A stretch of DNA of 64,000 nucleotides from Parabacteroides distasonis ATCC 8503 (lineage in GTDB: Bacteria > Bacteroidota > Bacteroidia > Bacteroidales > Tannerellaceae): positions 1,325,501 to 1,389,500 of the forward strand of contig NC_009615.1 of NCBI RefSeq assembly GCF_000012845.1, read 5' to 3'. Each line of letters begins with the position of its first letter. Within the stretch, counting starts at the first letter, position 1. This document shows positions 1-64,000 of this stretch, one piece after another. A program made the position numbers and the translations under genes. The notes beneath the pieces are model-generated. The model ran no database searches, was not told where the DNA came from, and worked only from the letters and a program-made list of their open reading frames with translations.

Positions 1-1532
1 CGACGGGCTACCTCTACATTAATAGAAGAAGCGGACTCTCTTAAACCACCTGCCATCATGATAGCGTCTTCTATTGTCAAATTATGACGATACGGAAGCA
101 CCGTATCCGGATAATTCACGGCTCCGCCAACCTTGATCGTATAAGGTTCGCGCAAATCGAATAGGGAAGGAATGCTTAATTGGTCTTCCGCTTGCAACTC
201 CACATCTGGAGCGGTACCGTTCAAGATACCACGAATATCCACGGCGATCATCGTAGTCGTGAAATCCGGATTCAAACGGGTAATCAAGGCACGGCCGGCG
301 AACTCGTCTCCTTTAAGACCTGCGGCCTGTTTTACCAATTGCTTTACCGTACGAACCGACGGACTTAACTCATATTCTCCCGGACGCCATACAGCTCCCG
401 TCACGACCAAACGATTCTCATAAAAAGGAATAACGGAATCTACCTGCAAAGAATCGCCATCCTGCATCACGAAAGAAGCGAACTTATCCTCCGAAACCGT
501 AGAGATCTGGTAACGACTATCTGATTTACGCTTCACTTGTACGTCCTTCGTATAAGCGTCGCCGGTAAATCCGCCAGCCATATCCAGCAATTGCTTCAAG
601 GTCTCGCCCTTGCGCAACTCGAAAATACGATTACGTTTCACCTTACCTCGAACCACCGCTAACTGGTCGTACGGGCCTACCATAATCATATCGTTCTCTT
701 CCAAACGGACATTCGTTGTGTACTTTCCGTTCAATAAATAATCATATACGTCGAGATTAGCGATTTCCTTGCTATTACGATATACCTTGATGCTACGCAA
801 AGAACCAATCTTATTCACACCACCGGCGGCATACAACGCATTAAATAATGTGGCGAATGAAGGTAATGTATACGTACCGGGAGCGACTACCTCGCCGACA
901 ATATTCACCTTCATGCTACGAATCTGGCTCAAACTGACGGAAACAAAGGTATTCCCCTCTCCCGAACCAGACAGCGTAGACATAATCTGGCTCAACTCCT
1001 GACGCAGACGAGTCTCAGCGCCAGCGATCGTCAATCCACTGACCGACACCGGACCTAAATTTGGTACAAGGATCGTACCGTCCGGAGAGATCTTTAATTT
1101 CAAGTTTAGCTCGGAATCTCCCCATACATTAATCAATAACTCATCACCAGCGGAAAGCACATAATCCTTAGGTGTAGGGATGTTTAAATCTGGGGCAAAA
1201 GATAAGTTCTTGTTTGAGAAGATTTCATGCCCGAATACGGTATTCTCCATGGCTGAAGCAGGAAGATTATTTCTACGTTGGGCTTCTAAGGATTGTCCTT
1301 CATCGATTACCGGCATTACCCGGTCGCTAACCTTCGCATCGGTAGCGGTAGCTTGAGATCCGACAGATCCCCCTTCTTGTTTCATACGCTTGGCTAATTC
1401 CTGCTGTATCTGCGTATCCGACATTCCAGCGGCTTTCGCCTTGTCAATCAAGTCTTGCGGAACCTGCGCATACACAGATCCCGACAGCAATAAGCAACAT
1501 ACGCATAGTACGTTCTTAAACGATAAATTCAT
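1..1532 (-). CDS. SLBB-domain polysaccharide export protein, 3' part outside window
   Basis: Reading the minus strand from the ATG at 1532 gives an open frame that leaves the window at base 1, so the C-terminus is missing (about 510 codons present). It starts with a signal peptide (MNLSFKNVLCVC then SGSVYAQ). After a linker, a Poly_export (Wza-like) domain follows near residues 105-200, recognisable by AGDELLINVWGDSE and SPDGTILVPNLGPV. Beyond it come SLBB-like segments (KVNIVGEVVAPGTY, and VVTGAVWRPGEYELSP further on). In this family the protein forms the outer-membrane or periplasmic channel for capsule or exopolysaccharide export. The window holds no other capsule gene, so any operon partners must lie to the left. 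The family call is firm; the exported polymer is unknown. Confidence 0.85.
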   Translation of the reverse strand, partial: MNLSFKNVLCVCCLLLSGSVYAQVPQDLIDKAKAAGMSDTQIQQELAKRMKQEGGSVGSQATATDAKVSDRVMPVIDEGQSLEAQRRNNLPASAMENTVFGHEIFSNKNLSFAPDLNIPTPKDYVLSAGDELLINVWGDSELNLKLKISPDGTILVPNLGPVSVSGLTIAGAETRLRQELSQIMSTLSGSGEGNTFVSVSLSQIRSMKVNIVGEVVAPGTYTLPSFATLFNALYAAGGVNKIGSLRSIKVYRNSKEIANLDVYDYLLNGKYTTNVRLEENDMIMVGPYDQLAVVRGKVKRNRIFELRKGETLKQLLDMAGGFTGDAYTKDVQVKRKSDSRYQISTVSEDKFASFVMQDGDSLQVDSVIPFYENRLVVTGAVWRPGEYELSPSVRTVKQLVKQAAGLKGDEFAGRALITRLNPDFTTTMIAVDIRGILNGTAPDVELQAEDQLSIPSLFDLREPYTIKVGGAVNYPDTVLPYRHNLTIEDAIMMAGGLRESASSINVEVAR

Positions 1533-1586
1533 ACAGTCTATTATTGTTTTTTATTATATACCACCCCTGCTATAAGCGACTAACTT

Positions 1587-1628
1587 AAAAAAAGCAGCTA
1601 TTCTCTAGATTTTCAGCTGGCAAAGATA
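1587..1628 (-). promoter_or_regulatory. -7 box followed at once by terminator-like hairpin in the leader of the export gene
   Basis: On the minus strand a Bacteroidota -7 box TATCTTTG (1621-1628) is followed directly by CAGCT (1615-1619), a 15-nt loop, AGCTG (1595-1599), then a C and seven T (1587-1593). The hairpin could be the terminator of the MBL gene ending at 1651. Because the only -7 match lies upstream of it, it could also act as an attenuator in the export gene's own leader. No clear -33 box was seen. Confidence 0.4.
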
Positions 1629-1650
1629 AAGAATCTTTTTAATATATGGC

Positions 1651-2406
1651 TTAAAAAGTCACCGTTAATCCATCATATGAGTAATGTACATGCGGAGGCA
1701 ACTCTTTTTCAACGACCGCATGCAACCCTATGCGATGACTCATATGGATTAAATAGGCCTCCTTGGGCTGGATACGGGATATATTCGCTAAGGCTTCCTC
1801 CAGACTCTCATGCGATTGATGCTCTCCTTTCCGAAGAGCATCAATAACCAATACATCAAGGTTTTCCAACTTAGCGTACTCCTCTTCCGGAAGATATTTA
1901 AGGTCGGTCAAGTAAGCCATATTGCCGATACGGAAACCTAAGATCGGCAGCTTAGCGTGCATTACACGAATGGGAGTGATCATGACACCGGCGGCCTCAA
2001 ACGGTTTCGTCCCGATCGTATGCAATACCAAATTAGGCACTCCCGGATATTTATGCTCCCGGAACACATAAGGAATGCGAGTTTTTATCGCCTCCACGAC
2101 ATTGTCTTCCGCATAAATATCCACATCTTTATACCGACCAAAAGGACGTAGATCATCTAAGCCACCTACATGATCGTAGTGCTCATGGGTTACTAAAACG
2201 GCGTCAAAATGGTAAATCTTATTGGTTATCATTTGCCAACGGAAGTCCGGACCACAATCGATCAATATCCGTTTCCCTTCCGTCTCTACCAAGATCGAGG
2301 CCCGTAGACGCCAATCACGGGGGTCTTTACTAGTACATACCTCACATTGGCAACCTATCTCAGGATTGCCCGTAGACGTTCCTGTTCCTAAAAAAACGAT
2401 TTTCAT
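1651..2406 (-). CDS. PhnP-like MBL-fold metallo-hydrolase
   Basis: 251 residues, metallo-beta-lactamase fold. The N-terminus MKIVFLGTGTSTGNPEIGC followed by CEVC is typical of the PhnP-like branch, which carries an extra zinc-binding cysteine pair. The active-site motif THEHYDHVGG (HxHxDH) is near residue 73, a later metal His lies in IRVMHAK, the bridging Asp in YLTDLK, and the last His in LIHMSHRIG. PhnP acts on cyclic phosphodiesters, but the substrate of this homologue cannot be read from sequence. Its ATG shares one base with the murB stop (TAATG), so the two are translationally coupled. The link to murB may be only transcriptional. Confidence 0.85.
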   Translation of the reverse strand: MKIVFLGTGTSTGNPEIGCQCEVCTSKDPRDWRLRASILVETEGKRILIDCGPDFRWQMITNKIYHFDAVLVTHEHYDHVGGLDDLRPFGRYKDVDIYAEDNVVEAIKTRIPYVFREHKYPGVPNLVLHTIGTKPFEAAGVMITPIRVMHAKLPILGFRIGNMAYLTDLKYLPEEEYAKLENLDVLVIDALRKGEHQSHESLEEALANISRIQPKEAYLIHMSHRIGLHAVVEKELPPHVHYSYDGLTVTF

Positions 2407-3419
2407 TATCCGACATATTTAACCTCAGGCATAAGCTCTATACCGAAACGATCTTTTACGGCGGTACGAATGCTCTCCGCGACCAACGCGATCTCATCCC
2501 CCCGGGCATCTCCTAAATTCACTAATACCAACGCTTGTTTCTCGTAAACACCTACCGACCCATGGTTTTTACCCTTAAACCCACATTGCTCGATCAACCA
2601 ACCGGCCGGAACCTTGATCTTTCCTTCCGAAGCGGGATAAGACGGGATTTCCGGGAATTGCTTTTTCAATTTCTCAAAATGCTCTGCCGTAATTATCGGG
2701 TTCATAAAGAAACTGCCTGCGTTGCCTAATACTTCAGGATCGGGAAGCTTCTGCCTGCGAATTGTTATGACAGCCTCACGGATCGTTTCCAAAGTAACTT
2801 CCGGATATTTCGTCAACTCCTCCTTTAAGTTCCCATAATTAACTGAAAAACCAGGGTTCTTGGATAGTCGAAGCGTGATATAAGTTATGATGTGGGGGTC
2901 ATGATGTTCATTCTTGAAATAACTATTACGATATCCATATTCACAATCCGAATTCGTAAAAGTCCGTTTCTCGAATGTCAACTGGTTATAAGCCTCCACG
3001 CTCTCGATCACATCCTTGATCTCCATGCCATAAGCCCCGATGTTCTGGATAGCGGCAGCGCCCGCCTCACCGGGTATTAAAGAAAGATTCTCTATACCTC
3101 CCCAACCTTTCGATACGGCGTATGCCACGACATCATCCCAGATCTCCGCAGCCCCGACACGAAGCGATACATACTCGTCCGTTTCCGCCGAGATAGAAAT
3201 CCCCTTGATTCGGGAATGGATGATAATGCCATTATAATCGTTGATGAACAATAGATTGCTCCCGCCTCCTATATGCAAGGATAAACATTCCTGAAAGTAT
3301 TCATCATGTAAGATTCGTTGCAACTCCTCCTCCGTCTCATACTCCATGAACCAACGTGTCTTTACTGGGAGATGGAACGTATTGTGTTTCTCCAACGAAT
3401 AATTCTGCTCTATTCTCAT
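2406..3419 (-). CDS. murB: UDP-N-acetylmuramate dehydrogenase MurB
   Basis: 337 residues, the usual length of type I (E. coli-like) MurB. It reduces UDP-GlcNAc-enolpyruvate to UDP-MurNAc with NADPH and FAD, a cytosolic step of peptidoglycan precursor synthesis. The FAD-binding region shows GGGSNLLF (near residue 52) and LIPGEAGAAAIQNIGAYG. The catalytic serine region is NAGSFFMNP, and the C-terminal Glu is in MPEVKYVG. It is first in a two-gene unit with the MBL hydrolase and has its own strong promoter. The start at 3419 fits family N-termini (MRIEQNYSLEKHNTF). Confidence 0.97.
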   Translation of the reverse strand: MRIEQNYSLEKHNTFHLPVKTRWFMEYETEEELQRILHDEYFQECLSLHIGGGSNLLFINDYNGIIIHSRIKGISISAETDEYVSLRVGAAEIWDDVVAYAVSKGWGGIENLSLIPGEAGAAAIQNIGAYGMEIKDVIESVEAYNQLTFEKRTFTNSDCEYGYRNSYFKNEHHDPHIITYITLRLSKNPGFSVNYGNLKEELTKYPEVTLETIREAVITIRRQKLPDPEVLGNAGSFFMNPIITAEHFEKLKKQFPEIPSYPASEGKIKVPAGWLIEQCGFKGKNHGSVGVYEKQALVLVNLGDARGDEIALVAESIRTAVKDRFGIELMPEVKYVG

Positions 3420-3439
3420 CGTCTATTTTATTTTTAGGG

Positions 3440-3470
3440 CAAAAGTAGTCATAAATAACTCATCCGCAAA
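3440..3470 (-). promoter_or_regulatory. murB promoter
   Basis: Reading the minus strand, TTTG (3467-3470) is followed after 19 nt by TACTTTTG (3440-3447). This matches both boxes of the Bacteroidota primary-sigma promoter at the expected spacing. It leaves a short leader before the murB ATG at 3419. Confidence 0.75.
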
Positions 3471-3494
3471 TTATGTAGTTCCGGATTTTTTCAG

Positions 3495-3502
3495 TAGATT
3501 TG
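3495..3502 (+). promoter_or_regulatory. -7 box for the 3520 gene
   Basis: TAGATTTG fits TAnnTTTG and lies 17 nt before the ATG at 3520. No good -33 box was found at the right distance. Confidence 0.45.
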
Positions 3503-3519
3503 TATATAGAGTTGATCGT

Positions 3520-4356
3520 ATGGATGAGAACACGTCCGGCATATCCGGTGAAATACAGAAGATGATCCTCGACAAGTTAAACACGTTCAATCGAGGAAAA
3601 ACGTCAGACAAAGGGCGGTACTACATTCTTTTGCCTACCTCAAAGACCTTATATTATACGCTTTGGTTCTTTACGCCTTCGGCCACTTATCATCCGACGG
3701 TCTATTTGGCGAATCTCGACTTGAATGCCATCAGCTCGGTGAATAAGGCGATTAAGATGGTAAGCAACTCCTTTCTACCTTTATTTATAACGACAGATAT
3801 CAAAGACTCTCCCGATAATGGAGACGATATTATTTCTTTCGGTAAATACAGAGGATACCATTTGCATGACATCTATACGATCGATCCCCGATACGTCGTT
3901 TGGATAGCCGATAAATATGAACCTCACGTAAAAAGCGAGATGCGTTTTAAAGAGTTAGCGGTGACCTACAGTAAAATCTATCTCGACCTACAGACCCGTA
4001 AAAAATATAAAATGCCTGTAAGCCGCTTTGTAGGAACACCGGGAGAAAAATTGAGCGATTTAAAGTTAACAATCACAAAAGTCCGCATTGAAGACGATTC
4101 TTACAAGACACAGATTATCCGTGGTACCGAATATTTCTATGTAGATCAATTGCTCACGGCCGTGGACATCGCCGGAAATTACTTCTTATTGAGGATAAAA
4201 GCGAAAGATCGTAGTCTTACCACGCAAACGTTGCCACCGGGCGCTCATGCTTTCCAAGTAGGGGAAAAATTGACTTTGACTTCCGCTAAAGTCTTAAAAC
4301 ATATAGAATCCCGTACTATCAAGTACACACGAATCGGGTATATCAAGATTCAATAA
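3520..4356 (+). CDS. Unknown protein with exonuclease X C-terminal-like motif
   Basis: 278 residues, no signal peptide or membrane segment, so probably cytosolic. The stretch ISFGKYRGYHLHDI followed by IDPRYVVWIADKY (residues about 105-133) resembles the small FGKYKGK..IDPGYLxWL module at the end of exonuclease X/DnaQ-like proteins and in DUF3820-type proteins. The rest (lysine-rich, beta-prone C-terminal 120 residues) is not recognised. It is a single gene between murB (divergent) and HU, with its own -7 box. The module suggests a nucleic-acid role but no catalytic domain is evident, so the function stays open. Confidence 0.7.
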   Translation: MDENTSGISGEIQKMILDKLNTFNRGKTSDKGRYYILLPTSKTLYYTLWFFTPSATYHPTVYLANLDLNAISSVNKAIKMVSNSFLPLFITTDIKDSPDNGDDIISFGKYRGYHLHDIYTIDPRYVVWIADKYEPHVKSEMRFKELAVTYSKIYLDLQTRKKYKMPVSRFVGTPGEKLSDLKLTITKVRIEDDSYKTQIIRGTEYFYVDQLLTAVDIAGNYFLLRIKAKDRSLTTQTLPPGAHAFQVGEKLTLTSAKVLKHIESRTIKYTRIGYIKIQ

Positions 4357-4459
4357 ATGTTTCGAAATTCGCAAACAGACACATTATTAACATTTTTTGT
4401 TCTTAAAAATGTAACAAACATCTGTAGGCCTTGTTTAATAAGAAACTCAAATGCAAATG

Positions 4460-4507
4460 TATCTTTGCAAAACGTAACTATAAAACCAGCTTCAAAGTGT
4501 ACATTTG
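4460..4507 (+). promoter_or_regulatory. Two candidate -7 boxes upstream of HU
   Basis: TATCTTTG (4460-4467) and TACATTTG (4500-4507) both fit TAnnTTTG. The second lies 31 nt before the HU ATG. Neither has a clear TTTG about 20 nt upstream. Two tandem promoters for an abundant nucleoid protein would be unsurprising. Confidence 0.45.
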
Positions 4508-4538
4508 TAGTGTTTAACAATTTAAAAAATTTGCATTT

Positions 4539-4823
4539 ATGAACAAAGCAGAACTTATAGAGGCTTTAGCAGACAAGACCGGGTTACAAAAGCAAGAAGC
4601 AAAGAAAGTATTGGATGCTTACATCGAGATCGTAACTGAGCGTATGTCTGAAAATGAGGAAATCGTACTTGTCGGATTTGGAACACTGATCCCAAGACCG
4701 CAAACACAGCGTCTTGCCAGAAATCCTAAAACAGGTACTCCGGTAATGATCCCCGCTCGTACGACCGTAAAATTCAAACCGGGTAAATTCCTCCTTGAGG
4801 CGATGAATGCCCACCTGAAATAA
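4539..4823 (+). CDS. HU-family DNA-binding protein
   Basis: 94 residues, the normal size of HU/IHF subunits. The N-terminal helices (MNKAELIEALADKTG) are followed by the family hallmark GFGTLIPR, then the DNA-binding beta-arm ARNPKTGTPVMIPARTTVKF and the closing KPGKFLLEAMN. It binds and bends DNA non-specifically as a dimer. It stands alone with an A+T-rich upstream region of about 180 nt containing two possible promoters. Bacteroidales carry several HU paralogues, so no specific gene name is given. Confidence 0.95.
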   Translation: MNKAELIEALADKTGLQKQEAKKVLDAYIEIVTERMSENEEIVLVGFGTLIPRPQTQRLARNPKTGTPVMIPARTTVKFKPGKFLLEAMNAHLK

Positions 4824-4849
4824 TAAAGTCACCGAAAACGTAGTAAAAA

Positions 4850-4868
4850 TATCCCCGGTAAGGGGATA
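4850..4868. terminator. Small stem-loop after HU
   Basis: TATCCCC (4850-4856), loop GGTAA, GGGGATA (4862-4868). On the minus strand it is followed by ATTTTTAC, on the plus strand by an A-run, so as a rho-independent terminator it fits the minus strand better. It sits 26 nt after the HU stop. Confidence 0.35.
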
Positions 4869-4934
4869 AAAAATCATAAGTATGAAATCTTTCATTTATA
4901 AGTATGAATGAAAAATTTCATACTTATGATTTTT
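4869..4934. repeat. 20-bp perfect inverted repeat with internal direct repeats, upstream of upp
   Basis: Left arm AAAAATCATAAGTATGAAAT (4869-4888) and its exact reverse complement (4915-4934) are separated by 26 nt. The intervening segment carries another ATAAGTATGAA (4899-4909), so the word occurs twice forward and once inverted. The right arm ends just before the upp promoter. On the plus strand the hairpin ends in a short T-run (4931-4934), so it may terminate HU transcription or act as an operator. Confidence 0.85.
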
Positions 4935-4950
4935 AGTGTCCGGAAATGAT

Positions 4951-4958
4951 TACTTTTG
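4951..4958 (+). promoter_or_regulatory. upp -7 box, decides the upp start
   Basis: TACTTTTG matches TAnnTTTG and lies 17 nt before the ATG at 4975. Transcription from here would begin downstream of the in-frame GTG at 4936, which argues that translation starts at 4975. Confidence 0.55.
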
Positions 4959-4974
4959 GGCTCAAAAAAGACTC

Positions 4975-5628
4975 ATGAGAATCGTTAATCTTGGAGACAC
5001 CAATTCCATATTAAACAAGTTCGTAGCCGAACTTAGAGATGTAGATATACAAAAAGACAGCCTTCGCTTCCGTCGCAATGTCGAGCGTATCGGAGAAATC
5101 ATGGCTTACGAGATCAGTAAGGAATTTCATTACAGTACGAAAGACATCCAGTCCCCGCTAGGTATAGCCCCGATGAATACGCCGGACGATCAAATCGTGA
5201 TTAGTACGATCTTGCGTGCCGGGCTTCCATTCCACCAAGGTTTCCTTCGGTATCTGGATAATGCGGAGAACGCTTTCGTATCCGCTTACCGCAAATATAA
5301 AGACCGTTTGAATTTTGATATTCATATCGAATATATCGCCTCTCCTCGCTTAACAGGTAAAACCTTGATCATATCCGACCCGATGTTGGCCACCGGAAGT
5401 TCTATGGAATTGGCGTATGAGGCCCTGTTGACCAAAGGAGTACCCGGCCATGTACACGTAGCCTCCATCATCTCAAGCAAACAAGCCTTGGAATACTTGC
5501 AGAAGAAAATGCCGGATGACAAGACTACAATCTGGATCGCCGCATTAGATAATGACCTCGACGATCATTCTTATATCGTTCCCGGATTAGGCGATGCAGG
5601 AGATTTAGCGTTCGGCGAGAAGGAATAG
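4975..5628 (+). CDS. upp: Uracil phosphoribosyltransferase
   Basis: 217 residues from the ATG at 4975 (MRIVNLGDTNSILNKFVAEL). It joins uracil to PRPP to make UMP in pyrimidine salvage, in the cytosol. Family features: VISTILRAGLPFHQGF (flexible loop region), the PRPP-binding segment LIISDPMLATGSSMELA, and the C-terminal uracil-contact region IVPGLGDAGDLAFG. An in-frame GTG at 4936 would add 13 residues but lies upstream of the promoter. The last 58 bp overlap the 3' end of the convergent histidine kinase gene. The nearby PreA-like gene (36706) also concerns uracil but is 31 kb away. Confidence 0.95.
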   Translation: MRIVNLGDTNSILNKFVAELRDVDIQKDSLRFRRNVERIGEIMAYEISKEFHYSTKDIQSPLGIAPMNTPDDQIVISTILRAGLPFHQGFLRYLDNAENAFVSAYRKYKDRLNFDIHIEYIASPRLTGKTLIISDPMLATGSSMELAYEALLTKGVPGHVHVASIISSKQALEYLQKKMPDDKTTIWIAALDNDLDDHSYIVPGLGDAGDLAFGEKE

Positions 5629-7469
5629 GGATGTGTAAACCAAAACGTACTGCCTTTGCCCAACTCGGAATTTACACCGATCCGACCACCTAGTCTATTT
5701 ACGATGGTCTCGCAAATAGATAGCCCCAAGCCCGTACCTTGTTTAAACGTATTTCCTTTATAGAAACGATCAAAGATATGGGCTTGTATCTCTTGGCTCA
5801 TGCCATCCCCCGTATCAGTCACGGAGAATTTTATCTCATCACCTATGATCTCGTAAGCTAAGATGATACAACCTTCGCTCGTATACTTGATCGCATTGTT
5901 AAGGAAATTGGAAATTACCTGCGTCAGCCGCATACGATCGCTATAGATTTGGCATTCCGGTGAATCTTTGGGAGCAATCAGAGCTACGTTATCGGGCATC
6001 TTAATACGGAAAGAGGTCACGATCTCATTGATCACCTCTTTTATGCTCATATCGGCGAACTTGAAATCCATCGTACCAGATTCAATTTTTGCCAAATCTA
6101 GAATATCACTGATCAATTGAAGCAACATCCGATTATTGCTATCGATGATTTCCACAAACTCATGCCTCTCCTCGGGATCATCCGTTTCCGCCAATAATTG
6201 AGAAAAACCGACAATGGCATTTAATGGCGTACGAATCTCATGACTCATATTCGCTAGGAAGGCAGACTTCAAACGATCCAGTTCTTCCGCCCTTTCCCTT
6301 TTCAATTGAGAGTCCTTTAACTCCGTGATATCATAATTAATACAGATCATCTCCGGTTTATTCGGGTCTACGCTTTGAGGGTTACGGGTGATATTGGCGC
6401 AAATCCATTTCCATCCGTCACCAGACTTCACACGCACTTCCCTACGGAAATGATGCGCTTTACCCTGTTTCACCTCCTCAAAGAATGAGTTTATATATCC
6501 AGCGTCGTTCGGATGAATATAAGAATAAATCCCAATAATTTGGGACAAGGGGGTTCCATCCTTCTCTCCCATATTCTCATACCATTGCTTAATGGCATAG
6601 CCCTCAAAGGTATATAAGTCATAAAGGGCATAACCGACTTTAGCGTATACGCTGACCAAGGTAAATACATTCTCAAACTCAGAAATACGGTTATAGGCGA
6701 TCATCTTTTCCGTATTATCCAAATTAATAAGTAAATAGCTGGAAGGTTCACCTCTTTGGTCATATAAAATACTGGCCTTGGTAACGATATCCAACTCGCC
6801 TACTTTCGAGGTGTTATAATAATCATCGACCTTCTTAAACGAATAATTCAGCCGGAAATTCACGGATTTATTCTCCTTGAGTTTCTTGATCACATCTTTA
6901 GGCAGAATCGGGTTGCTAAAAATATTGACTCCTAAAACGTCCTTCTTTGACCGGATACCGAATATCTCCATATCCTTTGCGTTCAGATCAATCAAGTAAC
7001 CGTCCCTGTCATAAAGCTCGACTCCCACAGGTAAATTTACATACAGCTTTCGGAAGATCATTTCATTATGATCGATCATCTTACTAATCTTTTCCTCTTT
7101 CAGTTTGAAATTAGGTAAAATCTGTAATATGCCCAACGCTTTTACGCACACTCCGTTATTCAACTTACGCTCACATAATCTGGAGCGTACCCATTTTTCC
7201 CCAGTCGGTGTTATTATCGGAAATATTTGCTCATACGTATCGACAGATTGGATCGATAAAAAATCCGTAGTAATCAGATCCCTAAAGTCTTCCCGGATTA
7301 TATAGTAAAATTCAAAAAAAGAGAGATTATTCCCCTTCTTCCCAAATATACTCATTAAATAATCGGAACAGATATAACTTCTTTGAACAAAATCGGCTTC
7401 CCACAAGCCAACTTCCGCCCTATCCAATAACAATTTACATTGATCCAATTGAGTCTGTATATCCTCCAT
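5571..7469 (-). CDS. Cytosolic PAS-domain sensor histidine kinase
   Basis: 632 residues without membrane segments. Three PAS-like domains are apparent (about 10-120, 140-265, 275-395; the last contains IHPNDAGYIN and VKSGDGWKW, typical of PAS_3/PAC). They are followed by HisKA with the phosphorylatable His410 in MSHEIRTPLN, and a HATPase domain (about 505-616) with N box NNAIKYT, G1 DTGDGM and G2 GTGLGLS. There is no receiver domain, and no response regulator gene lies in the window, so it is an orphan kinase with unknown signal and partner. Its 3' end overlaps upp by 58 bp in the opposite direction, and the shared part encodes only the tail after the ATPase fold. Confidence 0.92.
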   Translation of the reverse strand: MEDIQTQLDQCKLLLDRAEVGLWEADFVQRSYICSDYLMSIFGKKGNNLSFFEFYYIIREDFRDLITTDFLSIQSVDTYEQIFPIITPTGEKWVRSRLCERKLNNGVCVKALGILQILPNFKLKEEKISKMIDHNEMIFRKLYVNLPVGVELYDRDGYLIDLNAKDMEIFGIRSKKDVLGVNIFSNPILPKDVIKKLKENKSVNFRLNYSFKKVDDYYNTSKVGELDIVTKASILYDQRGEPSSYLLINLDNTEKMIAYNRISEFENVFTLVSVYAKVGYALYDLYTFEGYAIKQWYENMGEKDGTPLSQIIGIYSYIHPNDAGYINSFFEEVKQGKAHHFRREVRVKSGDGWKWICANITRNPQSVDPNKPEMICINYDITELKDSQLKRERAEELDRLKSAFLANMSHEIRTPLNAIVGFSQLLAETDDPEERHEFVEIIDSNNRMLLQLISDILDLAKIESGTMDFKFADMSIKEVINEIVTSFRIKMPDNVALIAPKDSPECQIYSDRMRLTQVISNFLNNAIKYTSEGCIILAYEIIGDEIKFSVTDTGDGMSQEIQAHIFDRFYKGNTFKQGTGLGLSICETIVNRLGGRIGVNSELGKGSTFWFTHPYSFSPNAKSPASPNPGTI

Positions 7470-7507
7470 AAAAATATCCCTTCCGATAAAATTACACTAT
7501 GATTTCA

Positions 7508-7515
7508 CAAAGATA
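7508..7515 (-). promoter_or_regulatory. -7 box for the histidine kinase
   Basis: On the minus strand TATCTTTG lies 38 nt before the kinase ATG at 7469 and just downstream of the terminator at 7548-7584. The -33 region is not recognisable. Confidence 0.5.
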
Positions 7516-7547
7516 TAATTTAAATAGTATAAATCCTCTATAATAAA

Positions 7548-7584
7548 AAAGAGATTGTCTCGAATAACTCAAGACAATCTCTTT
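7548..7584 (-). terminator. Terminator of the DUF1080/oxidoreductase operon
   Basis: A 13-bp perfect stem AAAGAGATTGTCT (7548-7560) and AGACAATCTCTTT (7572-7584) with an 11-nt loop. On the minus strand it is followed by a T-rich run, as in a rho-independent terminator. It lies 23 nt after the stop of the DUF1080 gene. Confidence 0.85.
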
Positions 7585-7607
7585 CTATATTCAAAGCCTA
7601 ATATAAA

Positions 7608-10600
7608 TTATTTCAATTCCTTGATACGAATATTGCGGAATTTGACAGGGGAACCATGCCCTAAGAAACCTATATGACCTTTTTTGTTAAACAAACCCGG
7701 ATGCTCCTTTCCATCAGGCGTACCATTCTTCACGGCATCCCGAATATTTCCATCCAAGATTACTACTCCATTCACCGTCACACGGATATGATCGCCATCC
7801 GCCATGATCTCTTCCGTATTCCATTCTCCAACCGGCTTGAACGCTTTCGGATGATCCTCACGGGCGGGAATGATACCGTATACGGAACCGTGATGTTGCA
7901 GCGGAGTGATGTTTCCTTGGTAAATAGGATGTTCACAATCCAAGACCTGCACTTCCATACCTACATATGCTGCATCTCCTTCCATCGGCGTACGAATACC
8001 GACACCGTTATTAGCTCCCGGGGTTAACTGGAAGTCAAAACGATAGATAAAGTTTCCGTATTCCTTCTTGGTGTACAGATTACCACCGAAACTACTGCTT
8101 GGGACCATAGAGATACAGCCATCTTCCAAGATATAATCAACCGTGTTTCCAGTCCACTCATGCATATTCGTTCCGTCAAACAAAACCTTGAAGCCCTCTT
8201 TTTCCTCTTCCGGCGATAATTTGAACGGTTCTTGTTTTTCCAATTCCTTTACGTAGATATTACGGTAATAGACCTTGCTGCCATGAGCTTGCATCTCGAT
8301 TTGCTCTACCGGGAAAATCGGAAGCTTGCGATCCCAATAGTTTTCCAGAATCACGTTATCTACCACTTTTTCTCCGTTCAAGACAACCGTCACACGGTCA
8401 CCAACCATCTTAATATAGAAGGAATTCCATTCACCCAATTTATTGTCGGTCACTTTCGAAGGCTTGCTCTCGTTTACCTGATTGTTGTACAAGCCACCGG
8501 AACCTACTTGCGCACCAACATTTACCCGAGAAGTATCCCAGATCTGGACTTGAGGAGTACCACGCAGATAAATACCGGCATCAGCCTCAGGGCCTTTCGG
8601 ATCCAACATCCAATCCACATACATCTCGAAATCACCATATTGCTTTTCCGTACATAGGTTATCGTACCCAGTACCGTCAAATACTAACAGGCCGTTCTCT
8701 ACTTTCCAGTCACGACGCATATTCTCATCTGCCTGCTCCTGCGCTTTCGCCAATTGAGCCGGTTTCATTTTCGCGCGGGCGATCGGATTCTCGACCAAAC
8801 CTTTCCAACCCGTTAAATCCTTACCATTAAAGATAGAGACAAATCCGACCTCGTCCGGCATCGCATCCAAATGTTGCTTCAAGGCATCGATATCATAACG
8901 AGCGTCTTCCCCGTCAAACATGGTCAAAACACGTTTCAAGATAGCCTTCACATTGTCACCCTTATATTCCGGATGGTTACGAGCGATATTCCAAACCGCA
9001 TAAACAGCCGCAGAACGAACAGCCGCATCGCTTGAATCCAAGAATTCCGACGCATACATCAATGCCAAGAAGGTATCCGCCCGTTGGATCTGACGTAAAA
9101 TAAGAGCCTTTTGCTCACTCGTCCGGGCAATCTCCATGACTTTCCGCAAGCTCAACAAACGATTCTCTCTCGTAAATGCCGGATTAGATACCAACTGCAC
9201 ATAACGCTTTAACGCCCTGTCGAATACTTGATCGGAAGCGGCTGATTGGCAAACCTTAAATAGTTCGTCGGCAGCCTCAATACCCTTCCAAGCCAACAAA
9301 GCGTCAAGAGCCGCATCCTTGGCCGCTCCATTTCCTTTATTCAATCCTTCCACGATCGTAGCCAAAGCCTCTTTCTCGCCAGTCGCTGATAAGACCTTAT
9401 AATAAAGATATCTCTTGCTGTCCCCCGCTTGTATCATACGACGATTCACGTTAGATACTTGAGTTGCCGCCGGTTGTTTAGAGATGGCGGCAATGATCGC
9501 ATCTTGAAGCGGAGCGACAGCTGAAGCCTCCGCAGTCTCCAACATTCCGCACAATAAAGTGAAATCTTTCTCGGATACTACATCTTTCAATGCGGTATAA
9601 GCGGCTTTCTTCACCTCTGAGGAGCCGGATTTAATCTGATCCAGTACCGTATTTAGATTCGCATCGGCCATACGTATCGCCAACAGCTCCAAACCAGCGA
9701 TTTTTCCGGCATCGGAAGCGGACGGGATCACTTTAGCGACTGCTTGATCAATATCGCCGTTAAATGCCATCAAAGCATCTTGACCCAATAAAATCACTTG
9801 CTTGTCATTGCTCTTCAACAAATCAGCCAGCACAGGAATGACACTCTTATCACCGATTTTAACCAAGGCCCAAACAGCGGCCTGTTGCACATAGAAATCC
9901 TTATCTTTCAATTGATCCAAAAGAACTTGTCTCGCTGGTAGATCAAAACGAAGTTCCAGATTCTTGATCACGTCATGTTTAGACGGGCATTTGCTTTCAC
10001 GGCCTATCCAGTTCAAGATATCTACCTTGACTTCCGGCTTCGCCTTTAACATGTGTTTCATGACCTCGATATAAACATTTTGATCAGCGAAACCCGAAGC
10101 GAAGTTCAAAGCCGCATTACGGTATCCTTTATCCGTATCTTTCAAAGCCGATAATAAATTCTTCGTAGCGGCTTCCGGCTTAGCGGCCAATAGAATCTGA
10201 AGAGCGGCCTCACGGGTCTGTGTCATGCCCGCTTTCGTAGACTTCTTCAATAAATCATTCGCCGCTTTCTCCGCGTCTTTGGTATCGCCTTGCTCAAGGA
10301 CACGTTTAATCAAAGCGATATACGCCTCATTCGCCCCGGTCTTTTCCATTTTATAACCGGCTTTCTCGGCAGCGGCGGCTAAATCACTCAGAGAAGCTTT
10401 AGAACCTACACGGCTCAACGCATAAAGAACCTCTTTCTGCATATTCTCATCGCTGGAACCAAGCATCACTTTCAATACATTTTCCGCATCAGCGATTTGC
10501 ACGTCAGCGATCGCACGGATAATATCCTTTTGCGTCTTCGGAGTACCGGAACGACGCATCAAGGAAGCCACCAAAACCTTCTTAGCGTTATCGGTACGGA

Positions 10601-11075
10601 TAGCGGATAACGCACGGGCAGCAGGACCGCTTAGGCTCTCATCGTTCAAATAGCTAGCCAGCGTATCCACACACTCATCTTTTCCCAGTAATTGAAGCTG
10701 CCGGATAATAAAAGCCTTTGTCTCCCGGTCGCTCACCTTATCTAAGGCTTTCAAATATGCGTTGGCTGTTGCTAGACGGGCATTTTCCTCACCTTTCGCC
10801 ATCACGTAGTGAGTCAATCCGCTTAACGCATAATCCACGTTCGAGTTACTGCCTTTTCCCGGAGCGTTAATCTTGTTAATCAACATCAAGACCCCTTCCT
10901 CGCCAGTGGAGCTTAAGTCATTAATTAATTTGTTATATTCAGCTTGTTGCTCCGCCGGCATCTGTGCCAGTACATCGGCAACGATCGTCTTCGATGTACG
11001 ATTAGCCGGGCTTTGAGCCATTAACATACTACCGCACAACAATAAGCTGGCAATTGATATATATACTTTTTTCAT
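7608..11075 (-). CDS. Secreted HEAT-repeat protein with two DUF1080 (3-keto-glycoside hydrolase) domains
   Basis: 1155 residues. A signal peptide (MKKVYISIASLLLCGSMLMAQ) is followed by about 700 residues of HEAT/armadillo-like helical repeats (recurring patterns such as DKDFYVQQAAVWALVKIGD and SDAAVRSAAVYAVWNIA). Two DUF1080 domains end the protein, at about 743-945 (starting GFVSIFNGKDLTGW) and 960-1155 (starting GFKVLFDGTNMHEW). DUF1080 is a beta-jelly-roll family (LamG-like) that includes 3-keto-disaccharide or 3-keto-glycoside hydrolases. The gene is 12 nt downstream of a Gfo/Idh/MocA oxidoreductase, which fits the oxidise-then-cleave scheme known for other Bacteroides loci. Most DUF1080 proteins have one catalytic domain and no HEAT array, so the tandem arrangement is notable. 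It is the last gene of its operon. Confidence 0.88.
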   Translation of the reverse strand: MKKVYISIASLLLCGSMLMAQSPANRTSKTIVADVLAQMPAEQQAEYNKLINDLSSTGEEGVLMLINKINAPGKGSNSNVDYALSGLTHYVMAKGEENARLATANAYLKALDKVSDRETKAFIIRQLQLLGKDECVDTLASYLNDESLSGPAARALSAIRTDNAKKVLVASLMRRSGTPKTQKDIIRAIADVQIADAENVLKVMLGSSDENMQKEVLYALSRVGSKASLSDLAAAAEKAGYKMEKTGANEAYIALIKRVLEQGDTKDAEKAANDLLKKSTKAGMTQTREAALQILLAAKPEAATKNLLSALKDTDKGYRNAALNFASGFADQNVYIEVMKHMLKAKPEVKVDILNWIGRESKCPSKHDVIKNLELRFDLPARQVLLDQLKDKDFYVQQAAVWALVKIGDKSVIPVLADLLKSNDKQVILLGQDALMAFNGDIDQAVAKVIPSASDAGKIAGLELLAIRMADANLNTVLDQIKSGSSEVKKAAYTALKDVVSEKDFTLLCGMLETAEASAVAPLQDAIIAAISKQPAATQVSNVNRRMIQAGDSKRYLYYKVLSATGEKEALATIVEGLNKGNGAAKDAALDALLAWKGIEAADELFKVCQSAASDQVFDRALKRYVQLVSNPAFTRENRLLSLRKVMEIARTSEQKALILRQIQRADTFLALMYASEFLDSSDAAVRSAAVYAVWNIARNHPEYKGDNVKAILKRVLTMFDGEDARYDIDALKQHLDAMPDEVGFVSIFNGKDLTGWKGLVENPIARAKMKPAQLAKAQEQADENMRRDWKVENGLLVFDGTGYDNLCTEKQYGDFEMYVDWMLDPKGPEADAGIYLRGTPQVQIWDTSRVNVGAQVGSGGLYNNQVNESKPSKVTDNKLGEWNSFYIKMVGDRVTVVLNGEKVVDNVILENYWDRKLPIFPVEQIEMQAHGSKVYYRNIYVKELEKQEPFKLSPEEEKEGFKVLFDGTNMHEWTGNTVDYILEDGCISMVPSSSFGGNLYTKKEYGNFIYRFDFQLTPGANNGVGIRTPMEGDAAYVGMEVQVLDCEHPIYQGNITPLQHHGSVYGIIPAREDHPKAFKPVGEWNTEEIMADGDHIRVTVNGVVILDGNIRDAVKNGTPDGKEHPGLFNKKGHIGFLGHGSPVKFRNIRIKELK

Positions 11076-11087
11076 ATGTGTATGTAT

Positions 11088-12344
11088 TTAAATGTTCCAA
11101 GGCGCTCTCATCGGCTGATCCAACAAACGATTAGCGGCCTCATCATTAATAAATTCCAGTTTTACGGGATCAAAGTGAAGCGTACGATTCAAACGAAGGG
11201 CTACGGCACCCATATTCACGATCGTAGCGGAACGGAAGCCATTACGCTCATTCAAGGCAAAAGGCTGACGAGTCTTTACGCACTCGATAAAGTCGGTAAC
11301 CTGTGGCTCAGGTTCGGGATAATCGGATAACTTTTTCTCCCAATCCGGGATATCACATACGAAATTCTTATAAACATTCCCGTTCGGTCCGGAAATATAA
11401 GGTGTGTTCGGATCCCCGTAATCACCTCCCCAAAGTACGATCTGGCAACCATCCTCATAGGTATACGTAATCGAGCGCCAAGTACCCACGGCGTCCGGAT
11501 GTTGTTGCGGAGCATCCACCTCTACCTTAACCGGGCTGGTATTATCTTTTCCTAGAAAATATTGTACAGGGTCAATATAATGCTGTCCCATATCCCCTAA
11601 ACCACCGCCGTCATAATCCCAGTATCCACGGAATGTCTGATGCACACGATGCGGGTTATAAGGTTTGTAAGGAGCCGGACCCAACCAGAAATCATAATCC
11701 AGCTCACTAGGCACCGATTGTGGTTCCAGATATTCTTTACCAACCCAATAGAACTTCCAGTCGAAACCGGTATGCTTGCTGATCGTTACCTTTAGCGGCC
11801 AGCCCAACATACCACTTTGAACCAGTTTCTTCAAAGGTTTCACTGGAGTGCCCAGTCCATAGAACGGGTCAGCGAAACGGAACCAAGTGTTCAAGCGGAA
11901 CATACGTCCGTATTGCTTCATCGCTTCCATTACCCGTTTACCCTCCCCGATCGTACGGGTCATAGGCTTCTCACACCAAATATCTTTTCCTGCTTTAGCG
12001 GCCTCGACAGACATGATACCATGCCAGTGAGGAGGCGTAGCTATATGAACGATATCTACATTGGGATCTAGAATCAAATCACGAAAATCATGGTATGCGG
12101 CAATCTTATCCTTTACCAACTGTTTACCTAGCTCCAGATGATTCTTATCGACGTCACACACAGCGACAAGACGAGTCCCGGCATAGTCCACATGTCCACG
12201 GCCCATACCACCTGTACCGATAATTCCTTTTGTTAATTGATCACTTGGAGCGATGAATCCATTACCCAACACGTGGCGCGGTACAATCGTAAATGCCGCG
12301 ATTCCTCCAAGAGTCTTCAGGAAGTCTCTTCTGTTTGTCTTCAT
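11088..12344 (-). CDS. Tat-exported Gfo/Idh/MocA-family sugar oxidoreductase
   Basis: 418 residues. A twin-arginine signal (NRRDFLKTLGGIAAFTIVP) points to export in folded form with its bound nicotinamide cofactor. The Rossmann fold begins GIIGTGGMGRGHV (GxGxxG) and carries the family EKP motif in WCEKPMTRTIGEG. Members of this family oxidise or epimerise sugars; periplasmic Bacteroides homologues convert glycosides to 3-keto forms. The next gene supplies DUF1080 hydrolase domains 12 nt downstream, so the two probably act in sequence. A terminator-like hairpin lies between it and the upstream GH109-type gene, so it may have partly separate transcription. The sugar specificity is not readable. 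Confidence 0.88.
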   Translation of the reverse strand: MKTNRRDFLKTLGGIAAFTIVPRHVLGNGFIAPSDQLTKGIIGTGGMGRGHVDYAGTRLVAVCDVDKNHLELGKQLVKDKIAAYHDFRDLILDPNVDIVHIATPPHWHGIMSVEAAKAGKDIWCEKPMTRTIGEGKRVMEAMKQYGRMFRLNTWFRFADPFYGLGTPVKPLKKLVQSGMLGWPLKVTISKHTGFDWKFYWVGKEYLEPQSVPSELDYDFWLGPAPYKPYNPHRVHQTFRGYWDYDGGGLGDMGQHYIDPVQYFLGKDNTSPVKVEVDAPQQHPDAVGTWRSITYTYEDGCQIVLWGGDYGDPNTPYISGPNGNVYKNFVCDIPDWEKKLSDYPEPEPQVTDFIECVKTRQPFALNERNGFRSATIVNMGAVALRLNRTLHFDPVKLEFINDEAANRLLDQPMRAPWNI

Positions 12345-12430
12345 AGTACGAATTTAAAATTTAGATAGAATAGATTAACTTGAGTGACAAAAATAATCAT
12401 AATACTCGAAGAGACAAGAAAAATGTATAT

Positions 12431-12467
12431 AAAAAAGAAAAGGATGCCTTTAACAAAGACATCCTTC
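12431..12467 (-). terminator. Terminator-like hairpin after the GH109-type gene
   Basis: On the minus strand AAGGATG (12440-12446 as complement of one arm) pairs with CATCCTT (12460-12466), with an inner CTTT/AAAG extension, followed by TTTCTTTTTT. It lies 23 nt after the stop at 12490 and 87 nt before the next gene's ATG. Confidence 0.75.
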
Positions 12468-12489
12468 CCTAGTATTTTATGAAAATCTA

Positions 12490-13890
12490 TTACAAAGCGA
12501 ATTGCGGTTGACGGTGAATCCATTGCCCACGGGTGAAATCCGGGAAGTCTACCAAAGCACCGCCACGAGCGATTGACATCTCCGACAAGCCGGAGATAGC
12601 GCTCCAAGCGGCAGCGTCATAGCAGTCCATTGGAGCCGGTTTCTTATTACGGATAGCGTCGATCAAGTCGTACATCATGATATAGTCCATACCACCGTGT
12701 CCGGCCTCAGCAGCTTGAGACTCTAAGGAAGCCCACAATTTATGATCATATTTCTTGAACCATTCATCGGAATCATCCCAACGATGAGGCTTAGACTTTC
12801 CTTGTACATATACATGATCGCCATCATTCATCCATAAACCCTCAGTTCCCTGAACACGGAAACCTAATGAATAAGGGCGAGGAGAATTGGTATCATGGGT
12901 TACGATAATCGTTTGTCCATTAGAACACTTAATCATAGAAGTCACGATATCTCCCAAATTGAAGTTGACCTTCGCCAACGGATGATTCTCACCCCCATTA
13001 TCCACGATAAACTTATGCAATCCACGAGATTGAGTAGCCATAGCGGATAAAGAAAGGAAACGGTTACCACGATTGATATCCATACAATGAGCTATCGGTC
13101 CGATACCGTGAGTCGGATAGATATCGCCATTACGATGTACGGAATGGTTCGTACGCCATTGAGCCTCGGCGAAAGCCGTCGGACCCATACGAAGATCACC
13201 ACTACCCGGTACATAGTTGTAATGAGTTCCATCGTTGAATTTCACCTCACGCAAGTCATGCTCATAACCACAACCACCATGCAAGATCTCGCCGAACAAA
13301 CCTTGGCGGACCATATTCAACGCAGCCATACAGTCACGACGATAACATACGTTCTCCATGATATTCAAATGGCTTCCGGTTGCTTCCGAAACATTTACCA
13401 AATCCCAGCACTCCTCTAACGTGTTAGCCGCAGAAACCTCCACGCCTACATAAGGAACACCAGCCTTCATAGCGGCGACAGACATCGGTACGTGCCATTC
13501 CCAAGGACTTGCGATGATCACGCAATCAAACTCCTCGTTGTTCAACATATTCTCAAATTCACGTTCACCCCCTTTGTAAACTTTCGGAGCAGGGACATTA
13601 AATTTAGCGATATGTTTCAAGGTACTATCGATCGGGCCCTGTTGGATATCGCAAATCGCTACGATCTTATTACCGGGGATCGCCAATACATTATTAATAT
13701 GCTCATGGCATCTAGAACCCGTTCCGATGAAACCGAAACGTAATTTACCATCATCTTTACCGGCTGTTTTTTTCTTTTGGGGTTCAGCGGCAGTTGTTGT
13801 AGCTCCGGCGTTTCCAGCCATTGCCAAGCCTGCGGCACCAATACCAGCGGCAGATACTTTCTTAAGGAATGAACGACGAGTGTTTTCCAT
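12490..13890 (-). CDS. GH109-family NAD-dependent glycosidase (alpha-N-acetylgalactosaminidase type)
   Basis: 466 residues with a twin-arginine-type signal (TRRSFLKKVSAAGIGAAGLAMA). The body has the Gfo/Idh/MocA fold (FGFIGTGSRCHEH, CDIQQG). It shares the distinctive GH109 signatures I remember from the Elizabethkingia enzyme: ASPWEWH, EVSAANTLEECWDLV, ENVCYRRD, AQWRTNH, YPTHGIGP, MDINRGNR, RGLHKFIVDNGGE, GFRVQGTEGLW and AGHGGMDY. GH109 enzymes hydrolyse alpha-GalNAc linkages through transient NAD-dependent oxidation at C3. It sits between a sulfatase and an oxidoreductase/DUF1080 pair in a SusCD locus, which suggests mucin-type or other GalNAc-containing glycan as substrate. The family call is strong; the substrate is inferred. 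Confidence 0.88.
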   Translation of the reverse strand: MENTRRSFLKKVSAAGIGAAGLAMAGNAGATTTAAEPQKKKTAGKDDGKLRFGFIGTGSRCHEHINNVLAIPGNKIVAICDIQQGPIDSTLKHIAKFNVPAPKVYKGGEREFENMLNNEEFDCVIIASPWEWHVPMSVAAMKAGVPYVGVEVSAANTLEECWDLVNVSEATGSHLNIMENVCYRRDCMAALNMVRQGLFGEILHGGCGYEHDLREVKFNDGTHYNYVPGSGDLRMGPTAFAEAQWRTNHSVHRNGDIYPTHGIGPIAHCMDINRGNRFLSLSAMATQSRGLHKFIVDNGGENHPLAKVNFNLGDIVTSMIKCSNGQTIIVTHDTNSPRPYSLGFRVQGTEGLWMNDGDHVYVQGKSKPHRWDDSDEWFKKYDHKLWASLESQAAEAGHGGMDYIMMYDLIDAIRNKKPAPMDCYDAAAWSAISGLSEMSIARGGALVDFPDFTRGQWIHRQPQFAL

Positions 13891-13923
13891 ATATTTTATA
13901 AATTAGTTTGTGTTTTGAGGATA

Positions 13924-13954
13924 CAAAATTAAAAAAATATTTTTTCAATCAAAA
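13924..13954 (-). promoter_or_regulatory. Promoter of the GH109-type gene
   Basis: On the minus strand TTTTG (13950-13954) is followed after 18 nt by TAATTTTG (13924-13931), a match to the Bacteroidota promoter. It gives the enzymes downstream of the sulfatase a transcription start independent of SusC/SusD. Confidence 0.65.
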
Positions 13955-13990
13955 CGTTATTGAGTATTTTGAAAAATAAAGAGTCCAAGA

Positions 13991-15517
13991 CTAAAAGTTC
14001 GTTATCTTTCCGGTTTCCCTTTTTAGCCTCTCGAAGGTCATCATCATCTGTCGAAGTCTTTTAGGTTCTTTTTCCGCCAAATTAACTTGCTGACCGATGT
14101 CTTCCTTTACATTATATAATTGATAACAGTTACTATTTCCGGCAAAGGCAGCCTCCTCCGCGTCGCCATAGGTATCCGGATACGGCGGGATCATGACCCA
14201 ATCACCATCACGTAGCGCATAATTGAAATAACCTTCCAAGACAAGTTCCTTTCGCCCATTACCACCTTTTCCTAGGAAGACAGGCAAGGTGTTTTGGCTA
14301 TCTACCTTATCAGAATAGGTCTGTCCGATCAACGCCGACAGCGAGGCTAACAAATCCATCTGGCAAACCAAGGCATCCGACACAGCGCCCGGCTTAACTT
14401 CCGCAGGCCAACGAAGCATGAACGGGATACAGGTCCCACCATCATACAAGCTCGTCTTTCCTCCACGAAGCGGTCCGGCCATCTTATGATCCCCTACCAA
14501 TTCCACGGCTTGATCTTGATAACCGTCATCCAGAACCGGTCCGTTATCGCTAGTGAAAACAACTAACGTATTTTCCGTTAGCCCCAACTTATCCATTTCC
14601 TTCAAGAATTCGGTCACGCACCAATCCGCTTCCAAGATAACATCTCCACGAGGTCCCATCCCCGACTTACCCGCGAATCTCTCGTTCGGAACACGAGGTA
14701 CATGCGGTTGATGCAAGCCATAGTACAGGAAGAAAGGTTTATCCTTATTCTCTTTCATAAAACCTTTCGCCTTCTCAAGGAACAACTCTGCCATATCCTC
14801 ATCTTTCCATTGGGCGGTCTTGCCTCCTTTCTGGAAACCAATTCGAGGTACACCGTTTACGATAGCGCCGGCATGCCCGACACTCGGGAGCATTCTCAGT
14901 AATTCAGGATTATCCTTCCCAGTCGGTTCCCCGGGGAAATTCTCCTTATAACTGACATAGAGAGGATCGTTCGGATCGAGGTTTACACCTCTCCCATTCT
15001 CGATAAAGATACAGGGAACCCGGTCATTAGTAGCAGCTTGGATAAAAGAATAGTCGTAACCGATCTCTTTCGCTCCGGGATAAACCAGCTTGTTCCAGTC
15101 TACCACCCCGTCACCTAATCCTAGATGCCATTTGCCGACCGAGCCGGTGACATAGCCCGCTTGCTTCATCACCTTCGGCAAGGTAACCTGTTGAGTATTG
15201 ATAATCAGAGCCGCATTGCCGGGAAGTATTTTGGCATCCCTATTTGTCCAAGGATATAATCCGGTAAGCAAGGAATACCGGCTGGGGGTAGAAGTAGCCG
15301 CCGTACAATAACCTTGCGTAAAGCGTATGCCTTCATTTGCGATACGATCCATTCCCGGAGTCTGTATGCGATGAGCCCCGTAACAGCTTAGATCACCATA
15401 CCCGAGATCATCGGCCACGATGATCACCACGTTAGGTTGCCGGGGAGCTGATTGAACTATTAAAGTTGTTGGCAAGGAAAACCCTGCCAACACACTCATT
15501 ATACAATACTTATTCAT
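13991..15517 (-). CDS. Exported sulfatase, serine type (family S1)
   Basis: 508 residues with an N-terminal signal segment. The alkaline-phosphatase-fold sulfatase starts with NVVIIVADDLGYGDLSCYG, which provides metal-binding Asp36 and Asp37. The formylglycine motif is Ser76-Thr-Pro-Ser-Arg80 followed by YSLLTG, so maturation needs a radical-SAM anSME acting on serine; no such gene is in the window. Other conserved pieces are GKWHLG and TSDNGP. It removes sulfate esters from a carbohydrate. The gene follows susD by 6 nt, so it belongs to the same transcript and points to a sulfated glycan as the locus substrate. The exact linkage cannot be told. Confidence 0.92.
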   Translation of the reverse strand: MNKYCIMSVLAGFSLPTTLIVQSAPRQPNVVIIVADDLGYGDLSCYGAHRIQTPGMDRIANEGIRFTQGYCTAATSTPSRYSLLTGLYPWTNRDAKILPGNAALIINTQQVTLPKVMKQAGYVTGSVGKWHLGLGDGVVDWNKLVYPGAKEIGYDYSFIQAATNDRVPCIFIENGRGVNLDPNDPLYVSYKENFPGEPTGKDNPELLRMLPSVGHAGAIVNGVPRIGFQKGGKTAQWKDEDMAELFLEKAKGFMKENKDKPFFLYYGLHQPHVPRVPNERFAGKSGMGPRGDVILEADWCVTEFLKEMDKLGLTENTLVVFTSDNGPVLDDGYQDQAVELVGDHKMAGPLRGGKTSLYDGGTCIPFMLRWPAEVKPGAVSDALVCQMDLLASLSALIGQTYSDKVDSQNTLPVFLGKGGNGRKELVLEGYFNYALRDGDWVMIPPYPDTYGDAEEAAFAGNSNCYQLYNVKEDIGQQVNLAEKEPKRLRQMMMTFERLKRETGKITNF

Positions 15518-15523
15518 CGCTTA

Positions 15524-17215
15524 TTACGGATTCTGAGTTAATGTACCCGGATAAGCGTTAATCTCAGACTGCGGAATATACTGGATAGCCAACGGGCTGG
15601 TAGCAGGATATTCAGGCACGCCGTCATGGAATCCCGGGTAATGACGTTTCATCGTATCGCCTACACGATATACATCAAAACCACGGTCAGCCTCATAAGC
15701 TAATTCCAACTGACGTTCTTTCATGATAAGCTCATGAGCGTTTGTCGCATCCAAAGATTTATATCCGGCGTTAGGTAAGGAACGGGTACGAACGGTATTC
15801 AAATCGGCTAATGCTTTTGTATAGTTTCCTAATTTAGCGCTAGCCTCGGCGCGAATCAGGTATAACTCACCTAAGCGAGAGATAACCGGTGAATAAAGGT
15901 GGGGATAACCTTCTTGCTTAGAGCATTTATAACTATAGAATTTCGGATTACCTTGGCTTTCTAACATCAGGTAATCATAATCACCGACATAAGTTTTTCC
16001 CTTATAACTAATAGAATAACGTTTATTATCCACATCTACGGGAGTTAATGTGTACTCTTCATCATCCACGGTAGCGATTAACTTACCACCTACTTCCTTT
16101 GTCTCACCCTGACGATATACATAACCGGAAATCTTTCCGTCCGTATACAAGTTAGCGACGAAACGGAAAGCCGGAATTTGATCTCCCGCATCATTCTTCT
16201 TATATTGTGGATGGATAAAAGCCTCGCGGGCATCCGTATTTTTACCTGTCTCATGCAGCAAATCCATGTATTTAGCGCTAGCGTATACCTCACCCCAGCC
16301 TTGACCATCAATCTCCGCATACATACTACCTAACGGGCTACCCCAATCATCCCAATCCGAAGCAATGAATTTCACGGCAAAAATAGTCTCCGTTTGAGAA
16401 GCCGCATCCGGAGCAAGCTCATTATATGTCATAAACGTCGAACGACTCAATAAGGAGAATTGATTACTCTCGATTACCTCATTCGCATAATTATAAGATA
16501 ATTGAGCGTATTCCTTATTCGGATTCTCAAAAGTACCACTCATATACATATAAACCTTGGCCAACAAGGCTTGAGCCGCATACTTTGAGGCATAGGCGGG
16601 CGACTTAAAATCAGACATCAACTCTTCTGCCTTTTTCAAGTCAGACAGAACTTGCTCATACGTATCTTTCACGGAAGAACGATCCGGAAGATCCAGGTTA
16701 TCCATATCCTCAGGCATACCATTCACAATAGGTACACCCAGATTCTTCTCCGGTTCTTGATAATAAGGACGGCCAAACACACGACACAGATAAAAATACA
16801 TCATGCCACGCATATAATAGGCCTCACCCAACTTTTGGTTCAACTCTGGAGATTCATTCTCATTGATCATCTTCATTAAAGAACTTGTCTGCGAGATGAT
16901 ATTATAAGCACTGTTCCAAACCGTAGAAAGCCCACCATTATTAACGGTATGCTGATAAGTAAAGTAAGTACCGAATGGATTTGTGGTCGGCTTATCCTTG
17001 CAAACGTTATCCCCGGGGAACTCTCCACAATAGTGTAAATGCTCAGATGCAGTTTTCAATTTAGCGTAGCAACCGTTTAATAAGACATCAACCGCAGCAT
17101 CCTTATCTTCCATGATCTTGTCCTCCGTATACTTATCATAAGGCATACGTTCGATATCACAGCTTGTTATAAATGTGGCCGCTGCCGCAAGAGCCACTAT
17201 AGCTATTTTTTTCAT
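15524..17215 (-). CDS. SusD/RagB-family glycan-binding lipoprotein
   Basis: 563 residues. The lipoprotein signal ends in a lipobox ITSC (Cys19), followed by the typical SusD start DIERMPYDKYTEDK. TPR-like helices are visible (NQKLGEAYYMRGMMYFYLCRVFGRPYY). The C-terminal half has the family pattern LGELYLIRAEASAKLGNYTKALADLNTVR, then MKERQLELAYEADRGFDVYR. SusD caps the SusC pore on the cell surface and delivers glycan to it. It lies 14 nt downstream of the SusC gene, the standard arrangement. Confidence 0.96.
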   Translation of the reverse strand: MKKIAIVALAAAATFITSCDIERMPYDKYTEDKIMEDKDAAVDVLLNGCYAKLKTASEHLHYCGEFPGDNVCKDKPTTNPFGTYFTYQHTVNNGGLSTVWNSAYNIISQTSSLMKMINENESPELNQKLGEAYYMRGMMYFYLCRVFGRPYYQEPEKNLGVPIVNGMPEDMDNLDLPDRSSVKDTYEQVLSDLKKAEELMSDFKSPAYASKYAAQALLAKVYMYMSGTFENPNKEYAQLSYNYANEVIESNQFSLLSRSTFMTYNELAPDAASQTETIFAVKFIASDWDDWGSPLGSMYAEIDGQGWGEVYASAKYMDLLHETGKNTDAREAFIHPQYKKNDAGDQIPAFRFVANLYTDGKISGYVYRQGETKEVGGKLIATVDDEEYTLTPVDVDNKRYSISYKGKTYVGDYDYLMLESQGNPKFYSYKCSKQEGYPHLYSPVISRLGELYLIRAEASAKLGNYTKALADLNTVRTRSLPNAGYKSLDATNAHELIMKERQLELAYEADRGFDVYRVGDTMKRHYPGFHDGVPEYPATSPLAIQYIPQSEINAYPGTLTQNP

Positions 17216-17229
17216 TCTTATTCCTTTAA

Positions 17230-20200
17230 TTAAAATGTAACATTTAAACCAAACATAAATTTACGGGCTTGTGGGTACGGAGAAATGGCCACACCAACCG
17301 AACCAGCCTTGTATTGGCTTCCTACCTCAGCGGGAAGTTCCGGATCCACTCCAGAGAACCCCGAAAGAACAAACAAGTTCTCACCCGAGAAAGAAAGACG
17401 GACATTGTCTACATATTGGATCTTCCAAGGTAACGTATAGCCTAATGTCAAGCTACGCAAACGTAAATAGCTCGCATCCTCCAAGTAACGGGAAGATCCC
17501 TTGCTGGATTGGCTCTTATTACCATATTCAGCTTTTGGATGGGTAGCGATATCGCCCGGTTTTTCCCAGCGATTCCAATCATCCCTTAAATTCATTTGAT
17601 TATAGTTTACATAAGCACCATCACTATCATACATAGAACGGTCATAATTGTAAATCTCACCTCCTACCGAATAACCGAAGACTGCGGATAAATCGATATT
17701 CTTCCAAGATAGATTTGTAGAGAAACCACCGTAGAAGTCAGGGCTTAATTTTCCTAATATAGTCTGGTGCTTGGAAGCCTCGCTATAATCAGAAGTTGTT
17801 ATGCGTTCTCCTTTCTCATTTGTTGTATACCACAACGGAGCTCCTGTTTGCGGATCTACGCCAGCCCATTCAGTTCCATACCAAGTATCCACATCCTGAC
17901 CCGGAGTCAAGATCTTATCCATATAGATGTAATAGCTTGTTCCTGCGTTGGCAGTAATAATCTCGCTCTTACCACCATACAATTCTGTGATCTTATTACG
18001 GTTCAAGCCCAAGTTAGCGGCAACGCTCCAATTCCAATCACCACCTTTCAAGATGTCCACACCTAATGAAACCTCGAAACCATTATTCTTAACAGAACCA
18101 ACGTTACGATAGATACCCGTGATACCTGTCACACCGGGCAGAGGCACTTTATAAAGCAAATCGGTTGTTTTCTTATTGTAATAATCCAAATTAATAGTCA
18201 GACGATCGAACAAGATAGCGTCGATACCTACACCCGCCGTATAGGTTTTCTCCCATGTCAAGTTCTTATTTTCTTTTTGAGCAATTACCGCACCCGGATC
18301 ACCGTTGTATCCCGTAGACATAGCATACAAAGTATACTGCGAATACAGCTCAGTAGGACGATTACCTACAGAACCATAGCTAGCGCGCAACTTCAATTGC
18401 TGTACCCAATCCTTTGCCTTGAAAAATTCCTCCTGATGGATATTCCAACCACCACTAACAGAGAAGAAATTACCATATTTAGCATCCTCACCAAAGTTTG
18501 AGGCACCATCTCGGCGGAAAGAGAAAGACAATAAATAACGATTGTCATACGCATAATTGGCATTGAACAAATAGGATTGTACAGCCCATTCCTCTTGCGA
18601 TCCTTTTATTGTCTTAGGAGTTGTCGCTACATCTGCCACGGAGAAACCCGGAGCGAAACTAGCCGCTGTCTGATCCTTGATTTCCCGGGTATAAGAGTTC
18701 CACTCATAAGCCAATATCGCATTGATGGAATGTTTATCGAACACCTTATTAAAACGAAGCAATTGGTTGCTATATACCCGATAAGAAGTTGTGGTCTTAT
18801 CTTGCAACAATCCATTGTCGGCCTCTCCTGCCTTAGAGCGAGGATCGTTATAGCCTTTGAAAAGAATGTTATTATATTTATAGCTATTCACGGACGCAAA
18901 AGTCAACCAATCGGTAAACTTGATATCGAAGTCAAAGTTTCCCATAAACTCATAGGAAGTTTTCTTCTCATAATTCCATTGCAGGTCATACAAGTAATTT
19001 GTAGCATCGCTATTCACCCAATCGGTCGGCCTGTATTGCTGGATCAAGTCGCCATTCTCGTCATACGGGGAGTCCCAAGGGAAATTAACGTACATGATAG
19101 CGCCTAGATCTTGCTGCTGGTCCATCACGTCGCTACGGGTAGCCCATACTTTAGGTTTGATAGTCAACCAATCCGTCGCTTGGTAATCCACATTGAAACG
19201 CAAGTTATAACGCTTGTAGTCATATCCTTTCACGGCACCATCCTCATTATAGTAACCAACGGATGTATACGTCTTGATCTTCTCTGAGCCACCGGAAACA
19301 GATACGTTATAGTCTTGAGCGAAGCCCAGATGCGTACCCTCTTTCCACCAGTCGAAGTTACGGTTGCGCAAATCCTCCGTAAAATAACTCGGAAGGGCGT
19401 CTTGATTAGCGAAAGATTTATAATAATCATATAATTCCTCGCCGTTCATCATATTCATGTTTCCACGGTGCAACTGGTTCACACCCATCTTTACGGAAGC
19501 GTTGATCGTAGCTTTTCCGATCTTACCTTTCTTCGTAGTCACCACGATAACACCGTTCGCTCCTTGAGAACCATAGATAGCGGTTGAAGCGGCATCCTTC
19601 AAGATAGACATGGATTCGATATCAGCCGGGTTCAAGCTACCCGCATCCGTACCGACGATTACGCCATCCACGATCCAAAGAGGGTCCGTGCTACCGTTTA
19701 CCGTAGACTTACCACGGATCACCACCTTACCGGCAGCGCCCGGCTGACCACCACCCGAAGTAACCTGCACGCCCGGAGCCTTACCAGACAATAAGTTCTC
19801 GACCGTAGGGCTAGTGGCATCCAACAATTTCTCGTTGCTCACCACCTGCATGGCACCCGTCAAGCTTTCCTTTTTTTGCACGCCGTAACCAACAACAACC
19901 ACCTCCTCAAGGTTCTGAGTGTCTTCCTTGATACGGATAGTCATCGGAGCACTAGTCGCTTTAACCTCATGGTTCACATAACCGATGTAAGAAACGACCA
20001 AAGTAGCTCCGGCCGGAGCTTCCAAACTAAACTTTCCATCGAAATCGGTACTGGTACCGTTCGTAGTGCCTTTCACGAGCACATTCGCACCGATTACCGG
20101 CTCACCCGTCACCGCGTCAACAATGGTACCTGAAATCGTAATCGTCTGCTGCGCCACCATTCTCTCCGCGTTTCTCAATTCATTTGGATTAGAAGATGAC

Positions 20201-20532
20201 TTGTAAACAACAATCCTATTGTTGTTTACAACAAAATCAGCATGCTGATTTTTCAGCGCCGTCGTCAAAATCTCCTCGACCGAGCGGTTCGACATGTCGA
20301 TTGAGATACGCTCATTCAGATTGATGTCATTGTTACGGATAAGGAACGTGTAATTGAATTTTTCCTCGATCAAATCGAAAAGTTCTTTTAATGTCGTACT
20401 TTCCATTTGAACAGACATCATTTGTGTCTGAAGTTCGGACGCTGAAACCGTACCGGGAATAAACGGCAGTCCCGCAAGCATACATGCGGCTACCATCATC
20501 TTACCGGTCTTCTTGAAATAGTTCATTTCCAT
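17230..20532 (-). CDS. SusC/RagA-family TonB-dependent transporter with STN signalling domain
   Basis: 1100 residues. After the signal peptide an STN domain (about 41-112) is followed by a carboxypeptidase-regulatory-like beta domain (about 132-215, GTIVDAVTGEPVIGANVLVKG). A TonB box-like region precedes the plug (VVVGYGVQKKESLTGAM, then IRGKSTVNGSTDPLWIVDGV), and a 22-strand barrel ends in FMFGLNVTF. It imports oligosaccharides across the outer membrane using TonB energy. The STN domain marks it as a signalling transporter, matching the FecR anti-sigma and ECF sigma genes directly upstream: substrate uptake should release the sigma factor. SusD follows 14 nt downstream. Confidence 0.97.
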   Translation of the reverse strand: MEMNYFKKTGKMMVAACMLAGLPFIPGTVSASELQTQMMSVQMESTTLKELFDLIEEKFNYTFLIRNNDINLNERISIDMSNRSVEEILTTALKNQHADFVVNNNRIVVYKSSSNPNELRNAERMVAQQTITISGTIVDAVTGEPVIGANVLVKGTTNGTSTDFDGKFSLEAPAGATLVVSYIGYVNHEVKATSAPMTIRIKEDTQNLEEVVVVGYGVQKKESLTGAMQVVSNEKLLDATSPTVENLLSGKAPGVQVTSGGGQPGAAGKVVIRGKSTVNGSTDPLWIVDGVIVGTDAGSLNPADIESMSILKDAASTAIYGSQGANGVIVVTTKKGKIGKATINASVKMGVNQLHRGNMNMMNGEELYDYYKSFANQDALPSYFTEDLRNRNFDWWKEGTHLGFAQDYNVSVSGGSEKIKTYTSVGYYNEDGAVKGYDYKRYNLRFNVDYQATDWLTIKPKVWATRSDVMDQQQDLGAIMYVNFPWDSPYDENGDLIQQYRPTDWVNSDATNYLYDLQWNYEKKTSYEFMGNFDFDIKFTDWLTFASVNSYKYNNILFKGYNDPRSKAGEADNGLLQDKTTTSYRVYSNQLLRFNKVFDKHSINAILAYEWNSYTREIKDQTAASFAPGFSVADVATTPKTIKGSQEEWAVQSYLFNANYAYDNRYLLSFSFRRDGASNFGEDAKYGNFFSVSGGWNIHQEEFFKAKDWVQQLKLRASYGSVGNRPTELYSQYTLYAMSTGYNGDPGAVIAQKENKNLTWEKTYTAGVGIDAILFDRLTINLDYYNKKTTDLLYKVPLPGVTGITGIYRNVGSVKNNGFEVSLGVDILKGGDWNWSVAANLGLNRNKITELYGGKSEIITANAGTSYYIYMDKILTPGQDVDTWYGTEWAGVDPQTGAPLWYTTNEKGERITTSDYSEASKHQTILGKLSPDFYGGFSTNLSWKNIDLSAVFGYSVGGEIYNYDRSMYDSDGAYVNYNQMNLRDDWNRWEKPGDIATHPKAEYGNKSQSSKGSSRYLEDASYLRLRSLTLGYTLPWKIQYVDNVRLSFSGENLFVLSGFSGVDPELPAEVGSQYKAGSVGVAISPYPQARKFMFGLNVTF

Positions 20533-20609
20533 TAAAGTTAGATTTAATAAATAATTTTCTCGTTTATACTATTTTCCACACTTACACCTTAGGATTAAGG
20601 TTTGTATTT

Positions 20610-21632
20610 TTATTTATCTTTTATAATAATCTCATCTCCCGAACGAGTCCACACATATTTGTGATCCACGTCCACCTCACGAAGGATTTTATCCAACGAA
20701 TAATCTTTCGTAAAGCTACCGGAGAAGATTTCCTTTCTCAAAGGATCGCTCTCAACGCGGATACGCACGTTGAACTTACGTTCCAAATCCTTGGCGATAC
20801 TCATGAAAGGTTGTTCGGAGAATTTCAGGCTACCGTCCATCCAAGAGAGAGCATCCTTGGCATCCACCTCACTGACTCTTACCTTATTGGTCTGCTTATT
20901 AAAGCTTAGTTTCCGGTTTGGAGTCAAGGTCACATCGCCCGCATGGGCAACCTCATCCCGCAAGCTCACGTTTACTTTTCCCGACACCAGAGTGACATCG
21001 GTCGTTTCATCCATTCCGTAAGCCTTTACGTTAAAGCTAGTTCCTAGAACCTTGATATCCAATCTCTTTGATTTTACGATAAAAGGCTTAAGGGAATCCC
21101 GGGTAATCTCGAAGTAAGCCTCACCATCCAATTGTACGCTACGTCCGTTCGTATTGAAATCACTGCCATATCTCAACGTGGAACCTGCGTTGACCCAAAC
21201 CACGGATTGATCCGGCAAAACGACTTTCGTTTGGGCTCCCATAGGAGTTGTCGTCTCAAAATAAGCCAAGGCGGCAGATTTCGGCTGATTATGTCTCGTA
21301 CCTATATAATAAGAGGCAGTCCCCACCGATACCACGATCAAGACCGAGGCGGCAACTTTTCCTAAAAACCGAAAATTTAGCCAATGATTCTTTTCAGAAG
21401 GAATAGCGGGATCGATAAGTGTCCCGAAATGTTTTTGGAAATCGGCTTTCATATCAGAGGCAAACAAAGGTACATGCGCCGTCGCCCAACAATCTGCCAT
21501 CTCGGAAAGGCACTGTTTATGAGCGTCATCCGTTTCCAACCATTGTAGTAATTCATTTCGCCCCTCCTCGGATATATCTCCCATGAGGTAGCTATAAATT
21601 AAATCTTCTATGTGTTTATTCTCTATTTCCAT
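20610..21632 (-). CDS. FecR-family anti-sigma factor
   Basis: 340 residues from the ATG at 21632 (MEIENKHIEDLIYSYLMG). An upstream in-frame ATG at 21680 would add 16 residues that do not look like the family N-terminus, so the shorter form is preferred. The N-terminal cytosolic anti-sigma region is followed by one membrane helix (ASVLIVVSVGTASYYIG), the periplasmic FecR domain (PDQSVVWVNAGSTLRYGSDF, LDGEAYFEI) and a C-terminal DUF4974 domain. It receives the SusC STN signal and controls the ECF sigma factor encoded just upstream. SusC starts 77 nt downstream. Confidence 0.93.
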   Translation of the reverse strand: MEIENKHIEDLIYSYLMGDISEEGRNELLQWLETDDAHKQCLSEMADCWATAHVPLFASDMKADFQKHFGTLIDPAIPSEKNHWLNFRFLGKVAASVLIVVSVGTASYYIGTRHNQPKSAALAYFETTTPMGAQTKVVLPDQSVVWVNAGSTLRYGSDFNTNGRSVQLDGEAYFEITRDSLKPFIVKSKRLDIKVLGTSFNVKAYGMDETTDVTLVSGKVNVSLRDEVAHAGDVTLTPNRKLSFNKQTNKVRVSEVDAKDALSWMDGSLKFSEQPFMSIAKDLERKFNVRIRVESDPLRKEIFSGSFTKDYSLDKILREVDVDHKYVWTRSGDEIIIKDK

Positions 21633-21713
21633 GATATTAACAAAGGAGCCGGTTTTCAACCCGGTTTCTATTATATACACCTGTTTTAGAGATTCCGTTT
21701 AAGGAGATTCCAA

Positions 21714-22316
21714 TTATTTTTCGAAAAAATTAAATATAAGTAAGAAAAGAGGGTAAAGATCGCCTAAAAGTTCACGCAACTTCGCCAAACCGATCTTGAT
21801 CTGTACTCGTACCGTACTGGAACTGATATGATTTGTTATCGCTATTTCCTCATAGGTCTTGTTATGGTAAAGATATTGCACGAAGATATCCCGGCATTTA
21901 GCGGGCAAGGAATCCACGGCACGATAGATTTTCTCCTCGAATTCCTTATTCTCCAGATAAGCCAACGGATGGGGATCGGCGTCTATCTGCAACTCTTGTA
22001 TCGACAATAAGTTTTCTTGTACATCTGATAAAGGGACTTCTTGCTGACGTTTATCTCTTAAATAATTCAGGCAATAATTACGTACCGAGCGAATTAAATA
22101 AGCGTTTACCGGATGTATTAACGCCGAATGGTGATTCCATACATTCATAAAAACATCATTAACGATCTCACGTGCCGCCTCCGAATTATAGACATATTTA
22201 GTCGCTACGGCGCACAAGTACACGTAGAAGGTCGTATATAATTGTTCAAATGCTTTGGCATCGCCATTATTGATCCGAGATATTATGTCCTCCTTTACAA
22301 TCAGCACAAACGTCAA
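21714..22316 (-). CDS. ECF-type RNA polymerase sigma factor
   Basis: 200 residues. Region 2 (FEQLYTTFYVYLCAVATKYV, then IVNDVFMNVW) is in the first half. Region 4 (SLPAKCRDIFVQYLYHNKTY followed by ISSSTVRVQIKIGLAKL) forms the helix-turn-helix for the -35-like element. It precedes the FecR anti-sigma, giving the sigma/anti-sigma/SusC order of trans-envelope signalling loci. It should direct transcription of the SusCD operon when glycan is bound. The start could also be a little downstream (MTFVLIVKEDIISRI is slightly long), which would not change the domains. Confidence 0.94.
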   Translation of the reverse strand: MTFVLIVKEDIISRINNGDAKAFEQLYTTFYVYLCAVATKYVYNSEAAREIVNDVFMNVWNHHSALIHPVNAYLIRSVRNYCLNYLRDKRQQEVPLSDVQENLLSIQELQIDADPHPLAYLENKEFEEKIYRAVDSLPAKCRDIFVQYLYHNKTYEEIAITNHISSSTVRVQIKIGLAKLRELLGDLYPLFLLIFNFFEK

Positions 22317-22405
22317 CCCTTAAGTTTCACTCACAATTGAATCACAAAAATAATGAAATATTCCAGAGATTACCTCATTTTAAAAGAAAGTATAGGGTAA
22401 TAGCG

Positions 22406-22435
22406 CCAAACAGCTCGCTAAAGCGGACTGTTTGG
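22406..22435. terminator. Strong intergenic hairpin between helicase and sigma genes
   Basis: CCAAACAG (22406-22413) pairs with CTGTTTGG (22428-22435), and an inner CGCT/AGCG adds four more pairs. It lies downstream of the helicase on the minus strand, after the 11-nt array. The nearest T-rich stretch on that strand is some 15 nt further on, so it is an imperfect rho-independent terminator. Confidence 0.5.
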
Positions 22436-22456
22436 ATACTTAGGTGACGAACCGGG

Positions 22457-22570
22457 TGGCATATGGGTGGCATAGCTGTGCCATCCTTATGGCACGCCCT
22501 TGCCATCGTTGTGGCACGGCTATGCCACCAGCATGGCACGACTGTGCCAATGCTATGGAAATGACTGGCA
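22457..22570. repeat. 11-nt phased array of TGGCA/TGCCA words
   Basis: The pentamer TGGCA or its complement TGCCA begins at 22457, 22468, 22479, 22490, 22501, 22512, 22523, 22534 and 22545, exactly every 11 nt, with a degenerate TGGAA at 22556 and a last TGGCA at 22566. From 22468 on the two orientations alternate, so neighbours can pair as TGGCA-N6-TGCCA hairpins repeated every 22 nt. It lies 31 nt past the helicase stop codon. Confidence 0.9.
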
Positions 22571-22600
22571 CTATACGTCGTTACAATACAACAACTTAGA

Positions 22601-23866
22601 TTACTTAGAAGAATTGGCGGCACGCTTCTTGTTACGCCAGTAACTACCGTCACGTTTGCTTCCGAACATATTACGGCGTTTCGACTCTTGCTTGATCGCT
22701 TCTTTCTTCTCGGCTACGGCGGCTTTCACCTCCTTGGTCTCATACATATGGCCACCGGCTATGGGGACTTCCTTGCCGATCAGTTTCTGGATATCTTTCA
22801 ACAAAGGTACCTCCTCGGCGTCGCAGAAAGAGAACGCCACACCTTCACGGCCCGCACGACCCGTACGCCCGATCCGATGTACATAAGTCTCGGGTACGTT
22901 AGGAAGCTCATAGTTAATGACGTGTGTCAGATGATCCACGTCGATTCCACGGGCGGCGATATCCGTAGCGATCAGCACACGGGTCGTATGATCCTTGAAA
23001 TTCGTCAAGGCACGCTGGCGGGCAGTCTGGCTCTTGTTGCCATGGATCGCCTCCGCCCCTATCTCCGCTTTCGACAAGACACGGGCCACCTTGTCCGCCC
23101 CGTGTTTCGTACGGGTAAAGATCAATACGGATTCCAGTTCCGGGTTCTCCAACAAGCTTTTCAGCAAGTTGATCTTCTCGGCCTTCTCGACGAAATAAAC
23201 GGATTGGTCGATCGCGTCCACGGTCGATGAGGCCGGGGTTACTTCCACCTTTTGCGGCTCGCTCAAGATCGTACCTGCCAAGCGCTCGATCTCAGGGGGC
23301 ATGGTAGCGGAGAAGAACAAGGACTGGCGTTTCTTGGGCAATAGCGGTAAAATACGCTTGATGTCATGGATAAAGCCCATGTCCAACATACGGTCCGCCT
23401 CGTCTAAGACGAAATACTCCAAGGTATCCAAGTGGATGAATCCTTGTCCGATCAAGTCCAGCAGACGTCCCGGCGTAGCGATTAATATATCGATGCCTCT
23501 TTCCAAGGCTTCCGTCTGGGGCTTCTGCCCTACTCCCCCGAATATCACCGTATGGCGTAATCCAGCGAAACGGCCGTAAGCGGCAAAGCTCTCTCCGATC
23601 TGGATGGCAAGCTCACGGGTAGGCGTAAGGATCAATGCCTTGATACCCCGTTTGTAACCTTTCTTCTTCTGGAGATATAACCGCTGGATAATCGGGATGG
23701 AGAAGGCCGCCGTCTTACCGGTTCCTGTCTGGGCGCAACCCAATAAATCATAACCTTGCGAAACGATGGGAATCGCTTCTGATTGTATAGGTGTTGGAGT
23801 CGTATAACCTTCTTGCACAAGAGCCTTACGTATCGGTTCTATCAAATCTAAATCTTCAAATGTCAT
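22601..23866 (-). CDS. DEAD-box RNA helicase (RhlE-like)
   Basis: 421 residues. The Q motif ([11 protein letters not shown]) is followed by Walker [28 protein letters not shown], the DEAD box [15 protein letters not shown] (FFSATMPP), and helicase domain 2 with [11 protein letters not shown] and [10 protein letters not shown]. The C-terminus is short, lysine/arginine-rich ([22 protein letters not shown]) and suited to RNA binding. This fits RhlE-type helicases involved in RNA remodelling, decay or ribosome assembly; the precise role is not told by sequence. It is divergent from recQ. Confidence 0.95.
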
Positions 23867-23942
23867 TCTAAAATAGGGTGAGCCATCACGGCTCGTTATG
23901 TAAATAATGTGGGCAAAGGTAGTAAAACTTTATGATATAAAC

Positions 23943-23950
23943 TATCTTTG
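23943..23950 (+). promoter_or_regulatory. recQ -7 box
   Basis: TATCTTTG fits TAnnTTTG and lies 24 nt before the recQ ATG at 23975. No convincing -33 box was found. Confidence 0.5.
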
Positions 23951-23974
23951 CGCTTTTTATGCCCGTAAAGCGAT

Positions 23975-25810
23975 ATGAAAGAATTATTACTACTACTGAA
24001 AAAGTTCTTCGGATATACCTCCTTCCGTCCCTTGCAGGCGGACATCATACAGCGTATCTTACAGAAAGAGGACTCGTTGGTGCTGATGCCCACGGGTGGA
24101 GGCAAGTCGATCTGTTTTCAGCTACCGGCTATCTATCTGCCGGGTACGGCTTTGGTGGTGTCCCCCTTGATCGCCTTGATGAAGGATCAAGTAGAGGGGT
24201 TGATCGCCAACGGCATCCCTGCGGCGGCGTTGAACAGTATGATGCCGGAAGAGGAGCAACAACAGGTGAAGCAACTTTGCGTGCAGGGCAAGATCAAATT
24301 ATTGTATATCTCCCCGGAACGGATCAAGATGGAAGCGGACTGGTTCCTGCCCCGGCTGGACATCTCGCTCATCGCTATCGACGAGGCGCATTGCGTATCG
24401 CATTGGGGACATGACTTCCGTCCGGAATACACGCAACTGGCGATCTTGAAGGAGCGTTTCCCGAAAGTCCCGGTCGTGGCCCTGACCGCTACCGCCGATA
24501 AAATCACCCGGAAGGATATCCTAGAGCAGTTACGACTTCGCACGCCCCAAACGTTCATATCGTCATTCGACCGCCCGAACATCTCCCTCACGGTACGCCG
24601 GGGGCTTAACAAGAAAGAGAAGATCGCCGCCATCGTCCATTTCATCCGGGGGCACCGGGAGCAGAGCGGTATCATCTATTGCATGCGCCGCAACGATACG
24701 ACCGAGCTGGCTGATGAGTTGGCGATGTATAATATCAAGGCGATCGCCTACCACGCCGGCCTCCTGCCCGCCCAACGGGAACAGGCCCAGAACGACTTCA
24801 TCAACGACCGGGTGGACGTGGTGTGCGCCACGGTAGCTTTCGGGATGGGTATCGACAAGAGCAATGTCCGCTGGGTCGTGCATTACAGCATGCCGGGGAG
24901 TATCGAGAATTACTACCAAGAGATCGGCCGTGCCGGAAGGGACGGGATGAAAAGCGATACCCTCCTGTTCTATTCCTTGAGCGACTTGATCGTACTTCGT
25001 CGTTTCGCCGAGGAGAGTGGCCAAAGCGAGGTGAACTTGGAGAAGCTAAACCGGATGAGACGGTATTGCGAGTCCGATATGTGCCGCCGCCGTGTCCTGC
25101 TCAGTTACTTCGGCGAGGAGGCGGACCATGATTGCGGCAACTGCGACGTGTGCAAGAACCCTCCGCAACGTTTCGACGGCAGTGTCTTGATACAAAAGGC
25201 GCTGAGCGCCGTTATCCGGACCGGCGAGCACGTGGGCATGCAGATGCTGATCGACATACTCCGTGCCTCCGCCCGCACGGAGCTGCTGGAGAGAGGATAC
25301 GATAAGCTAAAGACGTACGGAGCCGGACGGGATCTCTCTTATAAAGAATGGAAGGAGTACATTTACCAGATGATCCAACTCGGGTACATGGAGATCGACT
25401 ACGCCGCCGAGCGTGTCTTGCGGATGACCCCGCTAGGCAGGCGTGTCCTGTACGGGGAGCAAAAGGCCCAGCTCGTCATCTATCGGGAACCGGATGAGCT
25501 GACACGCCCCGTCCGGAGAGGCGAGCGGAAATCCTCCTTCAAGGCCCAGCCGATCCGGCCGATCCGGTCCGCCTCTACGGACGAGACCTTGCTGGACTCC
25601 CTCCGCCAACTTCGCAAGCAAATCGCCGAGCGAGAGCATACGCCGGCTTATATCATCTTCTCCGACGATTCTTTGGAAGACATGGTGGAGAAGAAACCGG
25701 TCACCTTGGACCAGTTCAGCGACATCCGGGGCGTGGGGCAAATCAAGCTGGACCGGTATGGGAAGGTGTTCGTGGCCTTGATCCGGTTCGTGCTGAAGCT
25801 ACCGAAATAA
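23975..25810 (+). CDS. recQ: ATP-dependent DNA helicase RecQ
   Basis: 611 residues, a 3'-5' DNA helicase of recombination and repair. Motif 0/I: SFRPLQADII and MPTGGGKSICFQLP. Motif II is a DEAH box in AIDEAHCVSHWGHDFRPEY, which includes the RecQ aromatic-rich loop. Motif VI: YYQEIGRAGRDG. The zinc-binding cysteines lie in RRYCESDMCRRRVLL and CGNCDVCKN, followed by a winged-helix region and a C-terminal HRDC-like domain (about 530-605). The gene is notably G+C-rich compared with the following DUF4876 gene. It stands alone on the plus strand, divergent from the RNA helicase. Confidence 0.96.
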   Translation: MKELLLLLKKFFGYTSFRPLQADIIQRILQKEDSLVLMPTGGGKSICFQLPAIYLPGTALVVSPLIALMKDQVEGLIANGIPAAALNSMMPEEEQQQVKQLCVQGKIKLLYISPERIKMEADWFLPRLDISLIAIDEAHCVSHWGHDFRPEYTQLAILKERFPKVPVVALTATADKITRKDILEQLRLRTPQTFISSFDRPNISLTVRRGLNKKEKIAAIVHFIRGHREQSGIIYCMRRNDTTELADELAMYNIKAIAYHAGLLPAQREQAQNDFINDRVDVVCATVAFGMGIDKSNVRWVVHYSMPGSIENYYQEIGRAGRDGMKSDTLLFYSLSDLIVLRRFAEESGQSEVNLEKLNRMRRYCESDMCRRRVLLSYFGEEADHDCGNCDVCKNPPQRFDGSVLIQKALSAVIRTGEHVGMQMLIDILRASARTELLERGYDKLKTYGAGRDLSYKEWKEYIYQMIQLGYMEIDYAAERVLRMTPLGRRVLYGEQKAQLVIYREPDELTRPVRRGERKSSFKAQPIRPIRSASTDETLLDSLRQLRKQIAEREHTPAYIIFSDDSLEDMVEKKPVTLDQFSDIRGVGQIKLDRYGKVFVALIRFVLKLPK

Positions 25811-25864
25811 GAAGAACACATGTTAATGTTTTTAGCTCCTAAATGGAAATATAAAAAAATCACA

Positions 25865-25872
25865 TATATTTG
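25865..25872 (+). promoter_or_regulatory. -7 box for the DUF4876 operon
   Basis: TATATTTG fits TAnnTTTG and lies 32 nt before the ATG at 25905. It would transcribe the DUF4876, DUF6850, TonB receptor and TPR regulator genes as one unit. No clear -33 box was found. Confidence 0.5.
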
Positions 25873-25904
25873 TCTACAATTATTAAGCACAATGCCTCAT
25901 ATTC

Positions 25905-27083
25905 ATGATAGACAAACATTTTTCTCTCCTCACCCACCTGCTCTGTCTGTGTTTTCTGGCAGGATGCGAGAATGAGTATTTCAAAACGGGGAGTATCCAT
26001 ATCCAATTGAAGAAACCTTCCGGATACGTAGATATCTCCTTGGCGAATATCCCGGTCACACTAATCAATCAAAGTATAGGCTGTGTCTACACCACGACCA
26101 CCGACACAAATGGACTAGCTCTATTTGAACTAACCGCTGGCATATGCGCAATCTCCGCAAATCAGGAAACCACGACTGGCAACAGGGATTATATATTGAG
26201 TGGTAGCCTCTCCAATATCCAGTTCGAGGCCAATGGAGAAGAACGATCCGTGGAAATACCTTTGGAAGTGTCCGAACGAGGCCGTCTACTGATTAGCGAG
26301 ATTTATTTCAGCGGTTGTCTCTGGCCTGACGGGAAAAATGTCTATAACAAAGATCAATACCTCACGTTGGTCAATAACTCCGATGACTTGATTTTCCTAG
26401 ATGGCCTATGTATCGCACAAGCAGGACCCGTAAGCGTGACAAAGCCTTCCGGATGGATGCTCCATACCGATATGAAAGAAATACCTTTATTCATGATGTG
26501 CTGGGAGTTTCCGGGAACGGGAACCGAATATCCCATTCAACCGGGGGAGCGACAAACAATAACGATTAACGCCATAAACCATACCAATAGCGAAGTGGGA
26601 GTTCCGGCCTCGCTCGATTTATCCAGCGTGGAATGGGCTTTTTGGGATCCTATCTTGACCGGAAGCCAAATCTCCGCCGGTGTAAAACCTCTAAACTTGG
26701 TATGGCGTGGCACTGGTTTCTCCTATCTGTTTTCCATGAACGGCCCGACGATCCTCTTGTTCCGTCCCAAAACGGACTTAAGAGAATGGATCGCCAATCC
26801 GGATCACATCCAAAAAGAACCAGAGAGTTTCAATACGCTAAAATACCTCCATATACCCGCTGATTGGGTGCTGGATATCGCGAATTTCGTCTCTTCAACC
26901 TCTACGGTAGCTTACACACGTATCCCATCTTCTATGGATGTGAGTCCGGGTATAGCCACGTCCGGCGGTTCCGGCCTGGCAATGCGTCGGAAATATGAGC
27001 AAGAGGGGAAACGCTTCCGCTGGAAAGATTCCAATAACACCGCCGAGGATTTCGAGAAAACTCCACCTTCCTTAAAACGGTAA
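25905..27083 (+). CDS. DUF4876-family lipoprotein
   Basis: 392 residues. A signal peptide ends in the lipobox FLAGC (Cys21), so it is anchored to a membrane, probably the outer one. An N-terminal carboxypeptidase-regulatory-like beta domain (SLANIPVTLINQSIGCVYTTTT) is followed by the DUF4876 body, with LLISEIYFSGCLWPDGKNVY, DQYLTLVNNSDDLIFLDGLC and the late RWKDSNNTAEDFEKT. The function of DUF4876 is unknown. It is first in a tight run with a DUF6850 barrel (6 nt) and a TonB-dependent receptor (14 nt), a combination I recognise as recurring in Bacteroidales. This suggests a surface uptake complex for an unidentified ligand. Confidence 0.85.
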   Translation: MIDKHFSLLTHLLCLCFLAGCENEYFKTGSIHIQLKKPSGYVDISLANIPVTLINQSIGCVYTTTTDTNGLALFELTAGICAISANQETTTGNRDYILSGSLSNIQFEANGEERSVEIPLEVSERGRLLISEIYFSGCLWPDGKNVYNKDQYLTLVNNSDDLIFLDGLCIAQAGPVSVTKPSGWMLHTDMKEIPLFMMCWEFPGTGTEYPIQPGERQTITINAINHTNSEVGVPASLDLSSVEWAFWDPILTGSQISAGVKPLNLVWRGTGFSYLFSMNGPTILLFRPKTDLREWIANPDHIQKEPESFNTLKYLHIPADWVLDIANFVSSTSTVAYTRIPSSMDVSPGIATSGGSGLAMRRKYEQEGKRFRWKDSNNTAEDFEKTPPSLKR

Positions 27084-27089
27084 GCCTCT

Positions 27090-28607
27090 ATGAAGATCAC
27101 TATCATTCTATATATGATATCACTATCTGTCTATGCCTCACGGTCATGGGCTCAACAAGAGAGCGCATGGGCTTTATCCGCCAATCCTGTCAGCATCAGC
27201 TATGTACCTAAGGACAGCGCTATGGAAGCTGGTTTAAGTTATTTGATCCATCAAGCCTCCTTACCTGCCAGCGACCAGCCGGATCAAACACAGACCTATA
27301 GGGCTTATGTATCCGGTAACCGAAAGCTGGGTCTGCTTTGGCTGGCGGGTGGTATCGATTGGTCGCAAAGCCTACTGGAAGGGAGAAAATGGAATTTATT
27401 ATCGCAACCGGACTATCTGATTACGGCCGGCGATTCCTTGGGAGAGCCACAACGCATCGAGAAATACAGGATCTACGGACAAGCGGCTTACGTCTTATCC
27501 CCGAAAATCAAGGTCGGGATAGATGGAGACTATACAGCTACAAGCAACGAGGATCGCTCCTCTTACCATATCTACCATGGGATGGCACACTTAATCCGGA
27601 TATCAGGAGGTATCGTTTACGAACAAGTACGCAGACGTTTTGGAGCCTCGATCCATTATACCCATCGAACAGAGGAATTAACGTATGATACGGATAGTAA
27701 AGATAAACTTTATACATTTCCTCTGGGTTATTGGCTTCCGATGCAAGAATTATCGGGAAGTTTCCTGTTTCGCAGCCAAGGAAAACGCCTAGGTGTTTCC
27801 TTGCAAACGGAAACCCTAAAAGAGCATTGGAGTCTTTTCCATGATCTCTCCTACGAGACCCAGCAATTAGCGGACAATCCAAATAACTCCGGCAACTTGA
27901 GAGGCTGGGAAGAACGGCTGCACCAAATCTGTTACCAAGGTCGTTTTACCCGAACGAATAAATCGTGGACGCATATCTGGTCGCCCACAGCCCGATTCAA
28001 CCAAACTACGGCCAACCGCATATTACAACGGAATCCCACCACAAGCTCGTCTGCCATATGGACTACATTCGCCACCTATCGCCTAGCAAGGCAACGGATG
28101 TTATCTACCCAACTAAGTTACGAGGCGACAAAGAATGATACTTCGGGCGGAAAGGCATCCACATGGCAAATGACTGTCGGATGGAATCGTTTGGAAAATG
28201 ATTTCTACATATATCCTTTTACGGTCAAACAATATACAGGGCTCTTCCACGGAGAGATTGCGTTTTTTCGACAAATCCGCCTACCTAAAGAAAACAAGCT
28301 AAGTATCCGCCCGTCCGTGTATATCGTATCGGGCTATGGTACCGAGATCAAATGGGAGAAGGAAACGCAGAAGGATGAGAATGGCTCAGCAGAAATCAAG
28401 CTAGAGCAGAACATGCAAAAAGTGAACGAGGATTTTATTGCTCGCACGGCAACCCGTCTGGGTATCGGTACGGAAATGGAATATCGGCATCCCATTCATT
28501 CCGCCTTATCAGCGGGATTTCGTTTAAAGGGTAGTCTCGAACAAACGACAAGTCCTCAATCGACCCTCGGAGGGGGTGGAAACTTCAGTATTGTCATCTG
28601 GCTATAA
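27090..28607 (+). CDS. DUF6850-family outer-membrane beta-barrel protein
   Basis: 505 residues. A signal peptide (ISLSVYASRSWAQ) is followed by alternating hydrophobic/polar strands throughout and a C-terminal strand ending FSIVIWL, typical of an outer-membrane barrel. The start SAWALSANPVSISYVPKDSAM fits DUF6850, whose function is unknown. It lies between the DUF4876 lipoprotein and the TonB receptor with only 6 and 14 nt gaps, so the three products probably work together. Confidence 0.82.
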   Translation: MKITIILYMISLSVYASRSWAQQESAWALSANPVSISYVPKDSAMEAGLSYLIHQASLPASDQPDQTQTYRAYVSGNRKLGLLWLAGGIDWSQSLLEGRKWNLLSQPDYLITAGDSLGEPQRIEKYRIYGQAAYVLSPKIKVGIDGDYTATSNEDRSSYHIYHGMAHLIRISGGIVYEQVRRRFGASIHYTHRTEELTYDTDSKDKLYTFPLGYWLPMQELSGSFLFRSQGKRLGVSLQTETLKEHWSLFHDLSYETQQLADNPNNSGNLRGWEERLHQICYQGRFTRTNKSWTHIWSPTARFNQTTANRILQRNPTTSSSAIWTTFATYRLARQRMLSTQLSYEATKNDTSGGKASTWQMTVGWNRLENDFYIYPFTVKQYTGLFHGEIAFFRQIRLPKENKLSIRPSVYIVSGYGTEIKWEKETQKDENGSAEIKLEQNMQKVNEDFIARTATRLGIGTEMEYRHPIHSALSAGFRLKGSLEQTTSPQSTLGGGGNFSIVIWL

Positions 28608-28621
28608 ATAGGTCTAATACT

Positions 28622-31111
28622 ATGCGTTACTCAACTTTGTACAAAATACCAATAAGGATCGTGACGATATTTCTCTTATTATCATCACTTCATCCGGGCA
28701 ATTACCTTCACGGGCAAGAGCAACCGGATACTCTGTCCTTCTATTTACCCAACATTTTGGTAACAGCCATCGAGTCTAAGACTCCGGGTACGGTTTCCTT
28801 GCTTCCTGCATCAACATTGGAACACACGCAACCGATCACGATCGCTGATCTGACACAGTTATTACCAGGAGGTCTCACCAATAATTCTGGGGTGACAGAC
28901 GCACAATATTTCTCAGTGCGGGAGGTTTCTTTAAAGAACGGGGTAAACCAATTTCATAAAAACGCAGCTATGGGTGCCCAAATATGGGTAGACGGCTCTC
29001 CTCTTCATTTCAACACCGGCATCAACGAGCCTTACGAAGGATATGATGCCCGTTTTCTATCTCTCAACCAAGTGAAAGAGGCGGAAATCATCCGGGGAAT
29101 ACCTTCTGCCCGGTACGGAAACTTAACAAATAGCGTATTATTACTCAAGACTCATCAAGGTAGAATGCCTCTCTCCACCAGCATACGTTACAATCCGAAA
29201 CTGAAACAATATATGCTTGGAAAAGGCTTCTGTATCTCCCCACAAGGCCATACGCTCAACCTGTTAGCGGACTATACCAGCCAAGGCGATTTCCATACCG
29301 GCGGCATACGCTTGGCAAACCTTTACCATTGGTTGCCCGCAGGGAAAAAACTAGAATTAAGCCTTACTTACACCTCTCGCATAGGAAAGGAAAAGCAATT
29401 CGTCAACGAGCAGAATCATACACAAAGACAACGATTGGATCAGCGATTTTCCATACAAGGGGAATGGCAACCCGACCGACGTTGGCTCAAGAAGCTGTCT
29501 CTGAGAATAGACGGTTCCCTTCAAAAAAGCAAACAAACAAAGAGTCAGGTCAACAATGCCTCTAGCCAGCTTTATACAGACCAGAAAGAGAGCGGCGAAT
29601 GGGAAGCCCATGTTTTATCCTCAAACTACATGTACACATTAGTCAATGAAAGCCGACCTTTTTATGTAGAAACCGAGATGCTGGCGTCTACCTCATTTCC
29701 GCTACGGCAGAGACGTGAAATCAGCTTAGCCGCCGGATTCTCATGGCGTGGTGAGGGCAACGAAGGGCGAGGCAGGGATTTCGATCGGCAAAGGCCTCCT
29801 TCCACATCTATCCGTCCCCGCTCATTCCGGGAAATCCCATCCTTGCATACGTTCGGTGGCTTCATTGAGGCCACATACCGGACTCCCAACCTCCATGTAG
29901 AAGCCGGATTAAGAAATCAAGGATTGAAAAGCCGGGATTATGCCTTAATCTATCAGACAGAACCTCGCCTGAATCTCTTATGGTCTCTCTGCTCCTCTCC
30001 CTCCGGCTATACATTGAGTTTAAAAGCCGGGGTCGGATGGATCAGTTTCATGCCGACATTGGAAAAACTCTACCCGGAAGCTATTTATAATGATAAGGTC
30101 TCTTTCTATTATAATGATAGCAATGAAAGTGGAAACACCCTTGGTATTCTCACGACACATGCCCCCGGAATGGAACGAAATATGAAATTAAAACCTACCG
30201 TAAATCGAAAGATAGAGGTTGGCCTTATAGGGAAGACTCCGGCCATCCGACTAGACATGACCGTTTTTTTCGAGAAACAAACGGATGGCTTTTCCTCCTC
30301 GGCGCAATATATTCCGTTCAGCTATCGGGAATATGATTATCTATCAACCGCCCAACTTCGTCCTGAATACAAAGATGGACAGGTATGGGTGAACGGTAAG
30401 GCTGTCCCTTATCAAGAGAAATATAGTTACACGCCGGTATCTGTACCAGTCAATACACTCCATAGGAAGAAACATGGGATTGAGATGGTAGCGGACCTCG
30501 GGACTTTCTCACCCTTGCGTACCTCCCTAATCGTAGACGGGATTTGGTTATATGTACGAGAAAAGAATACGGTCCTTAACGGGATCTGGCCGATCCAGTA
30601 CACAGATAAAACAGAATACCCCTACGTAGGTTTTTACGACAGGCAAGGCGGACCGGGAAATGAAAGTCGTTCGGAGATCATCTCCACGAACTTCCGTTTC
30701 ATCACCCGCATCCCCAGAATCGGACTGGTCACTACCCTTACGTGGCAAATGATATGGCTCTATAAATATCGTACGCTCTACAACGGTAGCACTGGCGAGA
30801 ATGTATGGCCCCTATATTGGTGTGGAACAGACGGAATCATACATCCGTTCACCGAGGCACAGAAAGAGGATCCAGCCTTTGCGCCTTTACTCTCCACCAC
30901 CGCACCGGAACGATTCCTACCAAACTCTTATAAACCATATGGTATGCTGAATATTCGGGTAAACAAAGCTTTCGGAGAGCACATCACGCTGGCATTCTTT
31001 GCCAACAACCTCGCCGATTTACGCCCCACTCGCTATTCAGCCAGCACGAGATCTTACCTTCAACAAAATACCCAGCCTTTTTTCGGTCTGGAATTACAAA
31101 TAAAACTATGA
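28622..31111 (+). CDS. TonB-dependent outer-membrane receptor
   Basis: 829 residues, signal peptide at the start. There is no STN or carboxypeptidase-like extension; the plug begins soon after (LPNILVTAIESKTPGTVSLLP, ITIADLTQLLPGGL, EAEIIRGIPSARYGNLTNSV). A large barrel follows, ending FFGLELQIKL, with a late strand typical of these receptors (YKPYGMLNIRVNKAFGEHITLAFFANNLADL). It is smaller than SusC and has no SusD partner, so it is more like siderophore, heme, cobalamin or metal receptors. The ligand cannot be named. It follows DUF4876 and DUF6850 genes and precedes a TPR regulator by 4 nt. Confidence 0.92.
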   Translation: MRYSTLYKIPIRIVTIFLLLSSLHPGNYLHGQEQPDTLSFYLPNILVTAIESKTPGTVSLLPASTLEHTQPITIADLTQLLPGGLTNNSGVTDAQYFSVREVSLKNGVNQFHKNAAMGAQIWVDGSPLHFNTGINEPYEGYDARFLSLNQVKEAEIIRGIPSARYGNLTNSVLLLKTHQGRMPLSTSIRYNPKLKQYMLGKGFCISPQGHTLNLLADYTSQGDFHTGGIRLANLYHWLPAGKKLELSLTYTSRIGKEKQFVNEQNHTQRQRLDQRFSIQGEWQPDRRWLKKLSLRIDGSLQKSKQTKSQVNNASSQLYTDQKESGEWEAHVLSSNYMYTLVNESRPFYVETEMLASTSFPLRQRREISLAAGFSWRGEGNEGRGRDFDRQRPPSTSIRPRSFREIPSLHTFGGFIEATYRTPNLHVEAGLRNQGLKSRDYALIYQTEPRLNLLWSLCSSPSGYTLSLKAGVGWISFMPTLEKLYPEAIYNDKVSFYYNDSNESGNTLGILTTHAPGMERNMKLKPTVNRKIEVGLIGKTPAIRLDMTVFFEKQTDGFSSSAQYIPFSYREYDYLSTAQLRPEYKDGQVWVNGKAVPYQEKYSYTPVSVPVNTLHRKKHGIEMVADLGTFSPLRTSLIVDGIWLYVREKNTVLNGIWPIQYTDKTEYPYVGFYDRQGGPGNESRSEIISTNFRFITRIPRIGLVTTLTWQMIWLYKYRTLYNGSTGENVWPLYWCGTDGIIHPFTEAQKEDPAFAPLLSTTAPERFLPNSYKPYGMLNIRVNKAFGEHITLAFFANNLADLRPTRYSASTRSYLQQNTQPFFGLELQIKL

Positions 31112-31115
31112 CATC

Positions 31116-32720
31116 ATGAAAACAAGCATACTTTACATATTCCTACTGTCAGTCCTTTACGCCTGCGACTCCCACTCTCTTCTTCCACCCAAGCAGCAAT
31201 TGGATCAGCAAATAGCGCAACTGAATGATTATTCTTTGTTGAGCGGTCGCTTGAACGACCAGCTATGCGAAGAGATAGAAACCCATGCCCAAGAAATAGG
31301 GAATGACTCGCTTTTGCTGGCAACCCGCCAAATCATATACACTCGCTATTGCAGATTACAGGACACGGCTCATGCGAGAATGCTACTCGACCGCATGAAA
31401 CCTTATGCCATCCGCATAAAAGACAAGCACCTTCTCATGAATCACCTGCGTATGGCATTTCTTCACGCACAGACACGCCAACCCGCAGAATGCGAGCGAT
31501 GGATAAACGAGGCACGAAAATATGCATATATAAATCCTCAAAACTGGTATATCACGGCGGCTAACGCTTGTCTTGAATGTGGATTATATCCCCAAGCACT
31601 CATCTATGCGGATTCAGCATTGGTGAACTTGAAATATAAAGTGATAAGCTCTCCTCACTTAGTAAAAGCTATAGCATTAAGCCGTACGGGAAAGACCGCC
31701 GAAGCGGAGGAATGGACCAAACGATGCATTACCGATATCCGCCACTTTCAGGCGAAACACCAAATACACACGATCAGCTATCTGCAATATCAACTCTTCA
31801 TGGAATACGCCGTCTCTCTCCGGAAACATGGAAAAAACAAAGAGGCACTATCCGTATTGGAGGAATTAGACAGAGTCTCATTCAATAATGTCGCCACGCC
31901 TCTCTTGAGGAACAAAGACAATATCGAGGAATATAAGGTGCGTGTGGCACGTATGTTGTCCGAATGCTATTATACGACCGGAAATCAATCGGAAGCCATC
32001 CAACAGGCAAACCGGGCTGACTCCCTACAATCCCATTATGCCCAAGAGCAAATGAACATACGCAGAAAGATGATCAGCGAAAGCCTACAAAACGAACTAT
32101 TATCCACCCGCTTAAAAAGTCAGAAGGTGGAGGCGGAACAGGCACGGCTCATCCAGTATATCCTAACCGGAATCATTATTTTACTCATGGCTATCCTAAC
32201 CGGAGGATATCTTTGGTGGAGAAATCATCGCCGTAGCCTACGCCAGTTATTCGATTTATTGATAAGCCATCATGCAGCTTGGTTGCTAATACACGATCCA
32301 CTTCCGCTAATCTCCCGGCCACAAATAAAGTTACCAGATCATTCAGAGGCAAACACCGAGGTCGCAACAAAAGCTGATAATCTCCTATATCAACGAATCC
32401 TATCAGTTATGAAAGAGCAAAAGCCTTTCTTAAATCCTAATCTCGACCTTGTGACCCTCTCCCGTCTAGTGGGTACTAACCGAACACAACTATCCACCAC
32501 CCTCAATAGGCAGACGGGAATGAACTTTAGCCGTTGGCTGGCTGAATACAGGGTACACCACCTCCTCTCGCTCGTCACCCTACACCCCGACAGTGACATC
32601 ACCGCACTGGCCTCCGAATCAGGCTTCACCTCCCGAACCTCCTTCTTCCGGCAGTTCCGGCAAGTCACCGGACTTACGCCCAACCAATACAGAAACGTAC
32701 GAAAAGAGACCGACAAATAA
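31116..32720 (+). CDS. Membrane-bound TPR sensor with AraC-type DNA-binding domain
   Basis: 534 residues. The N-terminal signal ends in a lipobox-like LYAC (Cys17), followed by TPR-like helices (about 60-330) and one membrane helix (about 343-366, IQYILTGIIILLMAILTGGY). The cytosolic C-terminus is an AraC/XylS HTH domain (about 430-530) containing LSRLVGTNRTQLSTTLNRQT and GFTSRTSFFRQFRQVTGLTPNQYR. This layout, an extracytoplasmic TPR sensor joined to an internal AraC domain, is common in Bacteroidales. It lies 4 nt after the TonB receptor, so it may sense the same ligand and regulate the cluster. The HTH closely resembles the small regulator that follows. Confidence 0.85.
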   Translation: MKTSILYIFLLSVLYACDSHSLLPPKQQLDQQIAQLNDYSLLSGRLNDQLCEEIETHAQEIGNDSLLLATRQIIYTRYCRLQDTAHARMLLDRMKPYAIRIKDKHLLMNHLRMAFLHAQTRQPAECERWINEARKYAYINPQNWYITAANACLECGLYPQALIYADSALVNLKYKVISSPHLVKAIALSRTGKTAEAEEWTKRCITDIRHFQAKHQIHTISYLQYQLFMEYAVSLRKHGKNKEALSVLEELDRVSFNNVATPLLRNKDNIEEYKVRVARMLSECYYTTGNQSEAIQQANRADSLQSHYAQEQMNIRRKMISESLQNELLSTRLKSQKVEAEQARLIQYILTGIIILLMAILTGGYLWWRNHRRSLRQLFDLLISHHAAWLLIHDPLPLISRPQIKLPDHSEANTEVATKADNLLYQRILSVMKEQKPFLNPNLDLVTLSRLVGTNRTQLSTTLNRQTGMNFSRWLAEYRVHHLLSLVTLHPDSDITALASESGFTSRTSFFRQFRQVTGLTPNQYRNVRKETDK

Positions 32721-32767
32721 TCTGTTAAAGTACGTGTCTAGCCTTTGATGCAGGGGCTTTACGGCCC

Positions 32768-32837
32768 TTGGTGTACCAGATCGTTCGGATCAAGTTTCAA
32801 TACGTTCGCATCTTTTCCCTTCCTTTGGTATACCAAA
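32768..32837. promoter_or_regulatory. Pair of operator-like palindromes before the small AraC gene
   Basis: TTTGGTATACCAAA (32824-32837) is a perfect 14-bp palindrome and covers the -33 TTTG of the promoter. A related near-palindrome TTGGTGTACCA lies at 32768-32778; the two centres are 57 bp apart. They look like binding sites of a dimeric or looping regulator. The regulator could be the gene's own product or the TPR-AraC protein; this is inference. Confidence 0.65.
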
Positions 32838-32855
32838 TGGGACTGTCTATATTTG
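32824..32855 (+). promoter_or_regulatory. Promoter of the small AraC-type gene
   Basis: TTTG (32824-32827), 20 nt spacer, TATATTTG (32848-32855): an ideal Bacteroidota promoter. Its -33 box lies inside a 14-bp palindrome. The expected start near 32862 excludes the longer reading frame beginning at 32745. Confidence 0.8.
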
Positions 32856-32873
32856 ATCTCGCAAATCCCTTTT

Positions 32874-33290
32874 ATGCGGGTCACTCAAGATAGTACCAAT
32901 ATGGAAGAAAAGCAAAAGCCATCCCTAATCGAACGCAGGCTATATGCCCGCATCTTACAAATCATGGAGGATAAGAAGCCTTATCTCGATCCACAGTTCA
33001 ATTTGTGCCAGTTGGCCAACCTCGCTTGCACGAACCGTACCCGGCTATCCTCCACCTTGAACAATCAGACGGGTATGAACTTCAGTCGCTGGCTAGCCAA
33101 CTATCGGGTAAAGCATCTTATACGGGAGTTCTCCAAATGCCTCACACAAGAACCTAAGGAGCTATACAAGAAGGCAGGTTTTACCTCCCGTACCTCTTTT
33201 TATCGCCAGTTTAAGGAGGTGACGGGTAATACCCCCATTGAGTACTTTGCCAACCTATATTACGACAATGTAAATCATTCAACTAAATAA
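32874..33290 (+). CDS. Small stand-alone AraC-type HTH regulator
   Basis: 138 residues from the ATG at 32874; a second in-frame ATG at 32901 (MEEKQKPSLIERRL) would give 129. The frame is open from 32745, but that part lies upstream of the promoter. The whole protein is little more than a DNA-binding domain: LCQLANLACTNRTRLSSTLN, then GMNFSRWLANYRVKHL and GFTSRTSFYRQFKEVTGNTP. It lacks the sensor half found in the preceding TPR-AraC protein, to which it is clearly paralogous (both contain QTGMNFSRWLA). It is followed by an outer-membrane barrel gene 8 nt on, the likely target or operon partner. Confidence 0.85.
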   Translation: MRVTQDSTNMEEKQKPSLIERRLYARILQIMEDKKPYLDPQFNLCQLANLACTNRTRLSSTLNNQTGMNFSRWLANYRVKHLIREFSKCLTQEPKELYKKAGFTSRTSFYRQFKEVTGNTPIEYFANLYYDNVNHSTK

Positions 33291-33298
33291 GTAGCGAT

Positions 33299-34153
33299 AT
33301 GAGACATCTTACACTTCTACTCTTATCCGTTTTTACTGTCCATCAAGCCAAGGCGGATATATTGATCCCCTTAGACAAATATCCTACGGGGGAAAAACGT
33401 TTCAACTTACAGATCAACGGAAGTCACGATACCAGTACCCCTTGGCTCTCCACCACGTCATTTGGCGTGGATGAAGATGGGCAGATGGGAAACCCGGAGA
33501 ATTGGACATCCGAACAAATCGACGAGGACAATCAGTCGGTAAGTCACCGACTCATTATGAACAGTATTTCCCTGCGTCTCTCCTACCGTATATGGGATAA
33601 TCTCAGCCTATGGGCAGGTATTGGCACCACCAACTTCACCCACGAGGAGACTTTCCGAGATGATGACGACCTAAGCAGTACCATCTTCAGCAAGAACATG
33701 GTACCCATCTACAGCGGAGGGCTAGGTTACGGCCATGCCTTCACCGACCGCTTTTTCATGTCTACCCAACCCGGCGTGCGCTATGCCAACAGCGATAACA
33801 TGACCACCGAGGTGTATTACCAAGGCAAGACCATCCCCTTGCGAGACCTCAGCCTCAACCGCCGTTACCTAGAGTGGGCCGTGCCCGTGGTGGCCGGATA
33901 CGCACTGGGGAATTTCGTGCCCTATGCCGGCATCCTCTACAAGGACTACACGATGAAAGACCGGTACGAGTTCACCAAGACATATGCCGGCGAGGACTAT
34001 ACCGTTCGTATCGACGAGACTTTCCACGCCCGTCACAAGCTGTACGCTTTGGCTGGGGTGAACTATTTCCTCGCTGACAACATCTCGCTCGGAGTAAACG
34101 GAAGCTTCGGCAACAGGCAGTCCGTACAGTTACAATTCAATATCAGTTTCTAA
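33299..34153 (+). CDS. Small outer-membrane beta-barrel protein
   Basis: 284 residues with a short signal peptide (MRHLTLLLLSVFTVHQAKA). The remainder consists of amphipathic beta strands with aromatic girdles (VSHRLIMNSISLRLSYRIWD, YAGILYKDYTM) and a C-terminal strand QLQFNISF ending in Phe, as BAM substrates do. It is not assigned to a named family. It follows the small AraC gene by 8 nt and precedes a large secreted protein by 21 nt. A porin-like or sensory barrel role is possible but unsupported. Confidence 0.75.
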   Translation: MRHLTLLLLSVFTVHQAKADILIPLDKYPTGEKRFNLQINGSHDTSTPWLSTTSFGVDEDGQMGNPENWTSEQIDEDNQSVSHRLIMNSISLRLSYRIWDNLSLWAGIGTTNFTHEETFRDDDDLSSTIFSKNMVPIYSGGLGYGHAFTDRFFMSTQPGVRYANSDNMTTEVYYQGKTIPLRDLSLNRRYLEWAVPVVAGYALGNFVPYAGILYKDYTMKDRYEFTKTYAGEDYTVRIDETFHARHKLYALAGVNYFLADNISLGVNGSFGNRQSVQLQFNISF

Positions 34154-34174
34154 ACCTCTTAAACAGATATATAC

Positions 34175-36691
34175 ATGAGAACGACACTCAAAGCACAAGC
34201 GATACGGCTGATCGCCATATTTTTGCTTATCTGTGCCTCTACCACCATCGTCAAGGCACAGATCAGCCAACATCCCGAACTGTATAAGGTGAAAGAATTC
34301 CACAATATGGATAAAGACGGAGGTGCCTATTACTGCTTCACCGACGCACAATACTACCAAGGGAAGCTCTACGGGGTCTACATAGATAATAACGGCCCCT
34401 CATCCATACGCCTCATCGCTTTCGAGGTGAACGGCGAGACCCGGACAATGGAACAATCCACCGTTGGCGACACCGGTAAGAAAATGATCTTTCTCAATGA
34501 TTTCGGCGTATACCAAGATGCCGAGATCATCGTATACCGCAATCGCTTCTACGTGCTCTGGAAGAATAATACCAATGGCCAGATATGGATCGGCGAGGTG
34601 GATATGAAAAAGGGAGAATACAAGAAAACTCGTATGCTCGATGACGGGAAAACTTACGCCAACTTCGCCGCCACCATCTACCGTGACAAGATCTGCGTCA
34701 TCCTACACCGCCGCACCAACAAGAAACTGCAAGTCTACCAATACGGCGACCCCGAGCTGAACAGCGGCTGGGACTGGTGCGGCACCGTGCGCAACGCCGG
34801 ACACGATAATATCGAGCTAAAAGGCTCAACAGGCATATCAATGGAATACGATCCCGACGACCACTGGGACGCCACCTCGTGGTACGGCTACGACGACACC
34901 GAGAAAAAGAACGTGGAGAAACTCATCGTAGGCCGACTCAAGAGCGGTACCTTCGAGGCATTCAGCTACAGCGGCGAATATGGCAAGGATAACACATGGC
35001 CCTCCAACTGGGAAGAATACGCACATCACGACATAGGCCGCTCGAAGACCTTCTCACTCAAGCTCATCCAAGCCGACATCGAAGGCTATGCGGCCGACAA
35101 TACTGATGGCTACAAAGCTTCCTCAAATCCCCTAATCTTCAGCTACTGTTCCTATGATGGCAAAGGGACGGGTGAACACTTCCTAAAGAAATTCTACCCC
35201 GGCAGCAACAGCTTCGCCGCCGACGCACCCATCTACACCGACCTGCCCTACGGCTACACGGCCGTAGCCACCGCAGCAGATCCTACCACTGAGACAGCTC
35301 CCGGCGGAGGACTCTACTACAAGCAATATATCTATCTACTACGGGGTAACCAGCAACCATACCACTGGTTCAAGCACTCCTACGTCGCCTCCATCCGATC
35401 TAACGAGATCGTGGAGAGACGCAGTTCTTTCAACGACGAGAAGGCCTTATTCGGCAACAGCGAGTTACGCAATCTCGTGCGCCTCGTCGGCATCATCGAA
35501 GGACCACCTCCAACGGTAGTGGATAATAACGAGTGGTTCGGCGACCTCGGCGTAGCCTCAAGCCTTGCCTTCACCATGGGATCGGGCACCAGCAACTCCG
35601 TGAGCCGACTCTATAAAAGCGACCTCAAATGCTCCTTCGGACCGCATACGGATAAACTCACGGCAGCATTCGGCGGCGGATACTCCTTCCAGAAACAACA
35701 CGAGGAAGTAACAAGCCAGTCCGAGTCCATCACCGTTACCTTCGAAGCAAACGACACAGCAGACTACCGGGCCATCGCCCTCTACTCTGTACCCATTCTG
35801 ACCCGTTGCGACCTAGAATACCTCTCCCCCACCCGGAGACAGAGTGTACGAATGCCCATATTCAGCTATACTTACATGACACGGCAGAGTATCAAACAAG
35901 TAGAAGTGCCTCTCGACCTAGAGCCTTTCCGCATAGACAATCCAAGCAAACTTGGAGACTGGGAGGCCCGTGAGATCCTCACCATGACCGCCAGCGAGCC
36001 AAATGTCAGCAAGTCCGTCAACTTCAGCCTCAACTCCGAACGGATCGACATGACGCTGGAAACCAGCGGCACAATCTCCGACAGTCAGACCAAAGGTGCC
36101 ATCAGCCTTATGGATTTGAAATTCCCCTTCTTCCAACTGGAGAACCAAAGTTCTTGGGAATGGACAGACCAGACCACAGCGACAACCTCGCAGGGTATCA
36201 GCGCATCCTATTCGAAGATACGACGCACGGACAAGCACGTCAGGCCGGAAGAGACAGCCGAGTCCTTCTCATCCACCCTCTATCTGCTCACTGCCGAGAA
36301 GTCGAACACGCTCCGTGACCAGTACTACCCCAAGCTACCCGAACGGAAGATTAGCTTCGGCACCGATACCTTTCCCTTCATGGTAAACAGCGACAAACCC
36401 TTCGTATTGGCGTGGGACATCAACAACATCACCTATGTACGAGGTGACGTGAGCGCCACTGGCAATGAGGAGGTAACGACCGACGAGCCCCTGTCTATCC
36501 GCTTCCTCGACGGCATGCTTACGGTAGATTGCCTGCCGGGAGCCACCGTCAACGTCTACAGCATGAACGGCACGTTGGCTGGTCACCAGCAAGCGGTATC
36601 CGGAAAAGCAATCTTCAGCCTGCCCGGACACCTGTACACCGTGGAGGTCGTGACCGAACGTTACCGGAAAGTACAGAAAGTAGTGAGATAA
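34175..36691 (+). CDS. Large secreted protein, unrecognised body with type IX sorting-like C-terminus
   Basis: 838 residues. A signal peptide (IAIFLLICASTTIVKAQ) is followed by about 430 residues of repeated beta-sheet patterns resembling blades of a propeller (YYQGKLYGVYIDNNGPSS, IVYRNRFYVLWKNNTNG, ATIYRDKICVILHRRTNKK). The next 300 residues form a Ser/Thr-rich beta region (VTSQSESITVTFEAND, then WEWTDQTTATTSQGISASYS). The last about 70 residues (VNVYSMNGTLAGHQQ, then LYTVEVVTERYRKVQKVVR) resemble a T9SS type A sorting domain, or a generic secretion tail of Bacteroidota. I do not recognise the family. The alternating Ser/Thr strands bring beta-pore-forming proteins to mind, but that is only an impression. 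Confidence 0.7.
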   Translation: MRTTLKAQAIRLIAIFLLICASTTIVKAQISQHPELYKVKEFHNMDKDGGAYYCFTDAQYYQGKLYGVYIDNNGPSSIRLIAFEVNGETRTMEQSTVGDTGKKMIFLNDFGVYQDAEIIVYRNRFYVLWKNNTNGQIWIGEVDMKKGEYKKTRMLDDGKTYANFAATIYRDKICVILHRRTNKKLQVYQYGDPELNSGWDWCGTVRNAGHDNIELKGSTGISMEYDPDDHWDATSWYGYDDTEKKNVEKLIVGRLKSGTFEAFSYSGEYGKDNTWPSNWEEYAHHDIGRSKTFSLKLIQADIEGYAADNTDGYKASSNPLIFSYCSYDGKGTGEHFLKKFYPGSNSFAADAPIYTDLPYGYTAVATAADPTTETAPGGGLYYKQYIYLLRGNQQPYHWFKHSYVASIRSNEIVERRSSFNDEKALFGNSELRNLVRLVGIIEGPPPTVVDNNEWFGDLGVASSLAFTMGSGTSNSVSRLYKSDLKCSFGPHTDKLTAAFGGGYSFQKQHEEVTSQSESITVTFEANDTADYRAIALYSVPILTRCDLEYLSPTRRQSVRMPIFSYTYMTRQSIKQVEVPLDLEPFRIDNPSKLGDWEAREILTMTASEPNVSKSVNFSLNSERIDMTLETSGTISDSQTKGAISLMDLKFPFFQLENQSSWEWTDQTTATTSQGISASYSKIRRTDKHVRPEETAESFSSTLYLLTAEKSNTLRDQYYPKLPERKISFGTDTFPFMVNSDKPFVLAWDINNITYVRGDVSATGNEEVTTDEPLSIRFLDGMLTVDCLPGATVNVYSMNGTLAGHQQAVSGKAIFSLPGHLYTVEVVTERYRKVQKVVR

Positions 36692-36705
36692 TACAGTTAG
36701 AAGCC

Positions 36706-38199
36706 ATGAAGACAAACCTCCTCCAGAGAAAACGCCTCCTAACGGAAGAATCGAATCGCTGTTATCTGTGCGATGCCCCTGTCTGCACAAAGGCATGCAA
36801 GCCCGGACTAGATCCGGGCCGCTTGCTGCGGGCCTGTAAAATGGACAACCTAGCGGGAGCTATCCTCCGGGCCTACCAGATGGAAGCCTGCAGGGATTGC
36901 GACGGGTATCCTTGCGAGAAGGCCTGCCTCCGCGGACGAACCGACCGGGCGATATCCATCACTCAAATCGTACGGCAATTGCAAGATATGCCAAACCCGA
37001 CGGATAGTTCTCCCCTCACTTCGTCTCCGGACTTGGCGATCGACTTTTGCGGCATCCGCTGCGCCAACCCCTTTATACTGGCCTCCTCGCCCGTAGCCCA
37101 TAATTACGAGATGTGCGTCCGGGCCCTCGAAGCCGGTTGGGCCGGTATCTGCTTCAAGACGATATCATTCTATCCGAGCCATGAGGTATCCCCCCGCTTC
37201 GACCAAATGGAGGTGGATGGCGTGCCTTTCATCGGATTCAAGAACATGGAACAATTGTCGGAAGCCTCTGTCGAAGAGAATTTCGATACTCTCTATCGCC
37301 TCAAGCAACGCTATCCTGACAAATTAATCATCTCCTCCATTATGGGACGGACAGACGATGAGTGGACACGGCTTGCCCAATATTCCACGCAGGCTGGGGC
37401 CGATATCATTGAGTGCAACTTCTCTTGCCCACAAATGACGCAAGAAGGGATGGGCAGCGACGTAGGACAAAGCCCGGAACTGGTACGCCGGTTCACCGCC
37501 GCCACACGCCGGGGTACCCATCTGCCGATACTAGCGAAGATGACACCGAATATCGGGCAGATGACACCCGTGGCGCTCGCCGCCCACGAAGGAGGAGCCA
37601 CCGGGATAGCCGCCATCAACACCATCAAATGTATCACCCGTATCGATGAGAAAGCACTTACGGCCCGGCCCGTTGTCTGCGGACTGAGCAGCGTGTCCGG
37701 CTATTCGGGGAAAGCCGTGCGCCCTATCGCTCTCCGGTTCATACATGAGCTGGCGAGCGATCCTTCTGCCGGCAAGATGCCTATCAGCGGGATAGGCGGT
37801 ATAGAGACTTGGCGGGATGCCCTCGATTTCCTGCTACTAGGCTGCACGAACCTACAGATATGTACCGCCGTGATGCAATACGGCTTCCGGATCATCGACG
37901 ATCTATGCGAAGGGTTACGACTGTTCATGCAAGAGAACGGATATAAAACCCTATCCGACCTCATAGGTATCGCTTTACCGAACATCGTACCCCCCGAGAA
38001 ACTGGAACGTACGCAGATACACCGCCCGACAGTAGATAACAGCCTATGCCTCGGCTGCGGACGCTGTTTCGTTTCCTGTAACGACGGTGGACATCAAGCT
38101 ATCCGTTTCACCTCTATGCGCAAACCGGTGATAGACGAGCAAAAATGTGTCGGCTGCCATCTTTGCGCATTAGTATGCCCAACCTTCGCCATACATTGA
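36706..38199 (+). CDS. PreA-like dihydropyrimidine dehydrogenase subunit with extra N-terminal cysteine-rich domain
   Basis: 497 residues from the ATG at 36706, 15 nt after the previous gene; the frame is open further upstream inside that gene, but those residues look non-native. The N-terminal 75 residues carry two four-cysteine groups (Cys19, 22, 27, 31 and Cys62, 65, 70, 74), like the Fer4_20 domain of PreT/GltD. The middle is a dihydroorotate-dehydrogenase-like FMN barrel (CANPFILASSPVAH, IIECNFSCP, KMTPN, ISGIGGIETW). Two [4Fe-4S] motifs close it (CLGCGRCFVSC, CVGCHLCALVCP). PreA reduces uracil/thymine with PreT supplying electrons; no PreT gene is adjacent. E. coli PreA is about 85 residues shorter. 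Confidence 0.85.
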   Translation: MKTNLLQRKRLLTEESNRCYLCDAPVCTKACKPGLDPGRLLRACKMDNLAGAILRAYQMEACRDCDGYPCEKACLRGRTDRAISITQIVRQLQDMPNPTDSSPLTSSPDLAIDFCGIRCANPFILASSPVAHNYEMCVRALEAGWAGICFKTISFYPSHEVSPRFDQMEVDGVPFIGFKNMEQLSEASVEENFDTLYRLKQRYPDKLIISSIMGRTDDEWTRLAQYSTQAGADIIECNFSCPQMTQEGMGSDVGQSPELVRRFTAATRRGTHLPILAKMTPNIGQMTPVALAAHEGGATGIAAINTIKCITRIDEKALTARPVVCGLSSVSGYSGKAVRPIALRFIHELASDPSAGKMPISGIGGIETWRDALDFLLLGCTNLQICTAVMQYGFRIIDDLCEGLRLFMQENGYKTLSDLIGIALPNIVPPEKLERTQIHRPTVDNSLCLGCGRCFVSCNDGGHQAIRFTSMRKPVIDEQKCVGCHLCALVCPTFAIH

Positions 38200-38203
38200 C
38201 AGG

Positions 38204-40339
38204 ATGAGGATCGAGACGGGACACCTTATTCTACTATCCATACTTCTTCTGTGCCCGCTAGTCCATTCAGACCTGCGGGCACAAGAGAAGACACCCGTCA
38301 CACGAGCCGACTCCATCATGCGGCAGGTAATCCATCAAGCCCCCATCTACGAGCACGTCCTCGAGAGCTATGAAGCGGAGACCTACGTGAAAGGCCGTAC
38401 GCACGTTCCCCGGAAGAACAAGCTGCTACGATACGCCTATCTGGTCTTCCCGATAGAGCGTCATCCCCGCGATGCCTTCTTCGAGATGAGTGGCCTCACC
38501 CGCTACGACGCTCCCAACCATTATCGCAACGAGATCGTAACCATCAACAGCAGCCATCTCGCCGCCGGAAGGCATTACAAGGAGATAGCCTCGTTCGTCA
38601 ACTTGAACGTCTACTCTCCCACGATCTACAATAAGGGAATGATCATGCCACTCTCGCCCGATGCTTTCAAATATTACACGTTTCGGCAGGAAGGCACGGA
38701 CACGATCTCCGGCACCCTTGTGTATAACATCCGTTTCACCCCTCGCCAATGGAGCCAGAAACTACTATCCGGAAACCTGTACGTAACCGACGAACTCTGG
38801 ACCATCGACCGTATCGAGATACAAGGGCACTCCTCTTTCTCCGAGTTCAACCTAAGCATACGTTTCAACCGTGACGAGAAGCATTTCATCCTCCCGGAAG
38901 AGGCTGACCTGCAAGTCTGCTACCATGCCCTAGGCAACCGGATAGAGAGCGACATCCACGCCGCTTTCCGCTATAAATCGATCTCTTGGGTAGAGGAAGA
39001 CCATGAGAGCAGGAAATTATACTCGCTTGATCAAACCCAATACTATACGATCACCTCCGACACACTCTCCTTTACCCAAGACAGCGCTTATTGGAACAGC
39101 CGGAGGGACAAGCCGCTCACTACCGACGAGAAAGCCTTGTACACCACCGGAACGAACGCGGTGAGGACGGAAGCGGACAGCAGCGTTCTCACCCGCTACC
39201 TCCAACTCGGCGAGCGGCTCACCAGCACGGTCAACAAGGATTACAAGAGTACTCGCGTGAAGTATTCCGGCCTTCTCAACCCGTTCCAGCTATCTTTCGG
39301 AAGCAACGGGATCACCTATAAGCAAGAAGCACGTATCAGTAAGACATTCGAGCATGACCGTCAGCTACGCTTCCACCCCGAGATCGGTTTCCTATTCAAG
39401 GAGAAAGAGCTACGCCTACGGCTAACAACCGACTGGGAGTATCACCCCGAGCGTCAAGGCATCCTCAACCTCACGATAGCCAATGACAACCAAAGCTATT
39501 CCTCCGAAGTGATCCACCAGATCAACGAGATCCTAAAAGATACCCCAATCCGTTTCGACGATCTCAACTTGAAGTATTTCCAGCACTACTATGCCAAGCT
39601 GATGAACCAGATAGAACTGATGAACGGCTTCCGGCTCTCGGCCGGACTCGCATACCACTATCGTACGCCCATGAAAAAGAACAAGGATACCGGATTGGAT
39701 ATTAAGGATCATAATGAGTTCACCCCGGTTATCGGCCTTACCTACACGCCCCGGCAATATTACTGGATGGACGGCTACCGGAAAGAGTACCTGCATTCCC
39801 ATTACCCGACCTTCCGGATTGAGCTGGCACGAAGCATACCGGACCTACTCGGCTGTACGGGAAATTACTGGCGGATGGAGGCCGGCATGAACCAGACCGT
39901 ACGGCTGGGCTTATCCGAACGACTGAGTTACAACCTGAGCGGTGGACTCTTTTTTAACCAGCATAACATGTACTTCGCCGATTTCAGCTATTTCGCCAAA
40001 CGTTATTTCCCCGAGCCTTGGGGCGACCGGTTTGGCGGGATCTTTCATAATCTGGGTGGGGATTGGTACAATGCCTCCGACAAATATATTCAAGGGCACC
40101 TCATGTACGAGAGCCCATTCATTCTATTGCGATTCCTCAAGCCCAATCCCAAGGCGCATAAATACCTCGTGTCCGAACGTTTCTACCTCAGCCAGCTATG
40201 GACTCCCGTATTGCCGAATTACAGCGAGCTCGGGTATGGTATCGGTAGCGACCTTTTTCATATAGCGTTTTTCCTAGGCTTCGAGGAGTTCAAGTATCAA
40301 AGCGTCGGGTTGAAGTTCGCGCTTGAGTTATTCAGATAA
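38204..40339 (+). CDS. DUF5686-family outer-membrane protein
   Basis: 711 residues with a signal peptide (LSILLLCPLVHSDLRAQ). The N-terminal periplasmic part has DUF5686 features (IMRQVIHQAPIYEHVLESYE, AETYVKGRTHVPRKNK, IEIQGHSSFSEFNLSIRF). The second half is a beta-barrel similar to Omp85/DUF5686 barrels (YPTFRIELARSIPDLLG, FYLSQLWTPVLPNYSELGYG, LKFALELFR). It lacks the N-terminal carboxypeptidase-regulatory-like domain often found in this family. The function is unknown. It follows the PreA-like gene by 4 nt and precedes the zinc-enzyme/barrel gene by 18 nt. Confidence 0.8.
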   Translation: MRIETGHLILLSILLLCPLVHSDLRAQEKTPVTRADSIMRQVIHQAPIYEHVLESYEAETYVKGRTHVPRKNKLLRYAYLVFPIERHPRDAFFEMSGLTRYDAPNHYRNEIVTINSSHLAAGRHYKEIASFVNLNVYSPTIYNKGMIMPLSPDAFKYYTFRQEGTDTISGTLVYNIRFTPRQWSQKLLSGNLYVTDELWTIDRIEIQGHSSFSEFNLSIRFNRDEKHFILPEEADLQVCYHALGNRIESDIHAAFRYKSISWVEEDHESRKLYSLDQTQYYTITSDTLSFTQDSAYWNSRRDKPLTTDEKALYTTGTNAVRTEADSSVLTRYLQLGERLTSTVNKDYKSTRVKYSGLLNPFQLSFGSNGITYKQEARISKTFEHDRQLRFHPEIGFLFKEKELRLRLTTDWEYHPERQGILNLTIANDNQSYSSEVIHQINEILKDTPIRFDDLNLKYFQHYYAKLMNQIELMNGFRLSAGLAYHYRTPMKKNKDTGLDIKDHNEFTPVIGLTYTPRQYYWMDGYRKEYLHSHYPTFRIELARSIPDLLGCTGNYWRMEAGMNQTVRLGLSERLSYNLSGGLFFNQHNMYFADFSYFAKRYFPEPWGDRFGGIFHNLGGDWYNASDKYIQGHLMYESPFILLRFLKPNPKAHKYLVSERFYLSQLWTPVLPNYSELGYGIGSDLFHIAFFLGFEEFKYQSVGLKFALELFR

Positions 40340-40357
40340 TTATAAACAAGTATAGAT

Positions 40358-42199
40358 ATGAACAAGAGAAACACTATTAAACAACTTCTTCACCGCGGAT
40401 GCCTACTTATGGGTATCAGCGCAATAACAAGTTCGGCCTTCGCATGGGATTTCGCCGAGCACCGTAAGATCGGCGACCGTGCCATGAGCCTTCTCCCACG
40501 TTATCTGGTGGAAAATGGGATCTTCCCCAACGAGGCCGTCGCTGATAGCGCCTTGCTGCAGATCCTCAACATGTCGCATATGCCCGGCTCGAACGCCTAC
40601 GTCATGAATGAGCTGACGCAGTTGCCGAATATCGTGACCTACGGTACGCTTTGCGGATTGGCCGGCGACCATGTGGAAAATCCCATGCTCTTGGAGACAG
40701 GCCTGCAGACCCATTTCTCCAAGACGAACCGTACGCTGGCTTTGGAGACACAAGCCATGAACGAGTTCCTCACCGGAGCCAACAGCAAGGAGTTGCTCGA
40801 CATCAATCTGGCTTACGGTATCCTAGCGATCAAGGACCTCTCCCACTTCTACGCCTATGGCAAGGGATTGAACGAGCATCTGAAGATGATCGGCCCCGAG
40901 CTGATCCGCCGCCTTCAACGCCCCTCGGAAGTAAACAAGGTCTTCGATAAATTAAATCAGTTGCCCTCCATGAGCAAGTATTTCTGCATCCACATCTTCG
41001 CCATCTATCTAGCACAAGAGGCAGGCAAAGAGATGTGTAAAGGAGATACGCAAACGGCGAGCAACCTTATGTTCTACGCCACGATGTACGAGGCTTTCGC
41101 CGAGCATTTCCTACAAGACTCCTTCGCCTCCGGACACCAAATGGTACGTAGGGGCTTCTCCGCCTCCGCCGTATCCAACAATAAGAGCCTGCACGATTTC
41201 TACAATACCATCCCCGTACAGACCGCTAACCTAAAAGGCGAGACATGGAGTGCTTACGGCGATAAACGTCTGAACCAAAACATGATGGAGTACAACGAGG
41301 CCGATGATTACCGGCATATCCGGGTAACGGAGAAACATCCTTATTCCTTGGAGAAAGGCGATAGCTACGAGCGGGAGACGAAGGTATTCTACCAAGTCGT
41401 GACCGCCACCTGCGAGTCTATCGTAGAAGTCTGGAAAGCCTACCAGAATGCCTTGGAAGGATCAGACGAGAATATCTTGAACGAGATCCCTTCCGAACGA
41501 GACGACCTACCTCAGTTCGTCTACGATCGTTTCCCGGTAATCAAGGATTTCCCGATCCCCTTCGGGACGAATTTGGATGACATCCCCTTGGAAGCTTCCG
41601 TCGCCGACCGCAAGGATGAGCTACAGCTGATCGTACAAGAGCCTTTTACCCGCAACTTTATCCGGTCGAGGGTAGCCAACTCCTTCATGTTCCTGATCGG
41701 CACGCCGATCCATAGCAACCGGGATGGTGTCATGACGTATGGCGGTCGCTTGAACGTCAGCATGATCAATTGGCATAAGTTCGGGAAAGGGAAAGGCATG
41801 ATCATGGAGCCGGGCGACATCGCTCATTGGGTATCCCCTACGATCTCCGGTTATTATATGCACGCCCCTTCCTCCTCCTACACGATCAAGAACTGGAACG
41901 TGAAGGCGGGCGCCAATTATAACATGGATATATTCGTTTCCCCGAAACGTTTCCTCGGCCTGTATAGTTATTTCGAGATGGGTATAGACCGCCGTAATGA
42001 CGAGACCCGTTTCTTGGTAGCTCCCTCGGTCGGTATCCAGCTAGGTTCCCTGATCGGTGTCCATAATTTCAATATGCCGGGATGGTTACGCATCCCGTTG
42101 GGAATTATCCTCCCCTTGAAATTCGCCGTCACTTGCAATAAGGTGGCCGGCCGTCCGGTAGAATGGATCAGCAATATGGAGGTGGATATATTGTTCTAG
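40358..42199 (+). CDS. S1/P1 nuclease-phospholipase C-like zinc enzyme with barrel-like C-terminus
   Basis: 613 residues. The signal peptide ends SSAFA, so cleavage would leave Trp30 as the mature N-terminus, with His35 five residues on (W-D-F-A-E-H). This is the Trp1/His6 zinc pattern of S1/P1 nucleases; bacterial phospholipases C also use an N-terminal Trp. Further ligands fit: Asp104-His105 in LAGDHVEN, Asp160/His163 in IKDLSHFYA, and His250-Asp254-His260 in AEHFLQDSFASGH (spacing +4, +6, as in S1/P1). From about residue 430 the protein turns to amphipathic strands ending ISNMEVDILF, like an outer-membrane barrel. The enzyme class is inferred from metal ligands only; the substrate may be phospholipid or nucleic acid. 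Confidence 0.72.
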   Translation: MNKRNTIKQLLHRGCLLMGISAITSSAFAWDFAEHRKIGDRAMSLLPRYLVENGIFPNEAVADSALLQILNMSHMPGSNAYVMNELTQLPNIVTYGTLCGLAGDHVENPMLLETGLQTHFSKTNRTLALETQAMNEFLTGANSKELLDINLAYGILAIKDLSHFYAYGKGLNEHLKMIGPELIRRLQRPSEVNKVFDKLNQLPSMSKYFCIHIFAIYLAQEAGKEMCKGDTQTASNLMFYATMYEAFAEHFLQDSFASGHQMVRRGFSASAVSNNKSLHDFYNTIPVQTANLKGETWSAYGDKRLNQNMMEYNEADDYRHIRVTEKHPYSLEKGDSYERETKVFYQVVTATCESIVEVWKAYQNALEGSDENILNEIPSERDDLPQFVYDRFPVIKDFPIPFGTNLDDIPLEASVADRKDELQLIVQEPFTRNFIRSRVANSFMFLIGTPIHSNRDGVMTYGGRLNVSMINWHKFGKGKGMIMEPGDIAHWVSPTISGYYMHAPSSSYTIKNWNVKAGANYNMDIFVSPKRFLGLYSYFEMGIDRRNDETRFLVAPSVGIQLGSLIGVHNFNMPGWLRIPLGIILPLKFAVTCNKVAGRPVEWISNMEVDILF

Positions 42200-42215
42200 G
42201 AAACACCTTGATTCA

Positions 42216-42303
42216 TGCCTATATAGGTAAGAGGCCACACGGATATCGGCGTAACCCCTTACCTATATAGGCACAGGGCCACGCCGATACTCGCGTAGTG
42301 TCA
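42216..42303. repeat. 44-bp direct repeat of palindromic words on a 22-nt grid
   Basis: Two diverged 44-bp copies (42216-42259 and 42260-42303) fill the gap between convergent genes. The palindrome CCTATATAGG occurs at 42218 and 42262, and GATATC (42242-42247) is centred midway, so three palindrome centres lie exactly 22 nt apart. GGCCAC recurs at 42233 and 42277. TGCCTATATAGGTAAG (42216-42231) is the exact reverse complement of 42258-42273. The second copy runs into the pabC stop codon. Confidence 0.85.
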
Positions 42304-42915
42304 TACGTATATACGTGTGATCTCATCGATTTCGCCGAACCCGATCAAGGCGTTAAACAGACGGATCCGGGTATACTTAGGCAGATCCTCTACCGGGATA
42401 TCCTCGGCCTGTACCAAGCCTTTATCCAATAAGTAAGCACGCATCGTACCACATAACAAAGGGCGTGCGGGAGTGATCCAAGAGGTGCCATTCCAAAGGG
42501 CGACATTGCAAATGGAAGTATCGGTCAGCAAACCGTCACGGATGATCAGGATATCGTCATGCCCCCCTCGTTGGGCGAATAAATCATTTAAGCATTGGCG
42601 ATCCGTACTCTTATAGGAATAATCGATCTCATCGCATGTAACCAATCGCAAGGAATGAACCGGACGCATACGGTAAGGAACGTATTCTACCTGTAAGACC
42701 TCGCGGGTATATTCCACCCGGCATTTGGTACGTTCTTGATGAGGCCCCGGATGAATATAACCCGCGAGATCAATTTCTTCTCTCGCTCCGAATAGCTCCC
42801 TGCGGGTACGGTTCATACGGGCATTATGGTACGGAAGGTTATGTATCCGTCCCCTCTCGATACGGATCGTCTCCACAAACGGACTCCCTGATAAGGTCTC
42901 AATAGATGGGCACAT
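42301..42915 (-). CDS. pabC: Aminodeoxychorismate lyase-like class IV aminotransferase
   Basis: 204 residues, shorter than E. coli PabC (about 270) but within the range of Bacteroidales homologues. Class IV aminotransferase features: FVETIRIERGRIHNLPYHNARM at the start (positions 13-34), the lysine-containing strand EYTREVLQVEYVPY, GGHDDILIIRDGLLTDTSIC, and the late IPVEDLPKYTRIRLFNALIG. It splits 4-amino-4-deoxychorismate into p-aminobenzoate and pyruvate for folate synthesis. It overlaps pabB by 17 nt, which supports the assignment. It is the last gene of the operon. Confidence 0.85.
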   Translation of the reverse strand: MCPSIETLSGSPFVETIRIERGRIHNLPYHNARMNRTRRELFGAREEIDLAGYIHPGPHQERTKCRVEYTREVLQVEYVPYRMRPVHSLRLVTCDEIDYSYKSTDRQCLNDLFAQRGGHDDILIIRDGLLTDTSICNVALWNGTSWITPARPLLCGTMRAYLLDKGLVQAEDIPVEDLPKYTRIRLFNALIGFGEIDEITRIYV

Positions 42916-43906
42916 ATACTTTTTGTTTCATCTCGTTATACTCCGATCTCACATCACTTTTAGAGGTGATTCCCCCACCGCTCTTGAAAACAAACGAACG
43001 GGGAGAGACTTGTTCCATAAAACGGATCATCACGGCGCTGTCTAAATCTTGGCCGTCAAAATACCCCATCACCCCCGTATAGAAGCCCCGCTCATAGGTT
43101 TCCGCCTCGGCGATGATCTCCAAGGTCTTTTTCTTGGGAGCGCCCGTGATGGAGCCGGCAGGCAAGAGGCTGAACAAAATCTCCCCGACATGTCCGTTCC
43201 ATCCCTCCGGCAACCGGCCTCTTATCTCAGAGCTGACCTGCAACAAACTTCCGTTATGCGTACGCAATTCATCGATATAACGATACCGGGGAACACAAAC
43301 CTCGGAGGCTAGGATACTCAAGTCATTCCGGATCAAATCCACGATCGTGGCATGCTCCGCCGCTTCCTTGGGATCATCGAGGATACGTCTCCGGGCATCG
43401 GGCAGCGTAGCGTCAATCGTACCTTTCATGGGATACGAATAGATGAGACCATCCCGCGTCCGCACGAATATCTCGGGCGAGAATACCACGAAACGATCCC
43501 GCATCCAAAGCTTATACATCGCCTTGGAATGGTAAAAGATATCTTTCAAGGAGAGGTTCGTATATACCGGAGTAGCGCATGTCAAGTTTACCAAATAAGA
43601 ATTACCCGCATGGATATGCCGGGAAACGGTCTCGAATGAATGGACATACTCCTCGAAAGAAACATACGAGGGTTGCCATTCAACAGGTTCTCCGGATATA
43701 AGATGAGAGGAATCCCGCAAGTTACATTCGTGATTTATATTCGTAAAGCCGTTCAAATCGTACAATAACTCGGAGGGAGCGATCTCTTCCGGACTCTCCA
43801 CGTAGATCCGCTCTCGTTTATAATCAATGATAAAAAGGAAAGGCCGTCCCGCTTTCCCCATTTCGTTCATGCGGAAGATGGCCTCTTCTTGCGTGTATTC
43901 GGTCAT
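42899..43906 (-). CDS. pabB: Aminodeoxychorismate synthase component I
   Basis: 335 residues from the ATG at 43906, whose first base is shared with the preceding stop (TAATG). The open frame extends 23 codons further upstream, but that stretch is non-native. The chorismate-binding fold shows YSYPMKGTIDATLPDARRRI, ATIVDLIRNDLSILA, LPAGSITGAPKKKTLEII (substrate loop), ERGFYTGVMGYF and FKSGGGITSKSDVRSEY. It makes 4-amino-4-deoxychorismate from chorismate and ammonia; the glutaminase PabA is not in the window. TrpE is excluded by its context with pabC. Confidence 0.92.
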   Translation of the reverse strand: MTEYTQEEAIFRMNEMGKAGRPFLFIIDYKRERIYVESPEEIAPSELLYDLNGFTNINHECNLRDSSHLISGEPVEWQPSYVSFEEYVHSFETVSRHIHAGNSYLVNLTCATPVYTNLSLKDIFYHSKAMYKLWMRDRFVVFSPEIFVRTRDGLIYSYPMKGTIDATLPDARRRILDDPKEAAEHATIVDLIRNDLSILASEVCVPRYRYIDELRTHNGSLLQVSSEIRGRLPEGWNGHVGEILFSLLPAGSITGAPKKKTLEIIAEAETYERGFYTGVMGYFDGQDLDSAVMIRFMEQVSPRSFVFKSGGGITSKSDVRSEYNEMKQKVYVPIY

Positions 43907-44781
43907 TATACTAAAAATCGTTCTGTCAAACCACCAAACGCATCGATACGGCGATCCCGGAAGAAAGGCCACCAACGACGCACGTTCTCACCGCGAGTCT
44001 TGTCGATCTCTATCACACGTACCTCCTCCTCGTCATTCGGGAATACGGTTAATAGCTCACCTTGGGGACCGGCCGCGAAACTGTTTCCCCAAAACCGGAT
44101 ACCGCCCGTTTGTCCCGAAGGGTCCGGCTCATGCCCGGTACGATTTACGGAAATGACCGGGAGTCCGTTCGCCACGGCATGTCCCCGCTGTATGGTCACC
44201 CACGCACCCAGCTGACGGTCCTTCTCTTCCTGCGTATCGCTACTTTCCCAGCCGATAGCGGTCGGATAGATCAACATCTCGGCGCCACGCATAGCCATCA
44301 AACGGGCTGCTTCCGGATACCATTGATCCCAGCAAACCAACACACCAAGACGCCCCACAGAGGTATCGATAGGCTCAAAGCCTAAATCACCGGGGGTAAA
44401 ATAGAACTTCTCGTAATAAGCGGGGTCATCCGGGATATGCATCTTGCGGTATTTTCCGGCGATCGTACCGTCTTTCTCCAAGACGACGGCCGTGTTATGG
44501 TACAGGCCCGGGGCACGCTTCTCGAAAAGGGAAAGTACCAAGACGATACCCAATTCTTTCGCCAAGGCACCGAAGGTTTCCGTCGATGGGCCGGGGATCG
44601 TCTCTGCCAAGTCAAACATACTCGTATCTTCCGTCTGGCAGAAATACAGGCCGTTATGCAGTTCTTGCAAGACGACCAATTCCGCTCCCTCCCGGGCAGC
44701 CTTACGGATATTTACCTTTAGCTTCTCTATATTCGCCGCTCTGTCAGCGGTATTCTTTTGTTGTATTAATCCTACTTTCAT
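43906..44781 (-). CDS. aguB: N-carbamoylputrescine amidase
   Basis: 291 residues, carbon-nitrogen hydrolase (nitrilase) superfamily. The catalytic triad is visible: Glu40 in LQELHNG, Lys113 in YRKMHIPDD and Cys150 in CWDQWYPEAAR. It cleaves N-carbamoylputrescine to putrescine, CO2 and ammonia. The agmatine deiminase gene that makes its substrate lies 19 nt upstream, which settles the assignment within this broad family. It is coupled to pabB by a one-base overlap. The protein is cytosolic, with no signal peptide. Confidence 0.95.
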   Translation of the reverse strand: MKVGLIQQKNTADRAANIEKLKVNIRKAAREGAELVVLQELHNGLYFCQTEDTSMFDLAETIPGPSTETFGALAKELGIVLVLSLFEKRAPGLYHNTAVVLEKDGTIAGKYRKMHIPDDPAYYEKFYFTPGDLGFEPIDTSVGRLGVLVCWDQWYPEAARLMAMRGAEMLIYPTAIGWESSDTQEEKDRQLGAWVTIQRGHAVANGLPVISVNRTGHEPDPSGQTGGIRFWGNSFAAGPQGELLTVFPNDEEEVRVIEIDKTRGENVRRWWPFFRDRRIDAFGGLTERFLV

Positions 44782-44800
44782 ATTTAATTGGTTGTAGTTG

Positions 44801-45829
44801 TTATTCGATAAAACCTTCCGGATACTGCATCGTTACGCAATGCAGGGAACCGTGTTGCTTGATAAGCGGAAGGCAATTGATACCCACGATCTCACGGTCC
44901 GGGAACGCTTCCCGCAAAGCAGCTTTAGCGATCTCATCTTTCGGTGAGTCATAGAACGGAACCAATACGGCCCCATTCATGATCAGGAAATTAGCGTAGG
45001 TAGCGGGCAAGCGCTCCCCTTCCCATTCCACCTTATCGGCCATCGGAAGTGGAATCAGACGATAAGGCTCACCATTCGCCCTAGTAAACTCCTTGATCTC
45101 CTCCTCCATCGCCTTCAATTCCTCATAATGCTCATCTTCCTCATCCTCGCAACGGACATAAGCGATCGTATCCTCGCTACAGAAACGGGCGAGCGTATCC
45201 ACGTGGCTATCCGTATCGTCTCCGGCTAAATAACCGCTGGTAATCCAAAGGATACGATCCAAGCCAAATACGTCTTTCAAATAACGTTCCAATTCCTCCT
45301 GTTGCAAATACTCATTACGGTTTACGGATGCCAGACACTCAACGGTAGTCATCAACGTACCTTTCCCATCCGATTCGATACTACCGCCTTCCAGCACGAA
45401 AGGTTGCATATTAGCGGGCACCACCTCACCGGAGAAGGTCTTCATATGACAAAGATTACGGGTAATCAAATTATCATGATTGGCGGCGAACTTCATTCCC
45501 CAGCCATTGAACACGAAATCATAAAGCATGGGCGTTCCCTCATCGAAGACGGAGATCCCCCCGTGATCCCGTGCCCACGTATCGTTCGTATCCATCTCAC
45601 GGAAAATGACACGGTCGTAATCAACCTCACCCAATTGTTCACGTACGGCGGTCTCGTCCGGACAGACAATCAATAACTTCTCTCGCTTGATCACTTCCTT
45701 GGCGATAGCCACGAAGCAAGGAATCACCTCGTCCAATATCGGGGCCCAATCCGTATTCTCATGCGGCCACGTAAGCTGCACGGCACTTTGCGGATACCAT
45801 TCCGCAGGTAATATCACGTTATGTTCCAT
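44801..45829 (-). CDS. aguA: Agmatine deiminase
   Basis: 342 residues, PAD_porph/agmatine deiminase family. Motifs: NDTWARDHGGISVF, FVLEGGSIESDG, GDDTDSHVDTLARF, and the nucleophile Cys331 in HGSLHCVTMQYPEGF. It converts agmatine to N-carbamoylputrescine and ammonia. Together with the amidase downstream it forms the two-step route from agmatine to putrescine. Its start lies inside the last codons of the MATE gene (11-nt overlap). Confidence 0.96.
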   Translation of the reverse strand: MEHNVILPAEWYPQSAVQLTWPHENTDWAPILDEVIPCFVAIAKEVIKREKLLIVCPDETAVREQLGEVDYDRVIFREMDTNDTWARDHGGISVFDEGTPMLYDFVFNGWGMKFAANHDNLITRNLCHMKTFSGEVVPANMQPFVLEGGSIESDGKGTLMTTVECLASVNRNEYLQQEELERYLKDVFGLDRILWITSGYLAGDDTDSHVDTLARFCSEDTIAYVRCEDEEDEHYEELKAMEEEIKEFTRANGEPYRLIPLPMADKVEWEGERLPATYANFLIMNGAVLVPFYDSPKDEIAKAALREAFPDREIVGINCLPLIKQHGSLHCVTMQYPEGFIE

Positions 45830-47168
45830 ATTTGAATTGTTTAAATTGTTTCACAAGCACGATCGCCGTCACGATCGCCGCCACCGTATCGGCGATAGGC
45901 ATACTGATCCAGACACCGAGAGTTCCGAATAACGGGGGGAGGAGGATTAAACAGGGTATCAAGAAAAGCATCTGCCGGGTCAAGGAGAGAAAGATCGCTT
46001 TCTTAGACATGCCGATGGAAAGGAAGAAGTTAGTCGCCACCATCTGGAAGCCCACGATCGGGAATACGGCGAAGACGATGTGCAGGCCATAAGAGGCGGC
46101 ACTGATCAACTCCCCGTCACTCGTAAACATACGGACGATCCACGACGGCACCAACTGGCAAAGCAAGAACCCCAGCGTAGCCACTCCTACCGCCCAGCGC
46201 ATCGTCAGCCGGGTCACGTCCGTCACCCGGGAATAGAGTCGGGCACCATAATTATAACCGGCTATCGGTTGCATACCCTGATTAAATCCCATGATAATCA
46301 TCACGAAAAGAAAAGCGATACGGTTCACGATACCATAAGCGCCAATCGCCATATCTCCCCCATGCTCTTTCAATCCCCGGTTGATAAGGATCACGATCAA
46401 GCAGGAACAAAGGTTCATCAAGAACGGAGATAAACCGATCGACAAGATACCTTTCACGATCTCCGAGCGCAGCCTATAAATACCTTTCTTGAAATGAAGG
46501 AGTTGCTTTGGTCCCGAGAAATGAATCAACTGCCCGGTAAGCGAGATCACCTGCGAGATCACCGTCGCCCAAGCCGACCCTTTGATACCCCATCCAAACC
46601 CAAAGATAAACAACGGATTCAAGGCGCAATTGATAACGACCGACGCTAACGTAGCATACATCGCCATCTTCGGGAACCCCGAGGAGCGCAAGACCGCGTT
46701 TAATCCCAGATACATATGCGTAACCACATTGCCATACAGAATAATCCGCATATAATCACGGGCATATGAGATCGTGTTCTCACTAGCACCGAAAAAGTAC
46801 AGTACGGGATCAAGCAAGAACAAGAAAGCGATCGTGAAAGCGACGCCCAAAACCACATTCAAGATCAACACATTCCCCAACACCTTATTCGCCCCCTCAT
46901 AATCTTTCTGCCCCAACTTCACGGCAACCAACGTAGAGGCGCCGACTCCCACCAACGAACCGAAGGCGGCCGCCAAGTTCATCAACGGAAAGGTCAAGGC
47001 TAGGCCGGAAATCGCTAACGCCCCCACTCCATGGCCAATAAAAATACTATCGGCCATATTATATAAAGAAGAAGCTGTCATAGCGATAATCGCAGGAATC
47101 GCATATTGCGTAAGTAATTTACCGATAGGCTCGGTCCCTAATACCAATGGAGAATTTTGTTTTGCCAT
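45819..47168 (-). CDS. MATE-family efflux transporter
   Basis: 449 residues with about 12 hydrophobic membrane segments. MATE features: the N-terminal half starts GKLLTQYAIPAIIAMTASSLYNMADSIFIG, with GASTLVAVKLGQKDYEGAN, and the second half contains GFNQGMQPIAGYNYGA, the family's conserved GxxP..GYNYGA signature. It probably exports cationic compounds in exchange for sodium or protons. It is first in the operon with agmatine deiminase, amidase and pabBC, so a polyamine or agmatine substrate is possible, but this rests on context only. The gene faces away from cas3. Confidence 0.93.
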   Translation of the reverse strand: MAKQNSPLVLGTEPIGKLLTQYAIPAIIAMTASSLYNMADSIFIGHGVGALAISGLALTFPLMNLAAAFGSLVGVGASTLVAVKLGQKDYEGANKVLGNVLILNVVLGVAFTIAFLFLLDPVLYFFGASENTISYARDYMRIILYGNVVTHMYLGLNAVLRSSGFPKMAMYATLASVVINCALNPLFIFGFGWGIKGSAWATVISQVISLTGQLIHFSGPKQLLHFKKGIYRLRSEIVKGILSIGLSPFLMNLCSCLIVILINRGLKEHGGDMAIGAYGIVNRIAFLFVMIIMGFNQGMQPIAGYNYGARLYSRVTDVTRLTMRWAVGVATLGFLLCQLVPSWIVRMFTSDGELISAASYGLHIVFAVFPIVGFQMVATNFFLSIGMSKKAIFLSLTRQMLFLIPCLILLPPLFGTLGVWISMPIADTVAAIVTAIVLVKQFKQFKYGT

Positions 47169-47202
47169 GCCGCGAAGATACGGATATTTCGATTTATTTT
47201 CC

Positions 47203-47210
47203 TACTTTTG
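47203..47210 (+). promoter_or_regulatory. -7 box of the cas operon
   Basis: TACTTTTG fits TAnnTTTG and lies 28 nt before the cas3 ATG at 47239. No TTTG was found about 20 nt upstream. It is the only candidate for the whole seven-gene operon. Confidence 0.55.
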
Positions 47211-47238
47211 TAAGGTATAACCTTATGAATCTAATCAA

Positions 47239-49464
47239 ATGGAAACAGAGAAACAGTTGATATCCCATTTATACCAAAACAAAGAAAATGGAAAATGGAT
47301 AATACAAACCAACGATGAACATCAAAGGGGTGTTGCAGAAATGGCAACCTCCTTTTCTGGACTGTTCGGACTTCCATCTTGGGGGCATACGCTTGGAATG
47401 CTTCACGACAAAGGAAAAGAGCGTGATGCATTTCAGCAATATATCCGTACGACAAGCGGTCTGCCTGTGACTGACGAAAAATCGTATGGAGAGCATCATC
47501 ATGCGTTTGTAGGTGGAATATTGGTAACGAACCTTATGGGGAAGAGTGTATTCAATCTTCTTGCCAACCAGATAATCTCTCATCATACAGGCCTACATGA
47601 TTATGTAGATGCGGAGAGCGTCATAGAGAAAAGGCAACTTCCCGAAGAGATAAACAAAGGGGACATAGCTCTGAATATACCCCAGTTGAGAAAAGAACTT
47701 CTTGAATCTCCTTTTTCTAAACTTAAGGTGGACATGAAGCATTTTCATCACCTTTCCCGCATGCTTTTTTCCTGTCTTGTGGATGCCGACAGACTCAATA
47801 CAGAGCAATTTATGGATGTAGAATCGTGGGAAAAACGGGGATGCTCGTCTACACTCACTGACTTATTGCCAAAATTGGAGGCGCATTTACGTGAACTGCA
47901 ATTGTATGCACCCGATACAGAAGTGAACCACATTCGCAAGAAAGTACAGGAACGATGCCGTAAAGCTTCTTCTGAAGAGAAAGGATTCTATAGCCTTACG
48001 GTACCAACGGGAGGCGGCAAGACTCTTTCATCGTTGTTGTGGGCCATGAAGCATGCTGTAAATCACGGTATGAATCGTATTATCATTGCCATCCCATACA
48101 CTAGTATTATTGTGCAGACGGCAGGCCTCTTGAAAGAAATCTTCGGCGAAGAGCACGTACTGGAGCATCATAGTAACTTTAATCCTGATGAGATAAAGAA
48201 TGAAGAGGTACGTGAGAAGGCAAAGCTGGCCACGGAAAACTGGGATTATCCGATTATCGTTACGACCAATGTTCAGCTGTTTGAGTCAATGTTTAGCAAC
48301 AAACCGTCCGATTGCCGTAAATTGCACAATATCGTGAATTCAGTTCTTATTTTGGATGAAGCGCAGACATTGCCGACTGATTTCTTACAACCGATAGTGG
48401 ATGCACTTAAAGCATATCAGAAAATATTCGGAGTGTCGGTACTGTTTACCACTGCCAGTCAGCCGGTACTTAGCGGACTGATAGAAGGAACTAATCCTAA
48501 GGCCAATTTTGAGGGAATAGACCGTATTATTGAAATCATACCGAATGAGTTTGCTTTGCATGACAAGCTTCGTCGTGTGAAGTTAGTAATAGACAACACA
48601 GGAAAGACATACGATGAGATTGCCGCCGAAGTTGCTATATATAATAAGGTATTATGTATCGTAAATACCCGAAAGGATGCCAAGGAACTGTATGACCGTT
48701 TACCTAATGAAGGAATAAAGCTCCATCTATCGAGAATGATGTGTCCCGCCCATATCAGTGAAACCATACGGAAGGTCAAGGCATTGCTGAAAGATAAATC
48801 ACATCCGATTGTCAGAGTGATAGCTACCCAGCTTGTAGAGGCAGGGGTGGATATAGATTTCCCTGTTGTATTTCGACAGGAATCAGGTCTTGACTCTATT
48901 TTACAGGCAGCGGGGCGTTGTAACCGTGAAGGAAGAAATACTGTTGGTACCACATTTGTGTTCAGTCTCGCCGCAGAGAAACGTATTCCATTTGGGGCAA
49001 TGAAGGCTGCAAACAATGCACGATTGAATTTGCCTGCAAATAGTGATTGGTTTGACCCTTCTACGATGACAGAGTATTTTTATCAGTTGTATTGCAGGAA
49101 AAACACGTTTGACGATAAGGATATGAAACATTATCTTTATAACCCTAATGAGTTATGTTTTGAAACGGCATCAAAGAAGTTCAGATTGATTGATGATGAT
49201 TGTATGAATATCATTGTAAATTGGGGGAACAGCATGGAGCTTGTGGAAAAACTGAAAGAATCTGGCTGTACCTATCCCTTGATGAAGCAACTGGCTAAAT
49301 TTACAGTAGGCGTTCATAGTTCCGATTTTGACAAGTTGGTCAGCTATGGTGCTATTGAAGAAGTATTAGAGGGTATCTATGTGTTGACAGACAGGGTACA
49401 GTATGACAAAAATACGGGTCTTAGCCTTGATAACCACTGGATGGAAGAGCTATTAATGATATAA
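47239..49464 (+). CDS. cas3: Type I-C CRISPR helicase-nuclease Cas3
   Basis: 741 residues. An N-terminal HD nuclease domain has His50, His56-Asp57 (LGMLHDKGK), His86 to His88 (GEHHHAF) and His115-His116/His120 (ISHHTGLHD). The SF2 helicase follows: Walker A PTGGGKT (258-262 for GGGKT), DEAQ box (373-376), TTASQP, and motif VI region ATQLVEAGVDIDFP and AAGRCNREGR. Cascade recruits it to the target, where it unwinds and degrades DNA. It is first in the operon, 6 nt before cas5c. All catalytic residues look intact. Confidence 0.97.
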   Translation: METEKQLISHLYQNKENGKWIIQTNDEHQRGVAEMATSFSGLFGLPSWGHTLGMLHDKGKERDAFQQYIRTTSGLPVTDEKSYGEHHHAFVGGILVTNLMGKSVFNLLANQIISHHTGLHDYVDAESVIEKRQLPEEINKGDIALNIPQLRKELLESPFSKLKVDMKHFHHLSRMLFSCLVDADRLNTEQFMDVESWEKRGCSSTLTDLLPKLEAHLRELQLYAPDTEVNHIRKKVQERCRKASSEEKGFYSLTVPTGGGKTLSSLLWAMKHAVNHGMNRIIIAIPYTSIIVQTAGLLKEIFGEEHVLEHHSNFNPDEIKNEEVREKAKLATENWDYPIIVTTNVQLFESMFSNKPSDCRKLHNIVNSVLILDEAQTLPTDFLQPIVDALKAYQKIFGVSVLFTTASQPVLSGLIEGTNPKANFEGIDRIIEIIPNEFALHDKLRRVKLVIDNTGKTYDEIAAEVAIYNKVLCIVNTRKDAKELYDRLPNEGIKLHLSRMMCPAHISETIRKVKALLKDKSHPIVRVIATQLVEAGVDIDFPVVFRQESGLDSILQAAGRCNREGRNTVGTTFVFSLAAEKRIPFGAMKAANNARLNLPANSDWFDPSTMTEYFYQLYCRKNTFDDKDMKHYLYNPNELCFETASKKFRLIDDDCMNIIVNWGNSMELVEKLKESGCTYPLMKQLAKFTVGVHSSDFDKLVSYGAIEEVLEGIYVLTDRVQYDKNTGLSLDNHWMEELLMI

Positions 49465-49469
49465 AAAAA

Positions 49470-50159
49470 ATGAATAATATGGACTATACAGATAAAGAAT
49501 ATTGCTTGGAAGTATGGGGTGACTGGGCTTGTTTCAGTCGCCCTGAATTGAAAGTAGAGCGTGTGAGCTATGATGTTATTACACCTTCTGCGGCACGTGC
49601 CATTTTTGAAGCAATACTTTTCAAACGCTATGCCATGCGTTGGCAAGTGACGAAAATAGAAGTTCTTAATCCTATCAAGTGGACTACCATCAGGAGAAAT
49701 GAGGTAGGAGCATTGGCGGGTAAGTCCTCAATCTTTATTGAAGATAAACGACAACAGAAGAATTCTTTGCTTTTGCAAGGTGTGCGCTATCGTATTCACG
49801 CAAAGCTGGTTTTTATTCCGGTAAAAGATCGACCAAAGGAGGCTTTTATCAAACATCAGCCAAGTGATGATGAGAATCCGATGAAATATTATCAGATGTT
49901 TGAACGCAGAGCATCGCAAGGACAATGTTTCACCCAGCCGTATCTTGGTTGCCGTGAGTTTGCCGCAAATTGGAAGTATATTGATAATACGGAACAACTT
50001 GCCCCTCCTTTGGCTGAAGATAGGGATTTGGGTATCATGCTTTATGATATGGATTTTGAAGGGAATGTACAGAAACCTAATGCCATGTTTTATCGTGTAA
50101 GAATGGAGCAAGGTGTGATTGTCGTACCAGATAAAGATAGCGAGGAGGTGCTGAGATGA
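49470..50159 (+). CDS. cas5c: Type I-C Cas5c (Cas5d) pre-crRNA endoribonuclease
   Basis: 229 residues. The N-terminus CLEVWGDWACFSRPELKVER is characteristic of Cas5 of subtype I-C, followed by SYDVITPSAARAIFEAILFK and the G-rich end of the RAMP fold. In I-C systems this protein replaces Cas6: it cuts pre-crRNA in the repeat and stays on the 5' handle within Cascade. An alternative start nine nt on (MDYTDKEYC) is possible. Its stop overlaps the cas8c start (ATGA). Confidence 0.95.
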   Translation: MNNMDYTDKEYCLEVWGDWACFSRPELKVERVSYDVITPSAARAIFEAILFKRYAMRWQVTKIEVLNPIKWTTIRRNEVGALAGKSSIFIEDKRQQKNSLLLQGVRYRIHAKLVFIPVKDRPKEAFIKHQPSDDENPMKYYQMFERRASQGQCFTQPYLGCREFAANWKYIDNTEQLAPPLAEDRDLGIMLYDMDFEGNVQKPNAMFYRVRMEQGVIVVPDKDSEEVLR

Positions 50160-51874
50160 TACTAAAAGCATTGTATGATTATTACCATCGGAGTGGTAAT
50201 TTACCCATTATGGGAATGGAGTTAAAGGAAATAGGTTTTATCATCGTTATTGATAAGTGTGGTAATTTCTTACGTTTTGAAGACAGGCGTATAGACAAAA
50301 AGTCTGCGCAACAGTTTCTTGTTAAGAAGAGTGTAGGTCGTTCAAGTGCCCCTGTTGCAAACTATTTGTACGACAATAGCCAATATGTATTTGGTTATTC
50401 CGACAAAGGGGACATGGAAAGCATGCGCAAGTATTTTGATACATTCAAAGCGAAGGTTGAAGAAATATACGACATGTTTTCAGATAATGAAACCATGCAG
50501 GCTGTTTATGCGTTTTATCAACAAGAGCCTTCAGATATAGTTGAAGCCATGCAGAATGATTCTCTTTGGGATGATATAAACAAGAATCTCAATAAAAAAT
50601 ATTCCACTTTCTCTTTTCTTATAGAAGGAGATACGGAAATAGTGGCTTCTAAGCGCAAACTAATAAACTTAGAATCGGGTGGTAATGATGTTGGTGGAGG
50701 TCTTTGTTTAGTAATAGGCAAACATTCAAAAACCGTAGAGGTTACAACCGCTACAATGATTCCGGGAAGTCAGGCTACAGCTAAACTTGTCGCTTTTCAA
50801 GTCAATTCCGGATATGATTCGTATGGTAAGTCAAAGGGGCATAATGCTCCTATATCTGAAGAGGCTGAATTTGCTTATACTACAGCATTGAATCATTTAT
50901 TGCGTTCTGATTCGCATAATAAATTTATGGTAGGTTCACGCACATACCTGTTTTGGGCTTCTTCTGATAGTGAGGCTGCAAAGAAATCTGAAGATAGTTT
51001 GTTTGCTTTGTTGGGGCGTACAGAAGAAAACGATGATCCTAACATGCTCATAAAATTGGTGCGACGTACATTCATGTCTATCTATAACGGAGTATTGTTC
51101 GCAAACAAAGATGACAAATTCTTTATATTAGGTTTGGCTCCCAATTCAGCCCGAATAGCGGTGGTGTATTGGAATGAATTGCCATTGCGTGAGTTTGCCG
51201 GCTTAATCAGTAAACATTTCGCAGATATGGAGATTGTTGATACACGTAAAGACAAGAAACCGTATGTAGGATTACATTCCATCCTCGGAAATGTTACTCT
51301 TGGAGGGAAGTCAAGCGATGCTACGCCCAATCTTCCAGATGCTGTAGTGAAAAGCATCTTCCAAGGACTTCCGTATCCGGCTTCTCTGTTTCAGGCTTGC
51401 ATTCGCCGCATACGTGCTGAACAATCAGTCAACATTGGTCGTGCAGCCATCATCAAGGCTTATCTTAATCGATTAAATGATAATAATAACAATAAAAAAC
51501 TCGATATTATGTTAGACAAAGAAAATCAAAATCAAGGGTATCTTTGTGGAAGGTTGTTTGCTGTTCTCGACAAGATACAGGAAGACGCAAATAACATTCA
51601 TTCCATTCGTGAGCGTTACATGAATTCCGCATCGGCCACTCCGGCTATGATTTTTGCCACTATCCTAAATCTTTCCACTCATCATCAGGAGAAGCTGAAT
51701 GAGGGTAAACAGGTGTTTTATGAGAAATTGAAACAGGAAATCATTTCCAAACTTGACGCAAACGGTTTTCCTGCACATCTAGATCTTCAAGACCAAGGGC
51801 GCTTTTTTGTAGGATATTATCATCAGCGGCAAGCGTTCTTCATGGGTAAAGAGAACAGAGAAACAGAAGAGTAA
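50156..51874 (+). CDS. cas8c: Type I-C Cascade large subunit Cas8c
   Basis: 572 residues, Csd1 family. N-terminus MILKALYDYYHRSGNLPIMG; conserved pieces include SYGKSKGHNAPISEEAEFAY (at about 223-242) and a later PFPAS-like segment QGLPYPASLFQACIRRIRAE. It recognises the PAM and positions the target strand. The start overlaps the cas5c stop by four nt. The C-terminal third is set off by an Asn-rich linker (DNNNNKK) and probably also yields a separate small subunit by internal initiation. Confidence 0.95.
   Translation: MILKALYDYYHRSGNLPIMGMELKEIGFIIVIDKCGNFLRFEDRRIDKKSAQQFLVKKSVGRSSAPVANYLYDNSQYVFGYSDKGDMESMRKYFDTFKAKVEEIYDMFSDNETMQAVYAFYQQEPSDIVEAMQNDSLWDDINKNLNKKYSTFSFLIEGDTEIVASKRKLINLESGGNDVGGGLCLVIGKHSKTVEVTTATMIPGSQATAKLVAFQVNSGYDSYGKSKGHNAPISEEAEFAYTTALNHLLRSDSHNKFMVGSRTYLFWASSDSEAAKKSEDSLFALLGRTEENDDPNMLIKLVRRTFMSIYNGVLFANKDDKFFILGLAPNSARIAVVYWNELPLREFAGLISKHFADMEIVDTRKDKKPYVGLHSILGNVTLGGKSSDATPNLPDAVVKSIFQGLPYPASLFQACIRRIRAEQSVNIGRAAIIKAYLNRLNDNNNNKKLDIMLDKENQNQGYLCGRLFAVLDKIQEDANNIHSIRERYMNSASATPAMIFATILNLSTHHQEKLNEGKQVFYEKLKQEIISKLDANGFPAHLDLQDQGRFFVGYYHQRQAFFMGKENRETEE
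51509..51874 (+). CDS. cas11c: Probable internal translation product Cas11c
   Basis: An ATG at 51509, in frame with cas8c (codon 452), would give 121 residues starting MLDKENQNQGYLCGRLF and running to the cas8c stop. In other I-C systems the small Cascade subunit Cas11c is made this way, at about this size. The codons just before the ATG form an A+T-rich low-complexity stretch (51475-51508, encoding DNNNNKKLDI), the kind of unstructured leader that favours initiation in Bacteroidota. This is inferred from family knowledge; the sequence alone cannot prove use of the start. Confidence 0.55.
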   Translation: MLDKENQNQGYLCGRLFAVLDKIQEDANNIHSIRERYMNSASATPAMIFATILNLSTHHQEKLNEGKQVFYEKLKQEIISKLDANGFPAHLDLQDQGRFFVGYYHQRQAFFMGKENRETEE

Positions 51875-51900
51875 TAACAAACAATTAAAAATATACAGTT

Positions 51901-52752
51901 ATGTCAGAAATTAAGAACAGAATCGATTTCGTTTACATCTTTGATGTGCAAGACGGTAATCCGAATGGAGACCCTGATGCAGGTAATCTTCCCCGTGTAG
52001 ATGCAGAAACGGGTATGGGGCTTGTTACAGATGTTTGCCTTAAACGTAAGGTACGTAATTATGTACAAGTGGCAAAAGGTTTGGAAGATGGCTACGATAT
52101 ATTCATTAAGGAGAAGGCTGTTTTAAACACTTTGATTGATAAAGCGCATGATGATTCTGAGGTAAAAAATGCTAAAGATAAGACTGATGCTGCACGTCGT
52201 TTTATGTGCAAGAACTATTTTGATGTTAGAACATTTGGTGCTGTGATGTCAACCGGCAAGAATGCAGGGCAGGTACGTGGCCCAATCCAGTTTACCTTTG
52301 CCCGTTCTGTAGATCCAATTGCTGCGGCAGAACATTCTATAACCCGTATGGCTGTGGCAACAGACGCTGAAGCTAAGAAACAAAGTGGTGACAACCGCAC
52401 AATGGGACGTAAAGCTACCGTACCTTACGGTCTCTACATCTGTCACGGCTTCATTTCTGCCAACCTTGCCCAACAAACAGGCTTTTCAGAAGAAGACCTT
52501 GCGCTGTTCTGGGAAGCCCTGAAGAACATGTTCGATATGGATCGTTCGGCTGCACGCGGATTGATGAGTGCACAGAAATTGATTGTTTTCAAACATGATT
52601 CTGTATTGGGTAATGCCCCTGCCAACAAACTATTTGACTTGGTTAAGGTAGAGAAGGTGTGCGATGGAGCACCACGTTCATTCGGTGATTACCATGTCAC
52701 GATAGACAAGGAACATGTCCCATCAAATGTTACTGTAGAGGAACTGATATAA
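51901..52752 (+). CDS. cas7c: Type I-C Cascade backbone Cas7c
   Basis: 283 residues, Csd2/Cas7 family. The start [20 protein letters not shown] followed by [20 protein letters not shown] is the family signature. Other parts are [20 protein letters not shown] and [12 protein letters not shown]. Several copies coat the crRNA spacer in the Cascade filament. It is 26 nt downstream of cas8c and 11 nt before cas4. Confidence 0.97.
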
Positions 52753-52763
52753 AACAAAAGACA

Positions 52764-53429
52764 ATGTATAGCGAAGACGATATGCTCATGTTGTCGGGGA
52801 TTCAGCACTTCAGGTTCTGTCCCCGGCAATGGGCTTTGATTCACATTGAGCAGCAATGGGATGATAACCGTCTCACCATAGAGGGACAGATTCTGCATAA
52901 ACATGTGGATGACCCGTTCTATAGACAGAAATGTGGAGATCAAATAACATTGCGTGCAGTGAATATCGCTTCGCGTGAGTTGGGGCTCTATGGCATTTCC
53001 GATGCCATAGAGTTGCTACCTTCTCCATCTTTGGAAGATACGATCTTGCATCCTAAATATCCAGGACGTTGGCGACCGGTGGCTGTGGAGTATAAGCATG
53101 GCAGACCCAAAAAGGATGAAGTGGATGAAGTGCAGTTGGCGGCACAAACGATGTGTCTTGAAGAAATGTACGCAATCCATATACCCTACGGTGTGTTCTT
53201 TTATGGAGAACTTCGTCATCGGATAGAGGTGGCTATAACAGATGAGTTGCGCAATATCGTCAGACAATGCGCCAGGGATATGCATGAAATATTCAGTAAG
53301 GCTGTTATCCCAAAAGCAAAATATGAACGACATTGCGACAAATGCTCATTGAAAGAAATCTGTATGCCGACGATAGCCAAGAATTGTACCACGGTAGATA
53401 CTTACCTCAATAAACACTTATATACATGA
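52764..53429 (+). CDS. cas4: Cas4 adaptation exonuclease
   Basis: 221 residues, RecB-like PD-(D/E)XK nuclease with an iron-sulfur cluster. Cys19 (FRFCPRQW) and Cys191, Cys194, Cys200 (HCDKCSLKEICMP) form the cluster site. The nuclease core shows HKHVDDPF, GISDAIEL and VAVEYKHGRPK. With Cas1-Cas2 it trims prespacers and helps select PAM-adjacent fragments. Its stop overlaps the cas1 start by four nt. Confidence 0.96.
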   Translation: MYSEDDMLMLSGIQHFRFCPRQWALIHIEQQWDDNRLTIEGQILHKHVDDPFYRQKCGDQITLRAVNIASRELGLYGISDAIELLPSPSLEDTILHPKYPGRWRPVAVEYKHGRPKKDEVDEVQLAAQTMCLEEMYAIHIPYGVFFYGELRHRIEVAITDELRNIVRQCARDMHEIFSKAVIPKAKYERHCDKCSLKEICMPTIAKNCTTVDTYLNKHLYT

Positions 53430-54448
53430 GAAAATTGTTGAATACTTTGTATGTGACGACACCTGAAGCCTATCTGAGTAAGGATGGGCAGAATGTCGTA
53501 GTATCAGTCAAGCAAGAGGAAGTGTTCCGTATTCCTGCGATAAACATAGAAGGCATTGTGACGTTCGGATATATGGGCGCAAGTCCGGGCGTGATGAAAT
53601 TGTGTAGTGACAATAGCATATCACTTACATTCCTATCTCCTCATGGCAGATTTATCAGCAGGGTACAGAGCGCAACGAAAGGGAATGTACTGTTACGCAA
53701 GAGACAATATCAATTGTCGGATGATGAATCCTGGTCATTACATGTGGCACGACTGATGATTGGTGGTAAGATTCAAAACTATCGTAATATATTAAAGAGA
53801 TATATTCGTGATTATGGAGAGAATGAAAACATTAATCGGGCGGTACAAGTGTTGGAACATGCCAAGCGTGAAGCTTTGGCGACCCAAGATAAGACGACCC
53901 TAATAGGGTATGAAGGCATGGCTTCAAATGCCTATTTTGAAGTGTTGCCTGTTTTGATACTTAATCAGAAGGCTGATTTCCCGTTTCATGGCCGGAATCG
54001 CCGTCCTCCTAAAGATGCAGTGAATGCCATGTTGTCTTTTGCTTATACTTTGATTGCTAATGATACATCTGCCGCACTCGAAACAGTTGGCCTTGATCCA
54101 TACGTAGGATTTCTCCATACACTTCGTCCGGGACGTACATCCTTAGCATTGGATATGATGGAAGAATTGCGAGCCTATCTTGGTGATCGTTTTGTCTTGT
54201 CGTTGATTAATAAAAGACAGATAACATCCAAGGATTTTTTGTTTCAAGGTGATAATGGGGTTGTTATGACGGATAAAGGGAAAAAGACATTTATTTCCGC
54301 ATGGCAGGCAAGGAAAAGGGAGGTGATAATCCATCCTTATCTTAATGAAAAAATAGAGATAGGGCTTCTGCCTTATGTACAGGCCATGTTGATGGCAAGA
54401 TATATCAGGCAAGATATTGATAATTATCCGGTATTTCTAATAAAATGA
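53426..54448 (+). CDS. cas1: Type I-C Cas1 integrase
   Basis: 340 residues. N-terminus MRKLLNTLYVTTPEAYLSKDG is typical of Cas1c. The metal-binding catalytic region is intact: TTLIGYEGMASNAYF (Glu), GFLHTLRPGRTSLALDMMEEL (His and Asp/Glu). It inserts new spacers at the leader end of the array in complex with Cas2. The gene overlaps cas4 by four nt and precedes cas2 by 9 nt. Confidence 0.97.
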   Translation: MRKLLNTLYVTTPEAYLSKDGQNVVVSVKQEEVFRIPAINIEGIVTFGYMGASPGVMKLCSDNSISLTFLSPHGRFISRVQSATKGNVLLRKRQYQLSDDESWSLHVARLMIGGKIQNYRNILKRYIRDYGENENINRAVQVLEHAKREALATQDKTTLIGYEGMASNAYFEVLPVLILNQKADFPFHGRNRRPPKDAVNAMLSFAYTLIANDTSAALETVGLDPYVGFLHTLRPGRTSLALDMMEELRAYLGDRFVLSLINKRQITSKDFLFQGDNGVVMTDKGKKTFISAWQARKREVIIHPYLNEKIEIGLLPYVQAMLMARYIRQDIDNYPVFLIK

Positions 54449-54457
54449 TTTACGATT

Positions 54458-54748
54458 ATGCATATTCTTGTGACTTATGATGTGGATACTACGAGCAAAG
54501 AAGGAGCTCGCCGCCTACGACATGTGGCTAAGGCTTGCATAGATTATGGCCAAAGGGTACAGAATTCTGTCTTTGAGTGTGAGGTGACAGAAGCACAATA
54601 TTGTCTCTTGATTGAACGAATCAAGCGTATTATTGATATGTCTCTTGATAGCGTTAGATTTTATATTCTCAATAAAAACGAGAATAAAAGGGTAAAAGTG
54701 ATAGGTGTTGAAACTGCTTACAAAGTTAATAATGCTCTTATCATATAA
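54458..54748 (+). CDS. cas2: Cas2
   Basis: 96 residues. The N-terminal beta strand MHILVTYDVDT with the conserved Asp, then RLRHVAKACIDYGQRVQNSVFECEV, is typical of Cas2 from I-C systems. It is the structural core of the Cas1-Cas2 integrase. It is the last cas gene; the CRISPR leader starts right after its stop. Confidence 0.96.
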   Translation: MHILVTYDVDTTSKEGARRLRHVAKACIDYGQRVQNSVFECEVTEAQYCLLIERIKRIIDMSLDSVRFYILNKNENKRVKVIGVETAYKVNNALII

Positions 54749-54917
54749 TTTATGCGAATGTAGAGTATTACGAAAAAAGTAGTATTTTCGCACCCCTTAA
54801 TAATTAGCAGATTAACCCGTCTTTAAGGCGATTGCAGCCATTAAGCTGAAATAAAAATGAGAATTCGCATATTAATAGGTCTAATTTATTGACTTATAAT
54901 ATGTAACTTTGCACAGT
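54749..54917 (+). promoter_or_regulatory. CRISPR leader with -7 box
   Basis: A 169-nt A+T-rich segment between cas2 and the first repeat. TAACTTTG (54904-54911) fits TAnnTTTG, so transcription would begin about at the first repeat base. The -33 region is weak. TTCGCACCCC at 54788-54797 matches the first part of the repeat (TCGCACCCC) and could be a repeat remnant or an integrase anchor. Confidence 0.75.
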
Positions 54918-55210
54918 GTCGCACCCCGTGTGGGTGCGTGGATTGAAACCAATGTCTTCGGGGTATATTCCTTGCCTTGATAGGTCGCACCCCGTGTGGG
55001 TGCGTGGATTGAAACTTGCCATGATATTAGTTTTTAATGTTATTTATTGTCGCACCCCGTGTGGGTGCGTGGATTGAAACCTCCAGTACCTTTTTAAGCT
55101 GATATAGGCTCAAGTCGCACCCCGTGTGGGTGCGTGGATTGAAACATGGCCTTGAGGTCGTTGTGCCCTGTCCATCTCGTCGCACCCCGTGTGGGTGCGT
55201 GGATTGAAAC
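54918..55210 (+). CRISPR. Type I-C CRISPR array, five repeats and four spacers
   Basis: Five identical 32-bp repeats start at 54918, 54984, 55049, 55114 and 55179. Each begins GTCGCACCCC and ends GGATTGAAAC, the typical I-C pattern; GCACCC and GGGTGC form the hairpin that Cas5c would recognise. The four spacers are 34, 33, 33 and 33 nt (54950-54983, 55016-55048, 55081-55113, 55146-55178). The last repeat is not degenerate. Orientation is set by the leader and cas genes to the left, so the spacer at 54950 is the newest. The array is very short for an intact system. Confidence 0.98.
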
Positions 55211-55215
55211 ATTTG

Positions 55216-55266
55216 TAAAGCGCAAGCTTTTTCATAAAAGATATACTTACGTGATGAAGTATATCT
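55216..55266 (+). terminator. Two hairpins after the CRISPR array
   Basis: AAAGC-GCAA-GCTTT followed by TT (55216-55231, GNRA-type loop), then AGATATACTT (55239-55248) pairing with AAGTATATCT (55257-55266) across an 8-nt loop. Either may end the crRNA precursor. The remaining segment to 55431 holds no gene that I can see, only a weak -7-like TATATTCG (55403-55410) before the next gene. Confidence 0.5.
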
Positions 55267-55431
55267 TCTATGGGACTTGAAGTGTTCTTCTGCGACGAAG
55301 GGATTAGTACTTCGTAAAAATAACTTTTTAAAGTCACTGACACTGACATATAATTTCGCTTAGTTATTTCTGCAAAAATCATTCATATGTAAACAAGTTT
55401 CGTATATTCGCGACCTTATAATAGTTTAAAT

Positions 55432-55908
55432 ATGGCAGAGGAACTACGGATTAAAAATGGTGATAAACAGGAAATGTATGAGACGTTGCTCCCGCAAATC
55501 GCCTCATTGGTAGGTAACGAGACCGACCTAATCGCTAACATGGCGAACGTCGCCGCAGCACTCAAGCAAACTTTCGGTTTCTTTTGGGTGGGTTTCTACC
55601 GGGTCATAGACAATCAGTTGGTATTAGCGCCTTTTCAAGGCCCTATCGCCTGTACACGAATCAAATACGGAAAAGGGGTATGCGGCACGGCTTGGAAGGA
55701 GACCCGTACGATCATCGTACCGGATGTAGACGCTTTCCCGGGACATATCGCTTGTAGCTCGGCGTCACGCTCTGAGATCGTAGTTCCCGTGATATGGGCG
55801 GATAAGGTAATCGCTGTCCTTGATATAGACAGTGATCAACCGGATAGTTTCGATGAGACTGATCAGATCTTTTTGGAAAAGATAGTGGAATTGCTTCCTC
55901 ATCAGTAA
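55432..55908 (+). CDS. msrC: Free methionine-(R)-sulfoxide reductase (GAF domain)
   Basis: 158 residues, a single GAF domain. Cys74, Cys84 and Cys108 have the same spacing (10 and 24) as Cys84, Cys94 and Cys118 of the E. coli enzyme, with the surrounding motifs FQGPIACTRI, GKGVCGTAW and GHIACSSASRSEIVVP. It reduces free methionine-R-sulfoxide using thioredoxin, in the cytosol, as protection against oxidants. It stands alone, ending 11 nt before a palindromic repeat array and convergent with the AddB-like gene. Confidence 0.93.
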   Translation: MAEELRIKNGDKQEMYETLLPQIASLVGNETDLIANMANVAAALKQTFGFFWVGFYRVIDNQLVLAPFQGPIACTRIKYGKGVCGTAWKETRTIIVPDVDAFPGHIACSSASRSEIVVPVIWADKVIAVLDIDSDQPDSFDETDQIFLEKIVELLPHQ

Positions 55909-55918
55909 GCCTCGCCTC

Positions 55919-56051
55919 AGTACTTCCCAAGAAGTACTGTAGTACTGCCTAAGAGGTACTGCAGTACTTTGTAAGGAGTACTCCAGTACTCTCCGAAGAA
56001 ATACCACAGTACTTCGCAAGGAGTACTCCGGTACTCTCCCTGAAGTACCGG
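55919..56051. repeat. 22-bp tandem repeat array of AGTACT palindromes
   Basis: Six units (starting 55919, 55941, 55963, 55985, 56008, 56030; the fourth is 23 bp, the rest 22 bp) follow the pattern AGTACTnnnnAAGnAGTACT plus two bases. GTAC cores are therefore spaced alternately 14 and 8 nt. The first unit can fold as AGTACTT, loop CCCAAG, AAGTACT; the others fold likewise with minor mismatches. The array fills the gap between two convergent stop codons (55908 and 56060). Confidence 0.93.
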
Positions 56052-56059
56052 GACAAATG

Positions 56060-58939
56060 CTACTTACCGCAAATACCCTTAAATGGACAATAAGAACAAG
56101 CCTTCCCCGTAGGGGTTTGCGTAAAGGGAATTTCCGGATTGAAGATCTCGTCCAAGCAGCCCCGCAGCCCCTCCTCGAACGCTTGGGCATAACCGGAGAA
56201 ATCCTCTACCTTCTCCGACTTCCCCCGTTCGATACGGTGGTAGACCGATGGGTCGAACGGATCGGCGAAAAGGGAACGGACGTAATAAATGCCCGGTTGT
56301 ATCGTCTTTCCTTTGTTCTCGGTGAGATGGGCGTACATCCAGCAATACATGAATACCTGCATCACGGCTTTCGCACGATCTTTCTCCTCCTTGTTGAATA
56401 GGCTCTCGATACTACTGAAAGTCGTAGTTCCGCTACCGCTCTTGTAATCGATGATACGGATAGCGTCGCGAACCTCGTCCACACGGTCGATAAAGCCTTT
56501 CAACCGGATCTCGGAATAGTCGGAAAGGCTGATCAGACCGTTTATCTTACGCTCGGACTCGATGTAAACGAAAGGGGTCAGCTTGCCGTCACGCTCCAAG
56601 ATTTTCTCCACGTATTTGCGGATCATCTCGCCGATCAGGTAGTTTTGTCCGGTAAGGGAGCGAACCACCTCTGTCTTGAAAAACTCGCTGGCGAAAGCCC
56701 GGGCGATAGCTCCGGTAAGCAAGGCCGTATCCTTACGGATCGCTTTCAGCAAATCCACAGTAACCATCTTCCCTTGGAACGGCTTGTAAAGCTCCTCCAT
56801 CACTTTATGTAAGATACTTCCGAATACATCGCTCTCGATCGTCTCGCTCACCTCCTCTTCCTCTCGAATGCCTTCCACAACGGAAAAATAGAATTTCAAC
56901 GGGCAATCCAGATACGTATTGATAGCGCTCGCCGAGATCGCCTTGCTCCCCCCTTTCCGGTAAGCGTCTAAACGGCGCATGATATCCTCCCTTTTCGGCA
57001 CGGCCAATGGCGGGGTCTTGGAGGAAGATACGTTATAGACCACCAATTTATCTCGCATCGGCACCTCGTAATGATAATGCAGCTGGTGAACAAAGCGACT
57101 TACCTCTCCCGTCTGCAATCCGTTGCTGCGGGTATCGTATAAAAGGCTCACGTGGCTGGCACGCTCTATCAAACGATAGAAATGGTAGGCCCATACGCTA
57201 TCTTGATGCTCGTAGGTAGGCAACCCGAAACCCCTGCGTAGGTTATAAGGGATAAAGGAGTTCGCCGCTTTCCGCTGCGGGAAAATACCCTCGTTCATGG
57301 ATAAGATAATCAGACGGTCGAAATCCAAGGCACGGGTCTCGAGCACACCCATAATCTGGAGGCCGGAAAGCGGCTCGCCGTGGAAGGGGATCGTGATCGT
57401 ATCAGTCACCCGCTTCAATAGGCGGAAGAAGGTATCTATTTTCATCTCTATACGAGCGTCTTTCATTACCTCTTTCATGCGGTTTACCGTGGTGAAATAA
57501 TGGAAGATGAACTCTTGCTCCAAATCGTTCGTCCGCTGGGGTGCGTCCTCCTCTTCCTCATCGGAAAGGGCGGACATAACCTTGTTCAGCTCTTCCAACA
57601 CCTTGATCAGATAGTCCGAGAAGGCCTCCACCCCGGTCACCGGCGTGAACAGGATTTCTAGCAAAGGCGTTTTCCCTAACTCCGTATGCGAGATATAGAT
57701 CTTGTTGTTCTCCGTGATCTCTTTCACCAAGGAGGAAATAATCTCCGGTGAGGTGGAGAGGATGTAGCGATGGTTCAATACCGGCAGCACGTCGCGGAAA
57801 TAGAACAACGGATTCCGGTCTATGTAGCGTACGTTCTTCTGCAACGCCAAGATATACTCGATCAACGAGGCGACCGGGGTTCCCGCCAAGGGATAACCCA
57901 TCGTGACGTTGATACGCCGGATTTGCTCCGGTATGGCGTTCAGCACCGGGATCAGCAGATGTTCATCGGGCAAGATCACCGCCGTACGCAGGGCTTCTTC
58001 CGAACTCATCTCCGCTTCCTTGCACCAATCGCTCAACAGGGTGTAGACGTGCTTGGCCTGCCCGATACCGGAAGGGATGCCGATCACCTCGATCTCGGTC
58101 TTTACCTTCTCCTCGGGGGGTAATTTCATCGAGGAAGGGAAGCTCTTCCGGTTACGGGAGACGAAATAAGAGGCCTTATTATCCGGATCGGTTACCTTAT
58201 CGGATACATAATCCCAATAGAAATCCGCTATCTTCCGCTTCTGCAACTGGGCTAAGAAACGTTCTTCCGATACGGACAAGGCGTTCAAACCGACAAAGAC
58301 AATTTGCTCGTAAGGTAAATCCGGAGACTCGCCCCGTTCCATGCTTTCCACGACCTCCCGGAAGATCATGCCCTCGTAGCCTTTTCCCTCGGCGGCCAAG
58401 GTCGCACGGAATTCCTCATAGAGATCGTATAGCACTTGCCAGACCGCCAAGAACTGTTGCTGGTTCGGCGTATCGCCCCGGGGATAAAAACTGGACCAGA
58501 AACTACGGATAGCGGCGATCTGCTCATCACTTAAGAAATCGAAATCATTCTCTATCTCCCGTAGGTCCGTCACGTTACTGAATAGCATGCGGGCATTTGC
58601 CATGTATTTATCGATATCGTCGAAGTCGTTGAGCAACATCTCGCCCCAATACAGGAATTCATCGAAAGTCTCGGTGGAACCGCTTTGGCGGATGTAGATG
58701 TCGTACAGGGTAAAAAGCATACTGATCCGGTCGGCGGATTGTTTTCCGCTCAACTGGATAAAGAGATCGTTGATCGTAAGGATTGTCGGAGAGAAAAGGG
58801 GAATATCGGCTACCTCCGAGAGATATTTCTGGAAGAAAAGTCCCGTACGCCGGTTTGGGAAAACAAAGGCCAGACGACTGACCTCCGCTCCCCATTTCTC
58901 GTAAAAAAGAGACGCTACTTGATATAAGAACGGTTTCAT
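56060..58939 (-). CDS. AddB-like PD-(D/E)XK nuclease-helicase subunit
   Basis: 959 residues. The N-terminal inactivated helicase-like part starts RLAFVFPNRRTGLFFQKYL. Near the C-terminus is a RecB-like nuclease: SAINTYLDCPLKFYFSVVEG, FGSILHKVMEELY, LKGFIDRVDEV and IRIIDYKSGSG. Cysteines in CPLKF and in CSYCPFKGICGK fit the AddB-type iron-sulfur cluster. With an AddA partner it would process double-strand breaks for recombination and degrade foreign linear DNA. No addA gene lies next to it here: an aldo/keto reductase is upstream and msrC is convergent downstream. Confidence 0.87.
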   Translation of the reverse strand: MKPFLYQVASLFYEKWGAEVSRLAFVFPNRRTGLFFQKYLSEVADIPLFSPTILTINDLFIQLSGKQSADRISMLFTLYDIYIRQSGSTETFDEFLYWGEMLLNDFDDIDKYMANARMLFSNVTDLREIENDFDFLSDEQIAAIRSFWSSFYPRGDTPNQQQFLAVWQVLYDLYEEFRATLAAEGKGYEGMIFREVVESMERGESPDLPYEQIVFVGLNALSVSEERFLAQLQKRKIADFYWDYVSDKVTDPDNKASYFVSRNRKSFPSSMKLPPEEKVKTEIEVIGIPSGIGQAKHVYTLLSDWCKEAEMSSEEALRTAVILPDEHLLIPVLNAIPEQIRRINVTMGYPLAGTPVASLIEYILALQKNVRYIDRNPLFYFRDVLPVLNHRYILSTSPEIISSLVKEITENNKIYISHTELGKTPLLEILFTPVTGVEAFSDYLIKVLEELNKVMSALSDEEEEDAPQRTNDLEQEFIFHYFTTVNRMKEVMKDARIEMKIDTFFRLLKRVTDTITIPFHGEPLSGLQIMGVLETRALDFDRLIILSMNEGIFPQRKAANSFIPYNLRRGFGLPTYEHQDSVWAYHFYRLIERASHVSLLYDTRSNGLQTGEVSRFVHQLHYHYEVPMRDKLVVYNVSSSKTPPLAVPKREDIMRRLDAYRKGGSKAISASAINTYLDCPLKFYFSVVEGIREEEEVSETIESDVFGSILHKVMEELYKPFQGKMVTVDLLKAIRKDTALLTGAIARAFASEFFKTEVVRSLTGQNYLIGEMIRKYVEKILERDGKLTPFVYIESERKINGLISLSDYSEIRLKGFIDRVDEVRDAIRIIDYKSGSGTTTFSSIESLFNKEEKDRAKAVMQVFMYCWMYAHLTENKGKTIQPGIYYVRSLFADPFDPSVYHRIERGKSEKVEDFSGYAQAFEEGLRGCLDEIFNPEIPFTQTPTGKACSYCPFKGICGK

Positions 58940-58961
58940 TTATTCAAAAATTTGTACAGGC

Positions 58962-58991
58962 TGTAGAGACGGGGCACGCCCCGTCTCTACA
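58962..58991. repeat. REP-like 30-bp palindrome
   Basis: TGTAGAGACGGGGC (58962-58975), two bases, then its exact complement (58978-58991). It lies between the aldo/keto reductase stop and the AddB-like start. The GTAGAGAC...GTCTCTAC core is a word I know from dispersed REP-type palindromes in several bacterial phyla. It may also stop transcription of the reductase gene; a T-rich stretch follows only about 10 nt further on. Confidence 0.7.
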
Positions 58992-59008
58992 ATCGGATAC
59001 GATTCACG

Positions 59009-60001
59009 TTATATTAAGATGTTCTCTATCTCCTGCAATTCTTCCCCGGAGAAAGAGATATTATCTAACGCTTTCAGGTTATCCATCAATTGGGCGACAG
59101 AGCTAGCGCCAATTAATACGCTAGTTACCCGTTCGTCCTTTAATAACCAAGCGAGCGCCATCTCCGCCAAGGTCTGTCCACGGCGGGCGGCTACCTCGTT
59201 TAGCTTACGGGCCTTTTCCACGGCCTCCGGGGTAACTTGAGAGGTCTGCAAATGACCGGTCGATTTCGCCGCACGGGAATTCTCCGGAATTCCACGCAAA
59301 TACTTATCCGTAAGCAAGCCTTGCGCCAACGGCGAGAACGCTATCATACCCACACCCTCTTCCTTCAATACAGGCAATAAATCCGGTTCCGTCCAACGAT
59401 CGAACATCGAATAGCGGGCTTGGTGAATCAAGCAAGGCACCTTATGTTCTTTCAGTACGGCCAAGGCCTTACGGGTCTGGTCCGCGTCATAGTTGGAGAT
59501 ACCTACATACAAAGCCTTTCCTTGCCGGACAATATCGGCCAAGGCCCCCATCGTCTCCTCGATCGGAGTCTCCGGGTCCGGACGATGGGAGTAAAAGATA
59601 TCCACGTATTCCAGTCCCATCCGTTTCAAGCTCTGATCCAAGCTAGCCATTAAATATTTACGGCTTCCCCAGTTCCCATACGGTCCCGGCCACATATCGT
59701 AGCCCGCCTTCGTAGAGATAATCATCTCATCCCGATAAGCGCCCAAGCCCTTCTTCAATATCCGGCCAAAATTCTCCTCCGCCGATCCGTAGGCCGGGCC
59801 ATAATTATTCGCCAAGTCGAAATGAGTCACGCCATGATCGAATGCGGCGTGAGCGATCTGGATAAAATTACCGAACACGTCCACACTACCAAAGTTGTGC
59901 CACAATCCCAAGGAAACGGCCGGCAATAAGATACCGCTCCGTCCGCACCGCCGATATATCATATCCGCATAGCGATTCTCTTCCGCTTTGTAAAACTCCA
60001 T
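59009..60001 (-). CDS. Aldo/keto reductase (YghZ/Gpr-like)
   Basis: 330 residues, TIM-barrel aldo/keto reductase. The catalytic tetrad is suggested by FDLANNYGPAYGSAE (Asp, Tyr), STKAGYDMWPGPYGNWGSRK (Lys) and DIFYSHRPD (His). The GPYG.WGSRKYL segment is typical of the E. coli YghZ branch (L-glyceraldehyde-3-phosphate reductase). No signal peptide. It is 22 nt downstream of the sulfatase gene and probably co-transcribed, perhaps acting on a released sugar; that link is inferred. Confidence 0.9.
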   Translation of the reverse strand: MEFYKAEENRYADMIYRRCGRSGILLPAVSLGLWHNFGSVDVFGNFIQIAHAAFDHGVTHFDLANNYGPAYGSAEENFGRILKKGLGAYRDEMIISTKAGYDMWPGPYGNWGSRKYLMASLDQSLKRMGLEYVDIFYSHRPDPETPIEETMGALADIVRQGKALYVGISNYDADQTRKALAVLKEHKVPCLIHQARYSMFDRWTEPDLLPVLKEEGVGMIAFSPLAQGLLTDKYLRGIPENSRAAKSTGHLQTSQVTPEAVEKARKLNEVAARRGQTLAEMALAWLLKDERVTSVLIGASSVAQLMDNLKALDNISFSGEELQEIENILI

Positions 60002-60023
60002 ATGCTCTTTCTTTTTTTAATTA

Positions 60024-61556
60024 TTATATCTCATCCGGCCAAGGAACCGGTTTACCTGTCGCCTTAAACGACGGACGTTGCCCGTCCACTTTCCGTAAAT
60101 ACGTACCCAATTCCCCGGACAGACGCTTTACGATATCGGGATGCTGCCTTGCCACGTCATTATGTTCCCCTATATCCTCCGTGATATTAAACAATTCCTT
60201 CTTCCCCGTCTCGTAATAATAGATCAGTTTCCAGTCTCCATTACGGACCGAGCAAGTCGGACCGATTCCCGGCCCGTCATTACCCCATATATTCGGGCAG
60301 TTCCAGAATAAGCTACGTCCCACGGAAGGATCTCCCGTACCTTTTAATAAAGGCATGAAACTGACGCCATCTATCGGCTGTACGGTCTTATACCCCCTTA
60401 TGCCTGCCATCTCCAAGATAGTTGGATAGAAATCCTCTATAATCAAGTATTTATCACATTTGCTTCCCGGCTTCACCACCCCCGGCCAACGCACGATCAT
60501 AGGCTCACGGACTCCTCCCTCATAGGCGGAGCCTTTACCACTGTTCAAGGGATAGTTTTGCGTATGGATCTCTCCGTCACGCCATCCGGGCTCGCTGGAA
60601 AGACCGCCGTTATCGCTCATGAAGATCACGATCGTGTTATCCGCCTCGCCATTCTTCTCCAACCAGTCCATCAAATCGCCCAGACTCTTATCCATTCCCT
60701 CTATCAAGGCAGCGTAAGCCGCCTCTTTAGCCGTTAACCCCTTATCGATATATTTCTGGTAGAAACGCTTGTCCTTATCAATCGGGATATGGATCGCATA
60801 ATGTGACATATATAGGTAGAACGGCTGGTTATATTTCTTAGCCTTGTCCAACGCCTTGATCGCCTCCTGCGTCAAGGCCTCCGTAGCGAAGGTGCCGCTT
60901 CCCCAATACTTTTCCAATCCGGGGATAGCGTTCGAAGCGTAAGGTTTACCATCCTTGGTATGCCCGTAATTATTCTCGCCGAGGTAACTGGCGAGACCTC
61001 CGGCGGCATGCCCGGCTATATTGACCTCGAATCCCCAATGATGCGGGTCCTCCCCCGGGGTATCGATCGCCCCGAAATGCGCCTTGCCGCAATGGATCGT
61101 GTGATATCCGTTATTCTTCAATATCTGCACGAATGAAGTACCCACAAACGTATTATTCGTCCCGCCCACTTGGGCCACGCCGTTATAATTCCAATCCGGC
61201 AGGGTAAGCACATCACTCTCCCGGTCGGTCGTCTTATCCTTAAAAAGTGTCCAGTTCGTAACCCGGTGACGGGCGGCGTTCGTCCCCGTGATCAAGCTGC
61301 AACGGGTAGGCGAGCTGATACTACTAGCGTAGGCTTGGGTAAACATCATACCCCCTTTCGCCAATCGTTCCATGTTCGGGGTCTCATATACCTCATTATA
61401 ATGCGTCTTTTGAGTCCAGAAAGGCAAGGACGTATCCTCCCATCCCATATCATCCACCAAGAACAGGATAATATTCGGGGGACAACTGGTATTCTGGGCG
61501 TTCGCTACCGCCGATACCGACAATAAAGCGATGGGGATAAGCTGAGTCTTCTTCAT
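60024..61556 (-). CDS. Exported sulfatase, serine type (family S1), second in window
   Basis: 510 residues with a cleavable signal (IALLSVSAVANAQ). Metal ligands lie in IILFLVDDMGWEDTSLPF, and the formylglycine motif is Ser81-Ser-Pro-Thr-Arg85 followed by CSLITG, so it too needs serine-type maturation. Further sulfatase pieces are HCGKAHFG, HYAIHIPIDKD and FMSDNGGLSSEPGW. It removes sulfate from a carbohydrate or other ester. It lies in a two-gene unit with an aldo/keto reductase, away from any SusCD pair, and has its own promoter overlapped by a palindrome. It is not closely similar to the sulfatase at 13991. Confidence 0.92.
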   Translation of the reverse strand: MKKTQLIPIALLSVSAVANAQNTSCPPNIILFLVDDMGWEDTSLPFWTQKTHYNEVYETPNMERLAKGGMMFTQAYASSISSPTRCSLITGTNAARHRVTNWTLFKDKTTDRESDVLTLPDWNYNGVAQVGGTNNTFVGTSFVQILKNNGYHTIHCGKAHFGAIDTPGEDPHHWGFEVNIAGHAAGGLASYLGENNYGHTKDGKPYASNAIPGLEKYWGSGTFATEALTQEAIKALDKAKKYNQPFYLYMSHYAIHIPIDKDKRFYQKYIDKGLTAKEAAYAALIEGMDKSLGDLMDWLEKNGEADNTIVIFMSDNGGLSSEPGWRDGEIHTQNYPLNSGKGSAYEGGVREPMIVRWPGVVKPGSKCDKYLIIEDFYPTILEMAGIRGYKTVQPIDGVSFMPLLKGTGDPSVGRSLFWNCPNIWGNDGPGIGPTCSVRNGDWKLIYYYETGKKELFNITEDIGEHNDVARQHPDIVKRLSGELGTYLRKVDGQRPSFKATGKPVPWPDEI

Positions 61557-61582
61557 GATTGGTAACGGATATTTGTATTCTA

Positions 61583-61620
61583 CGAAAGTAGATATATTTC
61601 ACCGAAAAACAATATTGTTT
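61583..61620 (-). promoter_or_regulatory. Sulfatase promoter with palindromic operator
   Basis: On the minus strand TTG (61610-61612) is followed after 19 nt by TACTTTCG (61583-61590), close to TAnnTTTG. The -33 bases lie inside the perfect palindrome AAACAATATTGTTT (61607-61620). A looser copy (ACAAAATAATATTGT, 61626-61640) is just upstream. The arrangement suggests a repressor or activator site. Confidence 0.6.
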
Positions 61621-61670
61621 CATATACAAAATAATATTGTCTTATGTATTATACTTTTCCGGACATAAAA

Positions 61671-61700
61671 TAAGGGGCCCTTGACAAAAAGAGTCCCTTA
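61671..61700 (-). terminator. Terminator-like hairpin after the DUF4293 gene
   Basis: On the minus strand TAAGGG pairs with CCCTTA (with one mismatch in the loop-side extension), followed by TTTTAT. It lies 37 nt after the DUF4293 stop. Confidence 0.55.
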
Positions 61701-61737
61701 CCTAATATCTTATACCCAATGATTTATCTGGAAAGCC

Positions 61738-62199
61738 TTAACGCAAACGATCCAAAGAACGTACCAGCGCCTCATCGGCCCCGATATTACGGATCGCCAG
61801 ATAATCCAAGATCAGATTGACCAACGGGAAGGAAAGAGCGATCTTAACACTTACGCTGGCACCTTCCATATCCCCCTTCAAGGAATAGATCAAGAAGGCG
61901 AAGAAACCATAAAAGCCCAATATCAGCAATGCGTTGAACACGCAAAGACGGATTTGCAGGATTCTTTTCTTATATAAGAAGATCGTCACCAAGGCAATGA
62001 TAGCGATGATAGCAGTCAAGGCAAATAAGCCCCACGCCGGGTATAGTAATTCCGGCTCACCGATCATCGTGCTCAACCCGCTAGCATCGAACGAGAAGAG
62101 AGCGTCTCCTTGTTGCAACACGGCCAACGGCAAGAATAAGGTAGCGACCGTAAGCACCACGATAATTAGCAGGTAAACAGTTTGTATTCTTTGTAACAT
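61738..62199 (-). CDS. DUF4293-family membrane protein
   Basis: 153 residues with four hydrophobic segments (about 8-30, 53-77, 81-105, 118-135), so a four-pass inner-membrane protein. The start MLQRIQTVYLLIIVVLTV is characteristic of DUF4293 in Bacteroidota. The function is unknown. It follows the omega-like gene by 76 nt, with a terminator-like hairpin between them. Confidence 0.88.
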   Translation of the reverse strand: MLQRIQTVYLLIIVVLTVATLFLPLAVLQQGDALFSFDASGLSTMIGEPELLYPAWGLFALTAIIAIIALVTIFLYKKRILQIRLCVFNALLILGFYGFFAFLIYSLKGDMEGASVSVKIALSFPLVNLILDYLAIRNIGADEALVRSLDRLR

Positions 62200-62220
62200 G
62201 GTAATTAGTTCGTTTTAAAT

Positions 62221-62254
62221 GGAAAGGCCGACTCATTTGAGGGTCAGCCTTTCC
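62221..62254 (-). terminator. Terminator-like hairpin after the omega-like gene
   Basis: GGAAAGGC (62221-62228) pairs with GCCTTTCC (62247-62254) with an inner GAC/GTC pairing. On the minus strand it is followed by ATTTAAAA. It lies 21 nt after the stop at 62276. Confidence 0.6.
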
Positions 62255-62275
62255 GATGTTCAAAAATATTTCTTC

Positions 62276-62608
62276 TTAGAAGTTATTCTTCTCTTTAGCA
62301 GGATTCTTGTAATAAACCTTGCCATCCTCATACTCTTGAGCGGCGATCAACGTTGATTTCGGAAGTTTCTCATAGTAGCGTGAAATCTCGATCTGCTCAC
62401 GGTTTTCAAAGACTTCCTCCAAGTTGTCATTGTAAGAAGCGAACTCTTGAAGTTTCTTTTCCAGATCTTGTTTCATCTCAACACTAATCTGATTCGCCCG
62501 TTTTGAAATGATAGCGACTGTCTCATATACGTTACCCGTTTCTTCACTTAACTTCATCATGTCACGGGTTACCGTATTGGTAGGAGCGTTTGATTTTCTG
62601 TAATCCAT
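62276..62608 (-). CDS. RNA polymerase omega-like subunit of Bacteroidota
   Basis: 110 residues. The region TRDMMKLSEETGNVYETVAI followed by ISKRANQIS corresponds to the RpoZ/Rpb6 fold as annotated across Bacteroidota. The rest is charged, with EYEDGKVYYKNP near the end. It would assist assembly of RNA polymerase. It is 24 nt downstream of bamD in the conserved bamD-omega-DUF4293 order seen in this group. Confidence 0.88.
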   Translation of the reverse strand: MDYRKSNAPTNTVTRDMMKLSEETGNVYETVAIISKRANQISVEMKQDLEKKLQEFASYNDNLEEVFENREQIEISRYYEKLPKSTLIAAQEYEDGKVYYKNPAKEKNNF

Positions 62609-62632
62609 TTTCGTTTTATTGATTAAATTCGC

Positions 62633-63442
62633 TTAATATGCATCTGTAATTCGCTTGCTGGCATAGTCGTAGAACTTCGTTACCTGCTTTACGTAGTTAC
62701 CTTCCGGATACTCGTTCATGTAGTTGTAATACTCGTCAACCACATCCCGGTAACGGCCCTGCAACTTCTCCTCTACGGATACTAGCGCCAACTCGTACTT
62801 CGCACGGATGATAAGGAACATGAATTCCTCACGATACTTGGAATACGGGTAATTCTTCAAGGCGTTCTGCGCCGTGATCACGCAAGACTGGAAGTTATTC
62901 CCCATATAGGTACCTAGATTGAAATACAAGCGGGTGGCCATCAATTCCTTGTAAGCCAACTTCTCCTGAAGCTCGAACATGATGTTCTGCGCTTCCTCGG
63001 CCCGTTCACTTTGCGGATAATACTCCAAATAAAGTTGCAACTGCTCGATCGCCTTATACGTCTGCGACTGGTCTAACCGGGGATCCGGAGAGTCCAGATA
63101 CAAACCATAACCGGAATAGAAACGGGATAATTCCGTAAACTCCCCTTTCGGATAGGTCGTATAATAGGTCTCGAAGTATTGCGAAGCCGTCTGATAATCT
63201 TTCTGACCGTAATAGCTTTGCGCCAACAAGTACAAGGACTCCTCGGCATAAGCTGTTCCTTTAAAGATTGTAACCAGTTCATCCAGCAGAGTAGCGGATT
63301 TCGAGTATTGCTTCGCGTTGAAGTATTTCTTCGCGTACGAATATTTCAATTCGTAATCCGTGCTCTTCAGTATCTTATTATACTCTCCACAAGAGGATAA
63401 TAGTACTGTCATCATCATCAGTAAAAATACAACCTTTTTCAT
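62633..63442 (-). CDS. bamD: Outer-membrane protein assembly factor BamD
   Basis: 269 residues. A lipoprotein signal with lipobox LLSSC (Cys18) is followed by five TPR-like repeats (KYSYAKKYFNAKQYSKSATL, ESLYLLAQSYYGQKDYQTA, AIEQLQLYLEYYPQSERAEE). BamD is a periplasm-facing lipoprotein of the BAM complex that inserts barrel proteins, many of which are encoded in this window. A -7 box TAATTTTG on the minus strand (63461-63468) lies 18 nt upstream of its ATG. Confidence 0.93.
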   Translation of the reverse strand: MKKVVFLLMMMTVLLSSCGEYNKILKSTDYELKYSYAKKYFNAKQYSKSATLLDELVTIFKGTAYAEESLYLLAQSYYGQKDYQTASQYFETYYTTYPKGEFTELSRFYSGYGLYLDSPDPRLDQSQTYKAIEQLQLYLEYYPQSERAEEAQNIMFELQEKLAYKELMATRLYFNLGTYMGNNFQSCVITAQNALKNYPYSKYREEFMFLIIRAKYELALVSVEEKLQGRYRDVVDEYYNYMNEYPEGNYVKQVTKFYDYASKRITDAY

Positions 63443-63508
63443 TCACATACTTTTAGCGTGCAAAATTAGTGCTTTTAGGCGAATAAATGAAACCCAAAAC
63501 GTTAATAT

Positions 63509-63934
63509 TTACAACTTATATAAATCGCTAGCAGCGATCAATTCCAATTTATTCGCTTTCAAAACCTCCGCGCACTTATTGACATCGTCCGGACGGATGA
63601 TCACGTTAGCAGCGTCGCCTTGAGAAAAAGCGTACATATATTCAATGAAGATCCCGGCCGAGGTAATGATATCCATCGCCTTTGCCAAGGCTCCCGGCTG
63701 GTTGGGACAATGCAAGCATACCACGTCGGCCACGCTTACAGCGTATAACTTTTCACGAAGCACGGATATCGCTTTCTCCGTATCGGATACGATTAGGCGA
63801 AGGATACCGAAATCGGAATTCTCGGCTACCGTGAAAGCGGACATATTGACCCCTGCCTCCCCTAATATCTTGGCGACTTCCGTAAAACGGCCTTTCTTGT
63901 TTTCCAGAAAGATTGATAATTGTTTTATTAACAT
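63509..63934 (-). CDS. Tandem ACT-domain regulatory protein
   Basis: 141 residues made of two ACT domains: MLIKQLSIFLENKKGRFTEV with VAKILGEAGVNMSAFT, then VADVVCLHCPNQPGALAKAM. ACT domains bind amino acids or aromatic effectors. In Bacteroidota this two-ACT protein typically lies next to a phenylacetate-CoA ligase gene, as appears to be the case here on the right. Its specific ligand is not readable. Confidence 0.9.
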   Translation of the reverse strand: MLIKQLSIFLENKKGRFTEVAKILGEAGVNMSAFTVAENSDFGILRLIVSDTEKAISVLREKLYAVSVADVVCLHCPNQPGALAKAMDIITSAGIFIEYMYAFSQGDAANVIIRPDDVNKCAEVLKANKLELIAASDLYKL

Positions 63935-63954
63935 AGTACTTAATCTTTTAGAGG

Positions 63955-64000
63955 TTATACTAACTTACGTTTATCGATCACGTGTTTTGCCTTACCCATA
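63955..64000 (-). CDS. C-terminus of a probable phenylacetate-CoA ligase (partial)
   Basis: The minus strand from 64000 to the stop at 63955 encodes ...MGKAKHVIDKRKLV. Ends of the form GKAKRVIDxRK are common in phenylacetate-CoA ligase-type AMP-binding enzymes. The neighbouring ACT-domain gene, 20 nt downstream, supports this. Only 14 codons are visible, so the identification is tentative. Confidence 0.5.
   Translation of the reverse strand, partial: MGKAKHVIDKRKLV

Follow-up and report, generated by a model that had tools for sequence, protein, structure and literature searches.

Hairpin chains of 22-bp pitch in Parabacteroides distasonis: a dispersed intergenic repeat and one of many sequence families

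What defines the known dispersed palindromes is their sequence, together with a transposase that reads it. According to the available text of a study on REPs, these are short intergenic palindromes that occur mostly in unidirectional or convergent gaps, are sometimes clustered, bear a tag (GTAG or CGTC) and are associated with Y1 transposases (PMC3733652). For Porphyromonas gingivalis, the available text of another study describes BrickBuilt, a MITE built around a 23-nt tandem repeat, with 19 copies in strain ATCC 33277, leader and tail segments, IS5-like terminal inverted repeats, only one family of sequences and between 1 and 22.8 units per copy (PMC4596501). The same source reports MITE464/PgRS and tandem repeats of 22, 23 and 41 nt for P. 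gingivalis W83. The preliminary description of the array reported here had mentioned 22-bp tandem repeats in Porphyromonas genomes, and this lead was borne out by the repeats described there (PMC4596501). A search of open-access literature revealed no description of the present arrays in Parabacteroides.

The window, i.e., the whole stretch of 64,000 nucleotides that was analyzed (1,325,501-1,389,500 of a genome that consists of one contig of 4,811,379 bp), contains an array of hairpins between two converging genes. The array had been described as filling the 151-bp gap between the converging stop codons, and the ORF ends agree with this. The features of the window are as follows:

22449..22569, no strand: second array, TGCCA/TGGCA family, period 22
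42204..42325, no strand: third array, CGTATATACG/CCTATATAGG family, lag 44, between converging genes
55432..55908, + strand: GAF-domain protein gene (Pfam GAF_2 and GAF; msrC in the preliminary description), the product of which we take to be fRMsr-like
55909..56059, no strand: convergent intergenic gap of 151 bp with the array, delimited by ORF ends
55919..55938, no strand: hairpin 1 (AGTACT, 8-nt loop, AGTACT)
55941..55960, no strand: hairpin 2, exactly duplicated in strain TSDC17.2
55963..55982, no strand: hairpin 3
55985..56005, no strand: hairpin 4 (9-nt loop, second word degenerate)
56008..56027, no strand: hairpin 5
56030..56049, no strand: hairpin 6
56060..58939, - strand: PD-(D/E)XK nuclease gene (Pfam PDDEXK_1; addB in the preliminary description)

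Six complete hairpins are present at 55919-56049, each of the form AGTACT-N8-AGTACT or close to it, with a 2-nt junction between neighbors. TRF yielded a period of 22, 5.3 copies and a score of 108. The units had been called near-identical and 22 bp long; six hairpins of period 22 were indeed found, but the similarity among the units is only about 72% (TRF), with conserved words and variable loops, and unit 4 has a length of 23 bp. The proposed alternation of 14 and 8 nt holds for ten of the eleven word spacings (14, 8, 14, 8, 14, 8, 15, 8, 14, 8, 14), the exception being one spacing of 15. Loop bases ending in AAG, which had also been noted, are restricted to this array and are not a feature of the family. 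In silico folding of the gap (55909-56059) as RNA resulted in z-scores of -6.7 (+ strand) and -7.5 (- strand), and none of 200 shuffles was as good for either strand. Rfam gave no match above the gathering score in the whole window. A CRISPR-Cas stretch adjoins the array (47199-55402; Cas1 found; type I-C according to the TSDC17.2 annotation); it is missing at the matching place in another Parabacteroides genome (G016).

The preliminary description had proposed a search for variable unit numbers among isolates, and such variation was found. Three strains have 7, 6, and 4 units, and a close relative has none. P. distasonis TSDC17.2, the contigs of which were deposited as plasmids, has 7 units, including one exact extra unit of 22 bp, and P. 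distasonis NM39_I3 (L103) has 4 units and is 45 bp shorter. In Parabacteroides sp. ZJ-118, the nuclease of which is 95% identical, the array is absent and the two genes overlap; instead of a site at which the array was never inserted, this could be the result of a deletion. Among 24 loci inspected, the nuclease gene is followed by an AGTACT array only in L103; at L113, two GAGAGTACTCTC words occur at a distance of 22 bp. The named matches of the array at 55919-56049 are from P. distasonis. Four relatives thus differ at this locus, with 7, 6, 4, and 0 units, and the arrays are candidate strain markers. The array is present in other assemblies too, and neither a coding repeat nor a known mobile element was found for it; confinement to one assembly and either of these identities had been named as possible objections.

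The array is not the only one of its family. A 26-base GTAC pattern had 27 matches in this genome, compared to none for the reversed control, and revealed AGTACT arrays at 8 loci. These counts and the folding z-scores place the array well outside chance expectation. The pattern was matched in 18 of 59 genomes, in many of them only once, and the control also had one or two hits in several genomes. Multiple matches in array form were found in this genome (G000) and in 4 of 34 other Parabacteroides genomes (G003, G009, G016, G025). The TGCCA family has about 11 loci in this genome, with 81 matches at no more than 2 mismatches versus 7 for the control, and among the 59 genomes it was found in G000, G016, G021, and G023, with one match in G018. 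The claim that the period of the AGTACT array is twice that of the array at 22457 had to be abandoned: the dyad centers of the latter are mostly 11 bp apart, but its direct period is also 22 (TRF), and therefore both arrays have the same pitch. Altogether, the finding is real and larger than first described.

A phage origin was considered and rejected, as 50,697 phage records contained no match to the array at 55919-56049 and IMG/VR contained none to the TGCCA pattern. The AGTACT pattern was found in 5 IMG/VR stretches, and two of these, L240 (2234-2304) and L239 (7222-7376), look like genuine AGTACT arrays, on contigs of viral or host DNA. At L029 (4970-5110) of TSDC17.2, and at L035, the annotated pbpC gene starts upstream of an AGTACT array and thus covers it. 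The start of pbpC is probably annotated too early; the alternative is that the array is translated.

The wider distribution of arrays was quantified by a scan for tandem similarity at lags of 8-60 that covered the window plus 60 further stretches, each of 20 kb (together 1.264 Mb, of which 114.5 kb were non-coding according to a simple ORF caller). The stretches were chosen with prior knowledge of the AGTACT and TGCCA loci, of which they contain only those of the window itself. The scan revealed 49 non-coding arrays, and 48 of them had a period of 21-23 or double that value. The lag was 22 in 35 cases, 23 in 8, 21 and 24 in 1 each, and 42 and 44 in 2 each. In coding DNA, the same scan gave 12 hits with mixed lags, three of them at 21-22. 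When the first 864 kb were shuffled three times, the only hits were 3 at lag 8. From 200 kb of E. coli sequence, a single hit was obtained, at lag 48, with none at 21-23 or double. Extrapolation leads to a genome total of roughly 186 arrays. For clustering, the 49 arrays were combined with 16 arrays from targeted loci; average linkage was used instead of single linkage, which merged too much. The 65 arrays formed 22 clusters, 12 of which contained at least 2 loci; because the cut is arbitrary, the number of about 20 families is approximate. The number of units was counted for 47 arrays and was 3 in 4 arrays, 4 in 12, 5 in 23, 6 in 4, and more than 6 in 4. The peak at five units persists although fewer units suffice for detection, and one shuffle gave none. 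For two arrays, a shared process or function that does not depend on the sequence had been proposed; the shared pitch, the approximately 20 word clusters and the five-unit peak support the shared architecture on which this proposal was based.

The arrays also have defined ends. Five genomes contributed 25 AGTACT arrays, and 46 of their 50 ends are formed by complete hairpins in loop phase (p = 4e-10 if the ends are independent, although some of the arrays are orthologous). Of the 13 arrays from the P. distasonis group, 9 contain exactly one hairpin with a 9-nt loop and none contains two, whereas such a hairpin occurs in none of the 12 arrays of G003 and G009. In four arrays of five hairpins it is the fourth hairpin (three arrays) or the second (one array), and its position varies in the other five. 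This placement suggests an ancestral element of five hairpins that is read in either direction. The 9 AGTACT arrays of G003 have core lengths of 108 bp (6 arrays), 130 bp (2), and 94 bp (1). Five of them share a first hairpin with CATGC[CT]GAA, and four G003 arrays that were compared are 74-83% alike. Copies at separate G003 loci have hairpins and ends in common but not their flanks, apart from two of the nine arrays (L191 and L249), which have a common flank in this incomplete assembly. Target-site duplications were not seen by eye in G003. Of the 10 TGCCA arrays of G023, 8 have TTTTGCCA at the start and 6 have TGGCAAAA at the end. RNA tetraloops were not supported, because the 99 loop centers are mixed, with TA the commonest at 22. 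Two arrays (L093 8828 and L160 3951) lie within duplicated surroundings that are 95-97% identical on both sides.

Among the elements found, BrickBuilt is the closest described one, compared by its description (PMC4596501). It stems from the same order and is likewise a dispersed, intergenic, imperfect tandem repeat with a copy-variable number of units. As far as the available text goes, its unit has 23 nt; the period is 22 in the array at 55919 and 23 in some other Parabacteroides families. The W83 repeats, of 22-23 nt or nearly twice 21, resemble the Parabacteroides arrays in unit length, as lags of 41-44 occur here as well. By that description, BrickBuilt also shows differences. Its leader and tail have no counterpart in Parabacteroides: comparison of 148 flanks of 150 bp yielded 6 matching pairs, mostly shared genes or duplicated stretches, and no family-wide leader or tail. 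BrickBuilt has IS5-like terminal inverted repeats, and the terminal sequences seen in Parabacteroides were short GCC/GGC ends in G003 (at both ends in 5 of 9 arrays, at one end in the other 4). BrickBuilt is one family, compared to about 20 here, and has 1 to 22.8 units, whereas five are typical of the Parabacteroides arrays. The 8 AGTACT loci and the 49 non-coding arrays resemble REPs and BIMEs in being dispersed, intergenic and made of short palindromes. In contrast to REPs as described in the available text (PMC3733652), they comprise many families at one pitch, and a shared tetranucleotide tag such as GTAG or CGTC was not seen by eye in the flanks of 20 AGTACT arrays. A Y1 transposase domain (Y1_Tnp, PF01797) had no match in this genome at E<=0.001, whereas the control was found in 5 of 14 named genomes, including E. 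coli. Membership in the REP/RAYT system was rejected because no match to a Y1 transposase was found.

The evolution of the arrays was analyzed with orthologous pairs from G000 and G016. Of 15 pairs, 11 were counted; L042 was left out because it could not be aligned, and window 22430, L040, and L049 because of poor flank anchoring. Substitutions amounted to 10/300 in words, 14/100 in loops and spacers and 27/475 in flanks for AGTACT, and to 4/120, 19/144, and 32/304, respectively, for TGCCA. Words evolved about fourfold more slowly than loops (p = 0.0003 for AGTACT, p = 0.004 for TGCCA). With both families pooled, words were slower (p = 0.003) and loops plus spacers faster (p = 0.007) than flanks; for the AGTACT words alone, the difference to the flanks was not significant (p = 0.17). 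Changes on both sides of a pair occurred six times: two were clean Watson-Crick swaps, one a gain and one a loss of pairing, and two remained unpaired. Matching of the arms by double change is thus seen but rare. At one orthologous TGCCA array (L041/L220), the spacers differ almost throughout and most words and the spacing are kept, within loci that are 91% identical overall.

The large indels between orthologues comprised 22, 23, 44, 44, and 45 bp, i.e., whole units, besides nine indels of 1-3 bp. Together with the exact duplicate in TSDC17.2, this is what would be expected if the arrays were simple minisatellites, in which slippage lengthens and shortens a palindromic seed in situ and neither an element nor a function is involved. 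However, slippage does not explain why one word occurs at many loci, why about 20 words have a pitch of 21-23 bp, why the unit number peaks at five, or why the arrays end on whole hairpins, and we regard this explanation as highly improbable.

In summary, the repeat is dispersed, ends on whole hairpins, gains and loses whole units, and its stem words evolve more slowly than its loops. We consider it rather probable that the array at 55919 represents a single copy of a REP/BrickBuilt-like element that is dispersed, non-coding and non-autonomous, that is a chain of complete 22-bp hairpins directly following one another, usually about five, that spreads as a discrete element and that belongs to one of many sequence families in Parabacteroides. 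The spread might be mediated by a trans-acting transposase or proceed through a single-strand intermediate; a transposase linked to the arrays was not found, and no copy was observed while moving. Hairpin-templated correction, purifying selection or both may keep the arms matched while the loops drift, and copies may persist where they are least harmful, above all between converging genes, where they might act as insulators of convergent transcription or influence the 3' ends of mRNAs. Mobility alone leaves the constant pitch across unrelated families unexplained.

The positions of the arrays were not uniform. Of the gaps of at least 100 bp in the 1.264-Mb sample, 50 were convergent, 179 tandem and 95 divergent, and arrays were present in 14, 17 and 11 of these, respectively; the enrichment in convergent gaps versus all others (28 of 274) was significant (p = 0.002). 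The position at gene ends that had been ascribed to the arrays is therefore a preference and not a rule. With this frequency in convergent gaps, the arrays are relevant to the reading of gene ends in Parabacteroides. The enrichment, the dyad centers mostly 11 bp apart and the conservation of words next to free loops are in agreement with arrays that serve as binding platforms, in which one or more putative proteins or paralogues would read dyads spaced by approximately one turn of the helix (10.5-11.5 bp), for example a nucleoid or gyrase-like factor between converging genes, and the words would be kept as half-sites. Nevertheless, about 20 unrelated words would need equally many readers or one sequence-blind reader, and periods of 22-23 fall out of phase across five units; binding platforms appear unlikely.

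Action in the RNA was also considered, in which chains of hairpins in 3'-UTRs or between convergent transcripts would block exonucleases or aid termination. The strong folding of both strands of the array at 55919 would fit, and in 27 arrays in tandem context G-U pairs outnumbered A-C on the sense strand by 81:44 (65.7 expected from composition, p = 0.007), with 18 arrays for, 5 against and 4 tied. However, this excess did not recur in a second set, 13 tandem arrays of other genomes (23:19 with 23.4 expected; pooled over both sets 104:63, p = 0.024), and the folding energy of the sense strand was not significantly more stable (17 of 27 arrays, p = 0.55). Canonical terminators (hairpin plus T-run) were found at 7 of 24 convergent ends with an array versus 19 of 70 without, and at 8 of 14 tandem ends with an array versus 53 of 182 without, showing that arrays do not replace intrinsic terminators at these ends. 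Arrays also occur in divergent gaps. Because of the lacking energy bias, terminator replacement and replication, an RNA role is not claimed; function at 3' ends is suggestive in the first genome only, and is kept as a quite improbable alternative to the dispersed element.

The presence of the class in other genomes was analyzed by tandem similarity. In 22 Parabacteroides/Tannerella loci (388 kb), 11 non-coding arrays were found, 8 of them at lags of 20-24 or 40-46, compared to 5 arrays and 1 at these lags in 33 loci of other Bacteroidota (619 kb). In 19 same-genus stretches (337 kb), 8 of 12 arrays were at these lags, four of them with a period of 21. By tandem similarity, the class is concentrated in the Parabacteroides/Tannerella family. 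Different word families at one gene in different species were found in one case (a 73% identical protein with AGTACT in G003 and a GCCCAT family in G000); as only 4 gene-level matches were obtained, about the guessed chance level, word replacement at the same gene is not claimed.

The shared step and unit number despite unrelated words hint that the chains are made or read by a shared agent that gauges shape and not sequence, and with about 20 unrelated words at a common pitch, and mostly a common unit number, in one genome, the constraint looks physical. We tentatively raise the possibility of a Parabacteroides superfamily of hairpin chains that is defined by geometry (about five units, a pitch of 21-23 bp, one dyad per helical turn) and not by sequence. 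One sequence-blind generator or reader of hairpin length or dyad phase would make or keep all chains, and the superfamily would be related to BrickBuilt and to the Porphyromonas repeats of 22 and 41 nt. New families might arise by joint drift of both stem arms, as a TGGCAC-to-TGGCAG difference at a junction between species suggests. For a gut commensal, this raises the question of what measures 22 bp. Some other Parabacteroides genomes contain AT-rich arrays with a lag of 14 (L202 4190, L203 4188, L106 2047, and L121 10011).
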